DNA of 59,889 nucleotides from Anaerolineae bacterium. GTDB taxonomy: Bacteria; Chloroflexota; Anaerolineae; Aggregatilineales; Ch27. The notes below the pieces were generated by a model that was not told the DNA's origin, made no database searches, and saw only the letters and a program-made list of their open reading frames with translations. Numbering within the stretch: the stretch's first letter is position 1; each line of letters begins with the position of its first letter. The stretch covers positions 1 through 59,889 of the forward strand of contig JABLXG010000014.1 in assembly GCA_013178165.1 (NCBI GenBank). The letters run 5' to 3'. Both the position numbers and the translations under genes were made by a program. Below, piece by piece: positions 1-59,889 of the stretch.

Positions 1-235
1 GCCCCAGCGCCTTGGCCAGGGGCTTGGCCCGCCACTTCGCCCACTCCGCTATCCCCCGCGCTTCATCTTCTCCCGAAAGCCTGGCTGACACCATGATCAT
101 CAGCACCGCTGCCAACGGATAGCGTACGCCGCGCCGGTCTCGCCGATCCTTTAACCCCTTCAGTCGCTCATAGAGCCCCCCTACCTCCCTGCAAAGTGCC
201 TCTATCTGTCCGCTTCCGGCTATGGTATAGTCCAT
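1..235 (-). CDS. ISAs1-family transposase, N-terminal part (cut by window edge)
   Basis: Reading the minus strand from the ATG at 235 gives an uninterrupted frame of 78 codons to the window edge. It begins MDYTIAGSGQIEALC and contains RRGVRYPLAAVLMIMVSA and GEDEARGIAEWAKW. This is the conserved N-terminal region found before the DDE domain in ISAs1 (H-repeat-associated) transposases. The catalytic DDE part lies outside the window, so whether the gene is intact cannot be judged. No Shine-Dalgarno is obvious. A perfect 11-bp inverted repeat sits directly upstream. A C-terminal fragment of the same family is at 13937-14117, but it belongs to another copy or remnant. Confidence 0.85.
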   Translation of the reverse strand, partial: MDYTIAGSGQIEALCREVGGLYERLKGLKDRRDRRGVRYPLAAVLMIMVSARLSGEDEARGIAEWAKWRAKPLAKALG

Positions 236-240
236 GTTGA

Positions 241-292
241 CCTTTCCTGGTGCAGGGTTCGTGGCGCACAACACTACCTTAACCAGGAAAGG
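241..292. repeat. 11-bp inverted repeat upstream of ISAs1 transposase
   Basis: CCTTTCCTGGT at 241-251 is repeated inverted as ACCAGGAAAGG at 282-292, with a 30-base spacer. It lies between the transposase start and the expected IS end, somewhere around 300-335. It could be a transposase-binding subterminal repeat or an mRNA hairpin. On the plus strand it is followed by CCTTTTT, so it could also stop transcription entering the IS. Confidence 0.55.
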
Positions 293-335
293 CCTTTTTG
301 TCTTGGAACTTTGCAACAGCCGTGGTGGCCGTGGG

Positions 336-615
336 GAGGCCGAACCGATGCCGCATGGTCAGGAGACCGGGAGGCGAGAATGCCGCCACGGGCGCGGCTG
401 CCCGATCGCCGACAACCCCGCTGTGTACCCTGTTGACCGGCCAGTGAATTCCTGCAGCGGGATGCGTTACAATGGGGGGTGGATGGGCAACCTGGCAGCT
501 GCGTCGCCCGGAGTCAGGTGACTGAATGCACCTGAGGGGGGCGGTATGTTGCCAGGCAAGATCCGGGATGGTGGGCGTCGCTTTTTCAGGTGTGGGGGCA
601 GGCAAGGCGGTTGAT
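336..615. other. Intergenic region upstream of the PBP gene
   Basis: About 280 bases lie between the presumed IS end and the PBP start. A TACAAT hexamer at 468-473 could be a -10 box, but no -35 at normal spacing is visible. A longer reading of the PBP from ATG 526 would use part of this region. No other gene is recognised. Confidence 0.4.
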
Positions 616-3600
616 ATGAATGAGGACAGCGTAGACCGCGAGCAGCAGAGCTTTCTCGGCTCAACCCAGCCGTCGCTCCCGCCGGAGATGCTGCCGCCGG
701 GCGGCGCAGACGATGAAACGGCAACGCTCTCTGAGTTGCCGCTGGTGATCGCTCCTGAGACCCGGTCGGACCTGCCGGGTGCTTTCCCCGCGCCAACGAT
801 GGCCGGGCAGCCGCCAGCGCAATCGCCGCCAACGCCGCCAGCCATGCACGCGGTCACCCCGTCAGGCCAGCGTCCCGGTCGCCGGGGTGCCCCGCCGCGC
901 CGTGGCCCTCGACGCCGCAGCCAGTTCAAGCTGTTTTCCGGTGGCTGCCTGATCACGATTGGGGCGGCGCTGCTTGCCTTTTTAGGGCTGGTGATTGTCG
1001 TCGGCCTGGTCATCTTCACCGCCCTTAGCGCCCGGCTGGAGGACGGCCTGCAGCGCCTTGGCGATCTTTCCTCCCGCCACACCTTCCAGACAACAGTACT
1101 CTACGACCGCCATGGCGAGGAGCTCTACCAGATTTTTGAGGAAGGTCGCCGGACGAACATCACCCTGGAAGAATTGCCGGAATACGTCAAATGGGCAACG
1201 ATCGCCATTGAAGACAGGACGTTCTACAGCAACCCCGGTGTCGATCTGGCAGGTATCATTCGCGCGGCGCTGCAGAACGCGCAGGAAGGCGGGATTGTCT
1301 CCGGCGCGAGCACGATCACTCAGCAACTGGTGCGCAACATCGCTTTCGATTATGAGTACCGCACCGCCCCGAGCTGGCAGCGCAAGATCGAGGAAGCCAT
1401 CCTGGCGCTCATCCTGACGACCAGGATGAGCAAGGATGACATCCTGGAGCTTTACCTCAACGAGATTTACTACGGGAACCTGGCCTATGGTATCGAGGCG
1501 GCCAGCCAGACGATCTTCGGTAAGCCTGCCGCGGAATTGACCCTGGGGGAAGCCGCGCTGCTGGCCGGACTGCCACAGGCCCCGGCTGAACTGAACCCGC
1601 TCAATCCTGACCCGGCTGTGCAGGAAGCTGTGCTGGCCCGCCGGCGGCTGGTGATCGACCTGATGCTGGAGAATGGTTTTATCACGTCGGAACAGGCGTA
1701 TGCGGCCTACGGTGAGCCGCTTTCCTATGCCAGTGCGGATGTGTCGCTGGTTGCCCCGCACTTTACGGTGGCGGCCCGCAACGAACTGGAATCGATCATG
1801 GCCATGCTCGGCTACCCGCCGGAGTCCATCGCTACCGGTGGGCTGCAGGTCTATACGACGGTTGACCTGCGCTTTCAAGACCTGGCTGAGCGGACAGCAA
1901 AAGAACAGGTCGCTGCGCTGCGTGATGTGCACCACATGACCAATGCTGCGGTGGTCATCCTGCACCCGTTGACCGGCGAGGTGCTGGCGATGGTAGGCAG
2001 CGTGGACTACTGGGACGACAGCATCGACGGGCGGGTGAACGTGGCGCTGGCTCCCCGCCAGCCCGGCAGCACGATGAAGCCGTTCACCTATGCGGCGGCG
2101 CTGGAACTGGGCTGGACTCCGGCCACCATCCTCTGGGACACCGAGGTGCGCCTGGAAGCACCGGGTCAGCCGCCTTACATCCCGGTCAACTACGACCGCA
2201 CCCATCACGGGCCGGTTCGGCTGCGCGATGCGCTGGCCAACAGCTATAACATCCCGGCGGTGCAGACTCTGCGGCAGGTGACAGTGCCCTATTTGTTGAA
2301 CCTGATGCAGCGTTTTGGGGTGCAGAGTCTGGGCGATGATGCGTCCCGCTATGGGCTATCGCTCACGCTGGGGGGCGGCGAGGTCACGTTGCTGGAACTG
2401 ACCCGCGCCTACAGCGTGTTCGCTAATGGCGGGTTGCTCGTGCCCACCACCATGATCCGTTGCATCATCGATGGCGATAACAACATCGTTTACCAGTACG
2501 AGAATGGTTGCCCGCGCGGGCAGGCTACTACGCGGACGGTCAACGTGATGGCCTACGGCCTGCCGGTGCTGGATCCACGTATCGCCTTCTTGATCAGCGA
2601 TATTCTGGCCGACAACGAAGCCCGCACGCCGGCTATGGGCGCCCGCAGCCCGCTTTACACCGGTGACATTGTAAGCAGCGTCAAGACCGGGACAACCAAC
2701 GATACCCGCGACAACTGGACAGTCGGCTATACCCATAATGTGGTTGTCGGCGTGTGGACCGGCAACAGCGATAACTCGGCGATGGTCAACACCAGCGGCC
2801 TGATTGGCGCTGCGCCGATCTGGAACGCTATCCTGCGCAGCCTGTATGCCGACCCAGACCTGCTGGCGGTACTGGCCCAGGACGGGCAACTCCTGCCGGA
2901 TTATCTAACCGCGCCGCCCGGTCTGAGTCGGCGGCCGGTGTGCGCGATCCAGACGCTGCGCGATCCGGCCACCGAGTGCCCAACCACAAAGGTGGAGTGG
3001 TTCATGGATAGCCCGGCGCTTGTTCCTGACGGGCAGGGTGGCCTGACGGCGGGCAGCACACCGCTTTCTCAGCCGCTGGTGACGCCTGACCCGGATGCTT
3101 ATGGCCCGCAACTGAACGAAATAGAAGATGGCCTGTTCCAGGCGCTGGTCAAGCCGCTGGCGCCTGATCTGGCCCAGGCGCTGGTCAGCCGCACCGATCC
3201 AACCCTGCCGGAAGTTCCGCCGCGCTACTGCCTGATCCCCAATGAAGTCGACCCGGCCATGGTTCCCGGTGCTCAGACGCTACTGTTCATCGGCCCACCG
3301 CCCGATCCACGCGATGCCATCTATGCGGCAGCCTGGGCGCAGGCGCACAACGTGCCAATCCTGCCGACCCTGCCGTGCACGGCGGAGCTGCTGGTGCTGG
3401 GCAGCGGCGGCCCGGCGGTTGTCGAAGCCTATATCACGTCCCCTGCGCCTGGTCAGGAGGTCAGGACGGAGATTCCGATCATCGGCACGGCCAATTTCAC
3501 GCCGCAACAAGCCGCGTACTACAAGCTGGAAATTCGCGGTCCGGCCTTCCCGGAGTGGGTAACGCTGGGCCAGCCGCACAGCAATGCCGTGATTAACGGC

Positions 3601-3723
3601 CAGCTGGAAACGCTGGCGGCAGCCGGTCTGCCCTCCGGCACTTACTACCTGCGCCTGGTGATCGTTGGGCTGGACGGCAACTACCTGCAGGAGCCGTACC
3701 AAGTGGCTTTCATCGTGCCCTGA
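616..3723 (+). CDS. Class A penicillin-binding protein (bifunctional GT51 transglycosylase / transpeptidase)
   Basis: Polymerises lipid II into glycan strands and cross-links the peptides at the outer face of the membrane. The protein has 1035 residues from ATG 616, which follows AAGGCGG; an in-frame ATG at 526 would add 30 unconserved residues. A proline-rich cytoplasmic N-terminus is followed by one TM segment near residues 108-138. The GT51 domain shows IAIEDRTFY (catalytic Glu199), GASTITQQL and LELYLNEIYYG. The transpeptidase domain has all three motifs: PGSTMKP (Ser485, Lys488), SYN (Ser543) and KTGT (Lys690). A long C-terminal extension ends in a beta-rich domain (about residues 930-1035) that resembles the end of the second PBP at 45080-48064. 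It is longer than typical PBP1a. A strong bidirectional terminator follows. Confidence 0.95.
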   Translation: MNEDSVDREQQSFLGSTQPSLPPEMLPPGGADDETATLSELPLVIAPETRSDLPGAFPAPTMAGQPPAQSPPTPPAMHAVTPSGQRPGRRGAPPRRGPRRRSQFKLFSGGCLITIGAALLAFLGLVIVVGLVIFTALSARLEDGLQRLGDLSSRHTFQTTVLYDRHGEELYQIFEEGRRTNITLEELPEYVKWATIAIEDRTFYSNPGVDLAGIIRAALQNAQEGGIVSGASTITQQLVRNIAFDYEYRTAPSWQRKIEEAILALILTTRMSKDDILELYLNEIYYGNLAYGIEAASQTIFGKPAAELTLGEAALLAGLPQAPAELNPLNPDPAVQEAVLARRRLVIDLMLENGFITSEQAYAAYGEPLSYASADVSLVAPHFTVAARNELESIMAMLGYPPESIATGGLQVYTTVDLRFQDLAERTAKEQVAALRDVHHMTNAAVVILHPLTGEVLAMVGSVDYWDDSIDGRVNVALAPRQPGSTMKPFTYAAALELGWTPATILWDTEVRLEAPGQPPYIPVNYDRTHHGPVRLRDALANSYNIPAVQTLRQVTVPYLLNLMQRFGVQSLGDDASRYGLSLTLGGGEVTLLELTRAYSVFANGGLLVPTTMIRCIIDGDNNIVYQYENGCPRGQATTRTVNVMAYGLPVLDPRIAFLISDILADNEARTPAMGARSPLYTGDIVSSVKTGTTNDTRDNWTVGYTHNVVVGVWTGNSDNSAMVNTSGLIGAAPIWNAILRSLYADPDLLAVLAQDGQLLPDYLTAPPGLSRRPVCAIQTLRDPATECPTTKVEWFMDSPALVPDGQGGLTAGSTPLSQPLVTPDPDAYGPQLNEIEDGLFQALVKPLAPDLAQALVSRTDPTLPEVPPRYCLIPNEVDPAMVPGAQTLLFIGPPPDPRDAIYAAAWAQAHNVPILPTLPCTAELLVLGSGGPAVVEAYITSPAPGQEVRTEIPIIGTANFTPQQAAYYKLEIRGPAFPEWVTLGQPHSNAVINGQLETLAAAGLPSGTYYLRLVIVGLDGNYLQEPYQVAFIVP

Positions 3724-3746
3724 GGTCTGGTCCGCCGCGACGCAGC

Positions 3747-3778
3747 AAAAAGCCCCGCCGGGCATGGCGGGGCTTTTT
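3747..3778. terminator. Bidirectional intrinsic terminator
   Basis: AAAAAGCCCCGCC (3747-3759) pairs perfectly with GGCGGGGCTTTTT (3766-3778) around a 6-base loop. It has a T run on both strands and lies between two convergent genes, so it serves both the PBP gene and the FHA gene. Confidence 0.93.
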
Positions 3779-3800
3779 GTCACGGGGCTTGGTCCTGGCG

Positions 3801-4523
3801 CTAGAGGATGGGCAGCAGGAGTGGCAGCAGCAGGCCGATGTTCTGCGGGCACTGCAGATTGAACAGCTCCGGCATCAGCGGCAGATCGCACCACAGGTTG
3901 AGGTAGTCGATGACGAAGCCGATGATGGCGATGGAAACAATGCACAGCAGCACCAGACAGCCGCAGCCAATGGCGATCCAGCGCCCGGTGTTGCTGGCCT
4001 GAGGCTGCTCTTCGTAGTATTCGTAGCCCGCCTGTTCCTCCGCGTAGGGCCGGGCGGGGGCGCTATACTGTGGTTGCACGTATGGCTCAACTGGTGGCTG
4101 GCGGACGGGCGGTGCGTAAGGCTCCGGCTGGACGACGGGCTGCGGCCCGTAGGCGGGCGGGCGAGCCGTTGCACCGATCATGGTCTCCTGCTGCGCTACA
4201 CCGGGAACCTGACTGATCCGGGCCTCGTAGGAGAGGGTAACCGTCTCGCCCAGGCCGATCGTGTCGCCGTTCAGCAGCGGGCGCACCCCGGTCAGACGCT
4301 GGCCGTTGACGAACGTCCCATTGGTGGAACCGAGATCTTCCAGCGTGTAGCCGGTCGGGGTTCGGGTCAGCCGGCAGTGATGGCGACTGACCTCCGGATC
4401 GTTGATCACGATGTCGTTGGTGATATCGCGCCCCAGGGCGATGATGTCTTTGCTCAGTTCATACGTCTGGTTGGGCTGCGGGCCACGTCGAACAACGAGC
4501 CGAATGCCGCCGTTCGCTTGCAT
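3801..4523 (-). CDS. FHA-domain membrane protein
   Basis: A phosphothreonine-recognition protein of 240 residues. The FHA domain is N-terminal, with GRDITNDI, SRHHCRL and GSTNGTFVNG, the canonical Arg/Ser/His/Asn phosphopeptide-binding residues. A Pro/Gln/Tyr-rich linker follows. A hydrophobic stretch (WIAIGCGCLVLLCIV onward, near residues 185-215) anchors it in the membrane, leaving the FHA domain inside the cell. The start chosen is the ATG at 4523, because AGGAGG lies six bases upstream; an ATG five codons earlier overlaps that Shine-Dalgarno. It is divergent from the VIT-VWA gene. A plausible reader of phosphorylation by the Ser/Thr kinase at 10602-12170, though that link is inference. 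Confidence 0.9.
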   Translation of the reverse strand: MQANGGIRLVVRRGPQPNQTYELSKDIIALGRDITNDIVINDPEVSRHHCRLTRTPTGYTLEDLGSTNGTFVNGQRLTGVRPLLNGDTIGLGETVTLSYEARISQVPGVAQQETMIGATARPPAYGPQPVVQPEPYAPPVRQPPVEPYVQPQYSAPARPYAEEQAGYEYYEEQPQASNTGRWIAIGCGCLVLLCIVSIAIIGFVIDYLNLWCDLPLMPELFNLQCPQNIGLLLPLLLPIL

Positions 4524-4754
4524 CTGATGCCTCCTCATCCGGGCAGGGAGAGGGGAGTCTCGCCTGATAAGACCTTGTCGTTGACGATGGGAAGTATAGG
4601 AGCAATGAGGGAGGCTGTCAAACAGAGATCAGGGGGGCGGGTGGCCGGGAATGGAGGCCGCGGGAAGGGAAAAAGCAGGGAACTTTCCGGCGGGGGAGTA
4701 CGTCTAGTAGCCAGAGCACTCGATCTGGCCGTTGATGTTCTGGTGAGGTGGCTT

Positions 4755-6938
4755 ATGAAACGCGCAGTTCTGGTATTGAGCACGCTCCTGCTGCTGCTGA
4801 CGACGGTCTGGCCCGCCCTGGCGGATGGCATCATCATCCCTCTGCCGCCGCCAATCCCCGGCCCCGTCACTGATCCACCCTGGCTGACGATCAAATATCA
4901 CCGCGTACATGTGACCATCGACAATCAGGTCGCGACAACCCGCATCGACCAGTTGTTTGTCAACGAGGGGCAGGCAGTGGTCGAAGGCACATACATGTTC
5001 CCGCTGCCGCAGGGCGCCACCGTGAGCGACTTTACAATGTGGGTGGATGGTCGCCCGATCGAACCGCAACTCCTGGAAGCGGAGGAAGCCCGGCGTATCT
5101 ACAACGACATCGTGCGCCAGTGGCGCGATCCAGCGCTGCTGGAGTACGTGGGCACGAACGCCATCCGCGCTAACGTGTTCCCCATCCCGCCGGGCGAGCA
5201 ACGCCGGATCGAGATCGAATACCAGCAGGTGCTGGAAGTCGATAGTGGTCTGGTGCATTACGTGTATCCACTCAACACGGAACGCTTCAGCGCCCGCCCG
5301 CTGGAAGAAGTGACCGTGACGGTTGAGATCACCTCCAACGATCCGATGCAGACGGTTTATAGTCCCAGCCATCGCATTGCTGTTGACCAGACAGACGAAT
5401 TCCATGCCCGTGTGGGGTATGAGGAATATAACGTCCTCCCTGATAAGGACTTTAGCCTCTACTATACTGTCTCGCCGGAGGATATCGCTCTTAACCTGCT
5501 GACCTACCGCGAGAGCGCCGACGAGGATGGTTTCTTTATGCTGCTCATCGCTCCGCCGGTGGAGGTCAGGGCGGAAGTCGTCATCCCCAAGGATGTGCTG
5601 ATCGTGCTGGATCAGTCGGGCAGTATGGCCGGTGAAAAGTGGGATCAGGCCCGCACGGCGGTCGAATACATCCTCGAGAATCTTAATGCAGAAGACCGTT
5701 TCAACATGATCGTGTTCAGCACCGGCAGCCGCATCTACGCCAATACGCTCCAGCCGCCAGCGGAAGGGGCTGCTGCCGCCCGCTGGGTCAACAGCCTGGA
5801 GGCCATCGGTGGGACGGATATCAACGGCGCGCTGCTCCGGGCGTTGGAGATGGTCGATCCAGAACGGGCGACCGTGCTCCTGTTTGTCACCGATGGCCTG
5901 CCGACCGAGGGCGAGACCGCCATCGACCGCATCCTGGAAAATGTCCGTGCCAAGGCCCCGCAGAATGTGCGGCTGTTCAGTTTCGGTGTGGGTGATGACG
6001 TCGATACCTTCCTGCTGGACCGGCTGGCCCAGGAGAATCGCGGCACCAGCGCCTACGTGCGCTCCGGCGAGCGCATCGACGAGGAAATTGGCGCGTGGTA
6101 TGCCAAGGTGAATGCGCCTGTGCTGACCGATATCGCCCTGGACTTTGACGGGATGATGATTGAGGACATGTATCCCGCCGAGCCGCTGCCCGATCTGTTC
6201 GCCGGGACGCAGATGGTGATCGTCGGGCGCTACCGTGGCAGCGGTCGGGATGTGACGATCCGCCTGAGTGGCGATGTCAATGGTGAGCGCCAGACATTCG
6301 TCTACGATGGGCTGGATTTCCCCGATCGCGCTGGCGGCGGCTCCGGCACGGACGCTGAAGCCTTCATCCCGCGCCTGTGGGCCACCCGGCGCATCGGCGC
6401 TCTGCTGGACCAGATCCGACTGCAGGGCGAGAACAAGGAACTGGTCGATAGCGTGATCCGCCTGAGCCTTCGCTATGGGATCATCACGCCTTACACGTCC
6501 TTCCTGATCCAGGAAGAAGACATTTTCACCCAGGCCGGGCGCGATGTCATCCTGCGGGAAGCGCAGTCCAGCATGGACTTGGCCTTCAGCCAGTCGGCGG
6601 GGGCAGCAGCCGTTGACGCGGCGGAGGCGATCGGCGGGGCGCGGAGCGCGGAAGCGCCGGCGGCGATGCCAACGATGGTGCAGACCAAATCCGGCGAATT
6701 GATTGATACACGTGAGGTTATCCGCCAGGTGCGTGACAGGGCGTTTGTCCTGCGCGAGGGCGTGTGGATTGACACCGCCTATGACCCGACGCAGATGACC
6801 ACGCAGAAGGTTGAGTTCCTCAGCGAGGCGTATTTCGAATTGCTGGCGCAGCAGCCGGCTCTGGCCGACTTCTTTGCCCTGGGTGAGCGGGTGATCGTGG
6901 TACTGGAGGGTGTGGCCTACGAGGTGGTGACCGGCTGA
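4755..6938 (+). CDS. VIT and VWA domain secreted/surface protein
   Basis: 727 residues starting at ATG 4755, with GGTGAGGTGG just upstream and a clear signal peptide (LLLLLTTVWPALADG). Residues about 42-162 match the VIT (vault / inter-alpha-trypsin) domain, with EGTYMFPLPQGATVSDF and FPIPPGEQRRIEIEY. The VWA domain follows with an intact MIDAS: DQSGSM (Asp286), the GGTDING loop and VTDGLPTEGE. A C-terminal helical part contains YGIITPYTSFL, typical of bacterial VIT-VWA proteins. The role in bacteria is poorly defined; metal-dependent adhesion or envelope assembly is usual speculation. The same frame stays open upstream to 3777, but that part is antisense to the FHA gene and is not used. Confidence 0.9.
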   Translation: MKRAVLVLSTLLLLLTTVWPALADGIIIPLPPPIPGPVTDPPWLTIKYHRVHVTIDNQVATTRIDQLFVNEGQAVVEGTYMFPLPQGATVSDFTMWVDGRPIEPQLLEAEEARRIYNDIVRQWRDPALLEYVGTNAIRANVFPIPPGEQRRIEIEYQQVLEVDSGLVHYVYPLNTERFSARPLEEVTVTVEITSNDPMQTVYSPSHRIAVDQTDEFHARVGYEEYNVLPDKDFSLYYTVSPEDIALNLLTYRESADEDGFFMLLIAPPVEVRAEVVIPKDVLIVLDQSGSMAGEKWDQARTAVEYILENLNAEDRFNMIVFSTGSRIYANTLQPPAEGAAAARWVNSLEAIGGTDINGALLRALEMVDPERATVLLFVTDGLPTEGETAIDRILENVRAKAPQNVRLFSFGVGDDVDTFLLDRLAQENRGTSAYVRSGERIDEEIGAWYAKVNAPVLTDIALDFDGMMIEDMYPAEPLPDLFAGTQMVIVGRYRGSGRDVTIRLSGDVNGERQTFVYDGLDFPDRAGGGSGTDAEAFIPRLWATRRIGALLDQIRLQGENKELVDSVIRLSLRYGIITPYTSFLIQEEDIFTQAGRDVILREAQSSMDLAFSQSAGAAAVDAAEAIGGARSAEAPAAMPTMVQTKSGELIDTREVIRQVRDRAFVLREGVWIDTAYDPTQMTTQKVEFLSEAYFELLAQQPALADFFALGERVIVVLEGVAYEVVTG

Positions 6939-7021
6939 TCCCGGTCGCCGGGCGGCAAGATCGCGCGGACGGGCTAGAATTGGGGCCTGTCCGCGCTTCT
7001 TTTGCACCGGGGAGACTGAGC

Positions 7022-8131
7022 ATGTTGTCCGATATCACCAGACCAACCGCCCTTCTGAACGAAGAGACTGCCCGCCGCAACATCGCCCGTATGGCGGAAA
7101 AGGCGCGTCGCTCGGGGGTGCGCTTCCGCCCGCACTTCAAGACGCACCAGTCCGCCGTCATCGGGGAGTGGTTCCGTGCGGAAGGCGTGACGGCAATCGC
7201 GGTCTCGTCGGTTAGCATGGCCCGGTACTTCGCCGCGCACGGCTGGCGGGACATCCTGATCGCCTTCCCGGTCAACTGGCGGGAGATTGAGGCGATCAAC
7301 GCCCTGGCAAAGGCGATCAATCTGCATCTGCTGGTCGAATCGGTGGAGACAGTCCGTTTCCTTTCCGAACGGCTGGCTTTTCCGGTGATGGTATGGCTCA
7401 AAGTCGATACGGGCTACGGGCGCACCGGCCTCCGCTGGGACGATCTTGAAAATCTGAAAAGGGTGGCCAGGGCGGTTGAGGCAGGCCGGCAGATGACACT
7501 GTGTGGTGTGTTGACTCATGCTGGCCATAGTTACCAGGCGCGGTCCGTGGCAGAACTGCGCTCGATTTTCGCCGCGACCGTTGGGCGGATCCGCGTTGCG
7601 CGCGGTGCACTGGAACAGGCCGGGTTCAGCGGTCTGCAGACCTCTGTGGGCGATACGCCCTGCTGCTCGGTGGTGGAAGGTTTCGCCGGTGTGGACGAAG
7701 TTCGGCCCGGTAACTTTGTGTTCTACGATATGATGCAGGTGCAGATCGGGGCGTGCCGGGTGGAAGATGTGGCGGTCGCCGTGGCCTGCCCGGTGGTGGC
7801 TATCCATCCCGGTGATCGCAGGATCGTGATCTACGGTGGCGCGGTGCACCTTTCCAAGGAACGGCTGGCGCTTGATGATGGGGCAATCAGCTATGGCGCG
7901 GTGGCCCTGCCGGACGAAAGCAGAGGATGGGGGCCGCCGCTGCCGGGATGCTATGTAGCCAGCCTGTCGCAGGAACATGGCGTCATCCGGGCCAGCGATG
8001 ACTTGCTGGCACAGGCGCGGGTTGGCGACCTGCTGATGGTGCTGCCGGTGCACTCCTGCCTTACGGTCGATTTGCTCAAGGTGTACCGTACACTGGCGAG
8101 CGAGCGCATCCCGATGATGGGAGCGGGCTAG
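7022..8131 (+). CDS. D-threonine aldolase / D-serine dehydratase-like PLP enzyme
   Basis: 369 residues, with an alanine-racemase-like TIM barrel at the N-terminus and a D-serine-dehydratase-like C-terminal domain. PHFKTHQ near residue 40 holds the PLP lysine (Lys40). LPVHSCLTVDLL near the C-terminus supplies the His344/Cys346 pair that binds zinc in the DSD1/D-threonine aldolase family. The enzyme should act on D-beta-hydroxy amino acids (aldol cleavage or dehydration); the exact substrate cannot be told. ATG 7022 is chosen because GGGGAG precedes it; 14 codons of open frame upstream are not conserved. It stands alone between unrelated genes. Confidence 0.85.
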   Translation: MLSDITRPTALLNEETARRNIARMAEKARRSGVRFRPHFKTHQSAVIGEWFRAEGVTAIAVSSVSMARYFAAHGWRDILIAFPVNWREIEAINALAKAINLHLLVESVETVRFLSERLAFPVMVWLKVDTGYGRTGLRWDDLENLKRVARAVEAGRQMTLCGVLTHAGHSYQARSVAELRSIFAATVGRIRVARGALEQAGFSGLQTSVGDTPCCSVVEGFAGVDEVRPGNFVFYDMMQVQIGACRVEDVAVAVACPVVAIHPGDRRIVIYGGAVHLSKERLALDDGAISYGAVALPDESRGWGPPLPGCYVASLSQEHGVIRASDDLLAQARVGDLLMVLPVHSCLTVDLLKVYRTLASERIPMMGAG

Positions 8132-8202
8132 CGGAAGTATAGCGTCCGCCAGGCGGCAGGAATCCATCGCCCGACCGTCGGGTCGGAGGGGCGAGGGTCG
8201 CC

Positions 8203-8208
8203 TATAAT
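8203..8208 (+). promoter_or_regulatory. -10 element, near-leaderless promoter
   Basis: Perfect TATAAT ending six bases before the lipoprotein ATG (8215). If used, transcription would start at or next to the start codon, so the mRNA would be leaderless. No good -35 is visible. Confidence 0.55.
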
Positions 8209-8214
8209 GAGGGT

Positions 8215-10515
8215 ATGAAGCGCAGGCTCGGACTCCAGGCGGGATTCTTGCTGCTGATCATGGTGGGAACAGCCCTTGGCTGCAACCTGCCGATCGGTGT
8301 GCCACGCGCCACGCCAACCCTGGCGCCGACACATACGCCGAGCCATACGCCTGTCAGATCGCCCACGCCTGTGCCGTCATTGCCGCCCAGCGCGACGCCA
8401 CTGGCGTTGCTGTACGCGACCCTTACGCCGACTCCATCGGCAACCCCGACTCCTTCTTTCACGGTGACGGCGTCACTCACTGTGACAGCGTCGCCTACGG
8501 AGACGGCGTCACTCACTGTGACGGCGTCGCCTACGGAGACGGCGTCACCCACTGTGACGGCGTCACCCACTGTGACGGCGTCTTCCACCGTCACAGCGTC
8601 GCCTACTGTGACGGTATCCCTGACCGTGACAGCGTCTCCCACGGCTACCCGGACGGCCACCACGACCCGCACGCCAACCGCTACAGCGACAGCCACCGCG
8701 ACCGCTACTGCTACGGCGACACTGCCACCTACGTTGACCGCCACACCATCGCTAACCTGGACGGTGACGGCCACACCCACCGCTTCGCCGACGTCCAGCG
8801 CGACGCCTTCGCTGACCCGGTCGCCGACAGCGACCACCAGGCCTTCTGCTACGCCAACCCGAACACTCCTGCCGACTGTAACCCCGTCACCAAGCGCGAC
8901 GGCGACGCCTCTGCCAACCCGAACTGCCCCGCCTCCGCCAACGGCTTCGTTGACACCAACCGCCCTGCCCACCGCTGCGCCACCGCCAACCCGCACGGCA
9001 ACGGCCAAACCCACCCTGATCTCCTCTCCAACGACTACGCCGTTCCCCACCAAAACTATGCTGCCAAGCCGTACGCCGACAGATACGCCATCTATGGTGC
9101 AGGCGCCAACCCGCACGGCGACTGCGACGCAGGCTGTCTCACCAACGGCATTGTTCACCAAGACAGCGATGCCGACCCTGACACCCACGTTGACGCACAC
9201 ACCTGTCGTTGTGCCTTCAGCAACCGGGAGCGCGACGGCGACCTCAACTTTGCTGCCAACCTCGACCGCGCCACCGACGAACACGGCCATCCCGCTGACG
9301 ATCCAGAGCTTCCCGGTGGCGACTCGCCCGCCGCAGGTGACCCGTGTGCCCGATCTGGGCCTCCCGCCGACGTTCGCCCTGCCGTCGCCATCGCCGACTG
9401 CCATTCCTACACCGACCCCGCGTCCGCCAGTCCTGCCGCCTACACCGCTGCCGATCCCGCCTACGCCCACGTCAGCTGCAACCGCTGTCGCCTTTGCGCT
9501 GCCGGGCGGGATGCTGGCCATGCCGCATGATGTCTTTGTGGTTGATCCGCGCAGTCTGGCGGTGTTGCGCCCGGCGGAGGCTGGCGCTTCGACCCTGGCG
9601 CTGGATTACGGCCCCGGTGGGCAGATCGCGGCGGTTCAGGACGAGGATGCAGCTCATCCTGGCTTCGGCTACACGCTGCGGGTGGGGGCGCAGACGCTGA
9701 TCGGCTCGCCGCTGCCCAGCGCGACCATCCGCTTCACTAGCGTGAAGTGGTCGCCGGATGGCTTGGCGGTGGCCTTTGTGGCGGAAACGCCCGGCGCACG
9801 CCGTGGCGAGCCTGTTGGTGATACACCCAGCGATGGCCTGTGGGTCTGGACACTGCGTCCGGACAGCCAGAATCAGGATACCTACCACGCGCTGGAGAAC
9901 CGTTACGAGTACAACCGGGGCCGCGACCTGGCGCGTATGGTGCGCGACTTCGCGTGGTCTCCGGACGGCCGCCGGTTGCTGGTGAGCCAGGATCGGGCGG
10001 GTGGCTTTAGCGGGCAACTGGTCGTGATCCCGCCGGATCATAAAGCCTGGGCGGAGCCATTTCCAATTCTGCCGTTTGAGAACGGTTCCTGGTCGCTAGA
10101 TGGCCGCTATGTCCTGGTCAGCGGCCTGTACCGGGATATCGGGGCGGCGGCGCTTGGCTGGGCTGACCCCGAAAGCGGGGCGCTGGACGTATTGTTGGAT
10201 GGCCGGGCCCAGGGCCTGTGGATACAGGATGCGGTTCAGTTACCGGATGGCCGGATCGCCTTCTTTGGCGGGCCTTCGGCGGGCGGCGCGGAAAGACCGC
10301 CGCAGGTCAACCTCTATGTCTACAGCGGTGGGCAGGAACCGCGTGCAGTGGTGGGAGCGGGCGGCGGACCGGCACTGAACGTGATCTGGAACGCGGCGCG
10401 GTCGGCGGCGATCGTCCGTCTGGCTGATGGCCGGACGCTGATCATGAGCGTCAATGGAATGGTACAGGACATCAGCGCCAACGTGGGGACGGGTAGCGTG
10501 GTCTGGGGGGAATAG
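8215..10515 (+). CDS. Lipoprotein with a long Thr/Pro-rich stalk and a C-terminal beta-propeller
   Basis: 766 residues. The signal peptide ends in a lipobox (GTALGC, Cys23), so the protein should be lipid-anchored outside the membrane. Residues about 32-425 are almost entirely Thr, Pro, Ala and Ser in TPTAT-like repeats, a probable extended, possibly O-glycosylated stalk. Residues about 430-766 form a WD40/PD40-like propeller with recurring blades such as VKWSPDGLAVAFV and FAWSPDGRRLLVSQ. The ligand is unknown. Part of the stalk is encoded by a DNA minisatellite (8467-8646). The nearest functional context is the downstream Ser/Thr kinase, on the same strand but with its own likely promoter. 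Confidence 0.85.
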   Translation: MKRRLGLQAGFLLLIMVGTALGCNLPIGVPRATPTLAPTHTPSHTPVRSPTPVPSLPPSATPLALLYATLTPTPSATPTPSFTVTASLTVTASPTETASLTVTASPTETASPTVTASPTVTASSTVTASPTVTVSLTVTASPTATRTATTTRTPTATATATATATATATLPPTLTATPSLTWTVTATPTASPTSSATPSLTRSPTATTRPSATPTRTLLPTVTPSPSATATPLPTRTAPPPPTASLTPTALPTAAPPPTRTATAKPTLISSPTTTPFPTKTMLPSRTPTDTPSMVQAPTRTATATQAVSPTALFTKTAMPTLTPTLTHTPVVVPSATGSATATSTLLPTSTAPPTNTAIPLTIQSFPVATRPPQVTRVPDLGLPPTFALPSPSPTAIPTPTPRPPVLPPTPLPIPPTPTSAATAVAFALPGGMLAMPHDVFVVDPRSLAVLRPAEAGASTLALDYGPGGQIAAVQDEDAAHPGFGYTLRVGAQTLIGSPLPSATIRFTSVKWSPDGLAVAFVAETPGARRGEPVGDTPSDGLWVWTLRPDSQNQDTYHALENRYEYNRGRDLARMVRDFAWSPDGRRLLVSQDRAGGFSGQLVVIPPDHKAWAEPFPILPFENGSWSLDGRYVLVSGLYRDIGAAALGWADPESGALDVLLDGRAQGLWIQDAVQLPDGRIAFFGGPSAGGAERPPQVNLYVYSGGQEPRAVVGAGGGPALNVIWNAARSAAIVRLADGRTLIMSVNGMVQDISANVGTGSVVWGE
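8467..8646 (+). repeat. 18-bp coding minisatellite, about 10 units
   Basis: Ten consecutive imperfect 18-base units, such as ACGGCGTCACTCACTGTG and ACAGCGTCGCCTACGGAG, encode a six-residue Thr/Ser/Ala/Val repeat inside the lipoprotein stalk. Several units are identical. The multiple-of-three period means copy-number change would alter stalk length without breaking the frame. Confidence 0.85.
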
Positions 10516-10534
10516 GCGCTGCCCGGACATGGTT

Positions 10535-10561
10535 TTGACTTCTGCACTTGCCGCGTACAAT
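10535..10561 (+). promoter_or_regulatory. Possible promoter of the Ser/Thr kinase gene
   Basis: TTGACT (10535-10540) and TACAAT (10556-10561) are separated by 15 bases, just downstream of the lipoprotein stop and 40 bases before the kinase ATG. The spacing is shorter than ideal. Confidence 0.45.
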
Positions 10562-10601
10562 ACAGGCGTTGGAGTTAGCCAGGACTGGCGGAGCGTGCCA
10601 C

Positions 10602-12170
10602 ATGTTGCAGCCGGGTGATGTGCTGGGCGGGTATGAGATTGTCGAGCAGCTGGGTGCAGGCGGGATGGCGACCGTTTACCGGGCTTATCAGCCGCGCCTG
10701 GATCGCTATGTAGCGATCAAGGTTATGCACCAGACACTTTCCGCCGAGGAAAACTTCCTGGCGCGTTTCCAGCGGGAGGCGCGCATCATCGCCCGCCTAG
10801 ATCACCCGCATATCGTCCCGGTCTACGATTTCGACGACCATGATGGCTCCCCCTACCTGGTCATGAAGTATGTGGAAGGGGAGACGCTGGAAGATCGGCT
10901 GCGGCGGGGGCCGCTCCCGCTCCCCGAAGTCGTGCGGATCATGACGGCTGTGGCTGACGCGCTGACCTATGCCCATGAACACGGCGTGCTGCACCGCGAC
11001 GTCAAGCCCGCTAACATTCTGATCGACGCCCGCGGCACCCCTTACCTGACTGATTTTGGATTGGCCCGGCTGGCCGCCGGGGGATCGTCCACCCTAAGCC
11101 AGGGTACGATCATCGGCACGCCGCACTATATCTCGCCGGAGCAGGCGCTGGGTCAGGCCGAACTGGATGCGCGGACGGATGTCTATTCGCTGGGGGTGGT
11201 GCTGTACGAACTGGTGGTGGGGCGCGTGCCGTTCCCCGGCGATACGCCGTTTTCCGTGGTACATGACCACATCTACGCCCCGCTGCCCACGCCGCGTGAA
11301 GTCAACCCTTCGGTATCGCCGGCGGTGGAAGCCGTCCTCATCCGGGCGCTGGCCAAGAAGCCTGACGACCGTTACCCGACGCCCAACGCGCTGCTGGAGG
11401 CTTTCCGCGCTGCGCTGGGCGAGTCCCCGTCAGCGCCGGGCGCCGGACAGCAGCCCTCTGCTGCTCAACGCACAAAGCGCTCGCCCGGCCCCGGCTTTGC
11501 TGAGACGCTGCCGCCGGTCCCGCCCCCGCCTGCACGACGGCCCTCGCCGCCCCGGCGCTTTCTGGATGATGATGAGCCTGATCTGGACGATCTTGGCGAC
11601 ATCATCGAGGAGAAGGTTGAGGCTTGGGCGGAATCGATCGAGGACTGGGCGGAACAGCTCGGGGAGCGGATCACGGGGAATATGGGATCGCTGGGAGGAG
11701 GTGAAGCAATGCGCGCCCGTCGCCGCCAGCCACTAACTGAAGAGGAAAAGATTCGCCGCCGGGTGGAGAAACGACTCAAGGAACAGGCCGACTTACGGAT
11801 TCACAGCGTGATCTTCCTGATGGTTAACCTGTTGCTGTGGGTCATCTGGTTGCTAGCGGGCGGTGGATTCCCGTGGCCGTTGATCGTCACCCTGGGCTGG
11901 GGGATCGGCATCGTGGCCCATTACATGGATTACCAGCAAAAGTACGGCTCCGGAGCAGAGCGCCGCGAGCGCGAGATTCAGCGCGAGCTGGAACGGGCGC
12001 GGCTGCGGGGCGAACTGCCCGCGGACGATACCGGTCTGCGGCCTGCCAAGCGCAAGAATGAAGACCTGGCCGATTACCCCGTGCGCCTCACGGACGACGG
12101 GGAACTCTCGGCCAGCCTGATCGAAGAGATGGAAGACGAAGACTCTCCCCGGCGGCACGGGCACAGCTAG
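10602..12170 (+). CDS. Ser/Thr protein kinase with C-terminal 2TM domain
   Basis: A Hanks-type kinase of 522 residues. The catalytic domain (about residues 10-270) is complete: GAGGMATVY glycine loop, VAIKVM (Lys40), HRDVKPANIL (Asp133), DFGLAR (Asp151) and SPEQALG. A Pro-rich and acidic linker follows. At about 380-455 a basic helix (IRRRVEKRLKEQ) and two hydrophobic segments match the 2TM family, so the kinase should sit on the cytoplasmic side. No PASTA repeats are present. Start ATG 10602 gives the first residues MLQPGDVLGGYEI, just before the kinase fold; an upstream ATG at 10548 would overlap the likely promoter. It pairs logically with the FHA protein and the PP2C phosphatase elsewhere in the window. 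Confidence 0.93.
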   Translation: MLQPGDVLGGYEIVEQLGAGGMATVYRAYQPRLDRYVAIKVMHQTLSAEENFLARFQREARIIARLDHPHIVPVYDFDDHDGSPYLVMKYVEGETLEDRLRRGPLPLPEVVRIMTAVADALTYAHEHGVLHRDVKPANILIDARGTPYLTDFGLARLAAGGSSTLSQGTIIGTPHYISPEQALGQAELDARTDVYSLGVVLYELVVGRVPFPGDTPFSVVHDHIYAPLPTPREVNPSVSPAVEAVLIRALAKKPDDRYPTPNALLEAFRAALGESPSAPGAGQQPSAAQRTKRSPGPGFAETLPPVPPPPARRPSPPRRFLDDDEPDLDDLGDIIEEKVEAWAESIEDWAEQLGERITGNMGSLGGGEAMRARRRQPLTEEEKIRRRVEKRLKEQADLRIHSVIFLMVNLLLWVIWLLAGGGFPWPLIVTLGWGIGIVAHYMDYQQKYGSGAERREREIQRELERARLRGELPADDTGLRPAKRKNEDLADYPVRLTDDGELSASLIEEMEDEDSPRRHGHS

Positions 12171-12175
12171 GGTAT

Positions 12176-12205
12176 GGCGGGGCGTGGCTGATCTCCACGC
12201 CCGCC
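12176..12205. terminator. Hairpin between convergent genes
   Basis: GGCGGGGCGTGG pairs with CCACGCCCGCC, leaving one bulged G, around a 7-base loop. It lies between the kinase stop and the stop of the small membrane protein. No strong T run, so termination is likely but not certain. Confidence 0.5.
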
Positions 12206-12218
12206 TGGTTTCCTGGCT

Positions 12219-12563
12219 TTACAGCAGCAGCAAAATGCCAAAGACGTACTCCACGGCCAGGCTGATCAGGTTGGAGCGTTCCGTCGAGCGATCGTAGACG
12301 ATCGAGAAGGTGCGTGCGATGCCGATCGCCAGGTACGCCAGGCCGAGCATCCGATAGGTCTCCGGCGTGGCGTAAAGTAGGGGGGCCAGGCCCATCCCGA
12401 TGAACAGCCCGCCGAACACCCCGCGCAGTTCAGAGACGCCGCGTGCGCCGGGCGCTTCCAGCCCGATGAAGCCGGTGATGGCGCGGGGCCGGATCAGTCC
12501 CAGCAGGCCGGTAGCGATGGTGAGCACCGCCGCCGCGATTTTGAGGATATTCAGCAGTGGCAT
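12219..12563 (-). CDS. Small four-TM membrane protein, DUF4345-like
   Basis: 114 residues, mostly hydrophobic, with about four TM segments. It carries RGVSELRGVFGGLFIGMGL in the middle and a C-terminal membrane segment. The pattern matches the DUF4345 family, whose function is unknown. It is the second gene of a minus-strand pair, 26 bases after the class V aminotransferase, and is probably co-transcribed with it. Confidence 0.7.
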   Translation of the reverse strand: MPLLNILKIAAAVLTIATGLLGLIRPRAITGFIGLEAPGARGVSELRGVFGGLFIGMGLAPLLYATPETYRMLGLAYLAIGIARTFSIVYDRSTERSNLISLAVEYVFGILLLL

Positions 12564-12589
12564 AGTTTTCTCTCCTTTTGTGCAGGTTT

Positions 12590-13858
12590 CTACAGGCTGT
12601 CCAGCGCATCAAGCAGGCGGTCGATTTCGTCGTGCGTATTATAGTGCACCAGGCCAACACGCACTGCGCCGCCGCTCCGGGCCAGCCCCAGCCGTTCCAT
12701 CACCGCGACGGCGTAATAATCGCCATCCCAGACGTAGATATTCCGGGCAGCCAGATGCTCGGCGATAGCACGTGGGGTATGCCCGGCCAGGGTGAAGATG
12801 ACTGTCGGCACCCGCTCTGCGAACTGCGCCGGATCGGTGATACCGTAGATGCGGACGCCCGGCAGGCGCATCAACCCGTCGATCAGGTGGGCCACCAGGC
12901 CGCGCTCATAGGCGCTCAGGGCCGCCATTGCCGTCTTGAATTGGAGCCGCCGCCCACTGAGACCTGGAAACTGGCTGCTGTACTCGCCACCGTACGTTGC
13001 GCCGATCTCGGCCAGATAGTCCAGTGCAGCGGCGGTAGCGTGCCAGGTCTCGTAGCTGGGCGTGCCGGTCTCCCAGCGGTAGGGAGGCGTATCCTGGGCC
13101 GGACGTACTTTGTAAGCGGGCAACGCCACCAGCAGATCGTAGCGGCCGTACATCACGCCGATGTGCGGGCCGAAGAACTTGTAGGCGCTGCAGATCAGGA
13201 AGTCACATCCGATGGCCTGCACGTCGATGGGGATGTGCGGTGCGCTCTGCACAGCGTCTACCACATGCAATGCACCGACGCTGTGAGCCAGCCGGGCGAT
13301 CCAGTCGACAGGGTTGATCGTGCCCAGGGCATTAGAGGCGTGGACGGTGGCGACGACCTTCGTCCGGGGTGTGATCGCCGCCTCCAGGCTGGCCATATCC
13401 AGCGTACCGGTTTCCACGTCGAAGTCGGCCCAGCGCAGTGACAGCTGCTGATCGCTGGCAAGGCGCATCCAGGGGGCGATGTTGGCGTCGTGATCCATGC
13501 GTGTGACCACGATCTCGTCGCCGGGCTGCAGGGTTCGGCCAATGGCCCGGCTCAGGGCAAAGTTGAGCGTGGTCATGTTCGGGCCGAAGACGATCTCTTC
13601 CGGGCGGGAAGCGTTCAGAAAGTCGGCAGCAATCTCCCGCGTTGCCATCTGCATCGCATCGCTGCGCTGGCTGGTGGCGAACGCCCCGCCGTGGTTGGCG
13701 TTCATGGTGATGTAATACTCGGCGACGGCGTCGATCACGCGCCGGGGAACCTGCGTCCCGGCGGGGTTGTCAAAGTGAACGGGCAGCGGGCCGCCGGGTG
13801 CGACCGGTCGGTTCAGGGCCGGGAACTGGGCGCGCAGGGCGTTTACGTCAAGCGGCAT
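12590..13858 (-). CDS. Cysteine-desulfurase-like class V aminotransferase
   Basis: 422 residues. It has the class V PLP fold: a substrate-loop HGGAFATSQRSDA, ATVHASNALGTINPV, HVVDAVQSAPH (the PLP-binding Asp) and CSAYKFFGPHIG with the Schiff-base lysine near residue 227. This pattern fits the VC1184-type cysteine desulfurase-like subfamily rather than IscS/NifS: no Fe-S genes are near and no typical active-site cysteine loop is seen. The substrate is therefore unsure. AAGGAG nine bases before ATG 13858 supports this start over the two ATGs just upstream. Confidence 0.82.
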   Translation of the reverse strand: MPLDVNALRAQFPALNRPVAPGGPLPVHFDNPAGTQVPRRVIDAVAEYYITMNANHGGAFATSQRSDAMQMATREIAADFLNASRPEEIVFGPNMTTLNFALSRAIGRTLQPGDEIVVTRMDHDANIAPWMRLASDQQLSLRWADFDVETGTLDMASLEAAITPRTKVVATVHASNALGTINPVDWIARLAHSVGALHVVDAVQSAPHIPIDVQAIGCDFLICSAYKFFGPHIGVMYGRYDLLVALPAYKVRPAQDTPPYRWETGTPSYETWHATAAALDYLAEIGATYGGEYSSQFPGLSGRRLQFKTAMAALSAYERGLVAHLIDGLMRLPGVRIYGITDPAQFAERVPTVIFTLAGHTPRAIAEHLAARNIYVWDGDYYAVAVMERLGLARSGGAVRVGLVHYNTHDEIDRLLDALDSL

Positions 13859-13936
13859 GGGCATCATCTCCTTAGTGTGGCAATCGCATCCTGAACGTTA
13901 ACGGAAAGGGCTTTAGGGAGGTAGTTATCGTCCCAG

Positions 13937-14117
13937 CTAGCTCTTTTGCGGCGAGCGCATTTCATTGGATGGTTCATACTCAAGCAGGTTTAGGGCTGCG
14001 TGACGGATCAAGGCCGTATTTTCAGGGGCATGGTCGCGACGAATATGGCTCCGGTCCTGGTTGAAACTGACGTCAAGTACCCAATGCAGACTGTTCTCAA
14101 TGTGCCAGTTTCTCTTC
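13937..14117 (-). pseudogene. ISAs1-family transposase, C-terminal remnant
   Basis: Translating the minus strand gives NWHIENSLHWVLDVSFNQD followed by RSHIRRDHAPENTALIRHAA and LNLLEYEP, then a stop at 13937-13939. This is the conserved C-terminus of ISAs1 transposases (the N-x-LHWVLDV and HAPEN motifs). The frame is closed by a TGA only a few codons upstream of the conserved part, near 14128, and no start is present, so it is a 60-residue fragment. It adjoins a DUF499 fragment and a broken IS1-like element. Confidence 0.85.
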
Positions 14118-14233
14118 GACAGTCATAGGTCTCTCTCCTTTTTGCTGCTGCTATGATCCATCCGATCTGTTCGAAGAGAAACTTAGTCATACAAATTTTA
14201 TAAACCCTTAATGTTTAGTGTGCAATTGCCGTG

Positions 14234-14266
14234 ACAAGGGCGGGCCATTTAGTAACCCGCCCCTGT
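14234..14266. terminator. Hairpin downstream of the DUF499 remnant
   Basis: GGGCGGG (14238-14244) and CCCGCCC (14256-14262) pair around an 11-base AT-rich loop, with weaker pairing extending outward. It lies just after the stop of the DUF499 fragment on the minus strand and may be that gene's original terminator. No clear T run. Confidence 0.5.
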
Positions 14267-14284
14267 ATACATTGACTCAGGCGA

Positions 14285-14690
14285 TCAGTCGCGCTCGAAG
14301 CCGTAGCCTTTGAACTTCAGTGTCCTGCTGTTCTCGGTGACGGTGCGTATAATAGCTTCGTCAAAGCCGTCGCGCCACCAGGCGCGGATCTCCAGCGACA
14401 CTTCCACCTCACACCCCGTAAGGCTGGTGAGGTGTTGCAGAATCTCATCCACGATCTGATCTACCTGGCTGGTCAGGCGCTGGGCATCTAACTGCACATT
14501 GCCATGATAGCGGGTCTGCAGCAGTTTAGACGGCGATGGTGGCGCAGGCTCCCTGCGCTGTCGATCTCCACAAAATGCACTTCCTTGGAGAAGGGCGGGT
14601 GGTTGTTGCGGGTGCTAAGGCCGTCCTGCACCTCCTGCTCTAAGTAGAAGAGGACACGCAGTTGGTCACCAGGGTGGGTGTCATCGGGGA
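14285..14690 (-). pseudogene. C-terminal remnant of a DUF499-family (phage-defence-associated ATPase) protein
   Basis: The minus strand reads NVQLDAQRLTSQVDQIVDEI, then LQHLTSLTGCEVEVSLEIRA and IRTVTENSRTLKFKGYGFE before a stop. This matches, from memory, the conserved C-terminus of DUF499 proteins, large ATPases found beside DUF1156 methylases in defence islands. The frame continues upstream (PSKLLQTRYHG) but only joins the next conserved-looking stretch (PPFSKEVHFVEIDSAG) if one G is restored near 14555, so a one-base deletion has occurred. The rest of the gene is replaced by the IS1-like element at 14687. The gene is not functional. Confidence 0.65.
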
Positions 14691-15470
14691 GTGGAAAACA
14701 GACAGGACATGGACATAGCCCCAATCACATGCCCTTACTGTCGCCAAACCGACCGCCAGGTCAAGGCCGGGCGGAATGCCTCGGGTAGCCAGCGGTACAA
14801 ATGCCAGCACTGCCAGCGGAAATACACGCCCAACCCCAGCCCGCGTGGCCACAGCGACGAGCTGCACCGCCAGGCCTTGCAGAGTATGTGGATGGGATGA
14901 ATTTTCGGCGCATTGGGCGGACCCAGTTCATCACCCACCGCACGGTGATGAACTGGGTCAACGCCTATGGCACCCGCCTTCCGGAGCGTCCTCCGCAGCC
15001 CAACGACCCGGGTTAGATGAGTTGTTCACCTTTGTCGGGCAGAAAAAAACCGAAGCCTACATCCTGACCCAGGTCGACCGAGCCAGTCGCTGCATTGTCG
15101 GCTGGGCGGTGGCCTCTCCGCGCACGCCCGAAGCCCTGCAAGCCATGCTGGACCGCAGTCCCCAGGCGACACGCTACTACTCCGATGGCTATACGCTCTA
15201 TGAGACCCTGATTTACACCCCCGGCCAGCACGTGGCCGTGGTCGATAAGAGCCAGACCTGTTCGGTAGAGGCTGACAACGCTGAACTGCGCCATTATCTG
15301 GCACGGCTCGCCCGCAAGTCGCGTTGTTTCTCGCGGTGTATTCAGGCACTGCGCACCGCTATCAAGCTCTTTGTGTATGCCTGGAACCGCCGCCAACGCT
15401 ACAAACGCCAGTTCCCAACCCATCCGGCCCATGTCCGAGATTTCATATGCCCTTGAATTTATCCACTCCC
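14687..15470 (+). mobile_element. IS1-like element, copy 1 (degenerate)
   Basis: The ends GGGAGTGG at 14687-14694 and CCACTCCC at 15463-15470 are inverted repeats and match the ends of copy 2 (50085-50885). The flanking 8-mers TGTCATCG and GATCGGGC do not match, so no target duplication is visible, unlike copy 2. That suggests a deletion or rearrangement at this end, which would fit the truncated DUF499 gene next to it. Confidence 0.75.
14709..15456 (+). pseudogene. IS1-family transposase, frameshifted (copy 1)
   Basis: Three frames must be joined. Frame 1 (14709-14900) holds the InsA-type zinc ribbon CPYCRQTDRQVKAG and YKCQHCQRKYTPNP. Frame 2 (to about 15016) holds the helix-turn-helix part VDGMNFRRIGRTQF and TVMNWVNAYG. 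Frame 3 (about 15016-15456) holds the catalytic part: LDELFTFVGQKKTEAY, TQVDRASRCIVGWAV, YYSDGYTLYETLIY and KSQTCSVEADNAELRHYLAR. The A7 run that breaks copy 2 is read straight through here. It is therefore inactive unless supplied in trans. Confidence 0.85.
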
Positions 15471-15500
15471 GATCGGGCGCCCGGGGCGACGCACCTGCTG

Positions 15501-15506
15501 TATAAT
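15501..15506 (+). promoter_or_regulatory. -10 element of the MEMO gene
   Basis: TATAAT about 43 bases before the ATG at 15549 and 30 bases downstream of the right end of IS1-like copy 1. The -35 region therefore falls at the IS boundary; no clear hexamer is visible. Confidence 0.45.
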
Positions 15507-15548
15507 CAGGATAACAGGCTGGTCGATCGGAGACGTGGAGAATACGCT

Positions 15549-16397
15549 ATGGCGGCAACGATCAAAGATGTCAGACCATCCCCTCTGGCCGGAACCTGGT
15601 ACCCCGCTGATGCGCAGGCCCTGCGCCAGATGGTTGATGGATTCCTGGCTCAGGCTAAACCCGCCGCCCCAGAGGGTCGCATCATCGGCCTGCTGGCCCC
15701 ACACGCGGGCCTGCGTTATTCCGGGCCGGTCGCCGGCTATGCCTTCAAGCTGGTGGGCGATCTCCAGCCGGAAGTCGTCGCCATCCTGTGCCCCTATCAC
15801 CGCCCCCCCTATCAGCTTTATGACAGTCCCTTTGCCACCACTGCCCATGACGCCTATGAGACGCCGCTGGGCATCGTGCCTGTGGACCGGAAGACTCTGC
15901 ACACACTGGCAGAAATCGTGCCGCTGGCGGCTGTCCGGGGCGACCAGGAGCATGCCATTGAGATCGAATTACCCTTCCTGCAGCGCGTCCTGCCACACCC
16001 ATTCGCCATCCTGCCGATCATGATCATCCACCAGACGGAAGACCTGATCGAGCAACTGGGTCATGCCCTGGCCCGCGTTCTCAAGGATCGACGTGCGCTG
16101 CTGGTGGCTAGCTCAGACCTGTCTCACTTCTTCCCACAGCAGATGGCTCAGCGGCTCGACCAGGCTACGCTGGCCCATGTGCGCAATTTCGACCCGCGCG
16201 GCGTCCTTCAGGAGGGCGGCCAGCCCGGTGAGGGGGCCTGTGGGCGCGCCGCGATTGCGGCAGTCATGTGGGCAGCCCGCGATCTGGGCGCCGATTCAGC
16301 ATCCATCCTGCACTATGCCACCTCAGGTGACACCGCCGGCGACTACCGACATGTCGTCGGTTATGGGGCAGGAGTCTTCTTTGCGCGGGCTAATTGA
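15549..16397 (+). CDS. MEMO family protein (AmmeMemoRadiSam system protein B-like)
   Basis: 282 residues from ATG 15549, preceded by GGAG. It opens with VRPSPLAGTWYPADAQALRQ and then shows LLAPHAGLRYSGPVAGYAF, DQEHAIEIELPFLQ, LLVASSDLSHF and the glycine-rich C-terminal GYGAGVFFA, all hallmarks of the MEMO1 family. The fold is related to class III extradiol dioxygenases, with conserved His residues (in PHAG and DLSH) at the metal-like site. In many bacteria it sits next to an AMMECR1 protein and a radical SAM enzyme; neither is here, so it is a stand-alone copy with unknown role. Confidence 0.9.
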   Translation: MAATIKDVRPSPLAGTWYPADAQALRQMVDGFLAQAKPAAPEGRIIGLLAPHAGLRYSGPVAGYAFKLVGDLQPEVVAILCPYHRPPYQLYDSPFATTAHDAYETPLGIVPVDRKTLHTLAEIVPLAAVRGDQEHAIEIELPFLQRVLPHPFAILPIMIIHQTEDLIEQLGHALARVLKDRRALLVASSDLSHFFPQQMAQRLDQATLAHVRNFDPRGVLQEGGQPGEGACGRAAIAAVMWAARDLGADSASILHYATSGDTAGDYRHVVGYGAGVFFARAN

Positions 16398-16431
16398 ACG
16401 CTTGTTGATGGCCACATCGCTTGCCGGACGG

Positions 16432-16456
16432 ACGGCCTGCAGGCATGCGAGGCCGT
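16432..16456 (+). terminator. Weak hairpin after the MEMO gene
   Basis: ACGGCCT (16432-16438) pairs with AGGCCGT (16450-16456) around an 11-base loop and is followed by TTT. It lies between the MEMO stop and the PriA start, so it may attenuate read-through. Confidence 0.4.
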
Positions 16457-16487
16457 TTCATGCCGGATATTCTGGTTAGATCGCCGC

Positions 16488-19472
16488 ATGTACGCTGAAG
16501 TTGCCGTCAACGTCCCGGTGCACAGCACTTTTCACTACCACATCCCGGTCCAGCTTGCCGGTAAGATTCAGCCGGGGCATCTGGTGCGTGTTGCCTTCGG
16601 CACAGCCGATCAGCCGGGCATTGTGCTTACTCTCTCCCAGCACAGCCCGGTCGCCGAAACCAAGCCGATCAAAGAGTTGCTGGATTCGACGCCGGCCCTG
16701 GGGATGCCCCATCTCCAGCTCGCCCGCTGGTTGAGCGAGACAACGCTAGCCCCGCTGGGAACCTGCCTGTGGCTCTTCCTGCCACCCGGAATCGCCGGGC
16801 AGTCCGATATCCAGCTCAGCCTGACCGAAGCCGGAAAATGGGTGATCGCCAACGCCGGTGAAGCGCTGGGTGACCTCAGTGAGGAAGCCACATTGCTCCT
16901 GCGCCTGCTGGCGCGGCGCGGGCCGCTGCGTGGACGCCAGCTTAACCAGGCCATGCGCGGCCACAACTGGCAACAGGCCGCGGAAAGCCTGGCACGCCAC
17001 GAACTGATTCACCGCGAAGTCGTGCTGGCCCCACCCCGTGTCCAGCCGCGCAAGGTGCGCACGGCCCGACTGGCGATCCCCGCTGAGCGCATTGAGGCGA
17101 TTGCCACGCGGCTGGGCCGCGAAAGCCGCCGTGCCAGTGTCCTGGAAGTCCTGCTGGCCTCGCCGGTACGCCAACCAACTGTCGCCAGTGTGTGCCGGGC
17201 CGCCGGCTGTTCCGAGCAAATCCTGCGCACACTGGCCGCCGCGGGGGACATCACGCTCACTCCTCCCAGCACCTGGCTGGAACTGACCGTACCCAATGAG
17301 CGCATGGCCCAGCAGCTGGCGGAAGGTGAATTTGACCGGGCAACGCGGCAGAAACAGGCGTTAGAAGCATTGCTGGCGGCGGGAGGCGCCCTGCCAGCGC
17401 AAGCCCTGGACAGCGCCATCGCCCGCACCTTGCTGGAAAAAGGGTTAATCCGGGCCGAAGATCAACCGGCTACCGTGGCGCTTTCCGCCCGCTATCTGCT
17501 GCCTGACGGACAACCCGATCCCGCTGCGCTGATGGCCCGCCTGATCGCGCTACGCGGTGGGATCAAGGCGTTGAGCGTGCTGCGCTTGCTGGCCCGTGAA
17601 GGCCAGCCGGTCAAGATCAACTGGATCTATGCCCAGACAGGCGCCAGCCTGAACCTGCTCAAAGAATTGGAAGAGGACGGGTTGATCGTCCTCGCGGAAA
17701 ACGAAGAGTGGCGCGATCCGCTGGCCGGGCGCGACTTTGCGCCGACCGTCGCGCCAACGCTGACCCCCGATCAGCAGGCCGCCTGGGAACGCCTGCGCGA
17801 GCACATGGACGCTCTCAAATGGGAGGGCGTCTCCCCTACCCCGGATGAGCCGCATGTCTTCCTGCTGCATGGCGTCACCGGCTCCGGCAAGACCGAAGTC
17901 TATCTGCGCGCGGTGGAGCACACCCTGGCCCATGGCCGTGAGGCGATCGTGCTGGTGCCCGAAATCGCCCTGACCCCGCAGACCGTTGGACGGTTTGCTG
18001 CCCGCTTCCCCGGCCAGGTCGCCGTGATTCACAGTGATCTGACGCCCGGCGAACGTTTCGATACCTGGCGCCGGGCGCGCGCCGGAGAACTCAAGGTGAT
18101 CGTCGGCACGCGCTCAGCCCTGTTCACCCCCCTGCCTGACCTGGGGCTGGTCATCCTGGATGAGGAGCACGATCAGAGCTACAAGCAGTCACCGCCGCTG
18201 CCGCCGCCCTACTACCATGCCCGCGAAGCAGCCATCGAACTGACTCGCCGTAGCCGGGGTATTGTGATCCTTGGCAGCGCCACCCCATCCATCGAAAGTA
18301 TGTATGCCGCCCGGCGCGGTTTGTACCAGCGGATCATTCTGCCGGTGCGGGTGGCGGGTCACCGCCAGCGCATACTGGAGACTCCGACCGGGGGCGGCCC
18401 GGCCCTGTATCACCCCGCTGATCCTGGCAGCGCCCTGACCGTTGACCTGCCGGAAGTCGACATCGTCGATATGCGGGCAGAGTTACGGGCAGGCAATACC
18501 TCCATGTTCAGTCGGGCGCTGCAGGAAGCGCTCAGGGCAACTTTCGCTCGCGGCGAGCAGGCCATCCTGTTTCTCAACCGGCGGGGCACGGCCAGCTATG
18601 TGTTCTGCCGGGATTGCGGCTATGTCGCCGCCTGCCCGCGCTGCGAGATGCCCCTGACCTACCACCAGGCTGGAGAGGCATTGCGCTGCCATCACTGCGG
18701 GTTTCGGCGGCCCATTCCCGCCGCCTGCCCCGCCTGCGGCAGCCGCCGGATCAGGCACTTTGGCGCGGGCACAGAGGCCGTCCAGGCGGAACTGGGCAAG
18801 CTGCTACCGGCTGCAGTTTCCATCCGCTGGGATCGTGATACGGCCAGCCACCACCGCGAACATGACGCCATCCTGCAACGCTTTGCCCGCCGGGAGGCCA
18901 GCGTACTAATCGGCACCCAGATGATCGCCAAAGGGCTAGACCTGCCGGGCGTGACGTTGGTCGGTGTGCTCAACGCCGATGTAGGGCTGGCCCTGCCAGA
19001 CTTCCGTGCGCGGGAACGCACCTTCCAGCTGTTGACCCAGGTCGTTGGGCGTGCCGGGCGTGGTTTACAGCCCGGACATGGCATCATCCAGACCTATCGC
19101 CCTGATGATCTGGCCATCAGCGCCGCCGCCGCTCATGACTACGAGGCTTTCTACGCCAGCGAACTGGAGCAGCGCCGGGAACTGGGCTACCCCCCTTTCC
19201 GGCGCCTGGTCCGCCTGCTCATCCGTGGCCGCAGCGCCCCGGAGACCCAGCGCGAGGCGGAAGACGCCGCCCGCTACCTGCAGAACCGCATCCGGGAATT
19301 GAAGCTGGAAGCCACAACCCTGGTTGGGCCGGCGCCCTGTTTCTTCAGCAAGCTGGAAGGCGCTTACCGCTGGCATGTGCTGGTCCGCTCCGCTGACCCC
19401 ATCCCGATCTTTGCGGGTATCAGCCTGGCCAAGGGCTGGCACCTGGACATCGATCCACTGGATATCCTGTGA
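16488..19472 (+). CDS. priA: Primosomal protein N' (replication restart helicase PriA)
   Basis: Reloads the replisome at stalled forks by 3'-to-5' unwinding. The 994 residues are longer than the roughly 730 of E. coli PriA because of an extended region between the N-terminal DNA-binding domain (VAVNVPVHSTFHYHIP) and the helicase core. The core has Walker A GVTGSGKTEVYL (Lys468), DEEH (558-561), GSATPSIES and VVGRAGRG. The cysteine cluster CRDCGYVAACPRCE ... CHHCGF ... CPACGS (about residues 707-751) binds two zinc ions. The start at ATG 16488 begins the conserved MYAEVAVNVP. It converges on the next gene with a 4-base gap. Confidence 0.97.
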   Translation: MYAEVAVNVPVHSTFHYHIPVQLAGKIQPGHLVRVAFGTADQPGIVLTLSQHSPVAETKPIKELLDSTPALGMPHLQLARWLSETTLAPLGTCLWLFLPPGIAGQSDIQLSLTEAGKWVIANAGEALGDLSEEATLLLRLLARRGPLRGRQLNQAMRGHNWQQAAESLARHELIHREVVLAPPRVQPRKVRTARLAIPAERIEAIATRLGRESRRASVLEVLLASPVRQPTVASVCRAAGCSEQILRTLAAAGDITLTPPSTWLELTVPNERMAQQLAEGEFDRATRQKQALEALLAAGGALPAQALDSAIARTLLEKGLIRAEDQPATVALSARYLLPDGQPDPAALMARLIALRGGIKALSVLRLLAREGQPVKINWIYAQTGASLNLLKELEEDGLIVLAENEEWRDPLAGRDFAPTVAPTLTPDQQAAWERLREHMDALKWEGVSPTPDEPHVFLLHGVTGSGKTEVYLRAVEHTLAHGREAIVLVPEIALTPQTVGRFAARFPGQVAVIHSDLTPGERFDTWRRARAGELKVIVGTRSALFTPLPDLGLVILDEEHDQSYKQSPPLPPPYYHAREAAIELTRRSRGIVILGSATPSIESMYAARRGLYQRIILPVRVAGHRQRILETPTGGGPALYHPADPGSALTVDLPEVDIVDMRAELRAGNTSMFSRALQEALRATFARGEQAILFLNRRGTASYVFCRDCGYVAACPRCEMPLTYHQAGEALRCHHCGFRRPIPAACPACGSRRIRHFGAGTEAVQAELGKLLPAAVSIRWDRDTASHHREHDAILQRFARREASVLIGTQMIAKGLDLPGVTLVGVLNADVGLALPDFRARERTFQLLTQVVGRAGRGLQPGHGIIQTYRPDDLAISAAAAHDYEAFYASELEQRRELGYPPFRRLVRLLIRGRSAPETQREAEDAARYLQNRIRELKLEATTLVGPAPCFFSKLEGAYRWHVLVRSADPIPIFAGISLAKGWHLDIDPLDIL

Positions 19473-19476
19473 GCGA

Positions 19477-21090
19477 TCAGGGTGGCGGCAGCACAGCGTA
19501 GATGCGGTAGATCGTATCGGGAACTGACGCGGCCAGCTGCAGGCGGGGGTGGGCGGCAGTCCCCGCGTAAATGCCTTCCAGGGCCGCCCGTGGCACGGGC
19601 AGCAGTATGTGGGTCACGCCGTACCGGTCAGCGACAGCCAGGATCGTCTCCAGGTCTTCTTCCGGAACCATTACCGTCCGGTAGCCGAGCAGGTAATTGA
19701 TTGACCAGGGATCGCGGGTCATCAGGATCAACTCGCGATCCATGCCAGCCTGGAGATCAGCGAGTACATCCCCAATGCCATAGATCGTGCTGGCGTAGTT
19801 CCGGTTCAGATTCAAGTCATCGCGCACGATATCAAAGGCGCCCGGCAGCAGCATCAGGATCACCAGCACGCTCAGCGCCCACTGGACGACGCGCGGGCGC
19901 ACAAAGTGTGTCACCACCGCTGCGCCGCCAACCATCAGCAACGGCAACACACCCAGATAAAGCTTTTTGAAGCTTCCTCCCTGGCTATGTATCGGCGTCA
20001 CCAGACCGTAAAAGAGCCAGCCGCCGAGCACCAGCAGCAGCGCCGGTAACAATGGCCAGAACAGCCGGTTCGCCAACGAAGCCGCCGCCTGGCTTTCCGC
20101 ATCACCTTCTCGACCACGTTTCCACCAGGCCCAGCCCAGCAGCAACCCCAGACCACCGATCGCGGCACCAAAGAACTGGCCGGTCACTGCCGCCATCAAC
20201 TTCAGACTCGCCGTCAGTTCAAAGAGCCGCTTCTGTATCATATTGCCCAGACCCACCGCCAGATAACGCTCAAGTGTCAAAGGCGTAGCATATACATACA
20301 GCTCTTCAGAGTGACGGGTAAAAGCGGTGCTGATCGCACCACCCGGCCACGCCATACCAAGAACCTGCACATTGCGCACTACCCACGGCGCAACGACCAG
20401 CAGAAAGGCCAACCCGAAACCTGCATAATGCCAGAGCCGCACGCGGTGACCTCGCAGAGCAGCGATCCCGGCGCTGAGGATAAAGACCGGCAGGAGCAGC
20501 AGGCCATCGTTGCGCGTCAGGAGGGCCAGCCCGCTGCACATGCCGCTGAGCCACAGCCAGCGTCCGTCAGACATCAGGCCGCGCCACATAGCTATCAGGC
20601 CGAGCATGGCCAGCACACTGAACGGGACGGTTGTATCCGTGTGCAGCGAAGCGATCAGCAGGTCCGGCAGGAAGGCCGTTCCCAGCCCGGCGAGAATCCG
20701 GGCGGAGAGCGGCAGGTCAAGCTGATCCGCCAGCCATACTGCCAGCGCTGCCTGTACTGCACCCAGCAGAGCAAACGGCAGGATCGCAGCCTGAACAGAA
20801 TCGCCACCGAGAGCCATGCCCAGGGCTGCCAGAATACCCGGCAGCGGCATCCAGTAGTCAATCGGGTGGCTCACCCCGGCAGGCGGCCCGTTCAGGTAAT
20901 GCCAGATGTAATCGATGGTGAAACCTTTCCCCTGCAGCAGGTTCCGGCCCAGCAAGTAATAATGGGTGGGGTCCCACAGACCGGGATGCTCGATCTGGGT
21001 AAGCAACGCCAGCCGGGTCAGCAGGGCCACGCCAGACACCAGCAGAAGAACCAGCCACCGGAGCTGATGGCGGGGAATCTGTCCGATCAT
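19477..21090 (-). CDS. GT39-like membrane glycosyltransferase (ArnT/PMT superfamily)
   Basis: About 537 residues with roughly 11-13 TM segments. The N-terminal region RLALLTQIEHPGLWDPTHYY has the first extracytoplasmic loop acidic residue expected of GT-C lipid-linked-sugar transferases (dolichyl- or undecaprenyl-phosphate-sugar donors). It ends in a soluble domain of about 80 residues (DLETILAVADRYGVTHILLP). ATG 21090 is preferred over an ATG at 21159, because the latter lies on the probable -10 box. It is divergent from a second GT39-like gene, so the pair may act on one cell-surface glycan; donor and acceptor are unknown. Confidence 0.75.
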   Translation of the reverse strand: MIGQIPRHQLRWLVLLLVSGVALLTRLALLTQIEHPGLWDPTHYYLLGRNLLQGKGFTIDYIWHYLNGPPAGVSHPIDYWMPLPGILAALGMALGGDSVQAAILPFALLGAVQAALAVWLADQLDLPLSARILAGLGTAFLPDLLIASLHTDTTVPFSVLAMLGLIAMWRGLMSDGRWLWLSGMCSGLALLTRNDGLLLLPVFILSAGIAALRGHRVRLWHYAGFGLAFLLVVAPWVVRNVQVLGMAWPGGAISTAFTRHSEELYVYATPLTLERYLAVGLGNMIQKRLFELTASLKLMAAVTGQFFGAAIGGLGLLLGWAWWKRGREGDAESQAAASLANRLFWPLLPALLLVLGGWLFYGLVTPIHSQGGSFKKLYLGVLPLLMVGGAAVVTHFVRPRVVQWALSVLVILMLLPGAFDIVRDDLNLNRNYASTIYGIGDVLADLQAGMDRELILMTRDPWSINYLLGYRTVMVPEEDLETILAVADRYGVTHILLPVPRAALEGIYAGTAAHPRLQLAASVPDTIYRIYAVLPPP

Positions 21091-21135
21091 ACTGTTCTTG
21101 TGAGATACCTCGTCCTCAGGTATAAACGCGCCACG

Positions 21136-21143
21136 AGTATAAC
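21136..21143. promoter_or_regulatory. Overlapping bidirectional -10 elements
   Basis: AGTATAAC reads as TATAAC on the plus strand and, reversed, as TATACT on the minus strand. It sits 20 bases before the plus-strand glycosyltransferase ATG (21164) and about 46 bases before the minus-strand start (21090), so one site may serve both divergent genes. Confidence 0.45.
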
Positions 21144-21163
21144 AGAAAGACGGCGACAACCGG

Positions 21164-22507
21164 ATGAGACGTGATCAGTTGAGCAAGGTGTTGAAGTCAG
21201 TACGCCTGCGGCTGGCGGTGATCCTCGCGCTGGCGCTGATCCTGCGCCTGGTGCATGTGCTGAGCTACCCCTTTGACCCGGACGTCAGCGGCAGCGACTA
21301 CAGCTGGTACGCCCGCGAGGGACAGACTTTGATCACCACTGGCCGGACGGACGGTCCGCCGCCGACCGGCCCGCTCTTCCTGCTCATCGCCGGCTATGCC
21401 GGGGAGATCGGCCAGACGATCTTCGCAAACGCGGTGGACAGCAGCCAGCCCGTGATCCGCCTGCTGGGTGTGATCCTGGGGACGCTCACCATCCTGATGA
21501 TCTACCGTATCGGGCGGGCTGGCTGGTCGGAGGGCGCCGGTCTCCTGGCTGCCGCGCTGCTGGCGGTCAACCCGGCGTTCATTGTGGAAGCAGGCAACCT
21601 GACCACCGAAACCACAGCTATCTTTCTGCTGACCTGGGCACTGGCGCTATGGCTTGAACGCGCTGCAAATCCTGACCAACGCTTGATGCTGGCAACCGGG
21701 GCGTTGCTGGCGCTGGGGGCGCTGACCCGCGCCGTCCAGCTGGCGATACCGGCGCTGCTGATCGTTGATCTGGCGCTCCGGCACGGTCTGCGCCGTGCGG
21801 CCAGGTATGGCGCAGCCCTGCTACTGGCCTTCTTCCTGACCATCTCCCCGTGGACGCTTTACAACCTGGTAGTCTGGGATCGTCTGACGCTGACCGGCGA
21901 GGGATTGACGGCCATGCTCTACATCGGGGCGACCGGCTGGCAGGCTCCCGACCAGGTTGATGCCGCACTGGGCGTAGACCCGGCGGCAGATGACCCGGCC
22001 GTCCGCCAGCAGGCCTACCTGGATGGCTTCCGCCAGGCCGTCTTTGACGACCCGCTGGGCTACGCCGCAAAACGCACTGGTGAACTGCTCAGCGCGCTGC
22101 TCCAGCCACACAATACCAACTTCTACGCGGGTCCGAGTCTGAAAGCGCTGGCCCTTGACTGGTTGCGCGCGGATCGCTCGCCCGGCGGTTTGCTCGGCCT
22201 GACCCGGGCGGAGCAGTTCTGGCCCAAGCTACTGCTGTACCTCTTCCATTACGCGGGGCTGCTGCTGGGCATGCTGGGCCTGGCGCTTAACCTGCGCCGC
22301 TGGCACGCCCTGTGGCCGCTATATGGGCTGTTCCTCTACTTCCTGGGAATTCACCTGGCATTGAGCGCCATCCCGCGCTACCTGTTCCCGCTGGAAGCAT
22401 TCTGGTGGCTGTTTGGCGCCGCTGTGCTGAGCGCTGCGCTTGCCCGCCGGACGGGCCACACCAGAAGGCAGAACTTGGCATCAGCGACCCATCCAGGGCT
22501 ACAATAG
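21164..22507 (+). CDS. GT39-like membrane glycosyltransferase
   Basis: 447 residues with about 10-11 TM segments. After the first TM, PFDPDVSGSDYSWYA provides the acidic loop typical of GT-C enzymes of the ArnT/GT39 kind. Next come conserved stretches such as GGLLGLTR in the C-terminal half and ALSAIPRYLFPLEAFWWL. It is shorter than its divergent neighbour and lacks that gene's soluble tail. It probably transfers a polyprenyl-linked sugar outside the membrane. The small gene at 22543 follows 35 bases later with a TACAAT over this stop codon. Confidence 0.75.
   Translation: MRRDQLSKVLKSVRLRLAVILALALILRLVHVLSYPFDPDVSGSDYSWYAREGQTLITTGRTDGPPPTGPLFLLIAGYAGEIGQTIFANAVDSSQPVIRLLGVILGTLTILMIYRIGRAGWSEGAGLLAAALLAVNPAFIVEAGNLTTETTAIFLLTWALALWLERAANPDQRLMLATGALLALGALTRAVQLAIPALLIVDLALRHGLRRAARYGAALLLAFFLTISPWTLYNLVVWDRLTLTGEGLTAMLYIGATGWQAPDQVDAALGVDPAADDPAVRQQAYLDGFRQAVFDDPLGYAAKRTGELLSALLQPHNTNFYAGPSLKALALDWLRADRSPGGLLGLTRAEQFWPKLLLYLFHYAGLLLGMLGLALNLRRWHALWPLYGLFLYFLGIHLALSAIPRYLFPLEAFWWLFGAAVLSAALARRTGHTRRQNLASATHPGLQ
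22500..22505 (+). promoter_or_regulatory. Possible -10 box for the three-gene unit
   Basis: TACAAT overlaps the stop codon of the glycosyltransferase and lies 37 bases before the ATG at 22543. It could start the transcript of the small protein, GH-A-like and methyltransferase genes. Confidence 0.35.
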
Positions 22508-22542
22508 CACCGGATTAATTCACCAAACCGATCAGGGTGACC

Positions 22543-22950
22543 ATGCCATCTTTCCCGGCCAACCCGGACTATCATTTCCTCATCTTCGCACCCGGCTTGG
22601 ACAACTGGATCTTCCGGGCAGCTCGCCGCTACTGGGCCGCCTACCGTCCGATCCTGTATGGGATGCGTACGCCGGAAGACTTTGCCCTGGTCGGCTATGC
22701 GGCGGCTGAGGGGCGCGTCGTGGTAGTGACGCTCGCTATGCGCCGCGACACGGCCGCCGCCGTCCGCGCGACAGCTGAAGCGCAGTTGCCAACGGTGACA
22801 CTGGATCCGCTGGTCTACGACACGCCGACCGACCTCCAGATCACCTTGAATGCGCGGGTGGAGTTCAACCAGCGCTTCGGCGTACCCCAGATGCCGGCTG
22901 ATCCGGGCATCCAGTCTACCCGCACTCCGGGACCAATCCCGCTTGGCTGA
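22543..22950 (+). CDS. Small protein of unknown function, 'PDYHF' domain
   Basis: 135 residues from ATG 22543, preceded by AGGGTG; a GTG at 22537 is an alternative. I do not recognise the family. Its first 110 residues (NPDYHFLIFAPGLDNWIF ... ARVEFNQRFG) are clearly homologous to the last 100 residues of the next gene (GPDYHFIILAPGIDPEWFF ... LNVNRRFG), so the domain occurs once alone and once fused. The alternating hydrophobic strands and helices suggest a small alpha/beta domain. No signal peptide. The 15-base gap to the next gene indicates co-transcription. Confidence 0.75.
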   Translation: MPSFPANPDYHFLIFAPGLDNWIFRAARRYWAAYRPILYGMRTPEDFALVGYAAAEGRVVVVTLAMRRDTAAAVRATAEAQLPTVTLDPLVYDTPTDLQITLNARVEFNQRFGVPQMPADPGIQSTRTPGPIPLG

Positions 22951-22965
22951 ACAGGTGGCCTGACC

Positions 22966-24462
22966 ATGCGTCTTGACGAGTACCAGTGGTCGCGCAACCC
23001 GCGCGGCATGCATAACACCGGGGTCTTTCGCTACGATCTGCGGCGCTACCGGGAGATCAAAGCTGGCTGGGTAAAGCTGGTCTCCGCCGATCACGAGTTT
23101 GTGCCTAACATCCCGGAGCTGCTGGCGGCGGGCATCACGCCGATCATCCGTGTCTACCGTGCCGGCTGGGGTAGCCGCGCCGCCGACGCGCAGATCTACG
23201 CCGACATCGCCCGCTACATTCAGGCGGGCGCACGCTGGTTTGAGCTATGGAACGAGCCAAACCTGGGCAACGAATGGCCCGCTCCGCTTGGATCGACGCT
23301 CGACCCCAACAACGTCAGCGTGTACATTGCCCCGCTCATGGATCACTGGGTGGAATGGGCCGAGCGGGTGATCGAAATGGGCGGCTACCCGGCGTTCATC
23401 GCCCTGGCGGAAAGCGATAGCCCGCCTCATCACACCACCGGCTGGTTGCGCAACATGATGATCTACCTGCGCGATGTCCATGCCGCACGCTTCCGCCGCA
23501 TCCTGGGCAACGGACTCTGGCTGGCCACCCACCCATACCTCTACAACCACTTCTATCAGGAGATCCCCGGCGGCGGCCCGCTCAGCGCCCGCCCGCCGGA
23601 ACAGCAGAATGCGGCCCAGGGCGGCTGGCACTTTGAATATCCTTATGACCCAATCGGTCAGGCCGACGATCCCGGCCGCACAGTGTGGGGCAACACGCCG
23701 CGCACCCCTTACGGTGACCCAAACGGCCTGACCAGCGTCGGCCACGCCTTCATGGAGTTGCTGCGCGATTACTTCGGCGGCGGGGTGGTGCCTGTTGTGG
23801 GTACCGAAGGCGGGATCTGGCCCTGGCCAGGGCCGGGCGACGGGACGCGCGTCGATGACGCACGCTATCCCGGTGTGACCTGGCAGAGCCACGCCGAAGC
23901 CACCGCCGCTATGTTCGACTGGCTCGCCAGTAGCGCCGCCCCTCCCTGGATGTTTGGCGTCACGCTCTGGAAAGAAGACGCCTACTGGGAAAGCCCGCAT
24001 GGCGTCGCGCCCGCTGTCCAGCGCCTGGCGGGCCTCCCTGCTCCGCTAAAAGAAGTGCCCCCACTGGATACGGGTGGCACCGTATGGTCCAGCCCACTCC
24101 AGCCCAATGCGGTCGCTACCCCGCTGCCGGAAGGCCCTGGCCCGGTTCATGGCGGCCCGGACTACCACTTCATCATCCTCGCGCCGGGTATCGATCCGGA
24201 GTGGTTTTTTCAGGCAGCGGAGCAGTACTGGTTGCGTTTTGCCCCGGTGCTTCTGGATTCGCCCGCGCTGATCGCCGAATTGCCCTACGACAAGACGCTT
24301 GCTGTGACCGTCATCGCCACGCCTGACCAGGCAGAAGCCATGAACGCCACCATCCGCGATCGCTGGCCGACCATCTGGTACGATCTGATCATCGTGCAAT
24401 CCGCCGCTGATCTGCTGACCGTGTTCAACCAGCGCCTGAACGTCAACCGGCGTTTTGGCTAG
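22966..24462 (+). CDS. Clan GH-A-like glycosidase fold fused to the PDYHF domain
   Basis: 498 residues. Residues about 1-370 resemble a clan GH-A TIM barrel (GH5/GH39-like). WFELWNEPNLGNEW places a Glu after Asn at residue 97, the usual acid/base position, and VVGTEGGIWPWPG gives a second Glu (281) at the nucleophile position; FGVTLWKEDAYW closes the barrel. Residues about 399-498 repeat the domain of the preceding small protein. No signal peptide is visible, so the protein may be cytoplasmic, which is unusual for a polysaccharide hydrolase. Substrate unknown. Spacing of 12 bases to the methyltransferase gene supports an operon. Confidence 0.75.
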   Translation: MRLDEYQWSRNPRGMHNTGVFRYDLRRYREIKAGWVKLVSADHEFVPNIPELLAAGITPIIRVYRAGWGSRAADAQIYADIARYIQAGARWFELWNEPNLGNEWPAPLGSTLDPNNVSVYIAPLMDHWVEWAERVIEMGGYPAFIALAESDSPPHHTTGWLRNMMIYLRDVHAARFRRILGNGLWLATHPYLYNHFYQEIPGGGPLSARPPEQQNAAQGGWHFEYPYDPIGQADDPGRTVWGNTPRTPYGDPNGLTSVGHAFMELLRDYFGGGVVPVVGTEGGIWPWPGPGDGTRVDDARYPGVTWQSHAEATAAMFDWLASSAAPPWMFGVTLWKEDAYWESPHGVAPAVQRLAGLPAPLKEVPPLDTGGTVWSSPLQPNAVATPLPEGPGPVHGGPDYHFIILAPGIDPEWFFQAAEQYWLRFAPVLLDSPALIAELPYDKTLAVTVIATPDQAEAMNATIRDRWPTIWYDLIIVQSAADLLTVFNQRLNVNRRFG

Positions 24463-24474
24463 AGGCAGCCCGCG

Positions 24475-25569
24475 ATGGCCCAGGCGTCCTATCGTCCTCC
24501 GGTCAGCACAGGCGGCAGGCGATGGCCCGGCTGCCGGGGCATCATCCGCCGAGTCTTGCTTGCGCCGTTCCATCTGCTGCGTTTCCTGCTCAGCCTGCCG
24601 CTGCACCTGATCCGGTTCATCATCCATCTGCCGCGCAACATCTGGCAACTGTGGACACGGGGCGCACGGGGTATCGTGACTCTGGAACAGCAGATCGCCC
24701 GGCTATGGCGCGGGGGAAAAGCGGGCGTGCGTCTGTTGCGCCTTTACTTCCCGCGCCAGGAAGTCGCCCGCATCCTGTATACCCGGCTGCATCCCCTGCG
24801 CCTGTGGCATGGTCTGTGTGCCCTGCGTCTGCGTCTGAAGCCCACGCTCTGGGATGCGCGGCCCGGCCTGGCGCACATCCCGCGAGCGCTGGAGTGGGCG
24901 CGGCAGTATCGCCGCCACCACTCACGCTTTGAGGACATCGAAGCGCTGCGCTCCATCCTGTACGCCGACGATACCCCCCTGCCAGATGAACCGCTGCGGC
25001 CACCGGTCGGCCTGATCGGTCGCCGCTTGAGTGTGCGCCCGCGCTGGGGCGCCTTCCTGCACGGTCTGACCCGTTACAGCGGCGCACAGCGCATCCTAGA
25101 AGTAGGGACCGGCTACGGAATCTCCGGCCTGTACCTGGCCCGTGGCCTGCTGGAGAACTATCCGGTGCGCACCTGCCTGCTGATCACCCTGGAACAGGAG
25201 GCTGACCGCGCCAACTATGCCCGCAACAACTTCTACCGGTTAGGCTTCAAAGATATCGCGGATGTGCGCACCGGCGAGGTGGCACTAACGCTGGAAGCGG
25301 CGCTCAAAGACATTGCGCCGCTCAACATGGCCTTCATCGACGGTCTGCGCGATCATGATGCGATTCTGCGCACGGTGGCGCAGATCAAGCGCCGCACCCG
25401 CCCCGGCGCCCTGATCATCCTGACCGGCATTCACAGCTCGCCGGAGATGGCCCGCGCCTGGCGTGCAGTGCAGCACATGCCACAGATTGCGGCCACGGTT
25501 GACCTGTGGCAGTGGGGAGTGCTGGTCACCGGTCAGGGGCCGGCCCTGCATCTGTGTGCCCGGCTATAG
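24475..25569 (+). CDS. Class I SAM-dependent methyltransferase with hydrophobic N-terminus
   Basis: 364 residues. The C-terminal half is a Rossmann methyltransferase: ILEVGTGYGISGLYLARG (motif I, near residue 208), LITLEQEADRANYARNNF, NMAFIDGLRDHDAI and PGALIILTGIHSSPEM, which is like the O-methyltransferase / Methyltransf_24 group. The first 120 residues are basic and amphipathic (LLRFLLSLPLHLIRFIIHLP), probably a membrane-associating region. It is third in the unit with the PDYHF and GH-A-like proteins and overlaps the convergent pgl gene by 6 bases. The substrate cannot be inferred. Confidence 0.8.
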   Translation: MAQASYRPPVSTGGRRWPGCRGIIRRVLLAPFHLLRFLLSLPLHLIRFIIHLPRNIWQLWTRGARGIVTLEQQIARLWRGGKAGVRLLRLYFPRQEVARILYTRLHPLRLWHGLCALRLRLKPTLWDARPGLAHIPRALEWARQYRRHHSRFEDIEALRSILYADDTPLPDEPLRPPVGLIGRRLSVRPRWGAFLHGLTRYSGAQRILEVGTGYGISGLYLARGLLENYPVRTCLLITLEQEADRANYARNNFYRLGFKDIADVRTGEVALTLEAALKDIAPLNMAFIDGLRDHDAILRTVAQIKRRTRPGALIILTGIHSSPEMARAWRAVQHMPQIAATVDLWQWGVLVTGQGPALHLCARL

Positions 25570-26307
25570 ACTCCCGGCGGCGGCCTCGTCAATCATCCAG
25601 AGCAGACGGCCCTTGTCCGGGCGGACGATCTGAGCAGGCAGCACCGTCGGCTGGTAAGGGCCATAGAGCACCTGGCGCAGACGCGCCGCTTTCTCCGCGC
25701 CGGTCACCAGGAAGGTCACCTGGTGGGCGGCATTGATAGCAACCGGCGTCAATGTGATCCGCCAGGCCTTCAGGCTGTCAACATGGTATGCCGCCACCCA
25801 GCGTCGCTCTTCGCGGATGGCTGGTGCGCCGGGGAACAGCGAGGCCGTGTGCCCGTCCTCGCCCATACCCAGCAGAACGAGGTCAAAGCGCGGCAGAAGC
25901 TGCTGGCGGTCCCCCAGCACAGCCTTGAAGAAATCGCGCAGCTTGGCCTCGTACTCGGCAGCTGCCGCCGCCGGGGGCATCTCGCCGCTGATACGGTGGA
26001 TATTCTGCGGGGGAATCGGCACATGATCCAGCAGAGTGTCGCAGGCCATCCGGTAGTTGCTATCTTCGTGGGTCGGCGGCACCGCACGCTCATCGCCCCA
26101 GAACACATGCGTCACCAGCCAGTCCAGCTGATCGATCATGTCCGGTTCAGCCAGGCGGGAGTACACCGCCGCCGGAGTACTGCCACCGGAAAGCGCCAGC
26201 ACAAACCGACCACGCGCCGCTATCGCTTCCTGGGCCTTGGCGACTACATGCTGCGCTGCCGCTTCAGCCAGTTCCGCCGGGTTAGAGAAGGTGCGTATCG
26301 TGCTCAT
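25564..26307 (-). CDS. pgl: 6-phosphogluconolactonase
   Basis: Hydrolyses 6-phosphoglucono-1,5-lactone, the second step of the oxidative pentose phosphate pathway, in the cytosol. 247 residues, the usual length for the DevB/SOL family. It shows LALSGGSTPAAVYSRL, HVFWGDERAVPP, SNYRMA and LVLLGMGEDGHTASLFPG, the substrate-binding and catalytic motifs. Its ATG overlaps the zwf stop as ATGA (26304-26307), so the two are translationally coupled. Confidence 0.95.
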   Translation of the reverse strand: MSTIRTFSNPAELAEAAAQHVVAKAQEAIAARGRFVLALSGGSTPAAVYSRLAEPDMIDQLDWLVTHVFWGDERAVPPTHEDSNYRMACDTLLDHVPIPPQNIHRISGEMPPAAAAAEYEAKLRDFFKAVLGDRQQLLPRFDLVLLGMGEDGHTASLFPGAPAIREERRWVAAYHVDSLKAWRITLTPVAINAAHQVTFLVTGAEKAARLRQVLYGPYQPTVLPAQIVRPDKGRLLWMIDEAAAGSL

Positions 26308-27773
26308 GCTTCATCCTTGCTCATAGGATCCCCGCAGCCGTGCCACCAGCGGCGATCTTCGGCTGCTATAAAGGCGTCAGCCTGCTCCGGCCCCCAGGTG
26401 CCCGGTTTGTACGTCAGGAGGGGCGAGATTTCCGGCGAAGCCTCCCAGCCCTGAATCACCGGATCAATGATACCCCAGGCCAGTTCGATCTCGTCGCTGC
26501 GGGCAAACAGGGAAGCATCCCCCTGCAGGGCGTCCAGCAGCAGCCGTTCGTAGGCGTCAGGCAACGACTCGCCGTTGAAAGCCGTCTGATAGTGAAATTC
26601 CATGTCCACCGGACGCATCGCCTGCGCCGAATCGGGCACCTTGACCTGAAACTTCAGATGCACGCCTTCATCGGGTTGGATGCACATAGCCAGGATGTTG
26701 GGGGTCAACTTGAAGTCCGGCGGCAGATCAAACATGACGTGCGGCGGGCGCTGAAACTGGATGCTGATCTGGCTGGCCTTGGCCCGGAGCGCCTTGCCCG
26801 ACCGCAGATAGAACGGCACGCCCTTCCAGCGCCAGTTGTCGATATACAGCCTGAGCGCCGCGTAGGTCGGAGTCCGTGAATCTGGCGCCACACCCTCAGC
26901 GTCGCGGTAGCCGCGGTACTGGGCGCGGATGGTATCCGCCAGGTTAATTGGCCGGATGGCGCTCAACACCTTGGCCTTTTCGTTGCGCACGGCGTCCGCC
27001 TCAAAGGAGGCCGGCGGTTCCATTGCCACCAGCGACAACAGTTGCAGCAGGTGGTTCTGGAACATGTCGCGCAGCACACCGGAGCCATCGTAGTACCCGG
27101 CGCGGTGCCCGACATCAACCGTTTCCGTCACTGAAATCTGCACATGGTCAACATAGCGTCGGTTCCAGACCGGCTCAAAAATGGTGTTGGCAAAGCGCAG
27201 GAACAGGATGTTCTGGGCTGTTTCCTTGCCCAGGTAGTGATCAATCCGGTACACCTGATGTTCTTCAAACGCGGCATGCACAACGTTGTTCAGCGCCCGC
27301 GCTGAGGCACGATCCTGGCCGAACGGCTTCTCGATCACCACCCGCCGCCAGCAGCCATCCCGCTCGCGGGCCATATCCGCTTCCGCCAGGTTGCGGATGG
27401 CCGCCTCGTAGAGTTCCGGGCCGACCGAAAGGTAGTACAACCGGTTGGCTGGCCCGCCCTCCAGCCTGACCAGGGTGCGATCCAGCTTCCTGAAGTCATC
27501 CAGCTCATTCAGACTGCCGGGGACATAGAATAGCCGGTCAGCAAACGATGGCCACAGCGCCGGGTCAAACGCCGCCCCCATGAACTGCTCGGCGTGCTCG
27601 CGCAGCGTTTGCCGGAACTGGTCATCGCTCCAGGGCCGCCGTGCCGAACCAATCACCCTGATGTCCTTCGGCAAGCGACCTTTGCAGTACAGGTGTAACA
27701 ACGCCGGGACCAGTTTGCGGCTGGTCAGGTCACCCGACGCACCAAAGATAACGATAGTGGTATTCTCGCTCAT
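26304..27773 (-). CDS. zwf: Glucose-6-phosphate 1-dehydrogenase
   Basis: Oxidises glucose-6-phosphate to the lactone with NAD(P)+. 489 residues from ATG 27773, preceded by GAGGT; an upstream extension to 27827 would overlap rpiA. It carries the nucleotide-binding IFGASGDLTSRKL, the catalytic signature YRIDHYLGKE, and FEPVWNRRYVDHVQI. The gene lies 10 bases after rpiA and overlaps pgl by 4 bases, giving the order rpiA-zwf-pgl. No gnd gene (6-phosphogluconate dehydrogenase) is in the window. Confidence 0.97.
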   Translation of the reverse strand: MSENTTIVIFGASGDLTSRKLVPALLHLYCKGRLPKDIRVIGSARRPWSDDQFRQTLREHAEQFMGAAFDPALWPSFADRLFYVPGSLNELDDFRKLDRTLVRLEGGPANRLYYLSVGPELYEAAIRNLAEADMARERDGCWRRVVIEKPFGQDRASARALNNVVHAAFEEHQVYRIDHYLGKETAQNILFLRFANTIFEPVWNRRYVDHVQISVTETVDVGHRAGYYDGSGVLRDMFQNHLLQLLSLVAMEPPASFEADAVRNEKAKVLSAIRPINLADTIRAQYRGYRDAEGVAPDSRTPTYAALRLYIDNWRWKGVPFYLRSGKALRAKASQISIQFQRPPHVMFDLPPDFKLTPNILAMCIQPDEGVHLKFQVKVPDSAQAMRPVDMEFHYQTAFNGESLPDAYERLLLDALQGDASLFARSDEIELAWGIIDPVIQGWEASPEISPLLTYKPGTWGPEQADAFIAAEDRRWWHGCGDPMSKDEA

Positions 27774-27783
27774 GGACCTCACC

Positions 27784-28473
27784 TCACGAGCGCCGTACGT
27801 GCCGGACGCCATCCGGGCTGGCCACAATCAGATCGGTTGCCAGGCCCAGGAACAATCCATGCCCGATGATCCCTGCCCGTGCATCCAGTTGTGCCGCCAG
27901 TGCCCAGGGATCGGCGATCGGGCCAAAGCGCGTGTCCAGAATGAAGCCGCCCTGATCCGTCCGGTAGGGCGAACCGTCAGCCCGGCAGCGCAGCACTGGC
28001 TGGCCACCCAGCCCTTCCAGGAAGCGCAGTTGAGCCTTCCAGCCGAATTCCAGCACCTCAATCGGCAACGGCCAGCGGATGCCCAGTGCCGCCGAAAGCT
28101 TGGAGTGATCGACCACGATGATCTCCCGCCGGCTGGCCTGAGCGACCATTTTCTCCCGCAACAGCGCCCCGCCGCCGCCCTTGATCAGATTAAGGGCCGG
28201 GTCAACCTCATCGGCGCCATCGATCGTCAGATCAATGGCCGGATGATCATCGAGGGTAGTCAAGGGAATGCCCAGAGCGCGCGCCGTTTCTTCAACGTTG
28301 CGGGAGCAGGGCACGCCTAGAATATCCGTTAACGCGCCAGCAGCGATCAGTTGCCCGATCCGGCGGATCGCGAAAATCGCCGTGCTGCCCTCCCCCAGCC
28401 CGACAACCATGCCCGATTCAACGAAGTCCACCGCACGTTCTGCCGCCTGACGCTTGAGTTCCGCGATCTCCAT
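27784..28473 (-). CDS. rpiA: Ribose-5-phosphate isomerase A
   Basis: Interconverts ribose-5-phosphate and ribulose-5-phosphate. 229 residues, normal for RpiA. Visible motifs are [26 protein letters not shown] with the catalytic Asp pair, [12 protein letters not shown] with the catalytic Lys, and [11 protein letters not shown]. It is the first gene of the minus-strand rpiA-zwf-pgl operon; its 5' region is shared with the divergent protease gene. Confidence 0.96.
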
Positions 28474-28636
28474 CTATTATGCTGCGCCTTCCTGACAGAA
28501 GCCCTTCCTCACCATCGCCGGGGGCCGTCCCCGGCTGGCCGGCGAACCGGCGCTTCCCGGCGATTGTAACACACAAGCCGCCCGATGATACGCCCCAGGC
28601 GCTCCCCCTGGCGCACAGCCCGCCGGTCGGTCGTGC

Positions 28637-28642
28637 TATAAT
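28637..28642 (+). promoter_or_regulatory. -10 element of the protease-inhibitor pair
   Basis: Perfect TATAAT within GTGCTATAATGCG, about 78 bases before the protease ATG. No strong -35 is seen. The 246-base region 28474-28719 otherwise holds no gene and must also carry the rpiA promoter on the other strand. Confidence 0.5.
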
Positions 28643-28719
28643 GCGCGTAGGGGGCAGGACATCGCCAGCAACAGTGGGAAACACAGATTTTCCTGTTCTC
28701 CCAGGAAAGGAAAACCGTG

Positions 28720-29883
28720 ATGCACACCGGCCCGCACTTCCCGATCCAGTGTATCGTGCCGCCACATATGCTGCAGAATATCGCACAGAATGGCACCGAC
28801 GAACAGCGTACCTGGGCAATCGGCACGCTGACCCAATCCGAGCAATTCCGCGGGCAGCGGCTGGCTACCCAGCAATTCGCTGTCATGGGTTTGAGCATGG
28901 TCACCGGTGGGGGACTGAACCGCTCCGTGTTCAACGCGCGGTATACCACCGAACTACCCGGCTCTCTGGCCCGTGGCGAAGGCGATCCGCCCACCGGCGA
29001 TCCGGCTGTGGATGAGGCATATGACGGCGCGGGCACAACCTATGAGTTCTACCGGCAGGCTTATGGCCGGGATTCAATTGACGGCCAAGGGATGGCGCTG
29101 CTGTCGACCGTGCATTTTGGCATCGGCTATGACAACGCCTTCTGGAACGGCAAGCAGATGGTCTATGGCGATGGCGACGAAGACCTGCCGGAGAACATGC
29201 GATTGTTCAACCGCTTCACGGCTGCCGTGGACATCATCGCCCATGAGCTAACTCACGGCATGACGCAGTATGAATCGCGCCTGAATTACTTTGAGCAGCC
29301 GGGCGCGTTGAACGAGTCGCTCTCCGATGTGTTCGGGGCGCTGACCAAGCAGTACCTGCTCCGCCACACCGCCGACCAGGCGGACTGGATCATCGGCGCT
29401 GGGCTGTTCACCGCCAATGTCAGCGGTGTCGGTATCCGTTCGCTCAAGGCGCCGGGTACTGCCTACGATGACCCGGTGCTGGGCAAGGACCCCCAGCCGG
29501 CCCACATGAACCAGTACAAAAACGTCTCCTACGACAACGGTGGGGTACACATCAATTCCGGCATTCCCAACCACGCTTTCTATGTCACCGCCAGGGAACT
29601 GGGCGGCTTTGCCTGGGAAAAAGCGGGCTATATCTGGTACATCACACAGCGGGACAAATTGAGCGCCAAATCCGACTTTCAGGCGGTAGCCAACCTGACC
29701 TACCAGGTCGCCGCTTCGCTCTATGGCAGCGGCAGCCTGGAGCAACAGGCCGTCAGGACCGGCTGGCAGGAAGTTGGCATCAATGTGTCGACCGATACCG
29801 AGCCGCCAACTACTCCGCCCACCGAAGAACCTGCCGGCTGCCGCCAGACGCTGATCAATCTGTTGATGGGCCGACGGAGCTAG
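28720..29883 (+). CDS. Protealysin-like M4 metalloprotease
   Basis: A zinc endopeptidase of 387 residues. ATG 28720 follows an AGGAAAGGA Shine-Dalgarno; the GTG directly before it is an alternative. It has a short N-terminal propeptide of the protealysin type (CIVPPHMLQNIAQNG) rather than the long secreted thermolysin propeptide, and no signal peptide. The catalytic motif is HELTHGMTQYES (His175, Glu176, His179), with the third zinc ligand in GALNESLSDVFG (Glu199) and GGVHINSGIPNHAFY providing the transition-state His. Protealysins are made as precursors in the cytoplasm. The next gene encodes its emfourin-type inhibitor. Confidence 0.93.
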   Translation: MHTGPHFPIQCIVPPHMLQNIAQNGTDEQRTWAIGTLTQSEQFRGQRLATQQFAVMGLSMVTGGGLNRSVFNARYTTELPGSLARGEGDPPTGDPAVDEAYDGAGTTYEFYRQAYGRDSIDGQGMALLSTVHFGIGYDNAFWNGKQMVYGDGDEDLPENMRLFNRFTAAVDIIAHELTHGMTQYESRLNYFEQPGALNESLSDVFGALTKQYLLRHTADQADWIIGAGLFTANVSGVGIRSLKAPGTAYDDPVLGKDPQPAHMNQYKNVSYDNGGVHINSGIPNHAFYVTARELGGFAWEKAGYIWYITQRDKLSAKSDFQAVANLTYQVAASLYGSGSLEQQAVRTGWQEVGINVSTDTEPPTTPPTEEPAGCRQTLINLLMGRRS

Positions 29884-29922
29884 AAAAGACCTTTCACCTG
29901 TGATGCAGGCCGGAGGGCCGCC

Positions 29923-30225
29923 ATGAAGATTGAGTTTGAGCGCACGGGTGGATTCATGGGGTTACGCATCTTCGCGGAGATGGACACGGCTGATCTGCCG
30001 CCAGAGGAAGCAGAGGCCATTCACAACCTGCTCGCCGAAGCTAACTTCTTCGCTCTGCCTGAGGAACTGATGGCATCCACGCCCGGCATGGATTACTTCC
30101 AATACCGGCTGACCGTCACCCCGGAGGACGGCGAAGCGCATACTGTGCGCTTCACAGACAGTGCCGCCCCACTGGAGATGCTCCCCCTCGTGCGCCGTCT
30201 GACACGCCTGGCGCGCAGCCAGTAA
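29923..30225 (+). CDS. Emfourin-like inhibitor of the M4 protease
   Basis: 100 residues starting MKIEFERTGGFMGLR, then DTADLPPEEAEAIHNLL and a beta-rich end (VTPEDGEAHTVRF, PLEMLPLVRRL). This pattern and the position 39 bases after a protealysin-like gene match the emfourin (M4in) family, small cytoplasmic proteins that bind and inhibit protealysins and are encoded in the same operon. AGGCCGGAGG upstream serves as the ribosome binding site. The inhibition is inferred from the family and context. Confidence 0.85.
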   Translation: MKIEFERTGGFMGLRIFAEMDTADLPPEEAEAIHNLLAEANFFALPEELMASTPGMDYFQYRLTVTPEDGEAHTVRFTDSAAPLEMLPLVRRLTRLARSQ

Positions 30226-30229
30226 CCAG

Positions 30230-30262
30230 CGCAGGCGCTCGACTGAGGGTCGGGCGCCTGCG
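30230..30262. terminator. Hairpin between convergent emfourin and pgi genes
   Basis: CGCAGGCGC (30230-30238) pairs perfectly with GCGCCTGCG (30254-30262) around a 15-base loop. No T run; it lies just after the emfourin stop. Confidence 0.5.
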
Positions 30263-30290
30263 AAACCGGTCTACTACTACCAGCGCACAA

Positions 30291-31922
30291 TTACGCCTGG
30301 GCCAGCAGGCTTCGTAGCCCCCCAATGACGTCCGCGCCGAGATCGAAGCGCGCCACCCGCCGACCGGCTTTCTGTAACGCGCCATAGTCGCCGTTAGCCT
30401 GCGCCCGAATCAGCGTGCCGAAGGAAAGACTCCCGCCGGGCTGTCCGGCCACATCCGGGATCAGGACGTCCGGCTCGCTGGCCCCTACCAGCTGGATGAA
30501 CAGCCCGCGCCCACCATCGCCCTTGTGCAGCTGCCCCGTCGAATGCAGGAAGCGCGGCCCGTAGCCGACGGTCACCGCCAGGCCGGTTTCCCGCCGCAAC
30601 TGGCCCTGCAGCGCCTGCAAGGCAGCCCCGATCTCCCCGCTCGGTGTCAGATACGCCTGCAGGGCGATGTAATCACCCGGTCGGCCTGAAGCCAGAAAAC
30701 CCCTCAGGTCTGCGGGGCGCGGAGGCATAGCCGGGACTTCTGGCAGGCGTCCGGTCGTTCTAAAAGCGTCCACCGCCTGCCGTGCCAGGACTTTGGCTGC
30801 TTCTACATCAGGCTGGTCAAATGGGTTAATGCCCAGCAGATGCCCGGCGACGGCAGTGGCAAACTCCCATAGCATGAACTGCTGGCCCAGATCGTAGCGG
30901 TCACTCATCGCCAGCCGGACAACAGGATGCCCGGCAGCTTCCAGTGCGCTCAGCGCCGTGCTTGACCCGGCGTCTCCGTCCAGGGTCACAGCAACAAACA
31001 GGCGATCCGCGCCGTAAGTCTCCGGAGCATCCAGCGGTTCACCCACCACCGGCAGAATGCCAACCCCGTCCTTGCCGGTGCTTTCTGCCACGAGTTGCTC
31101 GATCCAGTCGCCCAGGCTGGCGATTGCCGGGGGCAGCGCCAGGGTGAGCTTGTCGCGGCCTGCCCTGGCCAATGCCCCCATCACCGCCCCCAGGTAGGCG
31201 CCGGGATTGGCGGTGACATCCGGATTGCGGCAGGACTCAGCCATCTCCCCGGCGCGGTCTAGCAGCCGCGCGACATCCGCGCCGACCAGCGCCGCCGGGA
31301 TCAAGCCGAACAGGGACAGTGCCGAATAACGCCCGCCGATAGTGGGATCGTTGAGAAACGTCCGGCGGAAGCGGTAATCGCAGGCCAGCGCTTCCAGCGT
31401 GCTGCCCGGATCGGTGATGACAATGAAGTGCTGCCCGGCCTGTTCCGGCCCCACTTCCGCCGCGACAAGGTTGTAGCAATACTTGAAGAACGAAAGCGTC
31501 TCCACCGTCCCGCCCGACTTGGTGGAGACAATATACAGCGTCCGGCGGGGATCGCAGGCCTGTGTCCTGGCAACGACCGCACCCGGATCGGTGCTATCCA
31601 GCACCTCCAGCCGTAGCCCACCGCCGGAATCGCCCAGCGCCCGGCTGAAAAGCTCCGGGGCCAGGCTGGAACCACCCATCCCCAGCAGCAGGGCCTGGGT
31701 GTACCCGGCAGCGCGAACCTCCGCGACAAAATCAGCGATGTCCGCCAGTTGCGGACGCATGGTTTCCGGCAGGTGCAGCCAGCCCAACCGGTTGGTGATT
31801 TCGGTCGGGTCCGGCTTCCAGACCGTATGATCGTGCGCCCAGAGGCGGGCGACAACCCGCGCCGCCCGCAATCCGGTCAGCGCATTCTCAACATCGGTTT
31901 GGTAAGCGCCCGGCGTGCTCAT
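30291..31922 (-). CDS. pgi: Glucose-6-phosphate isomerase
   Basis: Interconverts glucose-6-phosphate and fructose-6-phosphate. 543 residues of the SIS-fold PGI family: LLLGMGGSSLAPELF (phosphate-binding loop), LYIVSTKSGGTVETLSFF (SIS signature), GGRYSALSLFGLIPAAL and the C-terminal FLHSTGQLHKGDGGRG. Its start overlaps the tal stop by 4 bases (ATGA at 31919-31922), so expression is coupled. The tal-pgi pairing is common in Actinobacteria, Chloroflexota and Cyanobacteria, where the two may even be fused. Confidence 0.95.
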   Translation of the reverse strand: MSTPGAYQTDVENALTGLRAARVVARLWAHDHTVWKPDPTEITNRLGWLHLPETMRPQLADIADFVAEVRAAGYTQALLLGMGGSSLAPELFSRALGDSGGGLRLEVLDSTDPGAVVARTQACDPRRTLYIVSTKSGGTVETLSFFKYCYNLVAAEVGPEQAGQHFIVITDPGSTLEALACDYRFRRTFLNDPTIGGRYSALSLFGLIPAALVGADVARLLDRAGEMAESCRNPDVTANPGAYLGAVMGALARAGRDKLTLALPPAIASLGDWIEQLVAESTGKDGVGILPVVGEPLDAPETYGADRLFVAVTLDGDAGSSTALSALEAAGHPVVRLAMSDRYDLGQQFMLWEFATAVAGHLLGINPFDQPDVEAAKVLARQAVDAFRTTGRLPEVPAMPPRPADLRGFLASGRPGDYIALQAYLTPSGEIGAALQALQGQLRRETGLAVTVGYGPRFLHSTGQLHKGDGGRGLFIQLVGASEPDVLIPDVAGQPGGSLSFGTLIRAQANGDYGALQKAGRRVARFDLGADVIGGLRSLLAQA

Positions 31923-33019
31923 GCGCCCCTCTCCAGGAGTTGCGCCCGCTTGGCTTCCACGCTCGCCAGCAGACTCTCAAACGATCGGGCAAAGGCTTCC
32001 ACGCCCTCGTCCTGCAATTCCTGTGTGGCGGCTTCCAGGTCGATACCCAGATCGGCCAGCGCCGCCAGTTGCGCCCGCGCCGCCTCAAGATCCGCCTCCA
32101 GCGTCAGCGCCGCGCGGCCATGATCGAGGATGGCGTCCAGCGTAGCCGGCGGCACGGTGTTGACCGTGTGCGGGCCGATCAGTTCATCCACATACATCGT
32201 ATCCGGGTAAGCCGGGTTCTTGGTGCTGGTACTGGCCCACAACGGGCGTTGCACACGCGCTCCCCGGTTAGTCAGCGCCTGCCAGCGCGGTCCGGCAAAG
32301 ATTTCCTTGAAGCGTGCGTAGACCACCTTGGAGTTGGCGATAGCCGTCTTCCCCAACAGCGATGTCGCGCCTCTGGCTTCCAGCAATTTATCCACCTTGG
32401 TATCCACGCGACTGACAAAAAACGACGCTACCGAAGCAACGCGATGGGGATCGCCGCCAGCAGCGACCAGGGCCTCCAGACCATCCAGATAAGCGCCGGT
32501 CACGGCTTCGTACTGGCTCAGCGAGAAGATCAGGGTGACGTTGATATTGATGCCCTCGCCGATCAGGGTCTTGATGGCGGGTATACCGGCCGGTGTAGCC
32601 GGGACTTTGATCATAACGTTCGGGCGCCCCAGCGTGCGAAACAGGCGACGCGCCTGTGCCACTGTTTCCGCCGTGTCATGGGCGAGCAACGGGCTGACCT
32701 CCAGACTGACATACCCGTCCAGGCCGTCAGTCCGATCGTAGATCGGGCGCAACATATCCGCCGCCCGCTTGATGTCCTCAATCGCCAGCGCCTCGTAAAT
32801 ATCGTTCACGCTCGCGCCGCTGGTAATCAGGGCCTGCATTGCTTCGTCGTAGTCGCTGCTCTGGGCGATCGCCTTCTCAAAGATAGTCGGATTAGAAGTC
32901 ACCCCCAGAACACCCTCGTCCAGCAGGGCCTGGAATTCCCCTGAGTCCAGCAGGCCGCGGCGGATATTGTCGTACCAGATTGACTGGCCCAAAGCAGCCA
33001 GAGCATGCAATATGGTCAT
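31919..33019 (-). CDS. tal: Transaldolase
   Basis: Transfers dihydroxyacetone units between sugar phosphates in the non-oxidative pentose phosphate pathway. 366 residues from ATG 33019, preceded by GGGGAGAACCTG; six codons of extension to a GTG are not needed. It opens with QSIWYDNIRRGLL and GVTSNPTIFEKAI, has the Schiff-base lysine in NVMIKVPATPAGIPA, and SFFVSRVDTKVD. The length fits the longer tal subfamily of actinobacteria and Chloroflexota. Coupled to pgi downstream. Confidence 0.95.
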   Translation of the reverse strand: MTILHALAALGQSIWYDNIRRGLLDSGEFQALLDEGVLGVTSNPTIFEKAIAQSSDYDEAMQALITSGASVNDIYEALAIEDIKRAADMLRPIYDRTDGLDGYVSLEVSPLLAHDTAETVAQARRLFRTLGRPNVMIKVPATPAGIPAIKTLIGEGININVTLIFSLSQYEAVTGAYLDGLEALVAAGGDPHRVASVASFFVSRVDTKVDKLLEARGATSLLGKTAIANSKVVYARFKEIFAGPRWQALTNRGARVQRPLWASTSTKNPAYPDTMYVDELIGPHTVNTVPPATLDAILDHGRAALTLEADLEAARAQLAALADLGIDLEAATQELQDEGVEAFARSFESLLASVEAKRAQLLERGA

Positions 33020-33102
33020 CAGGTTCTCCCCGTTCACTCACGATCAACTGGCAAGGCATGGCGCAGTGCGCCGCCCGGCAATTGTACCCGAAGCCAGCGT
33101 CC

Positions 33103-33822
33103 TCATGACAGGCCGTATACCGGGATGGCCGCGCCATGAATCGCCCGCGCCGCCTCTGAAAGCAGGAACAGAATCACGTCTGCCAGCGCCTCCGGCGCGA
33201 CCCAGCGGGAGAAATCGGCCTGTGGCATGTCGGCCCGATTCTGGGGGGTGTCAATCGTCCCCGGCAAAACGGCGTTGACGTTGACCCCGTACTGCCTGAC
33301 CTCAGCGGCCATGCTTTCCGTCAGACGGACGACCGCCGCCTTGGCCAGGCTGTAAGCCGCCATGTTCCGGCTACCCTGCAGCGCAGCGCGGGCGCTCACG
33401 CTGACAATCCGGCCCTTCCGGCGGGCGATCATGTGGGGCAGAACAGCCCGGCTAGCCAGGAACATCGTCCGCACATTCAGGTCAAACAGGAATTGCAGCG
33501 TGGCAGGGTCCGTCTCGTGAACAGGCGTCCCACCGCGGTAACCGCCGGCAATGTTAACCAGCCCGTCGATCACCCCGAAGTGCGCCAGCGTGCGCTCGAC
33601 CATCGCCTCAACTTCCGCCTCATCAGTCAGGTCAGCCTTCAGCGGGAGGTAGCGCTCCGGCATCCCGGCGAGCGCCGGGAAGTGCTGGTCAAAGCTGGCG
33701 TCGATGGAGCGATCGACCAGAGCCAACCGCGCCCCAGCCTGTTGCAGCGCCCTGACCGTGGCGCTGCCCAGGTTGCCTGTCGCACCGGTAACGACAACCA
33801 CCTGATCGGTCAACGTGAACAT
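33103..33822 (-). CDS. Short-chain dehydrogenase/reductase
   Basis: 239 residues with the classical SDR layout: VVVVTGATGNLGSA (TGxxGxxG cofactor motif), DGLVNIAGGYRGG (NAG-like, here NIAGG), VSVSARAALQGS with the catalytic Ser, and YSLAKAAV (YxxxK). AAGGGG lies before the start. The substrate is unknown. It is 83 bases upstream of tal on the same strand, so it may be the first gene of an SDR-tal-pgi transcript. Confidence 0.88.
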   Translation of the reverse strand: MFTLTDQVVVVTGATGNLGSATVRALQQAGARLALVDRSIDASFDQHFPALAGMPERYLPLKADLTDEAEVEAMVERTLAHFGVIDGLVNIAGGYRGGTPVHETDPATLQFLFDLNVRTMFLASRAVLPHMIARRKGRIVSVSARAALQGSRNMAAYSLAKAAVVRLTESMAAEVRQYGVNVNAVLPGTIDTPQNRADMPQADFSRWVAPEALADVILFLLSEAARAIHGAAIPVYGLS

Positions 33823-33845
33823 GCTTTGCGTCCCCTTCCGATGTA

Positions 33846-35135
33846 CTAATCGGCAGGACGGCTCCGGCGCTTCCGCCGCTTCGTTGAGGCCGGGCGTGGT
33901 AATTCGATAGTATCCCGTGCGGATGACGCTTCGCCGGCAGAGGACTCGCTGGAACCTTCGCGGGCCTGTTCATCCAGCGACACAGCAGGCTGCCCGGCGG
34001 CTGCCAGCGATGGCGCTGGTGTATCCGCAGCACTGTCCCGGACAGACATGAGCTGGATCACCACCACCGAGATGTTATCCTCGCCGCCGCGTTCATTGGC
34101 CAGGTCGATCAGTCGGCGGGTCGCCGCTTCCGGGTCGTTATCTGCCAGCACCAGCCGGGCGATCTCATCCGGGCGGACATGGCGGGTTAGCCCATCGGTG
34201 CATAGGACGATCCGATCGCCAGCCTTGAGGTAACGGTCGTACATATCGGCGGTGGTGTCGGGGGTCTGACCCAGCGCCCGGTAGAGTACATTGCGCATCG
34301 GATGCTGTATGGCCTGCTCCTCGGTGATGTGCCCAGCGGAAAGCAGCGCTTCTACAAAACTATGGTCAGACGTGATCTGGTTGATCCAGCCTTCCTCGCC
34401 ATCCACCAGGTAAGCGCGGCTATCGCCGACATGGGCCACCAGCGCCCGCCGCCCATGCACGTAGGCCAGCGTGGCGGTGGTGCCCATCCCGCGCAGTGTT
34501 GCATCTTCGCCGACGCGATCGATCACGGCCAGGTTAGCCGCCTGGATGGCCGCAGCCAGTTTCTGGCTGATCAGTTCCTCGGCCAGGCTGAGCAGGCTGT
34601 TGCCGCCACGCTCCTCGCCAACAAAATCCGCCTGTACGGCCTCCACCGTCAGGCGGCTGGCTTCTTCTCCGCCCGCTGCGCCCCCCATCCCATCAGCGAC
34701 CAGCGCCAGCAAAATCCCCTTGATCGCCCACAGACCGATGGAATCTTCGTTATTTTCGCGCAGGCGGCCAATATCGGTACGGGCGCTGACACAGGCGATC
34801 AGCTGCGATTCTTCATCCGGCACAATCAGGGGACTGCCGCAGGCGACACAGTAACGGGCGGCAGGGCGGTTGAACGTCCCGCAGGAAAGACAGGTCACTG
34901 GCTCCTGCAACCGCTGGCGCGAAAGGAGGGCCGTCCCCGGCGTTTCGCCCTCGATATGCGCCCAAGCTTCGCCTTCCTCGGCGGAACGCATCGCCCGCAG
35001 GATCCGCTGGCTGCGACGGCGCGCCCGAGGGGTCGCGGCGGGCTGCCCCTCTAGCGCAGTGCCGCACTGGAAGCAGTACGTCGCGCGGTCAAGATTGGCG
35101 TGTCCGCAGACAACACAGATCCTGTGCGCGGACAT
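33846..35135 (-). CDS. Zinc-ribbon PP2C-type Ser/Thr phosphatase
   Basis: 429 residues from ATG 35135, preceded by AAGGAG; a longer reading to 35240 has no support. Two zinc ribbons come first: CVVCGHANLDRATYCFQCG, then CLSCGTFNRPAARYCVACG. The PP2C domain follows with TDIGRLRENNEDS, LVADGMGGAAGG, VAHVGDSRAYLV, CTDGLTRHV and ERGGEDNISVVVI, so the metal-binding Asp residues are all present. A disordered Ser/Ala-rich tail ends in basic residues. It should reverse Hanks-kinase phosphorylation such as that by the kinase at 10602-12170. The zinc ribbons may mediate oligomerisation or targeting. Confidence 0.92.
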   Translation of the reverse strand: MSAHRICVVCGHANLDRATYCFQCGTALEGQPAATPRARRRSQRILRAMRSAEEGEAWAHIEGETPGTALLSRQRLQEPVTCLSCGTFNRPAARYCVACGSPLIVPDEESQLIACVSARTDIGRLRENNEDSIGLWAIKGILLALVADGMGGAAGGEEASRLTVEAVQADFVGEERGGNSLLSLAEELISQKLAAAIQAANLAVIDRVGEDATLRGMGTTATLAYVHGRRALVAHVGDSRAYLVDGEEGWINQITSDHSFVEALLSAGHITEEQAIQHPMRNVLYRALGQTPDTTADMYDRYLKAGDRIVLCTDGLTRHVRPDEIARLVLADNDPEAATRRLIDLANERGGEDNISVVVIQLMSVRDSAADTPAPSLAAAGQPAVSLDEQAREGSSESSAGEASSARDTIELPRPASTKRRKRRSRPAD

Positions 35136-35303
35136 GGTGGCTCCTTGATCCAGGTCCTGGCGTTCAGGTCGCTTTACGAGGTCTGCCATCACCTGACGCC
35201 AGTTTGCCCCAATTCTAAGCACGGCAGAGGCTGCTGACAAGTGACGTTATGCGGCGGGCCGGCTGGCGCTGTGTCGCATTTTCCTTCACCTGCCAGAGTC
35301 CGC

Positions 35304-35309
35304 TATACT
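35304..35309 (+). promoter_or_regulatory. -10 element upstream of the 35345 gene
   Basis: TATACT within CCGCTATACTGGG, 35 bases before the ATG at 35345. The region between it and the PP2C start also has to hold the promoter for the divergent phosphatase. Confidence 0.4.
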
Positions 35310-35344
35310 GGGTAAAGGAGTCGCCAGACAGAAATGATGATCCG

Positions 35345-36139
35345 ATGAACGAGCCGCTTTCATTGAATCCCCGGGTTGTCCGTCAGGGGCTTGGCTGGGC
35401 ACAGAGCTGGACGGATGGCCCGATCCTGTGCGTAATCACGCCCGAATCCATCCGTTTTGCCGTGGTCAACGACCAGCGGTTTGTGGCTGGCTGGGAATGG
35501 GTGGAGCAGACCGGCGCACCGTACCGCTTCTTTCTCATCCCGCCCTTCATCGCCAGCACGCTCACCGGCCACAAAGCGTACGAATTCACCGGTCTTTGGG
35601 TGCGCACCAACCGTAACCATGTCGCCGTGACAGTTCAGGACACGCAGGGCGAATACATCCTGCAGTGGCGCTGGCAGGCGGTCAGCTTCCCGGCCCCGGC
35701 GTTCTTTGAGCAGATGGCCCAGGCGCCAGAAGAGACGGTGGAACGGCAAACGTTTGTGGCAATCGCCGATGCCGTCCACCTGGCGATTGCCAACCTGGGG
35801 CGGCTGGAAGCGATCGAGGAATTCGACCGGCGGCAACTGGCCATCGTGATCGATTTTGCGCCCGGCCACTTCAAGATCGATGGTCAGCCGATCACGCTGG
35901 GCGACGAGAAACGCTACTACTTTGACCCGCGCCTGATCATGCGCGGCCTGGAGATTGTCCGCGGTCGGCACATCGGCTTCGCCATTGCCGCCACTCCGGT
36001 CCCCGGCCAGTCCATCCTGTATATGACCAGCGAACGGGACAACTGGCGGCTGTACTGTTCGCTGCTGAGCATCATCCCGGATGAGACGATCCACATCCTC
36101 AGCCATCGCGTGCGCACCATCCGCCGTCCGGCCTGGTAA
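35345..36139 (+). CDS. Conserved-looking protein of unknown function (possible clamp-like fold)
   Basis: 264 residues from ATG 35345. I do not recognise the family. The protein is beta-rich, with two similar halves: ILCVITPESIRFAVVN and FFLIPPFIASTL early, and AIVIDFAPGHFKIDG, YYFDPRLIMRGLEIV and SILYMTSERDNWRLYCS late. The succession of strand, helix and late strand is reminiscent of the domains of DNA sliding clamps (DnaN), but the length is that of two rather than three domains and I cannot confirm this. No signal peptide or TM. It is a single-gene unit between the PP2C gene and a NAGPA-type gene. Confidence 0.6.
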   Translation: MNEPLSLNPRVVRQGLGWAQSWTDGPILCVITPESIRFAVVNDQRFVAGWEWVEQTGAPYRFFLIPPFIASTLTGHKAYEFTGLWVRTNRNHVAVTVQDTQGEYILQWRWQAVSFPAPAFFEQMAQAPEETVERQTFVAIADAVHLAIANLGRLEAIEEFDRRQLAIVIDFAPGHFKIDGQPITLGDEKRYYFDPRLIMRGLEIVRGRHIGFAIAATPVPGQSILYMTSERDNWRLYCSLLSIIPDETIHILSHRVRTIRRPAW

Positions 36140-36208
36140 ACCGCGCCGCTAACGCGCTCTGCTCTACCCATGCGCCGGATGACCCGTTCAAGACATTATG
36201 TTCGGCAA

Positions 36209-36239
36209 TTGACACTGGCTCCGCCGGACGGGCTATAAT
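36209..36239 (+). promoter_or_regulatory. Sigma-70-like promoter of the NAGPA-type gene
   Basis: TTGACA (36209-36214) and TATAAT (36234-36239), both perfect, separated by 19 bases. The start codon is at 36375, giving a 5' leader of about 130 bases in which I see no obvious structured element. Confidence 0.65.
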
Positions 36240-36374
36240 GCAGGCGATCTAATCAGCAGGTCCTGCGGCACCTTCTGCATCGCTTGCCAGCACAACGATT
36301 CCTCAGGGCCGGGCAGAACGATGTGTTTCTGGCGGCAACGCTGATCTTCGGCCTCTGGAAGGCAAGAGCGCCCC

Positions 36375-38006
36375 ATGCCTGATATCACATATGAGCAAAC
36401 GCGGATCACCCACGCTGACGGCCAGTGGGCCGACGTCAGCATCGTGCGTTGCCCGGCGGGCAGACTGCGCTTCAGCGATCTCAGTCCCAGCCCGGCACGC
36501 ATCCGTCTGCGCGATGCTGCCTACTTTCGCTACAGCAAGGCGCGTATCCGTGGCGAACAGGCGCCAGAAGTAGTTGCCTGGGCTTGCCTGGAAAACGACC
36601 ACCATGTCCAGCGCATGTTCCCAACCCTGAACACGATCAGCGAAGAGGGCGAACACTTCCTCAGCGCCAACGCCTTCATCACCTACTTCCTGCGGGAATT
36701 GCTGCGCCGGGGATGGCTGCGCTGGCGGACGGGCGACTGGTACGCCAGTGTGCCTGCCCAGTACGCCAGCTGGGAAGAACGGGCGGTGATCATCCTGCAC
36801 TGGTTGATGGCGGAAAATCGTTTGTGGCTAGAGACCGGGCCGCAGAGCACCCCACCGGCTCGAACTGGCTTTGAAGGCTGCGATCCGCTCTTCCATCTCA
36901 CGCCGGTTGGCCGTTGCGGCTACATCCGGGATGCCGTGCGCGCACACTATCCGGCGGCGGCCTTCAATTCCAGTTTCTTCCTGCTGGAGCGGGATGATCT
37001 CCTCAGCCACCACTCCGCGCTTGGCGATCCTTATGGACTACTCGTCGAAAACAGCACGATCATCCGCCCCCCGCTCTACCGCCGCGCAACACTCTGGCGC
37101 GACACAGCCGGGCACTGGCAGATCGGGACAATCGGGATGGAAGATGTGCGTCTGCACTTGCCCGGCGAAGTCACGCTCTACCCGGAGAAAAGCGGCGTTA
37201 AACCCGGTCGGCGCCAAGCGCTTTTTGCCGTCAACCCGCCCGGCGAAATGCCAGTAGCCCTCTACACCCGCCACTTCGGGGTTGACACGGTGGGCTATCC
37301 CATCGGCTACACCCCGGTCAGCAAAGGGCGCTTTGAACTGACGATCATCGATCGCACCATCACCAGCTGGCAACGCGGCGGTAACCTGCTGATTCCCCAG
37401 AACGGCCTGGTGATCTCATTCGCCGCAGGGCGGGATGGCCAGCCGCTGATGGCCCTTGGCGATCTCAGCACCAATATCGCCGCCCTGCGGGAGTTGATCG
37501 GCGGTGGTCAGGTGCGCTATAGCTTCTGGCAACCACACCACGAGGGGATGATCAGTGCCCAGCAGGCCGGACCACAACTGATCGCAGCTGGCGAGATCGC
37601 GCGTGACGCCAGCATCTTCGCCAGGGAAGAATACTGGATCAGCGTGGAAGATGCGGAACAAGTCCACCCTGGCATCGTCCCAACGGACTTTCCGGTAGAC
37701 CTGGAACAGACGCGGGCCGCCCGCCTGGGGATCGGGATTGACGCTGCCGGCGATCTGGTCATCCTTGCTGTATCCGGTACCAGCCGGGGCATCGCCCGGC
37801 CTGGCATCGACAGCGCTGGCGCGACCCTGCTGGAACTGGCCGGATTATTGCAGGAAGCTGGCGCGCTGCAGGCCATCAACCTGGACGGTGGCGGTTCTGT
37901 CCAGTTATTTGCAGAAGGCGGGCTGTACAACATCCCTGGCGACCGGCGGGGTCGCCAGGGCATCGTTTACGAGCGTCTGGTGCCAACCATCGGGCTGATC
38001 GAATGA
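36375..38006 (+). CDS. Phosphodiester glycosidase (NAGPA) domain protein
   Basis: 543 residues. The C-terminal half carries the NAGPA (phosphodiester alpha-N-acetylglucosaminidase) signature ALQAINLDGGGSVQLF and the earlier AAFNSSFFLLERD and NGLVISFAAGRDGQP. The N-terminal 170 residues are an unrecognised domain. There is no signal peptide, although this family is usually secreted or periplasmic. Many bacterial NAGPA proteins act on cell-wall phosphodiesters or sporulation glycans; the function here is unknown. It has its own strong promoter and a 130-base leader, and its stop lies four bases from a convergent gene. Confidence 0.8.
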   Translation: MPDITYEQTRITHADGQWADVSIVRCPAGRLRFSDLSPSPARIRLRDAAYFRYSKARIRGEQAPEVVAWACLENDHHVQRMFPTLNTISEEGEHFLSANAFITYFLRELLRRGWLRWRTGDWYASVPAQYASWEERAVIILHWLMAENRLWLETGPQSTPPARTGFEGCDPLFHLTPVGRCGYIRDAVRAHYPAAAFNSSFFLLERDDLLSHHSALGDPYGLLVENSTIIRPPLYRRATLWRDTAGHWQIGTIGMEDVRLHLPGEVTLYPEKSGVKPGRRQALFAVNPPGEMPVALYTRHFGVDTVGYPIGYTPVSKGRFELTIIDRTITSWQRGGNLLIPQNGLVISFAAGRDGQPLMALGDLSTNIAALRELIGGGQVRYSFWQPHHEGMISAQQAGPQLIAAGEIARDASIFAREEYWISVEDAEQVHPGIVPTDFPVDLEQTRAARLGIGIDAAGDLVILAVSGTSRGIARPGIDSAGATLLELAGLLQEAGALQAINLDGGGSVQLFAEGGLYNIPGDRRGRQGIVYERLVPTIGLIE

Positions 38007-38010
38007 GGGA

Positions 38011-38373
38011 CTACAGCTCGGCCAGCGCTTCCCCTTCGGAAGCAAAGGCGAACATCGGGATGGGTGAAAGGCCCCGTTCCCCCCGGCTGGCGCCCATATG
38101 CGCAACCGCCAGATCCGCGTGTTTGGCCACCACAATGATCTTCTTGATGTTATCGTGGTAAAGGATGCCGCGGGCTGGCTGCAGCGCTTTTTCCTCGTAG
38201 ACGGGGCGGAATTCGCCAGCCACAATCAGCAGGGTGACCTCCTGATCAGCTTCGTCAAGCTTGGCCAGCACTTCCCGAAACATCGGCTCGGAATCTCGCT
38301 CGGCGTCCCAACCGGGCAGGAACGCCACCCGCACGACATCGGGCCGGGGCCGGGTTACTTCATAGGCTGCCAT
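38011..38373 (-). CDS. Small protein, SpoIIAA/STAS-like
   Basis: 120 residues from ATG 38373, with GAGGGAGG upstream; a long extension to 38574 crosses a poly-C run and is not credible. The pattern VTRPRPDVVRVAFLPG, then EVTLLIVAGEFRPVYEE and KKIIVVAKHADLAVA, resembles SpoIIAA-like or STAS proteins that have four strands with alternating helices. I cannot tell whether the phosphorylatable serine is present. The role is unknown. Confidence 0.55.
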   Translation of the reverse strand: MAAYEVTRPRPDVVRVAFLPGWDAERDSEPMFREVLAKLDEADQEVTLLIVAGEFRPVYEEKALQPARGILYHDNIKKIIVVAKHADLAVAHMGASRGERGLSPIPMFAFASEGEALAEL

Positions 38374-38503
38374 TGCGGCCTCCCTCTCTGCAGATTTCCC
38401 TGGGAATGATGACGTTTGCTGTACCCTTTTCTGCCTCAGAGTATGCCAGAAAGCGCCCTGCCCCACAACCGCGAATTCCGCGGGACACAGGCAAAACCCG
38501 CCG

Positions 38504-38513
38504 CCCCCCCCCC
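38504..38513. repeat. Homopolymer run of 10 C
   Basis: Ten consecutive C lie in the 197-base gap between the Nudix gene stop and the start of the small SpoIIAA-like gene, 131 bases upstream of that start. Such runs slip during replication and sequencing. It is not in a coding region, so it could only affect transcription. Confidence 0.75.
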
Positions 38514-38570
38514 TCCGGTCGTAGGGCAAGCAGTGGGGAGGTCGTCTACGGCACAGCCGGCACCCTGGAA

Positions 38571-39137
38571 TCAAAACGGGGCAAAGATTGCTGCGCCGGG
38601 ATACGTCTCCAGCAGCCGCCGATCCTCCAGTAGCGGCCAGGGACGGGGGTGCTTCTGCAGATAATGCTCGATAACATAGCGCGAGAAGGGCGACAGGTCG
38701 ATGCGGTCAAATTCCTCCGGGGCGACAAAACGCGCCTGGCGCGTTTCCGTACCGTCCGCCACCGGTTCCGCCAGCGGATCCACGGTGCAGAGCAGGCACA
38801 CATACAGATCATTGCGGGCTGGACGGGGGATATTGCGCAGGCAGATCACCCCAACCGGGTTGCAGAGCAGGCCAGTCTCTTCCTGCACTTCGCGCATGAT
38901 CGCCGTGGCCAGCGTGTCCTCCTGCTCGATCCACCCGCCGGGGAGCGTCCAGCGCCCGACCGGTGGGATTCCCCGTTCGACCAGCAGCGCCCGTTCGCCC
39001 CGCAGAATCAGTGCCCCAACGCCAACCCCGATCTCCGCGTACTGTACCCACCCGCAGGCCAGACAGACATCGCGCTCGCGGCCACTATCCTCGCGCCTGC
39101 TCGTCGGATGGCCGCATTGCTGACAGTAACACGCCAT
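38571..39137 (-). CDS. Nudix hydrolase with N-terminal zinc ribbon
   Basis: 188 residues. An N-terminal zinc ribbon (CQQCGHPTSRREDSGRERD then CLACG) precedes the Nudix fold. The Nudix box GGWIEQEDTLATAIMREVQE followed by ETG fits the GX5EX7REUXEEXGU pattern with all catalytic Glu residues. The zinc ribbon places it near the NudC / NUDT-like group that cleaves NAD-type or nucleoside-diphosphate compounds; the true substrate is unknown. ATG 39137, with GAGGTGAGAGCC upstream, is chosen over a GTG three codons earlier. Confidence 0.88.
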   Translation of the reverse strand: MACYCQQCGHPTSRREDSGRERDVCLACGWVQYAEIGVGVGALILRGERALLVERGIPPVGRWTLPGGWIEQEDTLATAIMREVQEETGLLCNPVGVICLRNIPRPARNDLYVCLLCTVDPLAEPVADGTETRQARFVAPEEFDRIDLSPFSRYVIEHYLQKHPRPWPLLEDRRLLETYPGAAIFAPF

Positions 39138-39214
39138 GGCTCTCACCTCTCACCTGAAAAACGCGGCTCCGGAACAACCCGTGCCGCCTTTCCATCCTGT
39201 AACCAGCGCCAGAG

Positions 39215-39220
39215 TATAAC
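39215..39220 (+). promoter_or_regulatory. -10 element, short-leader promoter
   Basis: TATAAC 13 bases before the ATG at 39234, consistent with a transcript starting only a few bases before the start codon. Confidence 0.45.
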
Positions 39221-39233
39221 GTCCGGGCGGCAA

Positions 39234-40913
39234 ATGAAGTATGATTGGAGCCATCTGCACCGTCCGCGGGAAACCTGCGTGAAACCCGATCAATCACCCA
39301 TGACCGCTGATCAATTTGCTTTCACTTCGCGTCGCTCGCCCGTGCTGACCACCGGCGCTATGGTCGCTGCCAGCCAACCGCTGGCCGCCCAGGCCGGGTT
39401 GGAGATCCTGCGCGCGGGCGGTAACGCCGCCGATGCCGCTGTTGCTGTTGCAGCAACGCTAAATGTGGTGGAGCCGATGTCCACCGGAGTCGGCGGCGAC
39501 TGCTTTGCCCTGTATTATGACGCCTCCAGCCGGACTGTCACCGCCCTGAACGGCAGCGGTCGTGCCCCTGCCGCGCTCACCCTGGACGATCTTCGCCGCG
39601 AAGGTCTGAGCCGTATCCCGGAGCATAGCCCGCACAGCGTGACCGTGCCCGGCACCGTGCGCGGCTGGGCCGATCTGCTTGAACGGCATGGCCGCATGAC
39701 CCTGGCCGACGTGCTCCAGTCAGCGATCCGCTACGCCGAGCGCGGCTATCCCGTCAGCCCGATCATCGCTCACAGCTGGGAGCGGTGCACCAGCGCCTTC
39801 CGGGCGGAGGATCTGCCACATGACTTCCTGCCGGAGGGTCGCGCGCCGCGCCCCGGCGACGTGGTGCGCCTGCCGGCGCTGGCCCGCACCCTGCGCGCCA
39901 TTGCTGAAGGCGGTCCCGCCGCGTTCTATGAAGGGCCGATCGCGGAAGCTATCGCTGCCCGCGTGCAGGCTGCCGGTGGGCGGCTGGCGGTGGAGGATTT
40001 GAGGGCGCACAGGAGCACCTGGGAAACGCCGATCAGCACCGAGGCCTTCGGCGTGCGCGTGTACGAATGCCCGCCCAACGGGCAGGGGCTGGCCGCCCTG
40101 CTGGCCCTGAATATCGTGCGCGGGATCGACCTGCGCGGCATGGCCCCCGCCGACCGCCTGCATGTGCTGATCGAGGCGATGCGCCTGGCCTTCGCCGACG
40201 CCGGGCACTACGTGGCCGATCCGGCGTTCGCCCCTGCTCCGCTCGACGCGCTGCTGAGCGAGCCGTACGCCGCCAGCCGCCGCGCCCTGATCAACCCGGC
40301 GTTAGCGATGCAACCACCCGCTTTTGGCCGCCCGCTTCCCGGCAGCGATACCGTCTATTTGACCGTCGTCGATCAGCAGGGCAATGCCTGCTCGTTCATC
40401 AACAGCCTGTATATGGGTTTTGGTAGCGGCCTGGTTGTGCGGGAAGCTGGGATTGCCCTGCAGAATCGCGGCGCGCTCTTCTCGCTGGAGCCATCTCATC
40501 CCAACCGCCTGGAGCCGGGCAAGCGCCCCTACCACACCATCATCCCGGCCATGGCCACCCGCAACGGGGAACTGATCGCCTCTTTTGGCGTCATGGGTGG
40601 GTTCATGCAACCGCAGGGCCATCTGCAAGTTGCCGTGGCCCTGTTTGTTGACGGCCTTGACCCGCAGGCAGCGCTGGATCGTCCCCGCTTCTGCATCCTG
40701 GGGGGGGAGCCAGACGGCAGGATCGCGGTGGAAGAAGGCATTCCGTTCGAGGTACTGGCTAGCCTGGCCGGGCGGGGGCATCAGCTGGTGCCGGTAACCG
40801 GCAGGGAGCGGGGATTGTTTGGCGGAGGCCAGATCATCCTGCGTGATCCGGCCAGTGGCGTGCTATGGGGCGGCAGCGACCCGCGCAAGGATGGCGCGGC
40901 GGTGGCCTTTTGA
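39234..40913 (+). CDS. Gamma-glutamyltransferase family protein
   Basis: 559 residues from ATG 39234, which sits just after a -10 box; an internal ATG at 39300 is an alternative. Family motifs are MVAASQPLAAQAGLEILRAG, GGNAADAAVAVAATLNVVEP, STGVGGDCFALYYD, and the self-cleavage site PGSDTVYLTVVDQQGNACS with the nucleophile Thr373. A threonine at that place, and the absence of a signal peptide, fit the cytoplasmic YwrD-like branch rather than secreted glutathione-degrading GGT. The precise gamma-glutamyl substrate is unknown. The Nudix gene is divergent. Confidence 0.9.
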   Translation: MKYDWSHLHRPRETCVKPDQSPMTADQFAFTSRRSPVLTTGAMVAASQPLAAQAGLEILRAGGNAADAAVAVAATLNVVEPMSTGVGGDCFALYYDASSRTVTALNGSGRAPAALTLDDLRREGLSRIPEHSPHSVTVPGTVRGWADLLERHGRMTLADVLQSAIRYAERGYPVSPIIAHSWERCTSAFRAEDLPHDFLPEGRAPRPGDVVRLPALARTLRAIAEGGPAAFYEGPIAEAIAARVQAAGGRLAVEDLRAHRSTWETPISTEAFGVRVYECPPNGQGLAALLALNIVRGIDLRGMAPADRLHVLIEAMRLAFADAGHYVADPAFAPAPLDALLSEPYAASRRALINPALAMQPPAFGRPLPGSDTVYLTVVDQQGNACSFINSLYMGFGSGLVVREAGIALQNRGALFSLEPSHPNRLEPGKRPYHTIIPAMATRNGELIASFGVMGGFMQPQGHLQVAVALFVDGLDPQAALDRPRFCILGGEPDGRIAVEEGIPFEVLASLAGRGHQLVPVTGRERGLFGGGQIILRDPASGVLWGGSDPRKDGAAVAF

Positions 40914-40993
40914 GCGATTCCGGAATCGTCCGAATGGCACGGCATCCGGGGTCATCCGGCAGGCGAGATGGTGAACAAATCGGGCATGAACCC

Positions 40994-41776
40994 ATGCTAG
41001 GCACATCATCATTACTGGGGGCGGACCGCAGAGTACTGGTTATCGGCGGGACCGGCTTCGTCGGCGGCGCTGTGATCGACGCACTTTTGGAAGCCAATGC
41101 GCAGGTGACGGCAATGGTGCCCTACGGCAAAGGACCGCTGCTTGGCGCAGCTGGTGGATCGTTGCGTGTGGTGGAAGCTGACGTGTGGAACCGCGGCAGC
41201 CTGCGCGGGCACGGGCGCGGCCAAGATGTCGTGATTCACCTGGTCGGCTCGCTGCAACAGCGACCGGAGCGCGGCAAGACCTACCACCACCTCAACGTTG
41301 CTTCACTGCAGAACACGGCGCGTATGGCCGTTGAAGACGGCGTCAAACTGATGATCTTCCTCAGCGCAGCAGGCGCGCCCTGGTTGCGGGGGGAATACGT
41401 GCAGAGTAAGCGCGAAGCAGAACGTTACCTTCAGCGCAGCGGCATCCGCTGGACTGTCGTGCGCTCGCCGCTGGTCTATCCACGCGGGCGGCTGCTCAAT
41501 CCGCTGCTGATCATGAGCGCCATCGCCGGCGGAATCCCGCTGCTGGGATGGCCGTTCGTGCGCTGGGCGCCCTTGCCGGTGGATGTGCTGGCCCGCGGTC
41601 TGGCCGAGCTTGCGCTGGGCGAACCCTGGATCAACCGTACGGTCTACGGACGGCAGATCCGCCAGCTCAGCCGCGCGTATCTGGCGCGTCGGACATCAGG
41701 CCCGCTGACCGGCCATGCTGCTGGCAACACCGCCCTGGATATCGAGGAAGAACCGCCCTTCGGCTGGCTTCCCTGA
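40994..41776 (+). CDS. NAD(P)-binding atypical SDR / NmrA-like protein
   Basis: 260 residues from ATG 40994; 43 codons of open frame upstream are not conserved and overlap the GGT-like gene. RRVLVIGGTGFVGGAVI is the extended-SDR nucleotide-binding loop. QDVVIHLVGSLQQRPERG, KLMIFLSAAGAP, YVQSKREAERYLQRSG with the YxxxK-like lysine, and WTVVRSPLVYPRG follow. The set is typical of atypical SDRs related to NADH-ubiquinone oxidoreductase subunit NDUFA9-like proteins. The substrate or partner is unknown. It ends at a strong terminator. Confidence 0.8.
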   Translation: MLGTSSLLGADRRVLVIGGTGFVGGAVIDALLEANAQVTAMVPYGKGPLLGAAGGSLRVVEADVWNRGSLRGHGRGQDVVIHLVGSLQQRPERGKTYHHLNVASLQNTARMAVEDGVKLMIFLSAAGAPWLRGEYVQSKREAERYLQRSGIRWTVVRSPLVYPRGRLLNPLLIMSAIAGGIPLLGWPFVRWAPLPVDVLARGLAELALGEPWINRTVYGRQIRQLSRAYLARRTSGPLTGHAAGNTALDIEEEPPFGWLP

Positions 41777-41793
41777 TCCTGCCGGGCAAGACA

Positions 41794-41827
41794 ACGAGGC
41801 GACCGCCAGGGCGATCGCCTCGTTTTT
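41794..41827 (+). terminator. Intrinsic terminator of the SDR-like gene
   Basis: ACGAGGCGA (41794-41802) pairs with TCGCCTCGT (41815-41823) around a 12-base loop and runs into TTTTT. It is positioned right after the stop codon. Confidence 0.85.
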
Positions 41828-41847
41828 GCTCCTGCCTGCTAAAGTTA

Positions 41848-43840
41848 TCAGCCGCCCAGCGAAACGCCGGTCTGCAGTTCGCCGCTGGTCAGCTGCGCGG
41901 CAATGGTCGCCAGCTCTTCCTTGACCGCCTCCGGCACTACATCGGCAAAGTCATGGAAGTCCGCCAGTCCCACCGGGCCATAGAAGTTGCCCGTCGGCGG
42001 GTTGCCTGCCGCGATCTGCGTCACGATTTCGTCGATGCCGACCGGGATCAGCTTCATCGCGCTGGAGACCAGGCAGGCGTGTGCTTCCGGCAGCGTCTCC
42101 CACTGGTCGGTATCCACCCCGATGCAGTACAGCGGCTTCTCCGCCGTCGTCCGGTTGGCTACCTCGGTCAGACCGCCGTTGCCGGTCTTCCCGCCCGCCG
42201 AGAAGATCACGTCCGCGCCCTGGTCAATCGCCTGAGCCGCTGTCGTCGCACCCCACTCCGGGTCGGTGAAGGCCACATCCAGCCCGCCCGGATGGAAGGT
42301 CGTGATCACGTTGATGTCCGGGTTGGTCGCCTTCGCCCCGGCCTCAAAGCCACGGGCGAACAGCACCACCGGTGGCACCAGGTCAGTGCCATACACCCCG
42401 GCGACCGTCCCGCTCTGGCTCAGCCGCGCCGCCAGCACACCCGCCAGGTACCCGGCCTGATCTTCGTGGACACCAGCCCGATCGCATTGGGCGGGGCATC
42501 CACGTAGAACTGGTCCACACCGATGAAGTAGACATCCGGATACTCCGCCGCGGCCTGTACCGTCGCCTCGCCCAGGGCAAAGCCCACCGTCACGATGACG
42601 TCATAACCGTTCTCGGCAAACTCAGCAATGTTGTTGGCGTAGTCGGTGCTGTCCTGGGTCTCGATGTAGTTGGCTTCCCCACCGATCTTTTCCACCACCG
42701 CCAGCACACCTTCCCAGGCGCTCTGGTTGAAGCTGCGGTCGTCTACCTCACCTACATCCGTTACCAGACCGATGCGCAGCGGGCGAAGCTCAACTTGCTC
42801 TTCCGCCGGGCCGCCCAGCGAAACGCCGGTCTGCAGTTCGCCGCTGGTCAGTTGCTCAGCGATGGTCGCCAGCTCTTCCTTGACTGCCTCCGGCACCACA
42901 TCGGCAAAGTCATGGAAGTCCGCCAGTCCCACCGGGCCATAGAAGTTGCCCGTCGGCGGGTTGCCTTCCACATACTGATTGACAATCTCCTCAATGCCGA
43001 CCGGGATCAGCTTCATCGCGCTGGAGACCAGGCAGGCGTGTGCTTCCGGCAGCGTCTCCCACTGGTCGGTATCCACCCCGATGCAGTACAGCGGCCTCTC
43101 CGCCGTCGTCCGGTTGGCTACCTCGGTCAGACCGCCGTTGCCGGTCTTCCCACCCGCCGAGAAGATCACGTCCGCGCCCTGGTCAATCGCCTGGGCCGCT
43201 GTCGTCGCACCCCACTCCGGGTCGGTGAAGGCCACATCCAGCCCGCCCGGATGGAAGGTCGTGATCACGTTGATGTCCGGGTTGGTCGCCTTCGCCCCGG
43301 CTTCAAAGCCACGGGCGAACAGCACCACCGGTGGCACCAGGTCAGTGCCATACACCCCGGCGACCGTCCCGCTCTGGCTCAGCCGCGCCGCCAGCACACC
43401 CGCCAGGTACCCGGCCTGATCTTCGTGGAACACCAGCCCGGCAACATTCGGCAGCGCCTCCGCCTGGAACTGGTCCACACCGATGAAGTAGACATCCGGA
43501 TACTCCGCCGCGGCCTGTACCGTCGCCTCGCCCAGGGCGAAGCCCACCGTCACGATGATGTCGTAACCGTTCTCGGCAAACTCGGCAATGTTGTTGGCGT
43601 AGTCGGTGCTGCCTGGGTCTCGATGTAGTTGGCTTCCCCGCCATACTTCGCCGCTGCCGCCTGAACGCCTTCCCAGGCGCTCTGGTTGAAGCTGCGGTCA
43701 TCCACCTCGCCCACGTCTGTCACCAGACCGATGCGCAATCCATCCTGCGCAGCGGCCTTTGGCATCGCCGGGAACGCCGAAGTGACCAGCACCAGCAGAG
43801 CCAGTATTGCCAGAGACGTAAACAACGGCCGACGTCGCAT
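41848..43840 (-). pseudogene. Tandem BMP-BMP fusion gene, split by two 1-base deletions
   Basis: A signal peptide (FTSLAILALLVLVTSAFPAM) leads into two successive BMP (PnrA/TmpC-type purine-nucleoside-binding) domains, each opening with LRIGLVTDVGEVDDRSFNQS and ending QLTSGELQTGVSLGG, joined by a short linker (PAEEQVELRP). Two frameshifts interrupt it. In domain 1 near 43612, GAGACCCAGGCAGC lacks the A present in domain 2 (CCAGGACAGC). In domain 2 near 42465, GTGTCCACG lacks the T present in domain 1 (GTGTTCCACG). Restoring both bases makes 1995 nt, exactly 665 codons, so the intact protein was 664 residues. A good Shine-Dalgarno (GGGAGG) remains. Domains normally occur singly; no transporter genes are near. 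Either a recent pseudogene or assembly errors. Confidence 0.85.
41851..43740 (-). repeat. Two-copy tandem DNA repeat, unit about 959 bp
   Basis: The DNA of BMP domain 2 (41851-about 42780) is nearly identical to that of domain 1 (42810-about 43740), with offset 959 bases. The near identity at the nucleotide level, including long uninterrupted matches, indicates a recent duplication or gene conversion. Confidence 0.85.
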
Positions 43841-43880
43841 GTAGAACCTCCCTTTGTGGATTCATATAGTTTACATATGC

Positions 43881-43904
43881 CTCTTGGGACATATTCACCA
43901 AGAG
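43881..43904 (-). promoter_or_regulatory. Inverted repeat upstream of the BMP gene, possible operator
   Basis: CTCTTGG (43881-43887) and CCAAGAG (43898-43904) are a perfect 7-bp inverted repeat with a 10-base AT-rich spacer, 41 bases upstream of the BMP start. The AT-rich sequence between them and the start (TATGTAAACTATAT on the minus strand) probably holds the promoter, so this could be a regulator site. Confidence 0.45.
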
Positions 43905-43977
43905 TCTAGAGCCAAACAGAAGGGGCGTCAACCGACAGAAACGGTCAGGAACTGGCCTGCCATCACCTCCTTTCCAT

Positions 43978-45033
43978 TTATGAGAGCCGATCCACAGCAA
44001 AACGTATGGTAGCCGTCACGTCACCGGGCAACTGCAACGGTTGACCTACCGTAGCCAGTTCTGGTCGCACATAGCCCAACCCGATCCAGGCGCCGTCAGG
44101 CTGCTGTGCGACGCTGGTCAGGAGGCCTTGCCGGCGGCCGTCGACCGTCCACTCAGCGCCGGGTGTGGCCGCCCCGCTGAGCGTCACCGTAACCAGAGTG
44201 CGGGCCAGTTTGCCGCGGCTCTCCATCCGGGCAATGATCTCCTGTCCGGTATAGCAGCCTTTGTTGAAACTCACATCTGCCCACAGGCCAGCTTCCAGCG
44301 GTATGAATTCCTCGTTGAGTTCCGCCGGGCCAGGCAGACCCGCCTCCACCCGCAACAGCTCCCAGACAGCCAGGCCGGAAGCGCGAACGCTCTCTCTGCC
44401 CCCGGCCTGAAGCACAGTCTGCCACAGCTCAGCCGCCCGCGCCGCAGGCACAATCAGTCCGGCGGCTGGGACGCCCGGCGGATCAACAGCCACGATCAGC
44501 AGCTGATCGCTACCGAAGCGCGTTGCGTATACATGATGCAGCGCCAGATCCGGCAGATCAGGAGATAGCGACCGGGCAATCACCCAGGCCCGCGGACCGT
44601 ACAACACCAGCTGCGCCCATTCGCCGGTCACGTCGCGGATCTGCATCCGGTCACGAAAAAACACGTTACGCTGCAAATAGGCCGTCACCCGTGCCCCGCG
44701 CCCCGGGCCGGTGCGAACCAGCGTGCGCTCCTCATCCAGGTTATGTAGCACCAGCCGATCGATGATCCGCCCGATCGGCGTCGTCAGGACAGTTGCCCGT
44801 CCTGTCCCCGGTGGTAAATCAGCAACGGCGTTGGTGGAGATGCGGTTGAGAATCGCCAGCCGATCGCGATCGGTCAGTTCCAGACGGCCTTCATCCCGCC
44901 GGTCGACCAGGACCGCTGATTCCTGCGCCGCCCGGTACTCCGCGGCCAGATCACCGAAGTGCAACGGCGGCAAGGCTCCATCGCTGAACTCCGCTCCCTG
45001 GGCCGCCTGCAACGACTGCAAAGTATCCACCAC
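43978..45033 (-). CDS. YgfZ/GcvT-like tetrahydrofolate-binding protein
   Basis: 351 residues of the GcvT fold. The C-terminal signature SFNKGCYTGQEIIARMESRG (K-G-C-Y-x-G-Q-E) is the YgfZ family hallmark that distinguishes it from real glycine-cleavage T-protein. Other parts are LDRDRLAILNRIS-like (LTDRDRLAILNRIST) and ARVTAYLQRNVFFRDRMQI. In bacteria and mitochondria the family helps mature or repair Fe-S enzymes in a folate-dependent manner. It lies 46 bases after the second PBP gene on the same strand. Confidence 0.92.
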   Translation of the reverse strand: MVDTLQSLQAAQGAEFSDGALPPLHFGDLAAEYRAAQESAVLVDRRDEGRLELTDRDRLAILNRISTNAVADLPPGTGRATVLTTPIGRIIDRLVLHNLDEERTLVRTGPGRGARVTAYLQRNVFFRDRMQIRDVTGEWAQLVLYGPRAWVIARSLSPDLPDLALHHVYATRFGSDQLLIVAVDPPGVPAAGLIVPAARAAELWQTVLQAGGRESVRASGLAVWELLRVEAGLPGPAELNEEFIPLEAGLWADVSFNKGCYTGQEIIARMESRGKLARTLVTVTLSGAATPGAEWTVDGRRQGLLTSVAQQPDGAWIGLGYVRPELATVGQPLQLPGDVTATIRFAVDRLS

Positions 45034-45079
45034 GTTCCCTCCTGCGAATAGCAGGTCGCTGCCTCGCTCTCAGGCCCGG

Positions 45080-48064
45080 TTAGTCCAGGTCGCGGCGTAC
45101 CGTGAAGCTCACCCGCTCGCTGAGGACGCTATTGCCGGCAGCGTCAAAGGCTTCTGCCCACACACTATGCGATCCCAATGCGTCCAACACAAAGGAAGCC
45201 CTGAAGGGCGCTTCGCTGGCCGTGGCGATTGGTTCGCCATCGAAGTAGTAGACCACCTGCGTCACGCCCACGTTATCGGCATAGGCGACTCCCAGTTCCA
45301 GCACCGGATTCAGTCCTGAAACGCGGATTTCCGCCCCACCCTCCGGCACAGTTATGCTGACCTGCGGGGGCGTGTTGTCTACCGTTACCTGGATGATACT
45401 CTCCTGCACGGCCTGATCCGCCGCTACCACCGTCAGCCGCAGGCTGTACAGCCCCTCCAGGCCAGTCGTATCCCACTGACCGAGCAGCGCACCGCGCGCC
45501 GGGATGTAAACCCGTTCACCGATCTGCGTCCAATCGGTCGGGTTCAGCCCTGCGCCATAAGCAAGCTGGTAATATTCAAAGTTGGGCAGTGTGGCATTGC
45601 CACGCACCTCCACCACCCCGCGTACATAAGCCAGCGGATCCGGCTCCAGGATGGCCACTGGCCCCAGGATCGGCGGCAGGCCCACCACGTCATACTCCTC
45701 CGGCGGCCCCTGAATACCCTGTGCCGCGGCCCAGGCCTGCGCCTCTGGCGGATAGGTAAAGTACACCCGTTGCTCCACCAGATCGCGCGGCGTGCTGGCG
45801 GTAGCCCGGCGACCATTCTGGCGGTTAACCTCCACCATCTGGTAATACGTATCCTGGCGCACTGGCTGGGTTCCCTGAGCGAAGACCTCCGTTACTACAG
45901 GGCAATACCGGGTGGGCAGGAGACCGCTGATGGCGCAGACCTGTTGCTCCACAATGGTCGCTGGCCGCGGCCAATCCACCACCGGCAGGCCATCGCGCTC
46001 GACGGTATAGCGCAGAATCGCGTACCAGAGCGACGCCGGGCCGTTGCCTGCATCCAGTCCCACCGTCGGGCTGCGGTCAACATTGCCCAGCCACACCCCC
46101 ACGCTACGCTGCGGCGTATAACCGACCGCCCACAGGTCGCGTCCGTCCGCTGCCAGCCCGGCGTAAACGCCCGCCGGCCGGCCAATATCATACACGTTGG
46201 ACGCGCCAAACACGCGCGCCCGCAACCCGCGATCGCTAAGCATATGATTCATCAGGTAGGCCAGGGCTGGATCAAGGGTATCGCGGTGTTGCGGCTCATA
46301 GCTCCACAGCACCGCTCCCTGTGCATCAGTGATCTGCAGCACCATCACCGGATCCAGCGCCCGGAAACCGGGCGCTTCCAGCTCAACCGGGACGCGCGTT
46401 CCGACCATGTGGCCGCCATTGGCCAGCACGCTGAAGCTATACGTCAGGTCAAGCAACGTGGCCTCGCCGCCAGTGACAGCCAGCGATGAGTCATAGCTGG
46501 ATGGGCTGTCCCGCAGGGTAGTCAGGCCCATGCTATGCGCCGTCCGTACGACATTCGGTGCGCCGACCAGGTTCATCACCTGCGCCGCAGGCGGGGTGGC
46601 ATCGCGGATCAGCGCCTCGCGCAGGCTGATCGGCCCGGCATGGATGCCATTGCGGTTAGCTACCTCCAGAGGGGCCGACGCCTCGCCGATCGTCAGGGGC
46701 ACATCCAGGGTCATGGTCGCCGCTGTGTAGCCCTGCGAGAGCGCCGTCAGATAGATGTACGGGCGTAACATGCTGCCCGCTTCATAGGCGCGGGCGGCGG
46801 AGTCCAGCGCCCCACCCAGGCCCTCATTCCAGTAATCCACGCTGCCCACGTAGGCCAGCACTTCGCCAGTAGCCGAATCGATCACTACCGCCGCGCCGTT
46901 TGTCACCCCGTGAGCCAGCCCGATGTCTTCCGGGCGCATTGGCGGCAGATAGGCGGCAGCAACACAGGGATCGCCGATCGCGGTCGCATACACAAACGCC
47001 GGGTCCACGCCGCTCAGCCGGGTGATATGGGTCCGCAGAGCGCACTCCACCTGATACTGCAGTTCCAGATCAAGTGTGGTGGTGATCCGCAGGCCGCCTT
47101 CCGCGACCAACCGCGCTCCATCGTAACCGGCGTCCCGGAGAATCAACTCGGCCTGGCGGCGGGCCGCCAGCGCGTAGTGCGGGGCGACCACATCCGTCGG
47201 GGCCAGCGGGCGACTCACCTCCAGGCGGATGGCCGCCGCCTGAGCCTGATCAGGACCAATGAAAGCGTAGGCCGCCATCGAATCCAGCACCAGTTTCTGC
47301 CGTTCGAACGCAGCATCCGGCTGGTCAAACGGGTTGGCCAGCGGCTGCGCCGGGATGCCTGCCAGGAGCGCCGCCTCGCTCAGGGTCAACCCGGTGGCGC
47401 TTTTGCCCAGGTACAGGCGCGCAGCGGCGTCGATCCCGTACGCGCCATTGCCGTACAGGGCTGTGTTCAGGTACCAGGTCAGCAGTTCCTGGCGAGAATA
47501 GCGCCGCCGCAATTCCATGATCAGAATCGTATCTGTATAGGCGCGGTCAGGATGGCTGGCCGGCAACTCCGACAGAGGCATGATTACCTGCTGCGTCAGA
47601 TATTCCAGGATCGGATCGTGCAGGCTCATCTGCCCGAAGATCAGAGCATCCCACAGGGCATTCACCAGAGCCGGAAGGGTGAAGCCGGGACGCTCAAAAA
47701 AGCGACCATCCTCGATGGCCACCGTCGCCTGCCAGACGGCCGGCGGCAATTCCGGCAGCGACAACCAGGCGCTTTCGCCAGCCGGACGATCAGCGATCTG
47801 GTAGAGGATACGTTTCCCTTCCCTATCCAGAAGCAGCGAGGGCTGGCCGCCCACAGCCAACCGGGGAGCGCCCGGCTGATCAGGAACGGCCCTGGCGACA
47901 CTCAGGTAGAGATTAAGACCAGCCGCCCCGGCCACAATGATTACCAGCCCGATCAGCCCCACCACAAGCACCAGAACAGCAGCGCCGCCCAGCACAGGCG
48001 CGCCCGGCCCGCTGCGCTGGCGGCGTTGACGACGGCGGTGGATGATCTGCGCGACAGAATGCAC
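45080..48064 (-). CDS. Class A PBP homologue with a degenerate transpeptidase site
   Basis: 994 residues; one TM at about 22-55. The GT51 domain keeps IEDGRFF (Glu118) and the later WYLNTALYGNGAYGIDAAAR, but its motif III Lys/Glu pair is altered (RAYTD at 174-178, where the first PBP has RKIEE). In the transpeptidase domain the SxxK tetrad reads SMLR (Ser431, Arg434), the SxN motif reads DAT (488-490), and KTG(T) is replaced by GRPAGV (628-633). The surrounding fold (GGEATLLDLTYSFSVLANGG, LWAVGYTPQRSVGVWLGN) is intact. So it is expressed-looking but unlikely to cross-link. It ends in a beta domain similar to the first PBP's plus an Ig-like tail. First guess: a structural or regulatory partner. 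Confidence 0.88.
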   Translation of the reverse strand: MHSVAQIIHRRRQRRQRSGPGAPVLGGAAVLVLVVGLIGLVIIVAGAAGLNLYLSVARAVPDQPGAPRLAVGGQPSLLLDREGKRILYQIADRPAGESAWLSLPELPPAVWQATVAIEDGRFFERPGFTLPALVNALWDALIFGQMSLHDPILEYLTQQVIMPLSELPASHPDRAYTDTILIMELRRRYSRQELLTWYLNTALYGNGAYGIDAAARLYLGKSATGLTLSEAALLAGIPAQPLANPFDQPDAAFERQKLVLDSMAAYAFIGPDQAQAAAIRLEVSRPLAPTDVVAPHYALAARRQAELILRDAGYDGARLVAEGGLRITTTLDLELQYQVECALRTHITRLSGVDPAFVYATAIGDPCVAAAYLPPMRPEDIGLAHGVTNGAAVVIDSATGEVLAYVGSVDYWNEGLGGALDSAARAYEAGSMLRPYIYLTALSQGYTAATMTLDVPLTIGEASAPLEVANRNGIHAGPISLREALIRDATPPAAQVMNLVGAPNVVRTAHSMGLTTLRDSPSSYDSSLAVTGGEATLLDLTYSFSVLANGGHMVGTRVPVELEAPGFRALDPVMVLQITDAQGAVLWSYEPQHRDTLDPALAYLMNHMLSDRGLRARVFGASNVYDIGRPAGVYAGLAADGRDLWAVGYTPQRSVGVWLGNVDRSPTVGLDAGNGPASLWYAILRYTVERDGLPVVDWPRPATIVEQQVCAISGLLPTRYCPVVTEVFAQGTQPVRQDTYYQMVEVNRQNGRRATASTPRDLVEQRVYFTYPPEAQAWAAAQGIQGPPEEYDVVGLPPILGPVAILEPDPLAYVRGVVEVRGNATLPNFEYYQLAYGAGLNPTDWTQIGERVYIPARGALLGQWDTTGLEGLYSLRLTVVAADQAVQESIIQVTVDNTPPQVSITVPEGGAEIRVSGLNPVLELGVAYADNVGVTQVVYYFDGEPIATASEAPFRASFVLDALGSHSVWAEAFDAAGNSVLSERVSFTVRRDLD

Positions 48065-48306
48065 ACCTGCCTCCCCTGCGCTCAGGCCAGATGGATTACC
48101 GGGCCAGGCGCTATCTCTGCTGCAATCGGTCCCTCACGCCCGACCTGCATCGCGTCAGCGGCCAGCCCTCCGGATCACTCCCCGGCGGGCCTGTCAGGAC
48201 GCGGATACAACCCATTCTGCGCGGCCCTGGCCGGGAGACTCAGATGATCTCCCGGAAAATATCCTGCAGTCAGTGGCTTCCAGATGACTCTGGCCGTGAT
48301 GGCTGG
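48065..48306. other. Gap between the second PBP and the two-TM gene
   Basis: About 240 bases. A frame on the plus strand continues here but is antisense to the PBP gene. No gene, promoter or hairpin of note is recognised; the PBP promoter on the minus strand must lie here. Confidence 0.4.
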
Positions 48307-49572
48307 CTACTCGTCGGCCAGCGGGACCTTCAGGTACCACGCCAGCACGCGCGCTGCCGCACGCGCCAGCGACGGCCCCGCCTGCTCATCCGCCTGACGG
48401 CGTAGCGCCGCCAGCGACGGCATCACCGCCGGATCGGGCGGCAGCGGGGCTTCCCGGATTTCCTGGAAGATCGGCACATCGCCGTTCTCCAGCATCAGGG
48501 TAACCGTACGCTGATAGGCCAGGTGCCCGCGTCGGCGGGTGGCCGCCCCGCGCAATTGCACCCCGTGCACGCTGGCCAGGGAAGCGCGCTGGCGTCCATC
48601 AAACGCTTCCGGAGGAGCAAACGTAATCAGCCGTTCAGCCCGATCAAAGACAATCCGGCGCTCAAATTGCTGGTTCAGCCGGGCAAGCAGCACCACACCC
48701 AGCAGGCCAACCATGGTCAGGGCTACCCCGGCTATCACCAGGCCAAGCAGCGGATTGATCCCGGTAGAACCGCCGCGCAACAGCCAGATCACCCCCGCAA
48801 AAAAGGCTACCGTCAGCAGCCCCAGAAACGTGATCGCCGCTGAGGCGCGACCTGACTGAACGGGGATGGTCAACTGCAACCGATCCTGCCGATCACGCGT
48901 GAGTAGTGCCCCACCGCCCAGGCGCAGTGGCAGGCGGATATCTGCTGCGCTGTCCACCGTATAGACCGGCGGCGCAACCGGCGGAGTGATCACAGTCGCC
49001 GTCGCTGCGGCGGAAGAAGACGCGGGCGGCATCTCCGGCGCTATCACCACCGGAGCGACCGGCGCCGGAGTGACCGGCGTCGCCGGAGAAGGCCGAGGGC
49101 TGGCTGCTTCCTCTGGCAGGGAAGGCGGAGCGCTCACCGGCCGGGAGGCTGCCGCCGGGGCGGTTACTGCCTGACCGCCGACCGGACTCACCCGCACAAT
49201 CGCTGGCGGCTCCGGCTCTTCCGCCAGGAGCGGGCAGCCGGTCAGATCGGCCAGGGCGCGCGCCACATCATCGGCGGTGATCAGCATCCGCGAGTCTTCC
49301 CAGCGCACCAGACGCCGCCATGGCCCGCCGGGAGCCAGCGTGATTCCCACCGCCCAGCCGCCATCCCAGTGCACCTGTACCGCTTCCAGCCCATCGGCGC
49401 TGATGTGATCGCCCGGCGGCAGGTCTCGCCAGCGCCCGAACAGCGGATGATAATAGATCACCCCGGCGCGCACTTCGAGCACCGGGCGGCCGTCCGGCCC
49501 GTGCAACCGCCAGGTGCCCGGCCCGTAGTAAACGGTAAGCTGCTCATCAGCAGCAACGGCGCGGATGGTCAT
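48307..49572 (-). CDS. Two-TM protein of unknown function
   Basis: 421 residues. I do not recognise the family. A globular N-terminal region of about 115 residues (VYYGPGTWRLHGPDGRPVLE, HWDGGWAVGITLAPGGPWRR) is followed by an Ala/Pro/Ser-rich linker. Two TM segments (AITFLGLLTVAFFAGVIWLL and LLGLVIAGVALTMVGLLGVV) precede a C-terminal region with RRIVFDRAERLITFAPP, a fold reminiscent of a PH-like beta domain, and GHLAYQRTVTLMLENGD. It is the first gene of the minus-strand group leading to the second PBP. No signal peptide is present. Confidence 0.65.
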   Translation of the reverse strand: MTIRAVAADEQLTVYYGPGTWRLHGPDGRPVLEVRAGVIYYHPLFGRWRDLPPGDHISADGLEAVQVHWDGGWAVGITLAPGGPWRRLVRWEDSRMLITADDVARALADLTGCPLLAEEPEPPAIVRVSPVGGQAVTAPAAASRPVSAPPSLPEEAASPRPSPATPVTPAPVAPVVIAPEMPPASSSAAATATVITPPVAPPVYTVDSAADIRLPLRLGGGALLTRDRQDRLQLTIPVQSGRASAAITFLGLLTVAFFAGVIWLLRGGSTGINPLLGLVIAGVALTMVGLLGVVLLARLNQQFERRIVFDRAERLITFAPPEAFDGRQRASLASVHGVQLRGAATRRRGHLAYQRTVTLMLENGDVPIFQEIREAPLPPDPAVMPSLAALRRQADEQAGPSLARAAARVLAWYLKVPLADE

Positions 49573-50084
49573 GCCGTGCCTTCCTGCTCAGCGTTCTCCC
49601 AAGTTCTATCCACCTGGATCAGCAATAACTATAGCACACCTGCGCCTCACAGAACCGCCCGAAGGTAGTGTATGTACCGAAGTCGGTTGGAATAGAAAAG
49701 ACGCGAATCCGAAGTAAGGTTTTGATGCCAATCAACAAACGCACCAAGGATCGCGTCATGATAAGCATAGGAAAATCGAGCAGAGAATACAATACCTTTC
49801 AGGGTTTTACAGAAGGAGTTAGCCACTGTGGTGTGACGCGGCGTATCAATGCCCCATTGGAAGCCACTGTGGAGATGGGGGTTGCATCGGGGGTTACCAT
49901 GAACGCCGGGTGAAAGTCAGACAGCGGCAAGGCTAAGCGCAAGGTCAACGATGTGCGACACGTCATGCGCGGCAGCTTTCGCGCAATGGCCATCGCCGCC
50001 GCCAAATGGTCACGGGGTTTGGAGTGCGGTAACCCCATCACCTGATTTGAATTTCAACCGACAAGAATACACTCCCGGATTTCA
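49573..50084. other. Gap with no recognised gene, left of the IS1-like element
   Basis: About 510 bases. Two short frames exist (49668-49913 plus, 49799-50041 minus) but neither gives a protein I recognise. A plus-strand stretch near 49930-50043 reads KVNDVRHVMRGSFRAMAIAA and ends at a stop, which might be a gene remnant. Base composition is more AT-rich and less codon-like than the neighbours, suggesting a degraded accessory segment. Confidence 0.4.
50077..50084 (+). repeat. Target-site duplication, left
   Basis: GGATTTCA, identical to 50886-50893 on the other side of the IS1-like element. Confidence 0.9.
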
Positions 50085-50885
50085 GGGAGTGTCTAAAGGT
50101 AAAGATATGGGTAAAATGGGGGTATGAGCCAATGTCCATACTGTCACCGAACCGAACAGCAGGTCAAAGCGGGTCTGAATGCCTCAGGCAGCCAGCGCTA
50201 TCTGTGTAAGGCGTGCCGCCGCAAGTACACGCCCCAGCCGAATGACATCGGGTATCCAGCTGAAATACGGCGCCAGGCGCTGGAGATGTATGTTGATGGG
50301 CTGAACTTTCGGCGTATTGCGCGCCTGCTAAAAGTCAACCATCAAACGGTCGCCAACTGGGTCAAAGCCCACGCTGATCAATTGCCCGATCCGCCGCCGG
50401 CTCCTGCCGAGCCCATTGAGGTGGAAGAACTCGATGAGTTGTTCACCTTCGTTGAGCGTAAAAAAACGTCGTCTACGTGATCACCCAGGTCGACCGAGCC
50501 AGTCGCTGCATTGTCGGCTGGGATGTGGTCTGGGAAAGGAGCACAGAGGCGCTGCAAGCCATGCTCGACCGTAATCCTCAGGCCCGGCGGTATTTTCGGA
50601 CGACTTCTCAACCTATCACACACTGGTGTACTATCCCGGTCGTCATCAGGCCCTGACCGACAAGAGCCAGACCTATTCCGTTGAAGCGGACAATGCTGAA
50701 CTCCGTCACTATCTGGCGCGGCTGGCGCGTAAGTCGCGTTGCTTTTCTCGGTGCATTCACGCCCTCTGGCGTTCTATCAAGTTGTTTGTGTTTGCCTGGA
50801 ACCGCCGCCAGTTATTCAAACGCCAGTTCCCGGCTTACCCGGCTCACCTGAAAGATTTCGTGTATCCTTGAAATTAGACACTCCC
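50085..50885 (+). mobile_element. IS1-like element, copy 2, with 8-bp target duplication
   Basis: 801 bases. The ends GGGAGTGTCTAA (50085-50096) and TTAGACACTCCC (50874-50885) are perfect 12-bp inverted repeats. GGATTTCA is found directly outside both ends (50077-50084 and 50886-50893), an 8-bp target duplication, which is what IS1-family elements make. The element sits 15 bases upstream of the lacI-type gene's -35 box. The left flank also carries ACACTCCC, matching the last 8 bases of the right end. Confidence 0.92.
50124..50871 (+). pseudogene. IS1-family transposase (copy 2), two frame breaks
   Basis: Frame 1 (50124-50480) has the zinc ribbon CPYCHRTEQQVKAGLNASGS and YLCKACRRKYTPQP, then the HTH region VDGLNFRRIARLLKVNHQTV and the beginning of the DDE domain LDELFTFVERKK. 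At the A7 run 50460-50466 a -1 shift restores NVVYVITQVDRASRCIVGWD, aligned residue for residue with copy 1. A second -1 shift at a short T run near 50595 restores YFSDDFSTYHTLVYYPGR and the end KSQTYSVEADNAELRHYLAR. The A7 could be a programmed slippage site as in IS1, but two breaks make a dead copy likelier. Confidence 0.8.
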
Positions 50886-50893
50886 GGATTTCA
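50886..50893 (+). repeat. Target-site duplication, right
   Basis: GGATTTCA, identical to 50077-50084 on the other side of the IS1-like element. Confidence 0.9.
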
Positions 50894-50900
50894 ATATCAC

Positions 50901-50930
50901 TTGACAGCAAAATCGCATTCGTGCTAGCAT
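50901..50930 (+). promoter_or_regulatory. Promoter of the lacI-type gene
   Basis: TTGACA at 50901-50906 and TAGCAT at 50925-50930, 18 bases apart. The -10 is imperfect. It starts just after the IS1-like insertion and overlaps the 18-bp operator on its downstream side. Confidence 0.6.
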
Positions 50931-50946
50931 TGGAATGCATTCCAAT
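50929..50946. promoter_or_regulatory. Perfect 18-bp palindromic operator
   Basis: ATTGGAATGCATTCCAAT equals its own reverse complement. It overlaps the -10/start region of the lacI-type promoter, 33 bases before the start codon, so it fits an autorepression site for that LacI-family protein. The half site ATTGGAATG has the length usual for LacI operators; I see no second copy before the GH32 gene. Confidence 0.75.
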
Positions 50947-50978
50947 ATCTTTTTTTGACCTGGGCTGGAATCGTTTCC

Positions 50979-51995
50979 ATGTCATCTGTCAGGTCAGCCA
51001 AGAGCACAATCCGTGATATTGCGACCCATGCTGGTGTAGGCGCGGGCACGGTATCGCGCGTCCTCAACAATCACCCTCATGTCAGCGATTCCACTCGCGC
51101 CAAAGTGCTCAAGGCGATCGAAGAACTGAACTATCGCCCCAGCTTTTCGGCCCGCCAGATGCGTACTGGCAAATCCCAGGTGATCGGCTTCATCACCGAT
51201 GAGATCGCTTCTACACAGTTTGCCGTCAACATCATCAAGGGTGCTCAGGCGGTCGCTTGGGACTACGGAAAACTGGTGCTAGTTGTCAACAGCGACGGCA
51301 ACCAAGCGATCGAGTATGAGGCTATCGAGATGATGCTGGAGCGAGGGGTCGATGGCATCATCTATGCTTCGATGTTCCATCGTCAGGCTCAGTTACCCGA
51401 CGCGATCCACGAAGTTCCTGCAGTCCTGGTGGACTGTTTTTTGCCGGATCGCTCTCTGCCTTCGGTTGTGCCGGATGAATTTGGCGCAGCTTATGAGGCA
51501 ACTGAGATTCTCATCCGTAAGGGACATCGCCGCATCGGGCTGATCAATCTCGGCGGAGAAGCCAAACCAGCCATCGAGGGTCGGTTGGCTGGTTATACCG
51601 CAGCGATGCAAGCCCATGGCTTATACGACCCGAACCTCATTATACATGGCGGAGATGAGGGAGCCGGTGGCCATGGTTATGTCAGTGCCATGGAACTCAT
51701 GAATCGCGCTGAGCGGCCAACAGCTATCTTCTGTGCCCAGGACCGAATTGCGGCGCAGGCTTATCGCGCCTTGCATGAACTGAGTATCGCCATACCTGAT
51801 GAAGTCGCTGTGATGGGTTTTGACAATCACATCGATGTGGCCACCACGCTCTCTCCGCCACTTTCGACAATGGCGTTACCCCATCTCGAAATGGGGCAGT
51901 GGGCGGTTGAGTACCTGTTGAGTGGGGCAGGGAAGCCGCTAGAGCCAGTGCAGGTCAAGCTACCCTGTCCATACGTCGAACGACAATCTATTTGA
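50979..51995 (+). CDS. LacI-family transcriptional regulator
   Basis: 338 residues from ATG 50979. The N-terminal HTH is TIRDIATHAGVGAGTVSRVL with the hinge YRPSFSARQMRTGKS. The periplasmic-binding-protein-like effector domain follows (QVIGFITDEIASTQFAVNII, VPAVLVDCFLPD, RPTAIFCAQDRIAAQAY, DEVAVMGFDNHIDVATTLSP). It most likely controls the downstream GH32 and sugar-transport genes, releasing its operator when a sugar ligand binds. The ligand cannot be read from the sequence but GH32 points to sucrose, a fructo-oligosaccharide or a phosphorylated derivative. It is in the same orientation as the operon. Confidence 0.93.
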   Translation: MSSVRSAKSTIRDIATHAGVGAGTVSRVLNNHPHVSDSTRAKVLKAIEELNYRPSFSARQMRTGKSQVIGFITDEIASTQFAVNIIKGAQAVAWDYGKLVLVVNSDGNQAIEYEAIEMMLERGVDGIIYASMFHRQAQLPDAIHEVPAVLVDCFLPDRSLPSVVPDEFGAAYEATEILIRKGHRRIGLINLGGEAKPAIEGRLAGYTAAMQAHGLYDPNLIIHGGDEGAGGHGYVSAMELMNRAERPTAIFCAQDRIAAQAYRALHELSIAIPDEVAVMGFDNHIDVATTLSPPLSTMALPHLEMGQWAVEYLLSGAGKPLEPVQVKLPCPYVERQSI

Positions 51996-52122
51996 GGGGT
52001 GAGATTTTTGGGGGTTACGGCTAGGTAGGCTCATCGGGCCAGGAAGCCTGTCTGGATGAGCATACCGATCATGTACCGGATTGACCGTGAAAGGAGAAGC
52101 TCAGCCCTGGTTAACCGCCTGA

Positions 52123-53598
52123 ATGCGGATAATCCCGGCGAGCGCACATATGGACTCCGTCAGTTCACTACGTCGCCAGCACCGCTTTAACGATCACCAG
52201 CGTCCTCAATATCATTTCTTGCCGCCTGCCAACTGGATGAACGATCCAAACGGTCTTATTCAGTGGGATGGCCAATATCATCTGTTCTATCAGTACAACC
52301 CTGATGGGGCTTATCACGCCAACATGCATTGGGGCCATGCCGTCAGCTCTGACCTAATTCATTGGACGGACCTGCCGATTGCCCTCAAGCCAACTCCTGG
52401 AGGATGGGATGAAGGGGGCTGCTGGTCCGGCTGTGCAATCAACAACAACGGCGTGCCAACGCTCATGTATACGGGCGTGCGTGGCAAACGCGGTGAAAAT
52501 CAGGCACAGGGCATTGCCACCAGCAGCGATAACTTGCTGACCTGGCAGCAATATCCCGCTAACCCGGTAATCAGTCAAATTCCTGCCGAGGCGCGCCAGC
52601 GGCGTGATTTCCGTGATCCCTTCGTGTGGCGAGAGGATGATGGCTGGTACTTGTTGCTAGCTTCCCGTGTGGAAGGTATTGGCGGAACGGTATTTCTGTA
52701 TCGATCGCCCGACCTGATCCACTGGGAATATCTCAACCCGTTGCTCATTGGCCGGATGGAACAGACCGGGCGTACCTGGGAGTGTCCCAACTTTTTCCGG
52801 CTAGGTGACAAGTGGGTGCTGATCCTCTCCGCTCATATCGATCCAGAGCGCACTGCCAAGGTCTTCTACTTCGTTGGGGAATACAAAGAGCATCGTTTCT
52901 TCCCGGAAGTAGAGGGTATTTTTGATTACGGCGTGCTGTATGCCCCCCTTACCATGCAGGATGATCGGGGCCGCCGCCTGTTGTGGGGCTGGCTACGTGA
53001 AGACCGCACAGTCGAAAAACAGCTTGCTGCAGGCTGGTCAGGTGTGCAATCAATCCCGCGTGTACTCACGCTACTCCCTGATCATCGCCTGGGCACGACT
53101 CCCGCACCAGAGGTGGAACAGTTGCGTGGTGAGCACCAGCGCTACGCTGACATCTCCTTGAGCACCCTTGCCGAGGAAATGCGCTTGGAACCAGACGGTC
53201 ACGCCCTGGACATTGTGGCCGAATTCGAGCCTGGTCAAAAAGGTCTGTTCGGTCTGAGTGTACTTGCTACACCGGACGGCCAGGAAAGAACGCGCATCCT
53301 CTATGATGCTCCAACCCAGCGCCTGATTGTCGAGCGGATGCAGTCCAGTCTGGCCGATGGGGTGAATCCTTATGCTCATGCCGCCCCGCATCCATTGATG
53401 CCCGGCGAACGGTTGCAGCTCCGCATCCTGCTGGATGGCTCCGTAATCGAGATCATCGCTAATCAACGCACCAGCATTGTCAGTCGGGCGTATCCTACGC
53501 GCACCGACAGCACGGGGCTTACCCTTTTTGCGCACAACAGCGATGGCCATCTGGCCTCGCTGGAAGTGTGGAAGATGGCATCGATCTGGCCGGTCTAA
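52123..53598 (+). CDS. GH32 beta-fructosidase (sucrose-6-phosphate hydrolase / invertase-like)
   Basis: 491 residues. The five-blade propeller carries the nucleophile motif ANWMNDPNGL (Asp41), FRDPFVW (transition-state Asp) and TWECPNFF (acid/base Glu), followed by a C-terminal beta-sandwich. No signal peptide, so it works inside the cell on an imported fructose-containing sugar. ATG 52123 is 127 bases after the lacI-type stop; an in-frame ATG at 52150 is equally plausible as neither has a good Shine-Dalgarno. Whether the substrate is sucrose-6-phosphate, sucrose or an inulin-type oligosaccharide is not decidable; transport by an ABC system rather than PTS argues for the unphosphorylated sugar. 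Confidence 0.92.
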   Translation: MRIIPASAHMDSVSSLRRQHRFNDHQRPQYHFLPPANWMNDPNGLIQWDGQYHLFYQYNPDGAYHANMHWGHAVSSDLIHWTDLPIALKPTPGGWDEGGCWSGCAINNNGVPTLMYTGVRGKRGENQAQGIATSSDNLLTWQQYPANPVISQIPAEARQRRDFRDPFVWREDDGWYLLLASRVEGIGGTVFLYRSPDLIHWEYLNPLLIGRMEQTGRTWECPNFFRLGDKWVLILSAHIDPERTAKVFYFVGEYKEHRFFPEVEGIFDYGVLYAPLTMQDDRGRRLLWGWLREDRTVEKQLAAGWSGVQSIPRVLTLLPDHRLGTTPAPEVEQLRGEHQRYADISLSTLAEEMRLEPDGHALDIVAEFEPGQKGLFGLSVLATPDGQERTRILYDAPTQRLIVERMQSSLADGVNPYAHAAPHPLMPGERLQLRILLDGSVIEIIANQRTSIVSRAYPTRTDSTGLTLFAHNSDGHLASLEVWKMASIWPV

Positions 53599-53695
53599 GA
53601 ATGAGATAGGCCGGGAGAAAAAGGAGGTCTACAGCCAAGTAAGTCGTGTGGAAGCAGGTCCGTTTGTTAGTGCAAGAATCTAGAAGGAGTGCACA

Positions 53696-55084
53696 ATGAC
53701 TACCAAAATAAGTCGTCGCGAGATGCTCAAACTTACCGCCGCAAGCGCGGTAGCGATGAGCACCGGCCTGGTTTCCAGCACAAAAATCTTCGCCGCGCCG
53801 CCAGGACAGGACACCATCACCCTGCGCTTCCAGGAAAACGAACAGTACTACGCGGAAGTCGTGGAAGCCTTTAAGCAGCAATTCCCGAACGTCAACATTG
53901 AGTACGTGACCGTAACTGGCATTGACCATGCTGAGGTCGCCAGCAAGATCCTCTCCCAACTGGCTGCCGGGACACCGGTTGACATTGGCTATGCAGCGAC
54001 AGAAGCGACCCAGCTGTATGCTGGTGAAGGTCTTGCCCTGCCTCTGACTCAGCGGGTGCTGGATTCCAAGGAAGAGTTGGCCGAGTACTTCGCTGACGTC
54101 AGCCCGGTACTGACCGAGACGATGATGTACGAAGGCGACCTGTACCAGCTGCCTCGTGACTTCAATGCTGCCAACATGTACTTCAACACGGAGCTGCTGG
54201 CCAAGGCCGGGCTGGAGATGCCGCCTGCGGAGTGGACGAAGGATGACTTTGTTGAATACGCCCGCGCCATGACCGGCATCGATGGCTCTTATGGCTATGG
54301 CTGGACAAACCGGCTGTGGGGTAGCTGGACACCCTGGTTCTTCGTCAACAACACCAACTTCTTGGTGGAAGAGCGTGCCCCCGGTGGCGAATGGATGTGG
54401 GAAACCTTCTATGCCGATGATCCCAAGGCCCAGGGTCGCGGCGGCGGCTGGCGCTGGCCAGCTCCACAGGCCAACAATCCGGAAATGCTGGAAGCCTTGG
54501 AGTTCGTCGTCTCGCTCACGCGGGATGGTCTGACGCCAGAAGTGGGCATGGGCACAGGCGAAACACTGACGGGCTTCTTCACCAGCGGCAAGCTGGGCAT
54601 GACCCCGGCTGGTGGTTTCTGGTCCGGAAACCTGTACAATCAAGGCATGCCCAAGGATGCATTTGACGTCCAGTTCTGGCCAGCCTGGAAGTCCCAGCGC
54701 CATCAACTCGGTGTTGGTGCAGCCTGGATCCTGAACGGGAGCCAGCATGAAGATGAAGCCTGGGAGTTCGTCAAGTTCACCACCAAGAAGGAGATCATGG
54801 AAATCTGCGGTCTCTTCAACCCGGTGACTCTGACAACCCCGGTGCGCCGCTCGATGAATAACGAAGAGCGTTACTCGGTCACCGGCCCGGCCAACTGGCA
54901 GGTCTTCTATGCCACGCTGGATGAGCGTCCGGATACTGGCCCGATTCCGGCCCCGGTCTTCTCCATCGAAATGACTGACATCTACACCCGGTTCACCGGC
55001 CTGGCGGTTAATGGCGACATGACCCCCAAGGAAGCGCTGGACGGTATGCAGGCCGAACTCGAGGCGCTGTACGCTCGGCAATAG
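53696..55084 (+). CDS. Sugar ABC transporter substrate-binding protein (family 1)
   Basis: 462 residues, Shine-Dalgarno GAAGGAG. The N-terminus SRREMLKLTAASAVAMSTGL has a twin-arginine-type pattern, so it may be exported folded; a cleavage near IFAAPPG is likely and no lipobox is present. The mature part has LRFQENEQYYAEVVEAFKQ, PVDIGYAATEATQLYAGEGL and QLPRDFNAANMYFNTELLAK, typical of cluster-B/family 1 oligosaccharide-binding proteins such as MalE/UgpB. The Trp/Tyr-rich middle (WTNRLWGSWTPWFF, WRWPAPQ) suits sugar stacking. It starts the transporter operon; a hairpin follows before the first permease. Confidence 0.92.
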   Translation: MTTKISRREMLKLTAASAVAMSTGLVSSTKIFAAPPGQDTITLRFQENEQYYAEVVEAFKQQFPNVNIEYVTVTGIDHAEVASKILSQLAAGTPVDIGYAATEATQLYAGEGLALPLTQRVLDSKEELAEYFADVSPVLTETMMYEGDLYQLPRDFNAANMYFNTELLAKAGLEMPPAEWTKDDFVEYARAMTGIDGSYGYGWTNRLWGSWTPWFFVNNTNFLVEERAPGGEWMWETFYADDPKAQGRGGGWRWPAPQANNPEMLEALEFVVSLTRDGLTPEVGMGTGETLTGFFTSGKLGMTPAGGFWSGNLYNQGMPKDAFDVQFWPAWKSQRHQLGVGAAWILNGSQHEDEAWEFVKFTTKKEIMEICGLFNPVTLTTPVRRSMNNEERYSVTGPANWQVFYATLDERPDTGPIPAPVFSIEMTDIYTRFTGLAVNGDMTPKEALDGMQAELEALYARQ

Positions 55085-55102
55085 TCAGCAATGTAAGGCA
55101 AT

Positions 55103-55132
55103 CCCTGGGGAGCCGTCCCTGGCTCCCCAGGG
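55103..55132 (+). terminator. Perfect 12-bp hairpin between binding-protein and permease genes
   Basis: CCCTGGGGAGCC (55103-55114) pairs perfectly with GGCTCCCCAGGG (55121-55132) around a 6-base loop. There is no T run, so it is more likely a partial terminator or an mRNA-stabilising/processing hairpin that keeps binding-protein transcripts in excess over permeases, as seen in malE-malF type operons. Confidence 0.7.
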
Positions 55133-55154
55133 TACTTGAACAGGAGGCTGCGGA

Positions 55155-56102
55155 ATGGTCTCTCAAGCCATACAGCCGAAACGCAATCGGATCACCCAGT
55201 GGCTTGCTGCCGACACAATGGAAGGTATCCGACGCCAGCGTGCGTTGCTGGGTTATCTGTTTATTGCGCCATCTATCATCGGATTGCTGATTTTCATTAT
55301 CGGCCCGATGATCGCTACATTCGCTTTGAGTTTCTTTAAATGGAATGTCTTCCGGCCGCCAGAGTTCATTAATTTCGAGAATTTCACCCGGCTGTTCAGC
55401 GATCCGCGCGTTTTCACGGCCTTCAGGAACACATTTCTGCTGGTCATAATGACTGTGGTTATGCTGGAAATCTTAGCTCTGGCGCTGGCACTTTCAGTGC
55501 ATCGCCTGGCCAGCCGCCCACTGAGCTACTTTTTCCGGACGTCATACTTCCTGCCAGTGCTGCTCTCTGGCGCAGCGGTAGCCGTGACGCTAGGTTATAT
55601 GTTTCACCGCGATTTTGGGGTTATCAACTACTACCTGGGATTGCTTGGTATCCCCAAAATCTCCTGGTTGACTGATAGTAATGTGGTGCTGTGGTCCGTT
55701 TCTCTCACGACAGTCTGGCGCAATTTGGGTTTCACTTTCATCATTTATCTGGGTGGGGTCAGCTCTCTACCAACTGAGATTCTTGAAGCGGCCCAGGTAG
55801 ATGGGGCGTATGGCTGGCGACGGTTGAAAAGCGTGGTGCTTCCTCTGCTGAGTCCGACTATCCTGTTCGCCACTGTGACGGACATCATCAAGATGCTCCA
55901 GTTCTTTGATGAGCCGTTCATCATGACGCGCGGGGGTCCCGGCGATGCCAGTCGTACTGTGGTGATGCTGATGTATGAGAACGCCTTTGGCAACCTGGCT
56001 TTCGGTTACGGTTCAGCTATTGCCCTGATTCTCTTCGCCGTGATCCTGCTCGTGACCGGCATCCAATTTGCGCTCAGCCGCCGCTGGGTCTTCTACAGTT
56101 AG
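55155..56102 (+). CDS. Sugar ABC transporter permease 1 (MalF/UgpA-like)
   Basis: 315 residues with six TM segments expected. AGGAGG lies before the ATG. The cytoplasmic EAA loop is EILEAAQVDGAYGWRRLKSV followed by LPLLSPT, the contact point with the ATPase. The start region LLGYLFIAPSIIGLLIFIIG and MTRGGPGDASRTVVMLMYE are typical of CUT1 permeases. It forms the pore with the next gene. No ATPase gene lies in the operon, so a shared MsmK/UgpC-type ATPase from elsewhere must energise it. Confidence 0.93.
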   Translation: MVSQAIQPKRNRITQWLAADTMEGIRRQRALLGYLFIAPSIIGLLIFIIGPMIATFALSFFKWNVFRPPEFINFENFTRLFSDPRVFTAFRNTFLLVIMTVVMLEILALALALSVHRLASRPLSYFFRTSYFLPVLLSGAAVAVTLGYMFHRDFGVINYYLGLLGIPKISWLTDSNVVLWSVSLTTVWRNLGFTFIIYLGGVSSLPTEILEAAQVDGAYGWRRLKSVVLPLLSPTILFATVTDIIKMLQFFDEPFIMTRGGPGDASRTVVMLMYENAFGNLAFGYGSAIALILFAVILLVTGIQFALSRRWVFYS

Positions 56103-56112
56103 GAGGAACGCC

Positions 56113-57006
56113 GTGACCACGACATCACCTAGAATGGCTACGCACAGTAGCGCCTGGTCAAACAGGCTGTCCAGGACTATCCCACGCAAGCCAGGAGACT
56201 GGGTTCGCCTGCTGTTCTTGTTTGTCATTGCTGTGCTGACGCTGATGCCCCTTGTCTGGGTGGTCTCCACCTCGTTGCGTCAGCCGATAGAATCGTTCAG
56301 TGTCCCGCCAGAGTGGATTCCGGTCGACATGGACTTCAGCAACTACAACGAGGTCTTCGAGCGGATTCCTTTCTGGAGTCAGATGACCAACAGCTTCATC
56401 ATCACTATTACGGTTGTCGCTGGCCAGATCGTTACCGCATCGTTGGCTGGTTATGCCTTTGCCCGGCTGCGCTTTCCGGGCCGGAACTTTCTGTTTTGGA
56501 TGGTCTTGGCCACTATGATGATCCCTGGCCAGGCAACGATCATCCCGGTGTTCATTCTGATCTCACGAGGACTGGGAATCAACGACACGCTCTGGGCGCT
56601 GATCATCCCTAGCCTATCCACAGCATTCGGCATCTTCTTGCTGCGGCAGTATTTCCTGCAAATCCCTGGCGACTTTGAAGAAGCTGCCATGATCGATGGC
56701 GCCAATCAGTGGCAGATCTTCCGCCAGATTTACTTCCCCTTGGCTTCACCAGGGCTGGCTATCCTGGCCGTTTTGACCTTCAACGCTAAGTGGAATGACT
56801 ACTTTACGCCGCTGGTCTTTATGAACACCAAAGACCGCTTCCCGATCACGCTTGGTATCGTCGACCTGAAGGGTTACATGGCGACGGGCAGTATCTCTGT
56901 TGTGCTGGCGGGGATCGTACTGTCCACAATCCCGGTGATCATCATCTACATCTTCGGCCAGCGCTACCTGATCGAAGGCCTGATGATGGGTGGTATCAAA
57001 GGCTAG
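56113..57006 (+). CDS. Sugar ABC transporter permease 2 (MalG/UgpE-like)
   Basis: 297 residues starting with GTG 56113, placed by AGGAGG that itself overlaps the stop of permease 1; an ATG at 56068 would run inside permease 1. It has six expected TM segments and the EAA loop PGDFEEAAMIDGANQWQIFR followed by YFPLASPG. YAFARLRFPGRNFLFWMV and VLTFNAKWNDYFTPLVFM are characteristic of MalG-type CUT1 permeases. The chaperonin-like gene begins 3 bases after its stop. Confidence 0.93.
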   Translation: MTTTSPRMATHSSAWSNRLSRTIPRKPGDWVRLLFLFVIAVLTLMPLVWVVSTSLRQPIESFSVPPEWIPVDMDFSNYNEVFERIPFWSQMTNSFIITITVVAGQIVTASLAGYAFARLRFPGRNFLFWMVLATMMIPGQATIIPVFILISRGLGINDTLWALIIPSLSTAFGIFLLRQYFLQIPGDFEEAAMIDGANQWQIFRQIYFPLASPGLAILAVLTFNAKWNDYFTPLVFMNTKDRFPITLGIVDLKGYMATGSISVVLAGIVLSTIPVIIIYIFGQRYLIEGLMMGGIKG

Positions 57007-57009
57007 CCC

Positions 57010-58638
57010 ATGAAACTGACACAACGGCCAGGAGTGGTTTTCCAGCCCAGAGTCCATGCCGCCATGCAGCGTGGTATTCACAGCATGGTCAATGCCATCC
57101 GACCGACTTTAGGGCCTGTTGGAGGCGTAGTAGCCATCGAACCCATACACAACAAGTCACAGAAGCCACCAGAGGTCATTGATAATGGCGGGATCATTGC
57201 CCGCCGGATCATTGAACTGGCTGACCGTGATGAAGATATGGGGGCTATGCTGCTTCGGGCGATGATTCGCCGCCAGCAGGAGGATGTTGGCGACGGTACG
57301 GCGACGGCCGCTGTACTTTTCCAGGCCATCTATGATGCAGGTCTGCGCTACCTGACTGCCGGCGAAAACGCCATGCGGCTCCGCGAATATCTGGAAAACA
57401 CCCTGCCGCTTATCCTGGCTGAGCTTGACCGGATGACCTTTCGCGTAGAAGGCCAGGCAGCCCTGACCAGAATCGCTCAATCCCTGTGCCACGACCCTGA
57501 AATGGCTGAGTTGCTGGGGGAAATATTCGACACAGTCGGCGAATACGGTCAGGTTGACATCCGTAAAGGTTACGGACGCGGTCTCAAACGGGAATACGTC
57601 GAAGGGGTTTATTACCCAACAGGACTGTTCTCCCGCGAGATGGTTGACAAACAGGAGATATTCCGGGCGGAGTATCAGAACCCGGCGATCTTCATCTGTG
57701 ACTTTGAGGTTGATGAGCCGCGCGATCTGTTCCCGGTGCTTAAAGTGGCCGCTGACGCAGACATCCCGGCACTGGTTCTAATTCTGCGGAACATGACCGA
57801 CCGCGCCATGTCAGTTATTCTGGCCAACAAGCGGATCGACAAGTTCAAAGCGATGGCCATTAAGCTGCCTGGGCTGAACCCAGAAGATCGTCTGGCAGCG
57901 CTGGAAGATCTGAGCATTCTCACCGGCGCAATGCCGCTCCTGACCGCCACCGGCGAGACACTCGAACAGGTGACGCAGCAGCACTTTGGGCAGGCTCGGC
58001 GTGTTTGGGCAGAGCAGCGAACGTTTGGCATCATTGGCGGGCGTGGGAATCCCCGCCGCCTGCGGGAACACTTCGCCAGTCTTGAGAAACGCTTCCGCCT
58101 CACGCAGGACTCTGAGCAGCGCCAGCGCCTTCAGCAACGTCTAGGTCGCTTGATGGGCGGCTCAGCCACACTATGGATTGGCGGGGCAACCGACTCAGAA
58201 ATCGAGATGCGTAAAACCATCGCGGAGCGGGCCGCCGCTGCGGTACGTACTGCAGTGCGCGACGGTGTGATCCCTGGCGGTGGACTGGCGTTACTGAATT
58301 GCTGCGCGGCTCTGGAGCAACGCTGTAAAACCGCGTCTGAGTCTGCAGAGCGGGCAGCTTGCCATATTCTCTCCGAGGCTCTTGCCACTCCCATGCGTGC
58401 GATCTTCGCCAATGCAGGCTTCAATCCAAGCGAGATCATGGCCAGACTGGCTTTTGAGGATAGCGCCATGGGCTTTGATGTGGTCCAAAAGCGAGTTGTC
58501 AATGTTGTAGAGGCGGGCATTCTTGATAGCGCTGCCGTGCAAAAAGCTGCCGTGCGCAATGCGGTGTCGACAGCAGCGCTGGCACTGACGATTGATACCT
58601 TCGTACATCTGCGCAAACCGGAAATCGCCCGGGACTAG
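57010..58638 (+). CDS. Divergent GroEL-like chaperonin in a sugar-transport operon
   Basis: 542 residues along the whole GroEL length, with equatorial, intermediate and apical parts recognisable: NAIRPTLGPVGGVV, EDVGDGTATAAVLFQAIYDA, EYVEGVYYPTGLFSREMVDK and RDGVIPGGGLALL. By eye against E. coli GroEL, Asp87 is kept (Asp95) but Asp52 is Asn59 (VIDNGG) and the hydrolytic Asp398 is Arg407 (KTIAERAAAA). The GGM tail is absent; it ends HLRKPEIARD. It could still bind nucleotide, but probably not hydrolyse it normally. The 3-base gap to permease 2 and 10-base gap to the propeller gene indicate co-expression. No GroES is in the window. A dedicated folding or scaffolding function is inferred. Confidence 0.88.
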   Translation: MKLTQRPGVVFQPRVHAAMQRGIHSMVNAIRPTLGPVGGVVAIEPIHNKSQKPPEVIDNGGIIARRIIELADRDEDMGAMLLRAMIRRQQEDVGDGTATAAVLFQAIYDAGLRYLTAGENAMRLREYLENTLPLILAELDRMTFRVEGQAALTRIAQSLCHDPEMAELLGEIFDTVGEYGQVDIRKGYGRGLKREYVEGVYYPTGLFSREMVDKQEIFRAEYQNPAIFICDFEVDEPRDLFPVLKVAADADIPALVLILRNMTDRAMSVILANKRIDKFKAMAIKLPGLNPEDRLAALEDLSILTGAMPLLTATGETLEQVTQQHFGQARRVWAEQRTFGIIGGRGNPRRLREHFASLEKRFRLTQDSEQRQRLQQRLGRLMGGSATLWIGGATDSEIEMRKTIAERAAAAVRTAVRDGVIPGGGLALLNCCAALEQRCKTASESAERAACHILSEALATPMRAIFANAGFNPSEIMARLAFEDSAMGFDVVQKRVVNVVEAGILDSAAVQKAAVRNAVSTAALALTIDTFVHLRKPEIARD

Positions 58639-58648
58639 AGGCTGGCTC

Positions 58649-59557
58649 ATGATACAGGGCTTTGAGCAGACACAAGATACAGTCTACAGCCTGGCGCGTT
58701 GTCAGGATGCATGCTTTGCTGCCCGCTTTTCTGGAATTTACCGGTCGGATGATGGTGGGCGCAGCTGGTCACTCGCCTATAAAGCACCGGATACGGATAG
58801 CCCTCTGGCTACTACCACCTTAGCGGCTCTTGGCCAGAATATATTTGCCGGCGTCAAAGGAGGTATCCTGCGTTCCAGTAACTGTGGGGTGGACTGGTTT
58901 GCAGCGGTGCTTCCCCCTCCTGCACCGTTAATCAGCGCCTTGGCCATCTCGCCGAATTTCGAGCAAGATGGAGTTCTAATCGCTGGTACAGCTGAAGACG
59001 GTGTTTTCGTCTCCACCGATCGCGGTGTCCAGTGGCAGCCGTGGAACTTCGGCCTGCTTGATCTGGCAGTGTACGCAGCTGCTTTTTCGCCTCATTTCGG
59101 TAATGACCAGACCATCTTCATCGGAACGCAAACCGGCATTTTCCGCAGCAAAAATGGCGGGCGGGCCTGGCGTAGCGTATCGTTCCCGATGGACGCTGCC
59201 CCCGTACTCAGCCTTTGCCCTTCACCAGATTTTGGGCGGGATCATCGCTGGTTTGCTGGCACTGAGGCCAATGGTCTGTATATGTCCGGGGATAACGGTG
59301 ATACCTGGGAACGGATAGAGTCGGATCATATCAGTGGTGCAGTCAATGCCATTATCATCCCCTCAGCATCCCCCCAAGAACTCTGGGTCTTGCTGGATGA
59401 CCGTCTTGTTATTTCCCGCGATTCAGGTCAGCACTGGACGACATCCTCAGTCTTTTCTCCAGAGTCGCCAGCCCTTGCGGTTCTACCTGGAAACGGGCAA
59501 CAACACCCTACGCTGGTAGGCTTTGCCAACGGCACAATTCTGCCTCTGGAGCCGTAA
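58649..59557 (+). CDS. Six-Asp-box (BNR) beta-propeller protein
   Basis: 302 residues from ATG 58649, 10 bases after the chaperonin-like stop. Six S-x-D-x-G-x-x-W-type repeats are spaced evenly: SDDGGRSW, SSNCGVDW, STDRGVQW, SKNGGRAW, SGDNGDTW and SRDSGQHW. These are the Asp-box turns of sialidase/Ycf48/sortilin-type propellers. There is no sialidase Arg triad that I can see, no signal peptide and no TM segment, so it is probably a cytoplasmic protein-protein or ligand-binding propeller. Ycf48-type proteins assist protein assembly, which is compatible with its chaperonin-like neighbour, but this is inference. Confidence 0.85.
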   Translation: MIQGFEQTQDTVYSLARCQDACFAARFSGIYRSDDGGRSWSLAYKAPDTDSPLATTTLAALGQNIFAGVKGGILRSSNCGVDWFAAVLPPPAPLISALAISPNFEQDGVLIAGTAEDGVFVSTDRGVQWQPWNFGLLDLAVYAAAFSPHFGNDQTIFIGTQTGIFRSKNGGRAWRSVSFPMDAAPVLSLCPSPDFGRDHRWFAGTEANGLYMSGDNGDTWERIESDHISGAVNAIIIPSASPQELWVLLDDRLVISRDSGQHWTTSSVFSPESPALAVLPGNGQQHPTLVGFANGTILPLEP

Positions 59558-59561
59558 AGAT

Positions 59562-59828
59562 TTACCCTGGCATACCAGAACTATGCAGGCCTGTATCGGC
59601 GCGGGATCCCAGTAGCCGATCCACGCCCCCGGACTCCCGGCTAAACCCTTTACCCAGCACATACCTTCTCAGCCCCCAGGTGTCGGCATAGCGCACGTGG
59701 TTGATCCAGCCCTGTACACTGGCGTCAAACTCGGCAAAGCTGATCTGCCCGGCGCAGTATTCGAGTGCATTCCAAATTTGGGGCAGGATCAAGCCGCCAC
59801 AGCCCAGAGGCATCAAGGTCGTGGTTCA
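59562..59828 (-). pseudogene. C-terminal fragment of a reverse transcriptase
   Basis: The minus strand reads [20 protein letters not shown] and [12 protein letters not shown] before its stop. SVQGWxNHVRYxxTWGLR is a signature I associate with the C-terminus of bacterial group-II-like or DGR-related reverse transcriptases. An in-frame stop lies near 59829, only a few codons upstream of the conserved part, so the catalytic domain is missing from this frame within the window. Either the gene is truncated here or broken by a frameshift near the edge. Confidence 0.5.
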
Positions 59829-59889
59829 AGCTAAGCCAAACGCAGCACAAGTATCTGCTCAACACAAAGGGATCAGGGCATTCTCGGAC

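Follow-up and report, generated by a model that had tools for sequence, protein, structure and literature searches.

Few protein machines are as conserved as GroEL, and the ATP cycle that it runs with GroES is regarded as what defines it. The protein considered here, which together with its Chloroflexota family is named CPNL, resembles canonical group I GroEL in its full-length three-domain fold (AF2 model, TM 0.87 in Foldseek) and in its phosphate-binding loops, and it mostly keeps the columns of Asp87, Asp495 and Arg452. It differs from the GroEL/GroES system in lacking Asp398, Thr90 (replaced by Ala), Tyr203, the GGM tail and a GroES neighbour, in having a beta-propeller partner, and in an identity of about 32%.

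Like CPNL, chlamydial GroEL2 and GroEL3 are divergent bacterial GroEL paralogues. CPNL matches their NCBIfam models with 98–132 bits, although this is far below the model cut-offs (600), and we know of no propeller partner of the chlamydial proteins. Bacteria commonly have more than one GroEL, with altered tails (PMC11978752), and GroEL2 of Myxococcus xanthus is a GroEL copy specialised for one process (PMC3578752). Unlike CPNL, this and other specialised duplicates are known working chaperonins, with no propeller partner described. In eukaryotes, BBS6, BBS10 and BBS12 are chaperonin-like, have a degenerate ATP motif and act on the beta-propeller BBS7 (PMC5534436). CPNL shares with them a derivation from chaperonins, an altered ATP site and a beta-propeller partner; however, the BBS proteins belong to group II (CCT-derived) and are not operon-linked, whereas CPNL belongs to group I and is of independent origin. 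As to the partner, a seven-bladed propeller of the Asp-box type is also found in Ycf48/HCF136, but Ycf48 works in photosystem II assembly, while the CPNL partner shows no visible signal peptide. We know of no chaperonin partner of Ycf48. The initial annotation of this DNA knew of no description of a chaperonin paralogue tied to a CUT1 transporter; in the open-access literature searched, no earlier account of this arrangement or of a similar chaperonin was found, nor any of a group of GroELs that have all lost Asp398 and have a propeller as partner.

The locus and its chaperonin-like protein

The window (the whole stretch of DNA analysed, 59,889 nucleotides) is contig C14 of a Chloroflexota genome of 4.19 Mb in 52 contigs, 98.6% complete. 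The region of interest (Table 1) encodes, all on the plus strand and in this order, LacI, GH32, the binding protein, permease A, permease B, CPNL and the Asp-box protein. ORF coordinates and Pfam matches agree with the initial annotation on the five co-directional genes from the binding protein to the propeller, with gaps of 70, 10, 3 and 10 bases.

Table 1. Features of the CPNL region, in positions of the window
Feature	Position	Strand	Basis
LacI-family repressor of the operon	50955..51995	+	Pfam LacI + Peripla_BP_3
GH32 enzyme (sucrose-6-phosphate hydrolase / beta-fructosidase type), first structural gene	52123..53598	+	Pfam GH32N/GH32C
CUT1 substrate-binding protein (SBP)	53696..55084	+	Pfam SBP_bac_1
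CUT1 permease A (MalF/UgpA-like)	55155..56102	+	Pfam BPD_transp_1; NCBIfam UgpA, 97 bits
CUT1 permease B (MalG/UgpE-like), GTG start	56113..57006	+	Pfam BPD_transp_1; NCBIfam UgpE, 129 bits
CPNL, GroEL-derived chaperonin-like protein, 542 aa	57010..58638	+	Pfam Cpn60_TCP1, residues 28-532
Codons Asp58-Asn59 of CPNL (GroEL positions 51-52)	57181..57186	+	Residue table
Codon of CPNL Arg407 (catalytic Asp398 position of GroEL)	58228..58230	+	Residue table
Asp-box seven-bladed beta-propeller, 302 aa from ATG 58649	58649..59557	+	Pfam BNR/PSII_BNR/Sortilin; AF2

The best NCBIfam match of the GH32 enzyme was scrB_fam, with 267 bits (below the cut-off of 356), and LacI genes recur in the GH32-type CPNL loci. 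The presence of GH32 and LacI suggests sucrose or fructan use, in line with the usual roles of both families. Upstream of the LacI gene, a short ORF at 50124–50480 of the window encodes an InsA-type zinc ribbon with a helix-turn-helix (IS1-like transposase fragment; Pfam). The binding protein and the two permeases make up a CUT1 sugar ABC transporter with a shared ATPase elsewhere: the operon has no ATPase gene, and the genome contains four MalK-type ATPases at other places, which makes it unlikely that CPNL stands in for the missing one. A reading of the locus as anti-phage defence was discarded, with no match to any PADLOC model, and no plasmid match was found by DNA similarity.

Besides its fold, the match of CPNL to PF00118 (145 bits, above the cut-off) places it in the GroEL / Cpn60 superfamily. 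Its score with the broader subfamily model PRK12849 was 362 bits, above the cut-off of 352, and that with the GroEL equivalog TIGR02348 was 340 bits, below the cut-off of 582. In the alignment to GroEL, Asp52 corresponds to Asn59, Asp398 to Arg407 and Thr90 to Ala98, while Asp87 and Asp495 are kept; the two Asp replacements that had been read from the source protein are correct. The GGM tail had been reported as absent, and indeed the end of CPNL is not Gly-Met-rich, nor are the tails listed for the family. A groES partner gene is also lacking: in the CPNL loci that were inspected, none was found on either side. On contig C22 of the same genome there is a canonical GroEL with its GroES, 32% identical to CPNL, which rules out that CPNL is the only GroEL of the genome and bears out the earlier opinion that it is not the housekeeping chaperonin. 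In 12 CPNL-bearing genomes the canonical GroEL was next to GroES every time (12/12) and never next to a propeller (0/12) or, as direct neighbour, to a CUT1 gene (0/12). In most CPNL genomes, the GroES that accompanies the canonical GroEL is the only one. The source genome has a further GroES gene that apparently stands alone (G000:C40:3871-4128), and similar ones were seen in G001:C8 and other genomes of the order. CPNL is thus a chaperonin by descent, but by the functional criteria applied here it does not qualify as a GroEL.

The comparison with a 95%-identical relative gave dN/dS values of 0.044 for CPNL and 0.071 for the propeller, indicative of purifying selection on both; the value for permease B was discarded as meaningless because of a length difference.

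Family distribution and ATP-site residues

CPNL genes were present in 13 of the 61 genomes of the order, with identities of 37–55% (95% within the same genus) as compared to about 29–34% for canonical GroELs. Among relatives that carry a name, the MAG labelled Chloroflexi bacterium S1bins113 comes nearest to the source genome; its chaperonin is 95% identical. A scan of 84,980 species genomes gave 172 related stretches, and the best 80 of the 172 were nearly all from Chloroflexota MAGs. The family is monophyletic and apart from canonical GroEL (support 0.96–0.99), and the GH32-linked chaperonins, that of the source included, form one clade (support 1.0). The source protein shows the marks of the proposed Chloroflexota family, i.e. 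monophyly, Asp at position 51 and loss of Asp398. The cassette was also seen in MAGs labelled Bacteroidetes, Acidimicrobiia, Actinomycetota and Falkowbacteria (L081, L106, L115, L118 and L120); these are probably mislabelled bins, because their chaperonins nest inside the Chloroflexota tree.

The residues of the ATP site were compared between 67 non-redundant CPNL members and 34 canonical-type GroELs of the same phylum. Asp398 occurred in 0/67 of the former versus 34/34 of the latter, a set picked for having both Asp52 and Asp398, so that the comparison shows the losses of the family and is not an independent estimate for canonical GroEL. Three sequences set aside from the canonical-type set are CPNL or its Arg398 relatives. 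Position 398 of CPNL is occupied by Arg (49), Glu (13), His (2), Gln (2) or Ala (1), while position 52 has Asp in 25 members, Asn in 16, Lys in 15 and Ser in 8, so Asp52 was lost in about 60%. Accordingly, of the two Asp replacements of the source protein only that of Asp398 holds as a family trait, that of Asp52 does not. A new family signature is an Asp at position 51, one residue before the Asp52 column, in 65/67. Thr90 is replaced by Ala in 63/67 and Tyr203 is lost; Asp87 and Asp495 are kept in all members. With regard to a heptameric (double) ring, the Arg452 column is kept in 59/67 and position 461 is Asp or Glu in 59/67. An apparent change of Asn479 to Asp was rejected as an ATP-site change, as canonical Chloroflexota GroELs also have Asp there. 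Concerning the functional effect of the replacements, the D398A mutant of Escherichia coli GroEL retains ATP binding and 2–3% ATPase (PMC3326522, PMC3813556), so any loss of ATPase in CPNL need not be complete.

Positions 52 and 398 combine in a restricted manner: Asp, Asn, Ser, Ala or Thr occur with Arg, and Lys with Glu (13 cases), Gln or Ala, but Lys never with Arg; according to the tree, Lys52 has two separate origins. The covariation of both positions ranks 386 among 136,523 long-range column pairs, within the top 0.3% but not near the very top, and it is suggestive rather than proof. The apical domain is the most variable part of CPNL (39% identity versus 51% for the equatorial domain), whereas the relation is reversed in canonical GroEL (65% versus 61%).

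The tree contains forms that branch off at the base of CPNL or before it. A basal group (L059–L063 and L180) has Asp398, a GroES neighbour and a non-GGM tail ending in NP. Another one, branching before CPNL (L161–L163), keeps Asp398, has no GroES neighbour and is accompanied by an Asp-box partner of 661–672 aa, while Glu398 forms (L171, L176, L177 and L179) occur beside Asp-box partners of 702–721 aa. The series ends with Ala398 and Arg398 forms, followed by CPNL with its seven-bladed propeller. The long partners are probably two-propeller forms, and the groups that have them can be read as a related chaperonin-propeller system of other families of the phylum. The most economical reading would be that the propeller partnership is older than the loss of Asp398, with the order of steps being provisional because some deep branches are weakly supported.

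Propeller and transporter as partners

The initial annotation had described a six-Asp-box propeller; six Asp-boxes are present, and the AF2 model (pLDDT 93) has seven blades. The propeller is probably cytoplasmic, since in most loci only a few residues separate the opening of the reading frame from the first strand, and inspection by eye shows no signal peptide. Outside the Asp-boxes, the strongly conserved residues are confined to blades 3–5, with the conserved polar Glu135, Asp136, Asn152, Asp157, Asn188 and Arg191 on blades 3–4, which points to one putative binding face. The nearest solved fold is that of Ycf48 (8am5, 5oj3), with TM 0.65 and 12–17% identity, but the score with the Ycf48 model PRK13684 was 34 bits, below 326, which does not indicate orthology to the photosystem II assembly factor.

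A propeller of this kind (A3 subfamily) adjoins CPNL in 49 of the 67 non-redundant loci with room for it, the source locus included. The two genes overlap by 4 bases in 12 loci and are separated by 1 base in 6, as in translational coupling, which may apply here. Among the genomes of the order, the subfamily was found in 11/13 with CPNL versus 0/48 of the others (Fisher p = 2e-10), and in one of the two CPNL genomes without it CPNL lies at a contig edge. Among 400 genomes of the phylum, exactly 4 have the subfamily, all of them with an Arg398 chaperonin: three have CPNL itself, and in the fourth, G110, a different contig encodes an Arg398 relative. This strict co-occurrence rules out that the propeller is merely one of many Asp-box proteins. 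The distances of CPNL correlated with those of the propeller with a Spearman coefficient of 0.80 (44 loci) and with those of permease B with one of 0.43 (29 loci); in the 16 loci having both partners the correlations were equal (0.65 and 0.64). The earlier suggestion of a dedicated, ATPase-altered chaperonin paralogue with a propeller is supported by a pairing that extends over many lineages and by this co-occurrence. The tightest partner of CPNL is the propeller, not the transporter, and as far as can be judged from the genomes the pairing is real, conserved and unusual.

The 18/67 loci with no adjoining propeller belong mainly to the Lys52/Glu398 clade, and several of their genomes have a second CPNL that has a propeller. 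In that clade (L121, L123, L127–L130, L134, L136, L137, L143, L146 and L151) a conserved gene of about 310–340 aa was observed downstream, of which the three examples read all resembled an unfamiliar membrane protein. Here the end of permease B and the beginning of the chaperonin gene mostly share 4 bases. Two apparent exceptions were dismissed. A chaperonin-propeller fusion in L037/L105 is a long ORF of the chaperonin frame running over the propeller gene, which is itself broken by a frame change that is probably an assembly error; the absence of the propeller in L036/G009 is a gene-calling artefact, as the gene is present.

A strict pairing could mean that CPNL serves to fold or assemble its own propeller, as CCT and the chaperonin-like BBS proteins do with BBS7, the propeller being the actual effector in sugar uptake. 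This is conceivable, if rather improbable. The 33-kDa propeller would fit the GroEL chamber, and there is the eukaryotic parallel of BBS6, BBS10 and BBS12, with altered ATP motif, stabilising BBS7 (PMC5534436). However, related genomes without CPNL encode dozens of Asp-box-like candidates, the early partners of 660–720 aa (about 70 kDa) exceed what the GroEL chamber is known to hold, and a non-hydrolysing ring would be a poor cycling foldase. Besides, we know of no need of a dedicated chaperonin for Asp-box propellers such as Ycf48.

Concerning the transporter, a CUT1 permease lies directly upstream of CPNL, on the same strand, in 31/65 loci, with permease A at -2 in 26 and the binding protein at -3 in 26; the background in random segments was 4 permeases among 140 genes (about 3%). 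On the other hand, a CUT1 gene is absent from the nearest four genes in 20 of the 55 informative loci, and a search for a shared function of these neighbourhoods found no dominant gene family. So, of the conserved neighbourhood that the initial annotation advised to look for, the propeller part was recovered, while the tie to the CUT1 transporter holds in some loci and fails in others. Mapped on the tree, the link was gained or lost about 9 times; the linked permeases fall, at 50% identity, into three larger groups and five singletons. Carbohydrate operons, CUT1 ones and others, received CPNL at their 3′ end repeatedly. Other carbohydrate genes observed beside it would encode, as read from sequence, GH29, polyol-type dehydrogenases and a DapA-like aldolase.

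On this evidence, CPNL is unlikely to serve as the dedicated chaperonin of the CUT1 transporter or of the glycoside hydrolase of its operon. The idea agrees with the upstream permease, with the short distance between the permease B stop and CPNL, which is only a few bases in many loci and turns into an overlap of 4 bases in one clade, and with several independent recruitments with different permeases, but not with the loci devoid of nearby CUT1, whose neighbours have no common theme, nor with the varied enzymes of the operons (GH32, GH29, dehydrogenases, aldolase), nor with the 117 permease domains of the source genome for one CPNL. Because of this last figure and of the CUT1-less loci, CUT1 transport is a frequent setting of CPNL, neither an obligate nor a defining partner.

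It is very unlikely that CPNL is an ordinary secondary GroEL, a stress or backup chaperonin with an incidental operon position. About 30% of bacteria have several GroELs, often with altered tails (PMC3578752, PMC11978752), but here the catalytic Asp is lost in all members, there is no GroES neighbour, and the gene is co-inherited with the propeller, recurs at operon ends and is under strong purifying selection. Least probable is a sugar- or sugar-acid-binding or hydrolytic propeller with CPNL as a nucleotide-sensing scaffold linking sugar uptake to energy state, which could draw on the retained phosphate-binding loops (TLGP, GDGTxT, PGGG), the polar residues of blades 3–4 and a sub-threshold match of the propeller to the NCBIfam glycosylhydrolase F510_1955, but is opposed by the absence of an identified hydrolase active-site pattern in the propeller and by the many CPNL loci outside sugar operons.

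Proposed mode of action and significance

The reading that we prefer, and to which we give an even chance, is that CPNL is a Chloroflexota-specific GroEL paralogue that has left the normal ATP/GroES cycle and acts as a single unit with a seven-bladed Asp-box propeller, cytoplasmic and dedicated to it. Its basis is the GroEL ancestry, the universal loss of Asp398, the lack of a GroES neighbour, and the pairing and co-occurrence with the propeller. CPNL and the propeller would bind each other, and the CPNL subunits would still form a ring in which ATP hydrolysis is lost or nearly lost.

The AF2 model of CPNL (pLDDT 91) is far closer to GroES-bound GroEL (TM 0.86–0.88, about 3 Å) than to open GroEL (TM 0.61, about 11 Å), a comparison that concerns the prediction of a CPNL monomer alone. 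In GroEL, positions 52 and 398 are near each other only with the intermediate domain down, as in the ATP/GroES-bound state, and for this reason a side-chain pair at these positions fits a closed resting state. The pair (Asp/Asn/Ser-Arg, or Lys-Glu in other branches) could replace the nucleotide-driven hold on the intermediate domain, which would keep the ring close to the shape that GroEL has when closed by GroES. Through its conserved face, the propeller may recruit or regulate a client, and the fast-evolving apical domains of CPNL may match the client of each operon. In the source genome the client would probably be, as a guess, the sucrose/fructan transporter or the GH32 enzyme of the same operon.

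A more specific version is doubtful: a closed-locked, seven-membered ring, with a salt bridge in place of the ATP-driven contact and a single propeller replacing GroES at the mouth, would give membrane transport or carbohydrate enzymes a stationary chamber or scaffold. Two points weaken the idea of a symmetric lid: only blades 3–5 are conserved outside the Asp-boxes, and the early partners have twice the length.

A whole bacterial lineage, living intermediates included, appears to have shed its GroES neighbour, gained a beta-propeller and then lost Asp398, all the while under strong purifying selection. It suggests a protein-folding machine rebuilt for a different job. CPNL lets one test what a chaperonin ring does without ATP hydrolysis, how a co-chaperonin is exchanged, and whether the chaperonin-propeller partnership known from CCT and the BBS proteins had an independent origin in bacteria.
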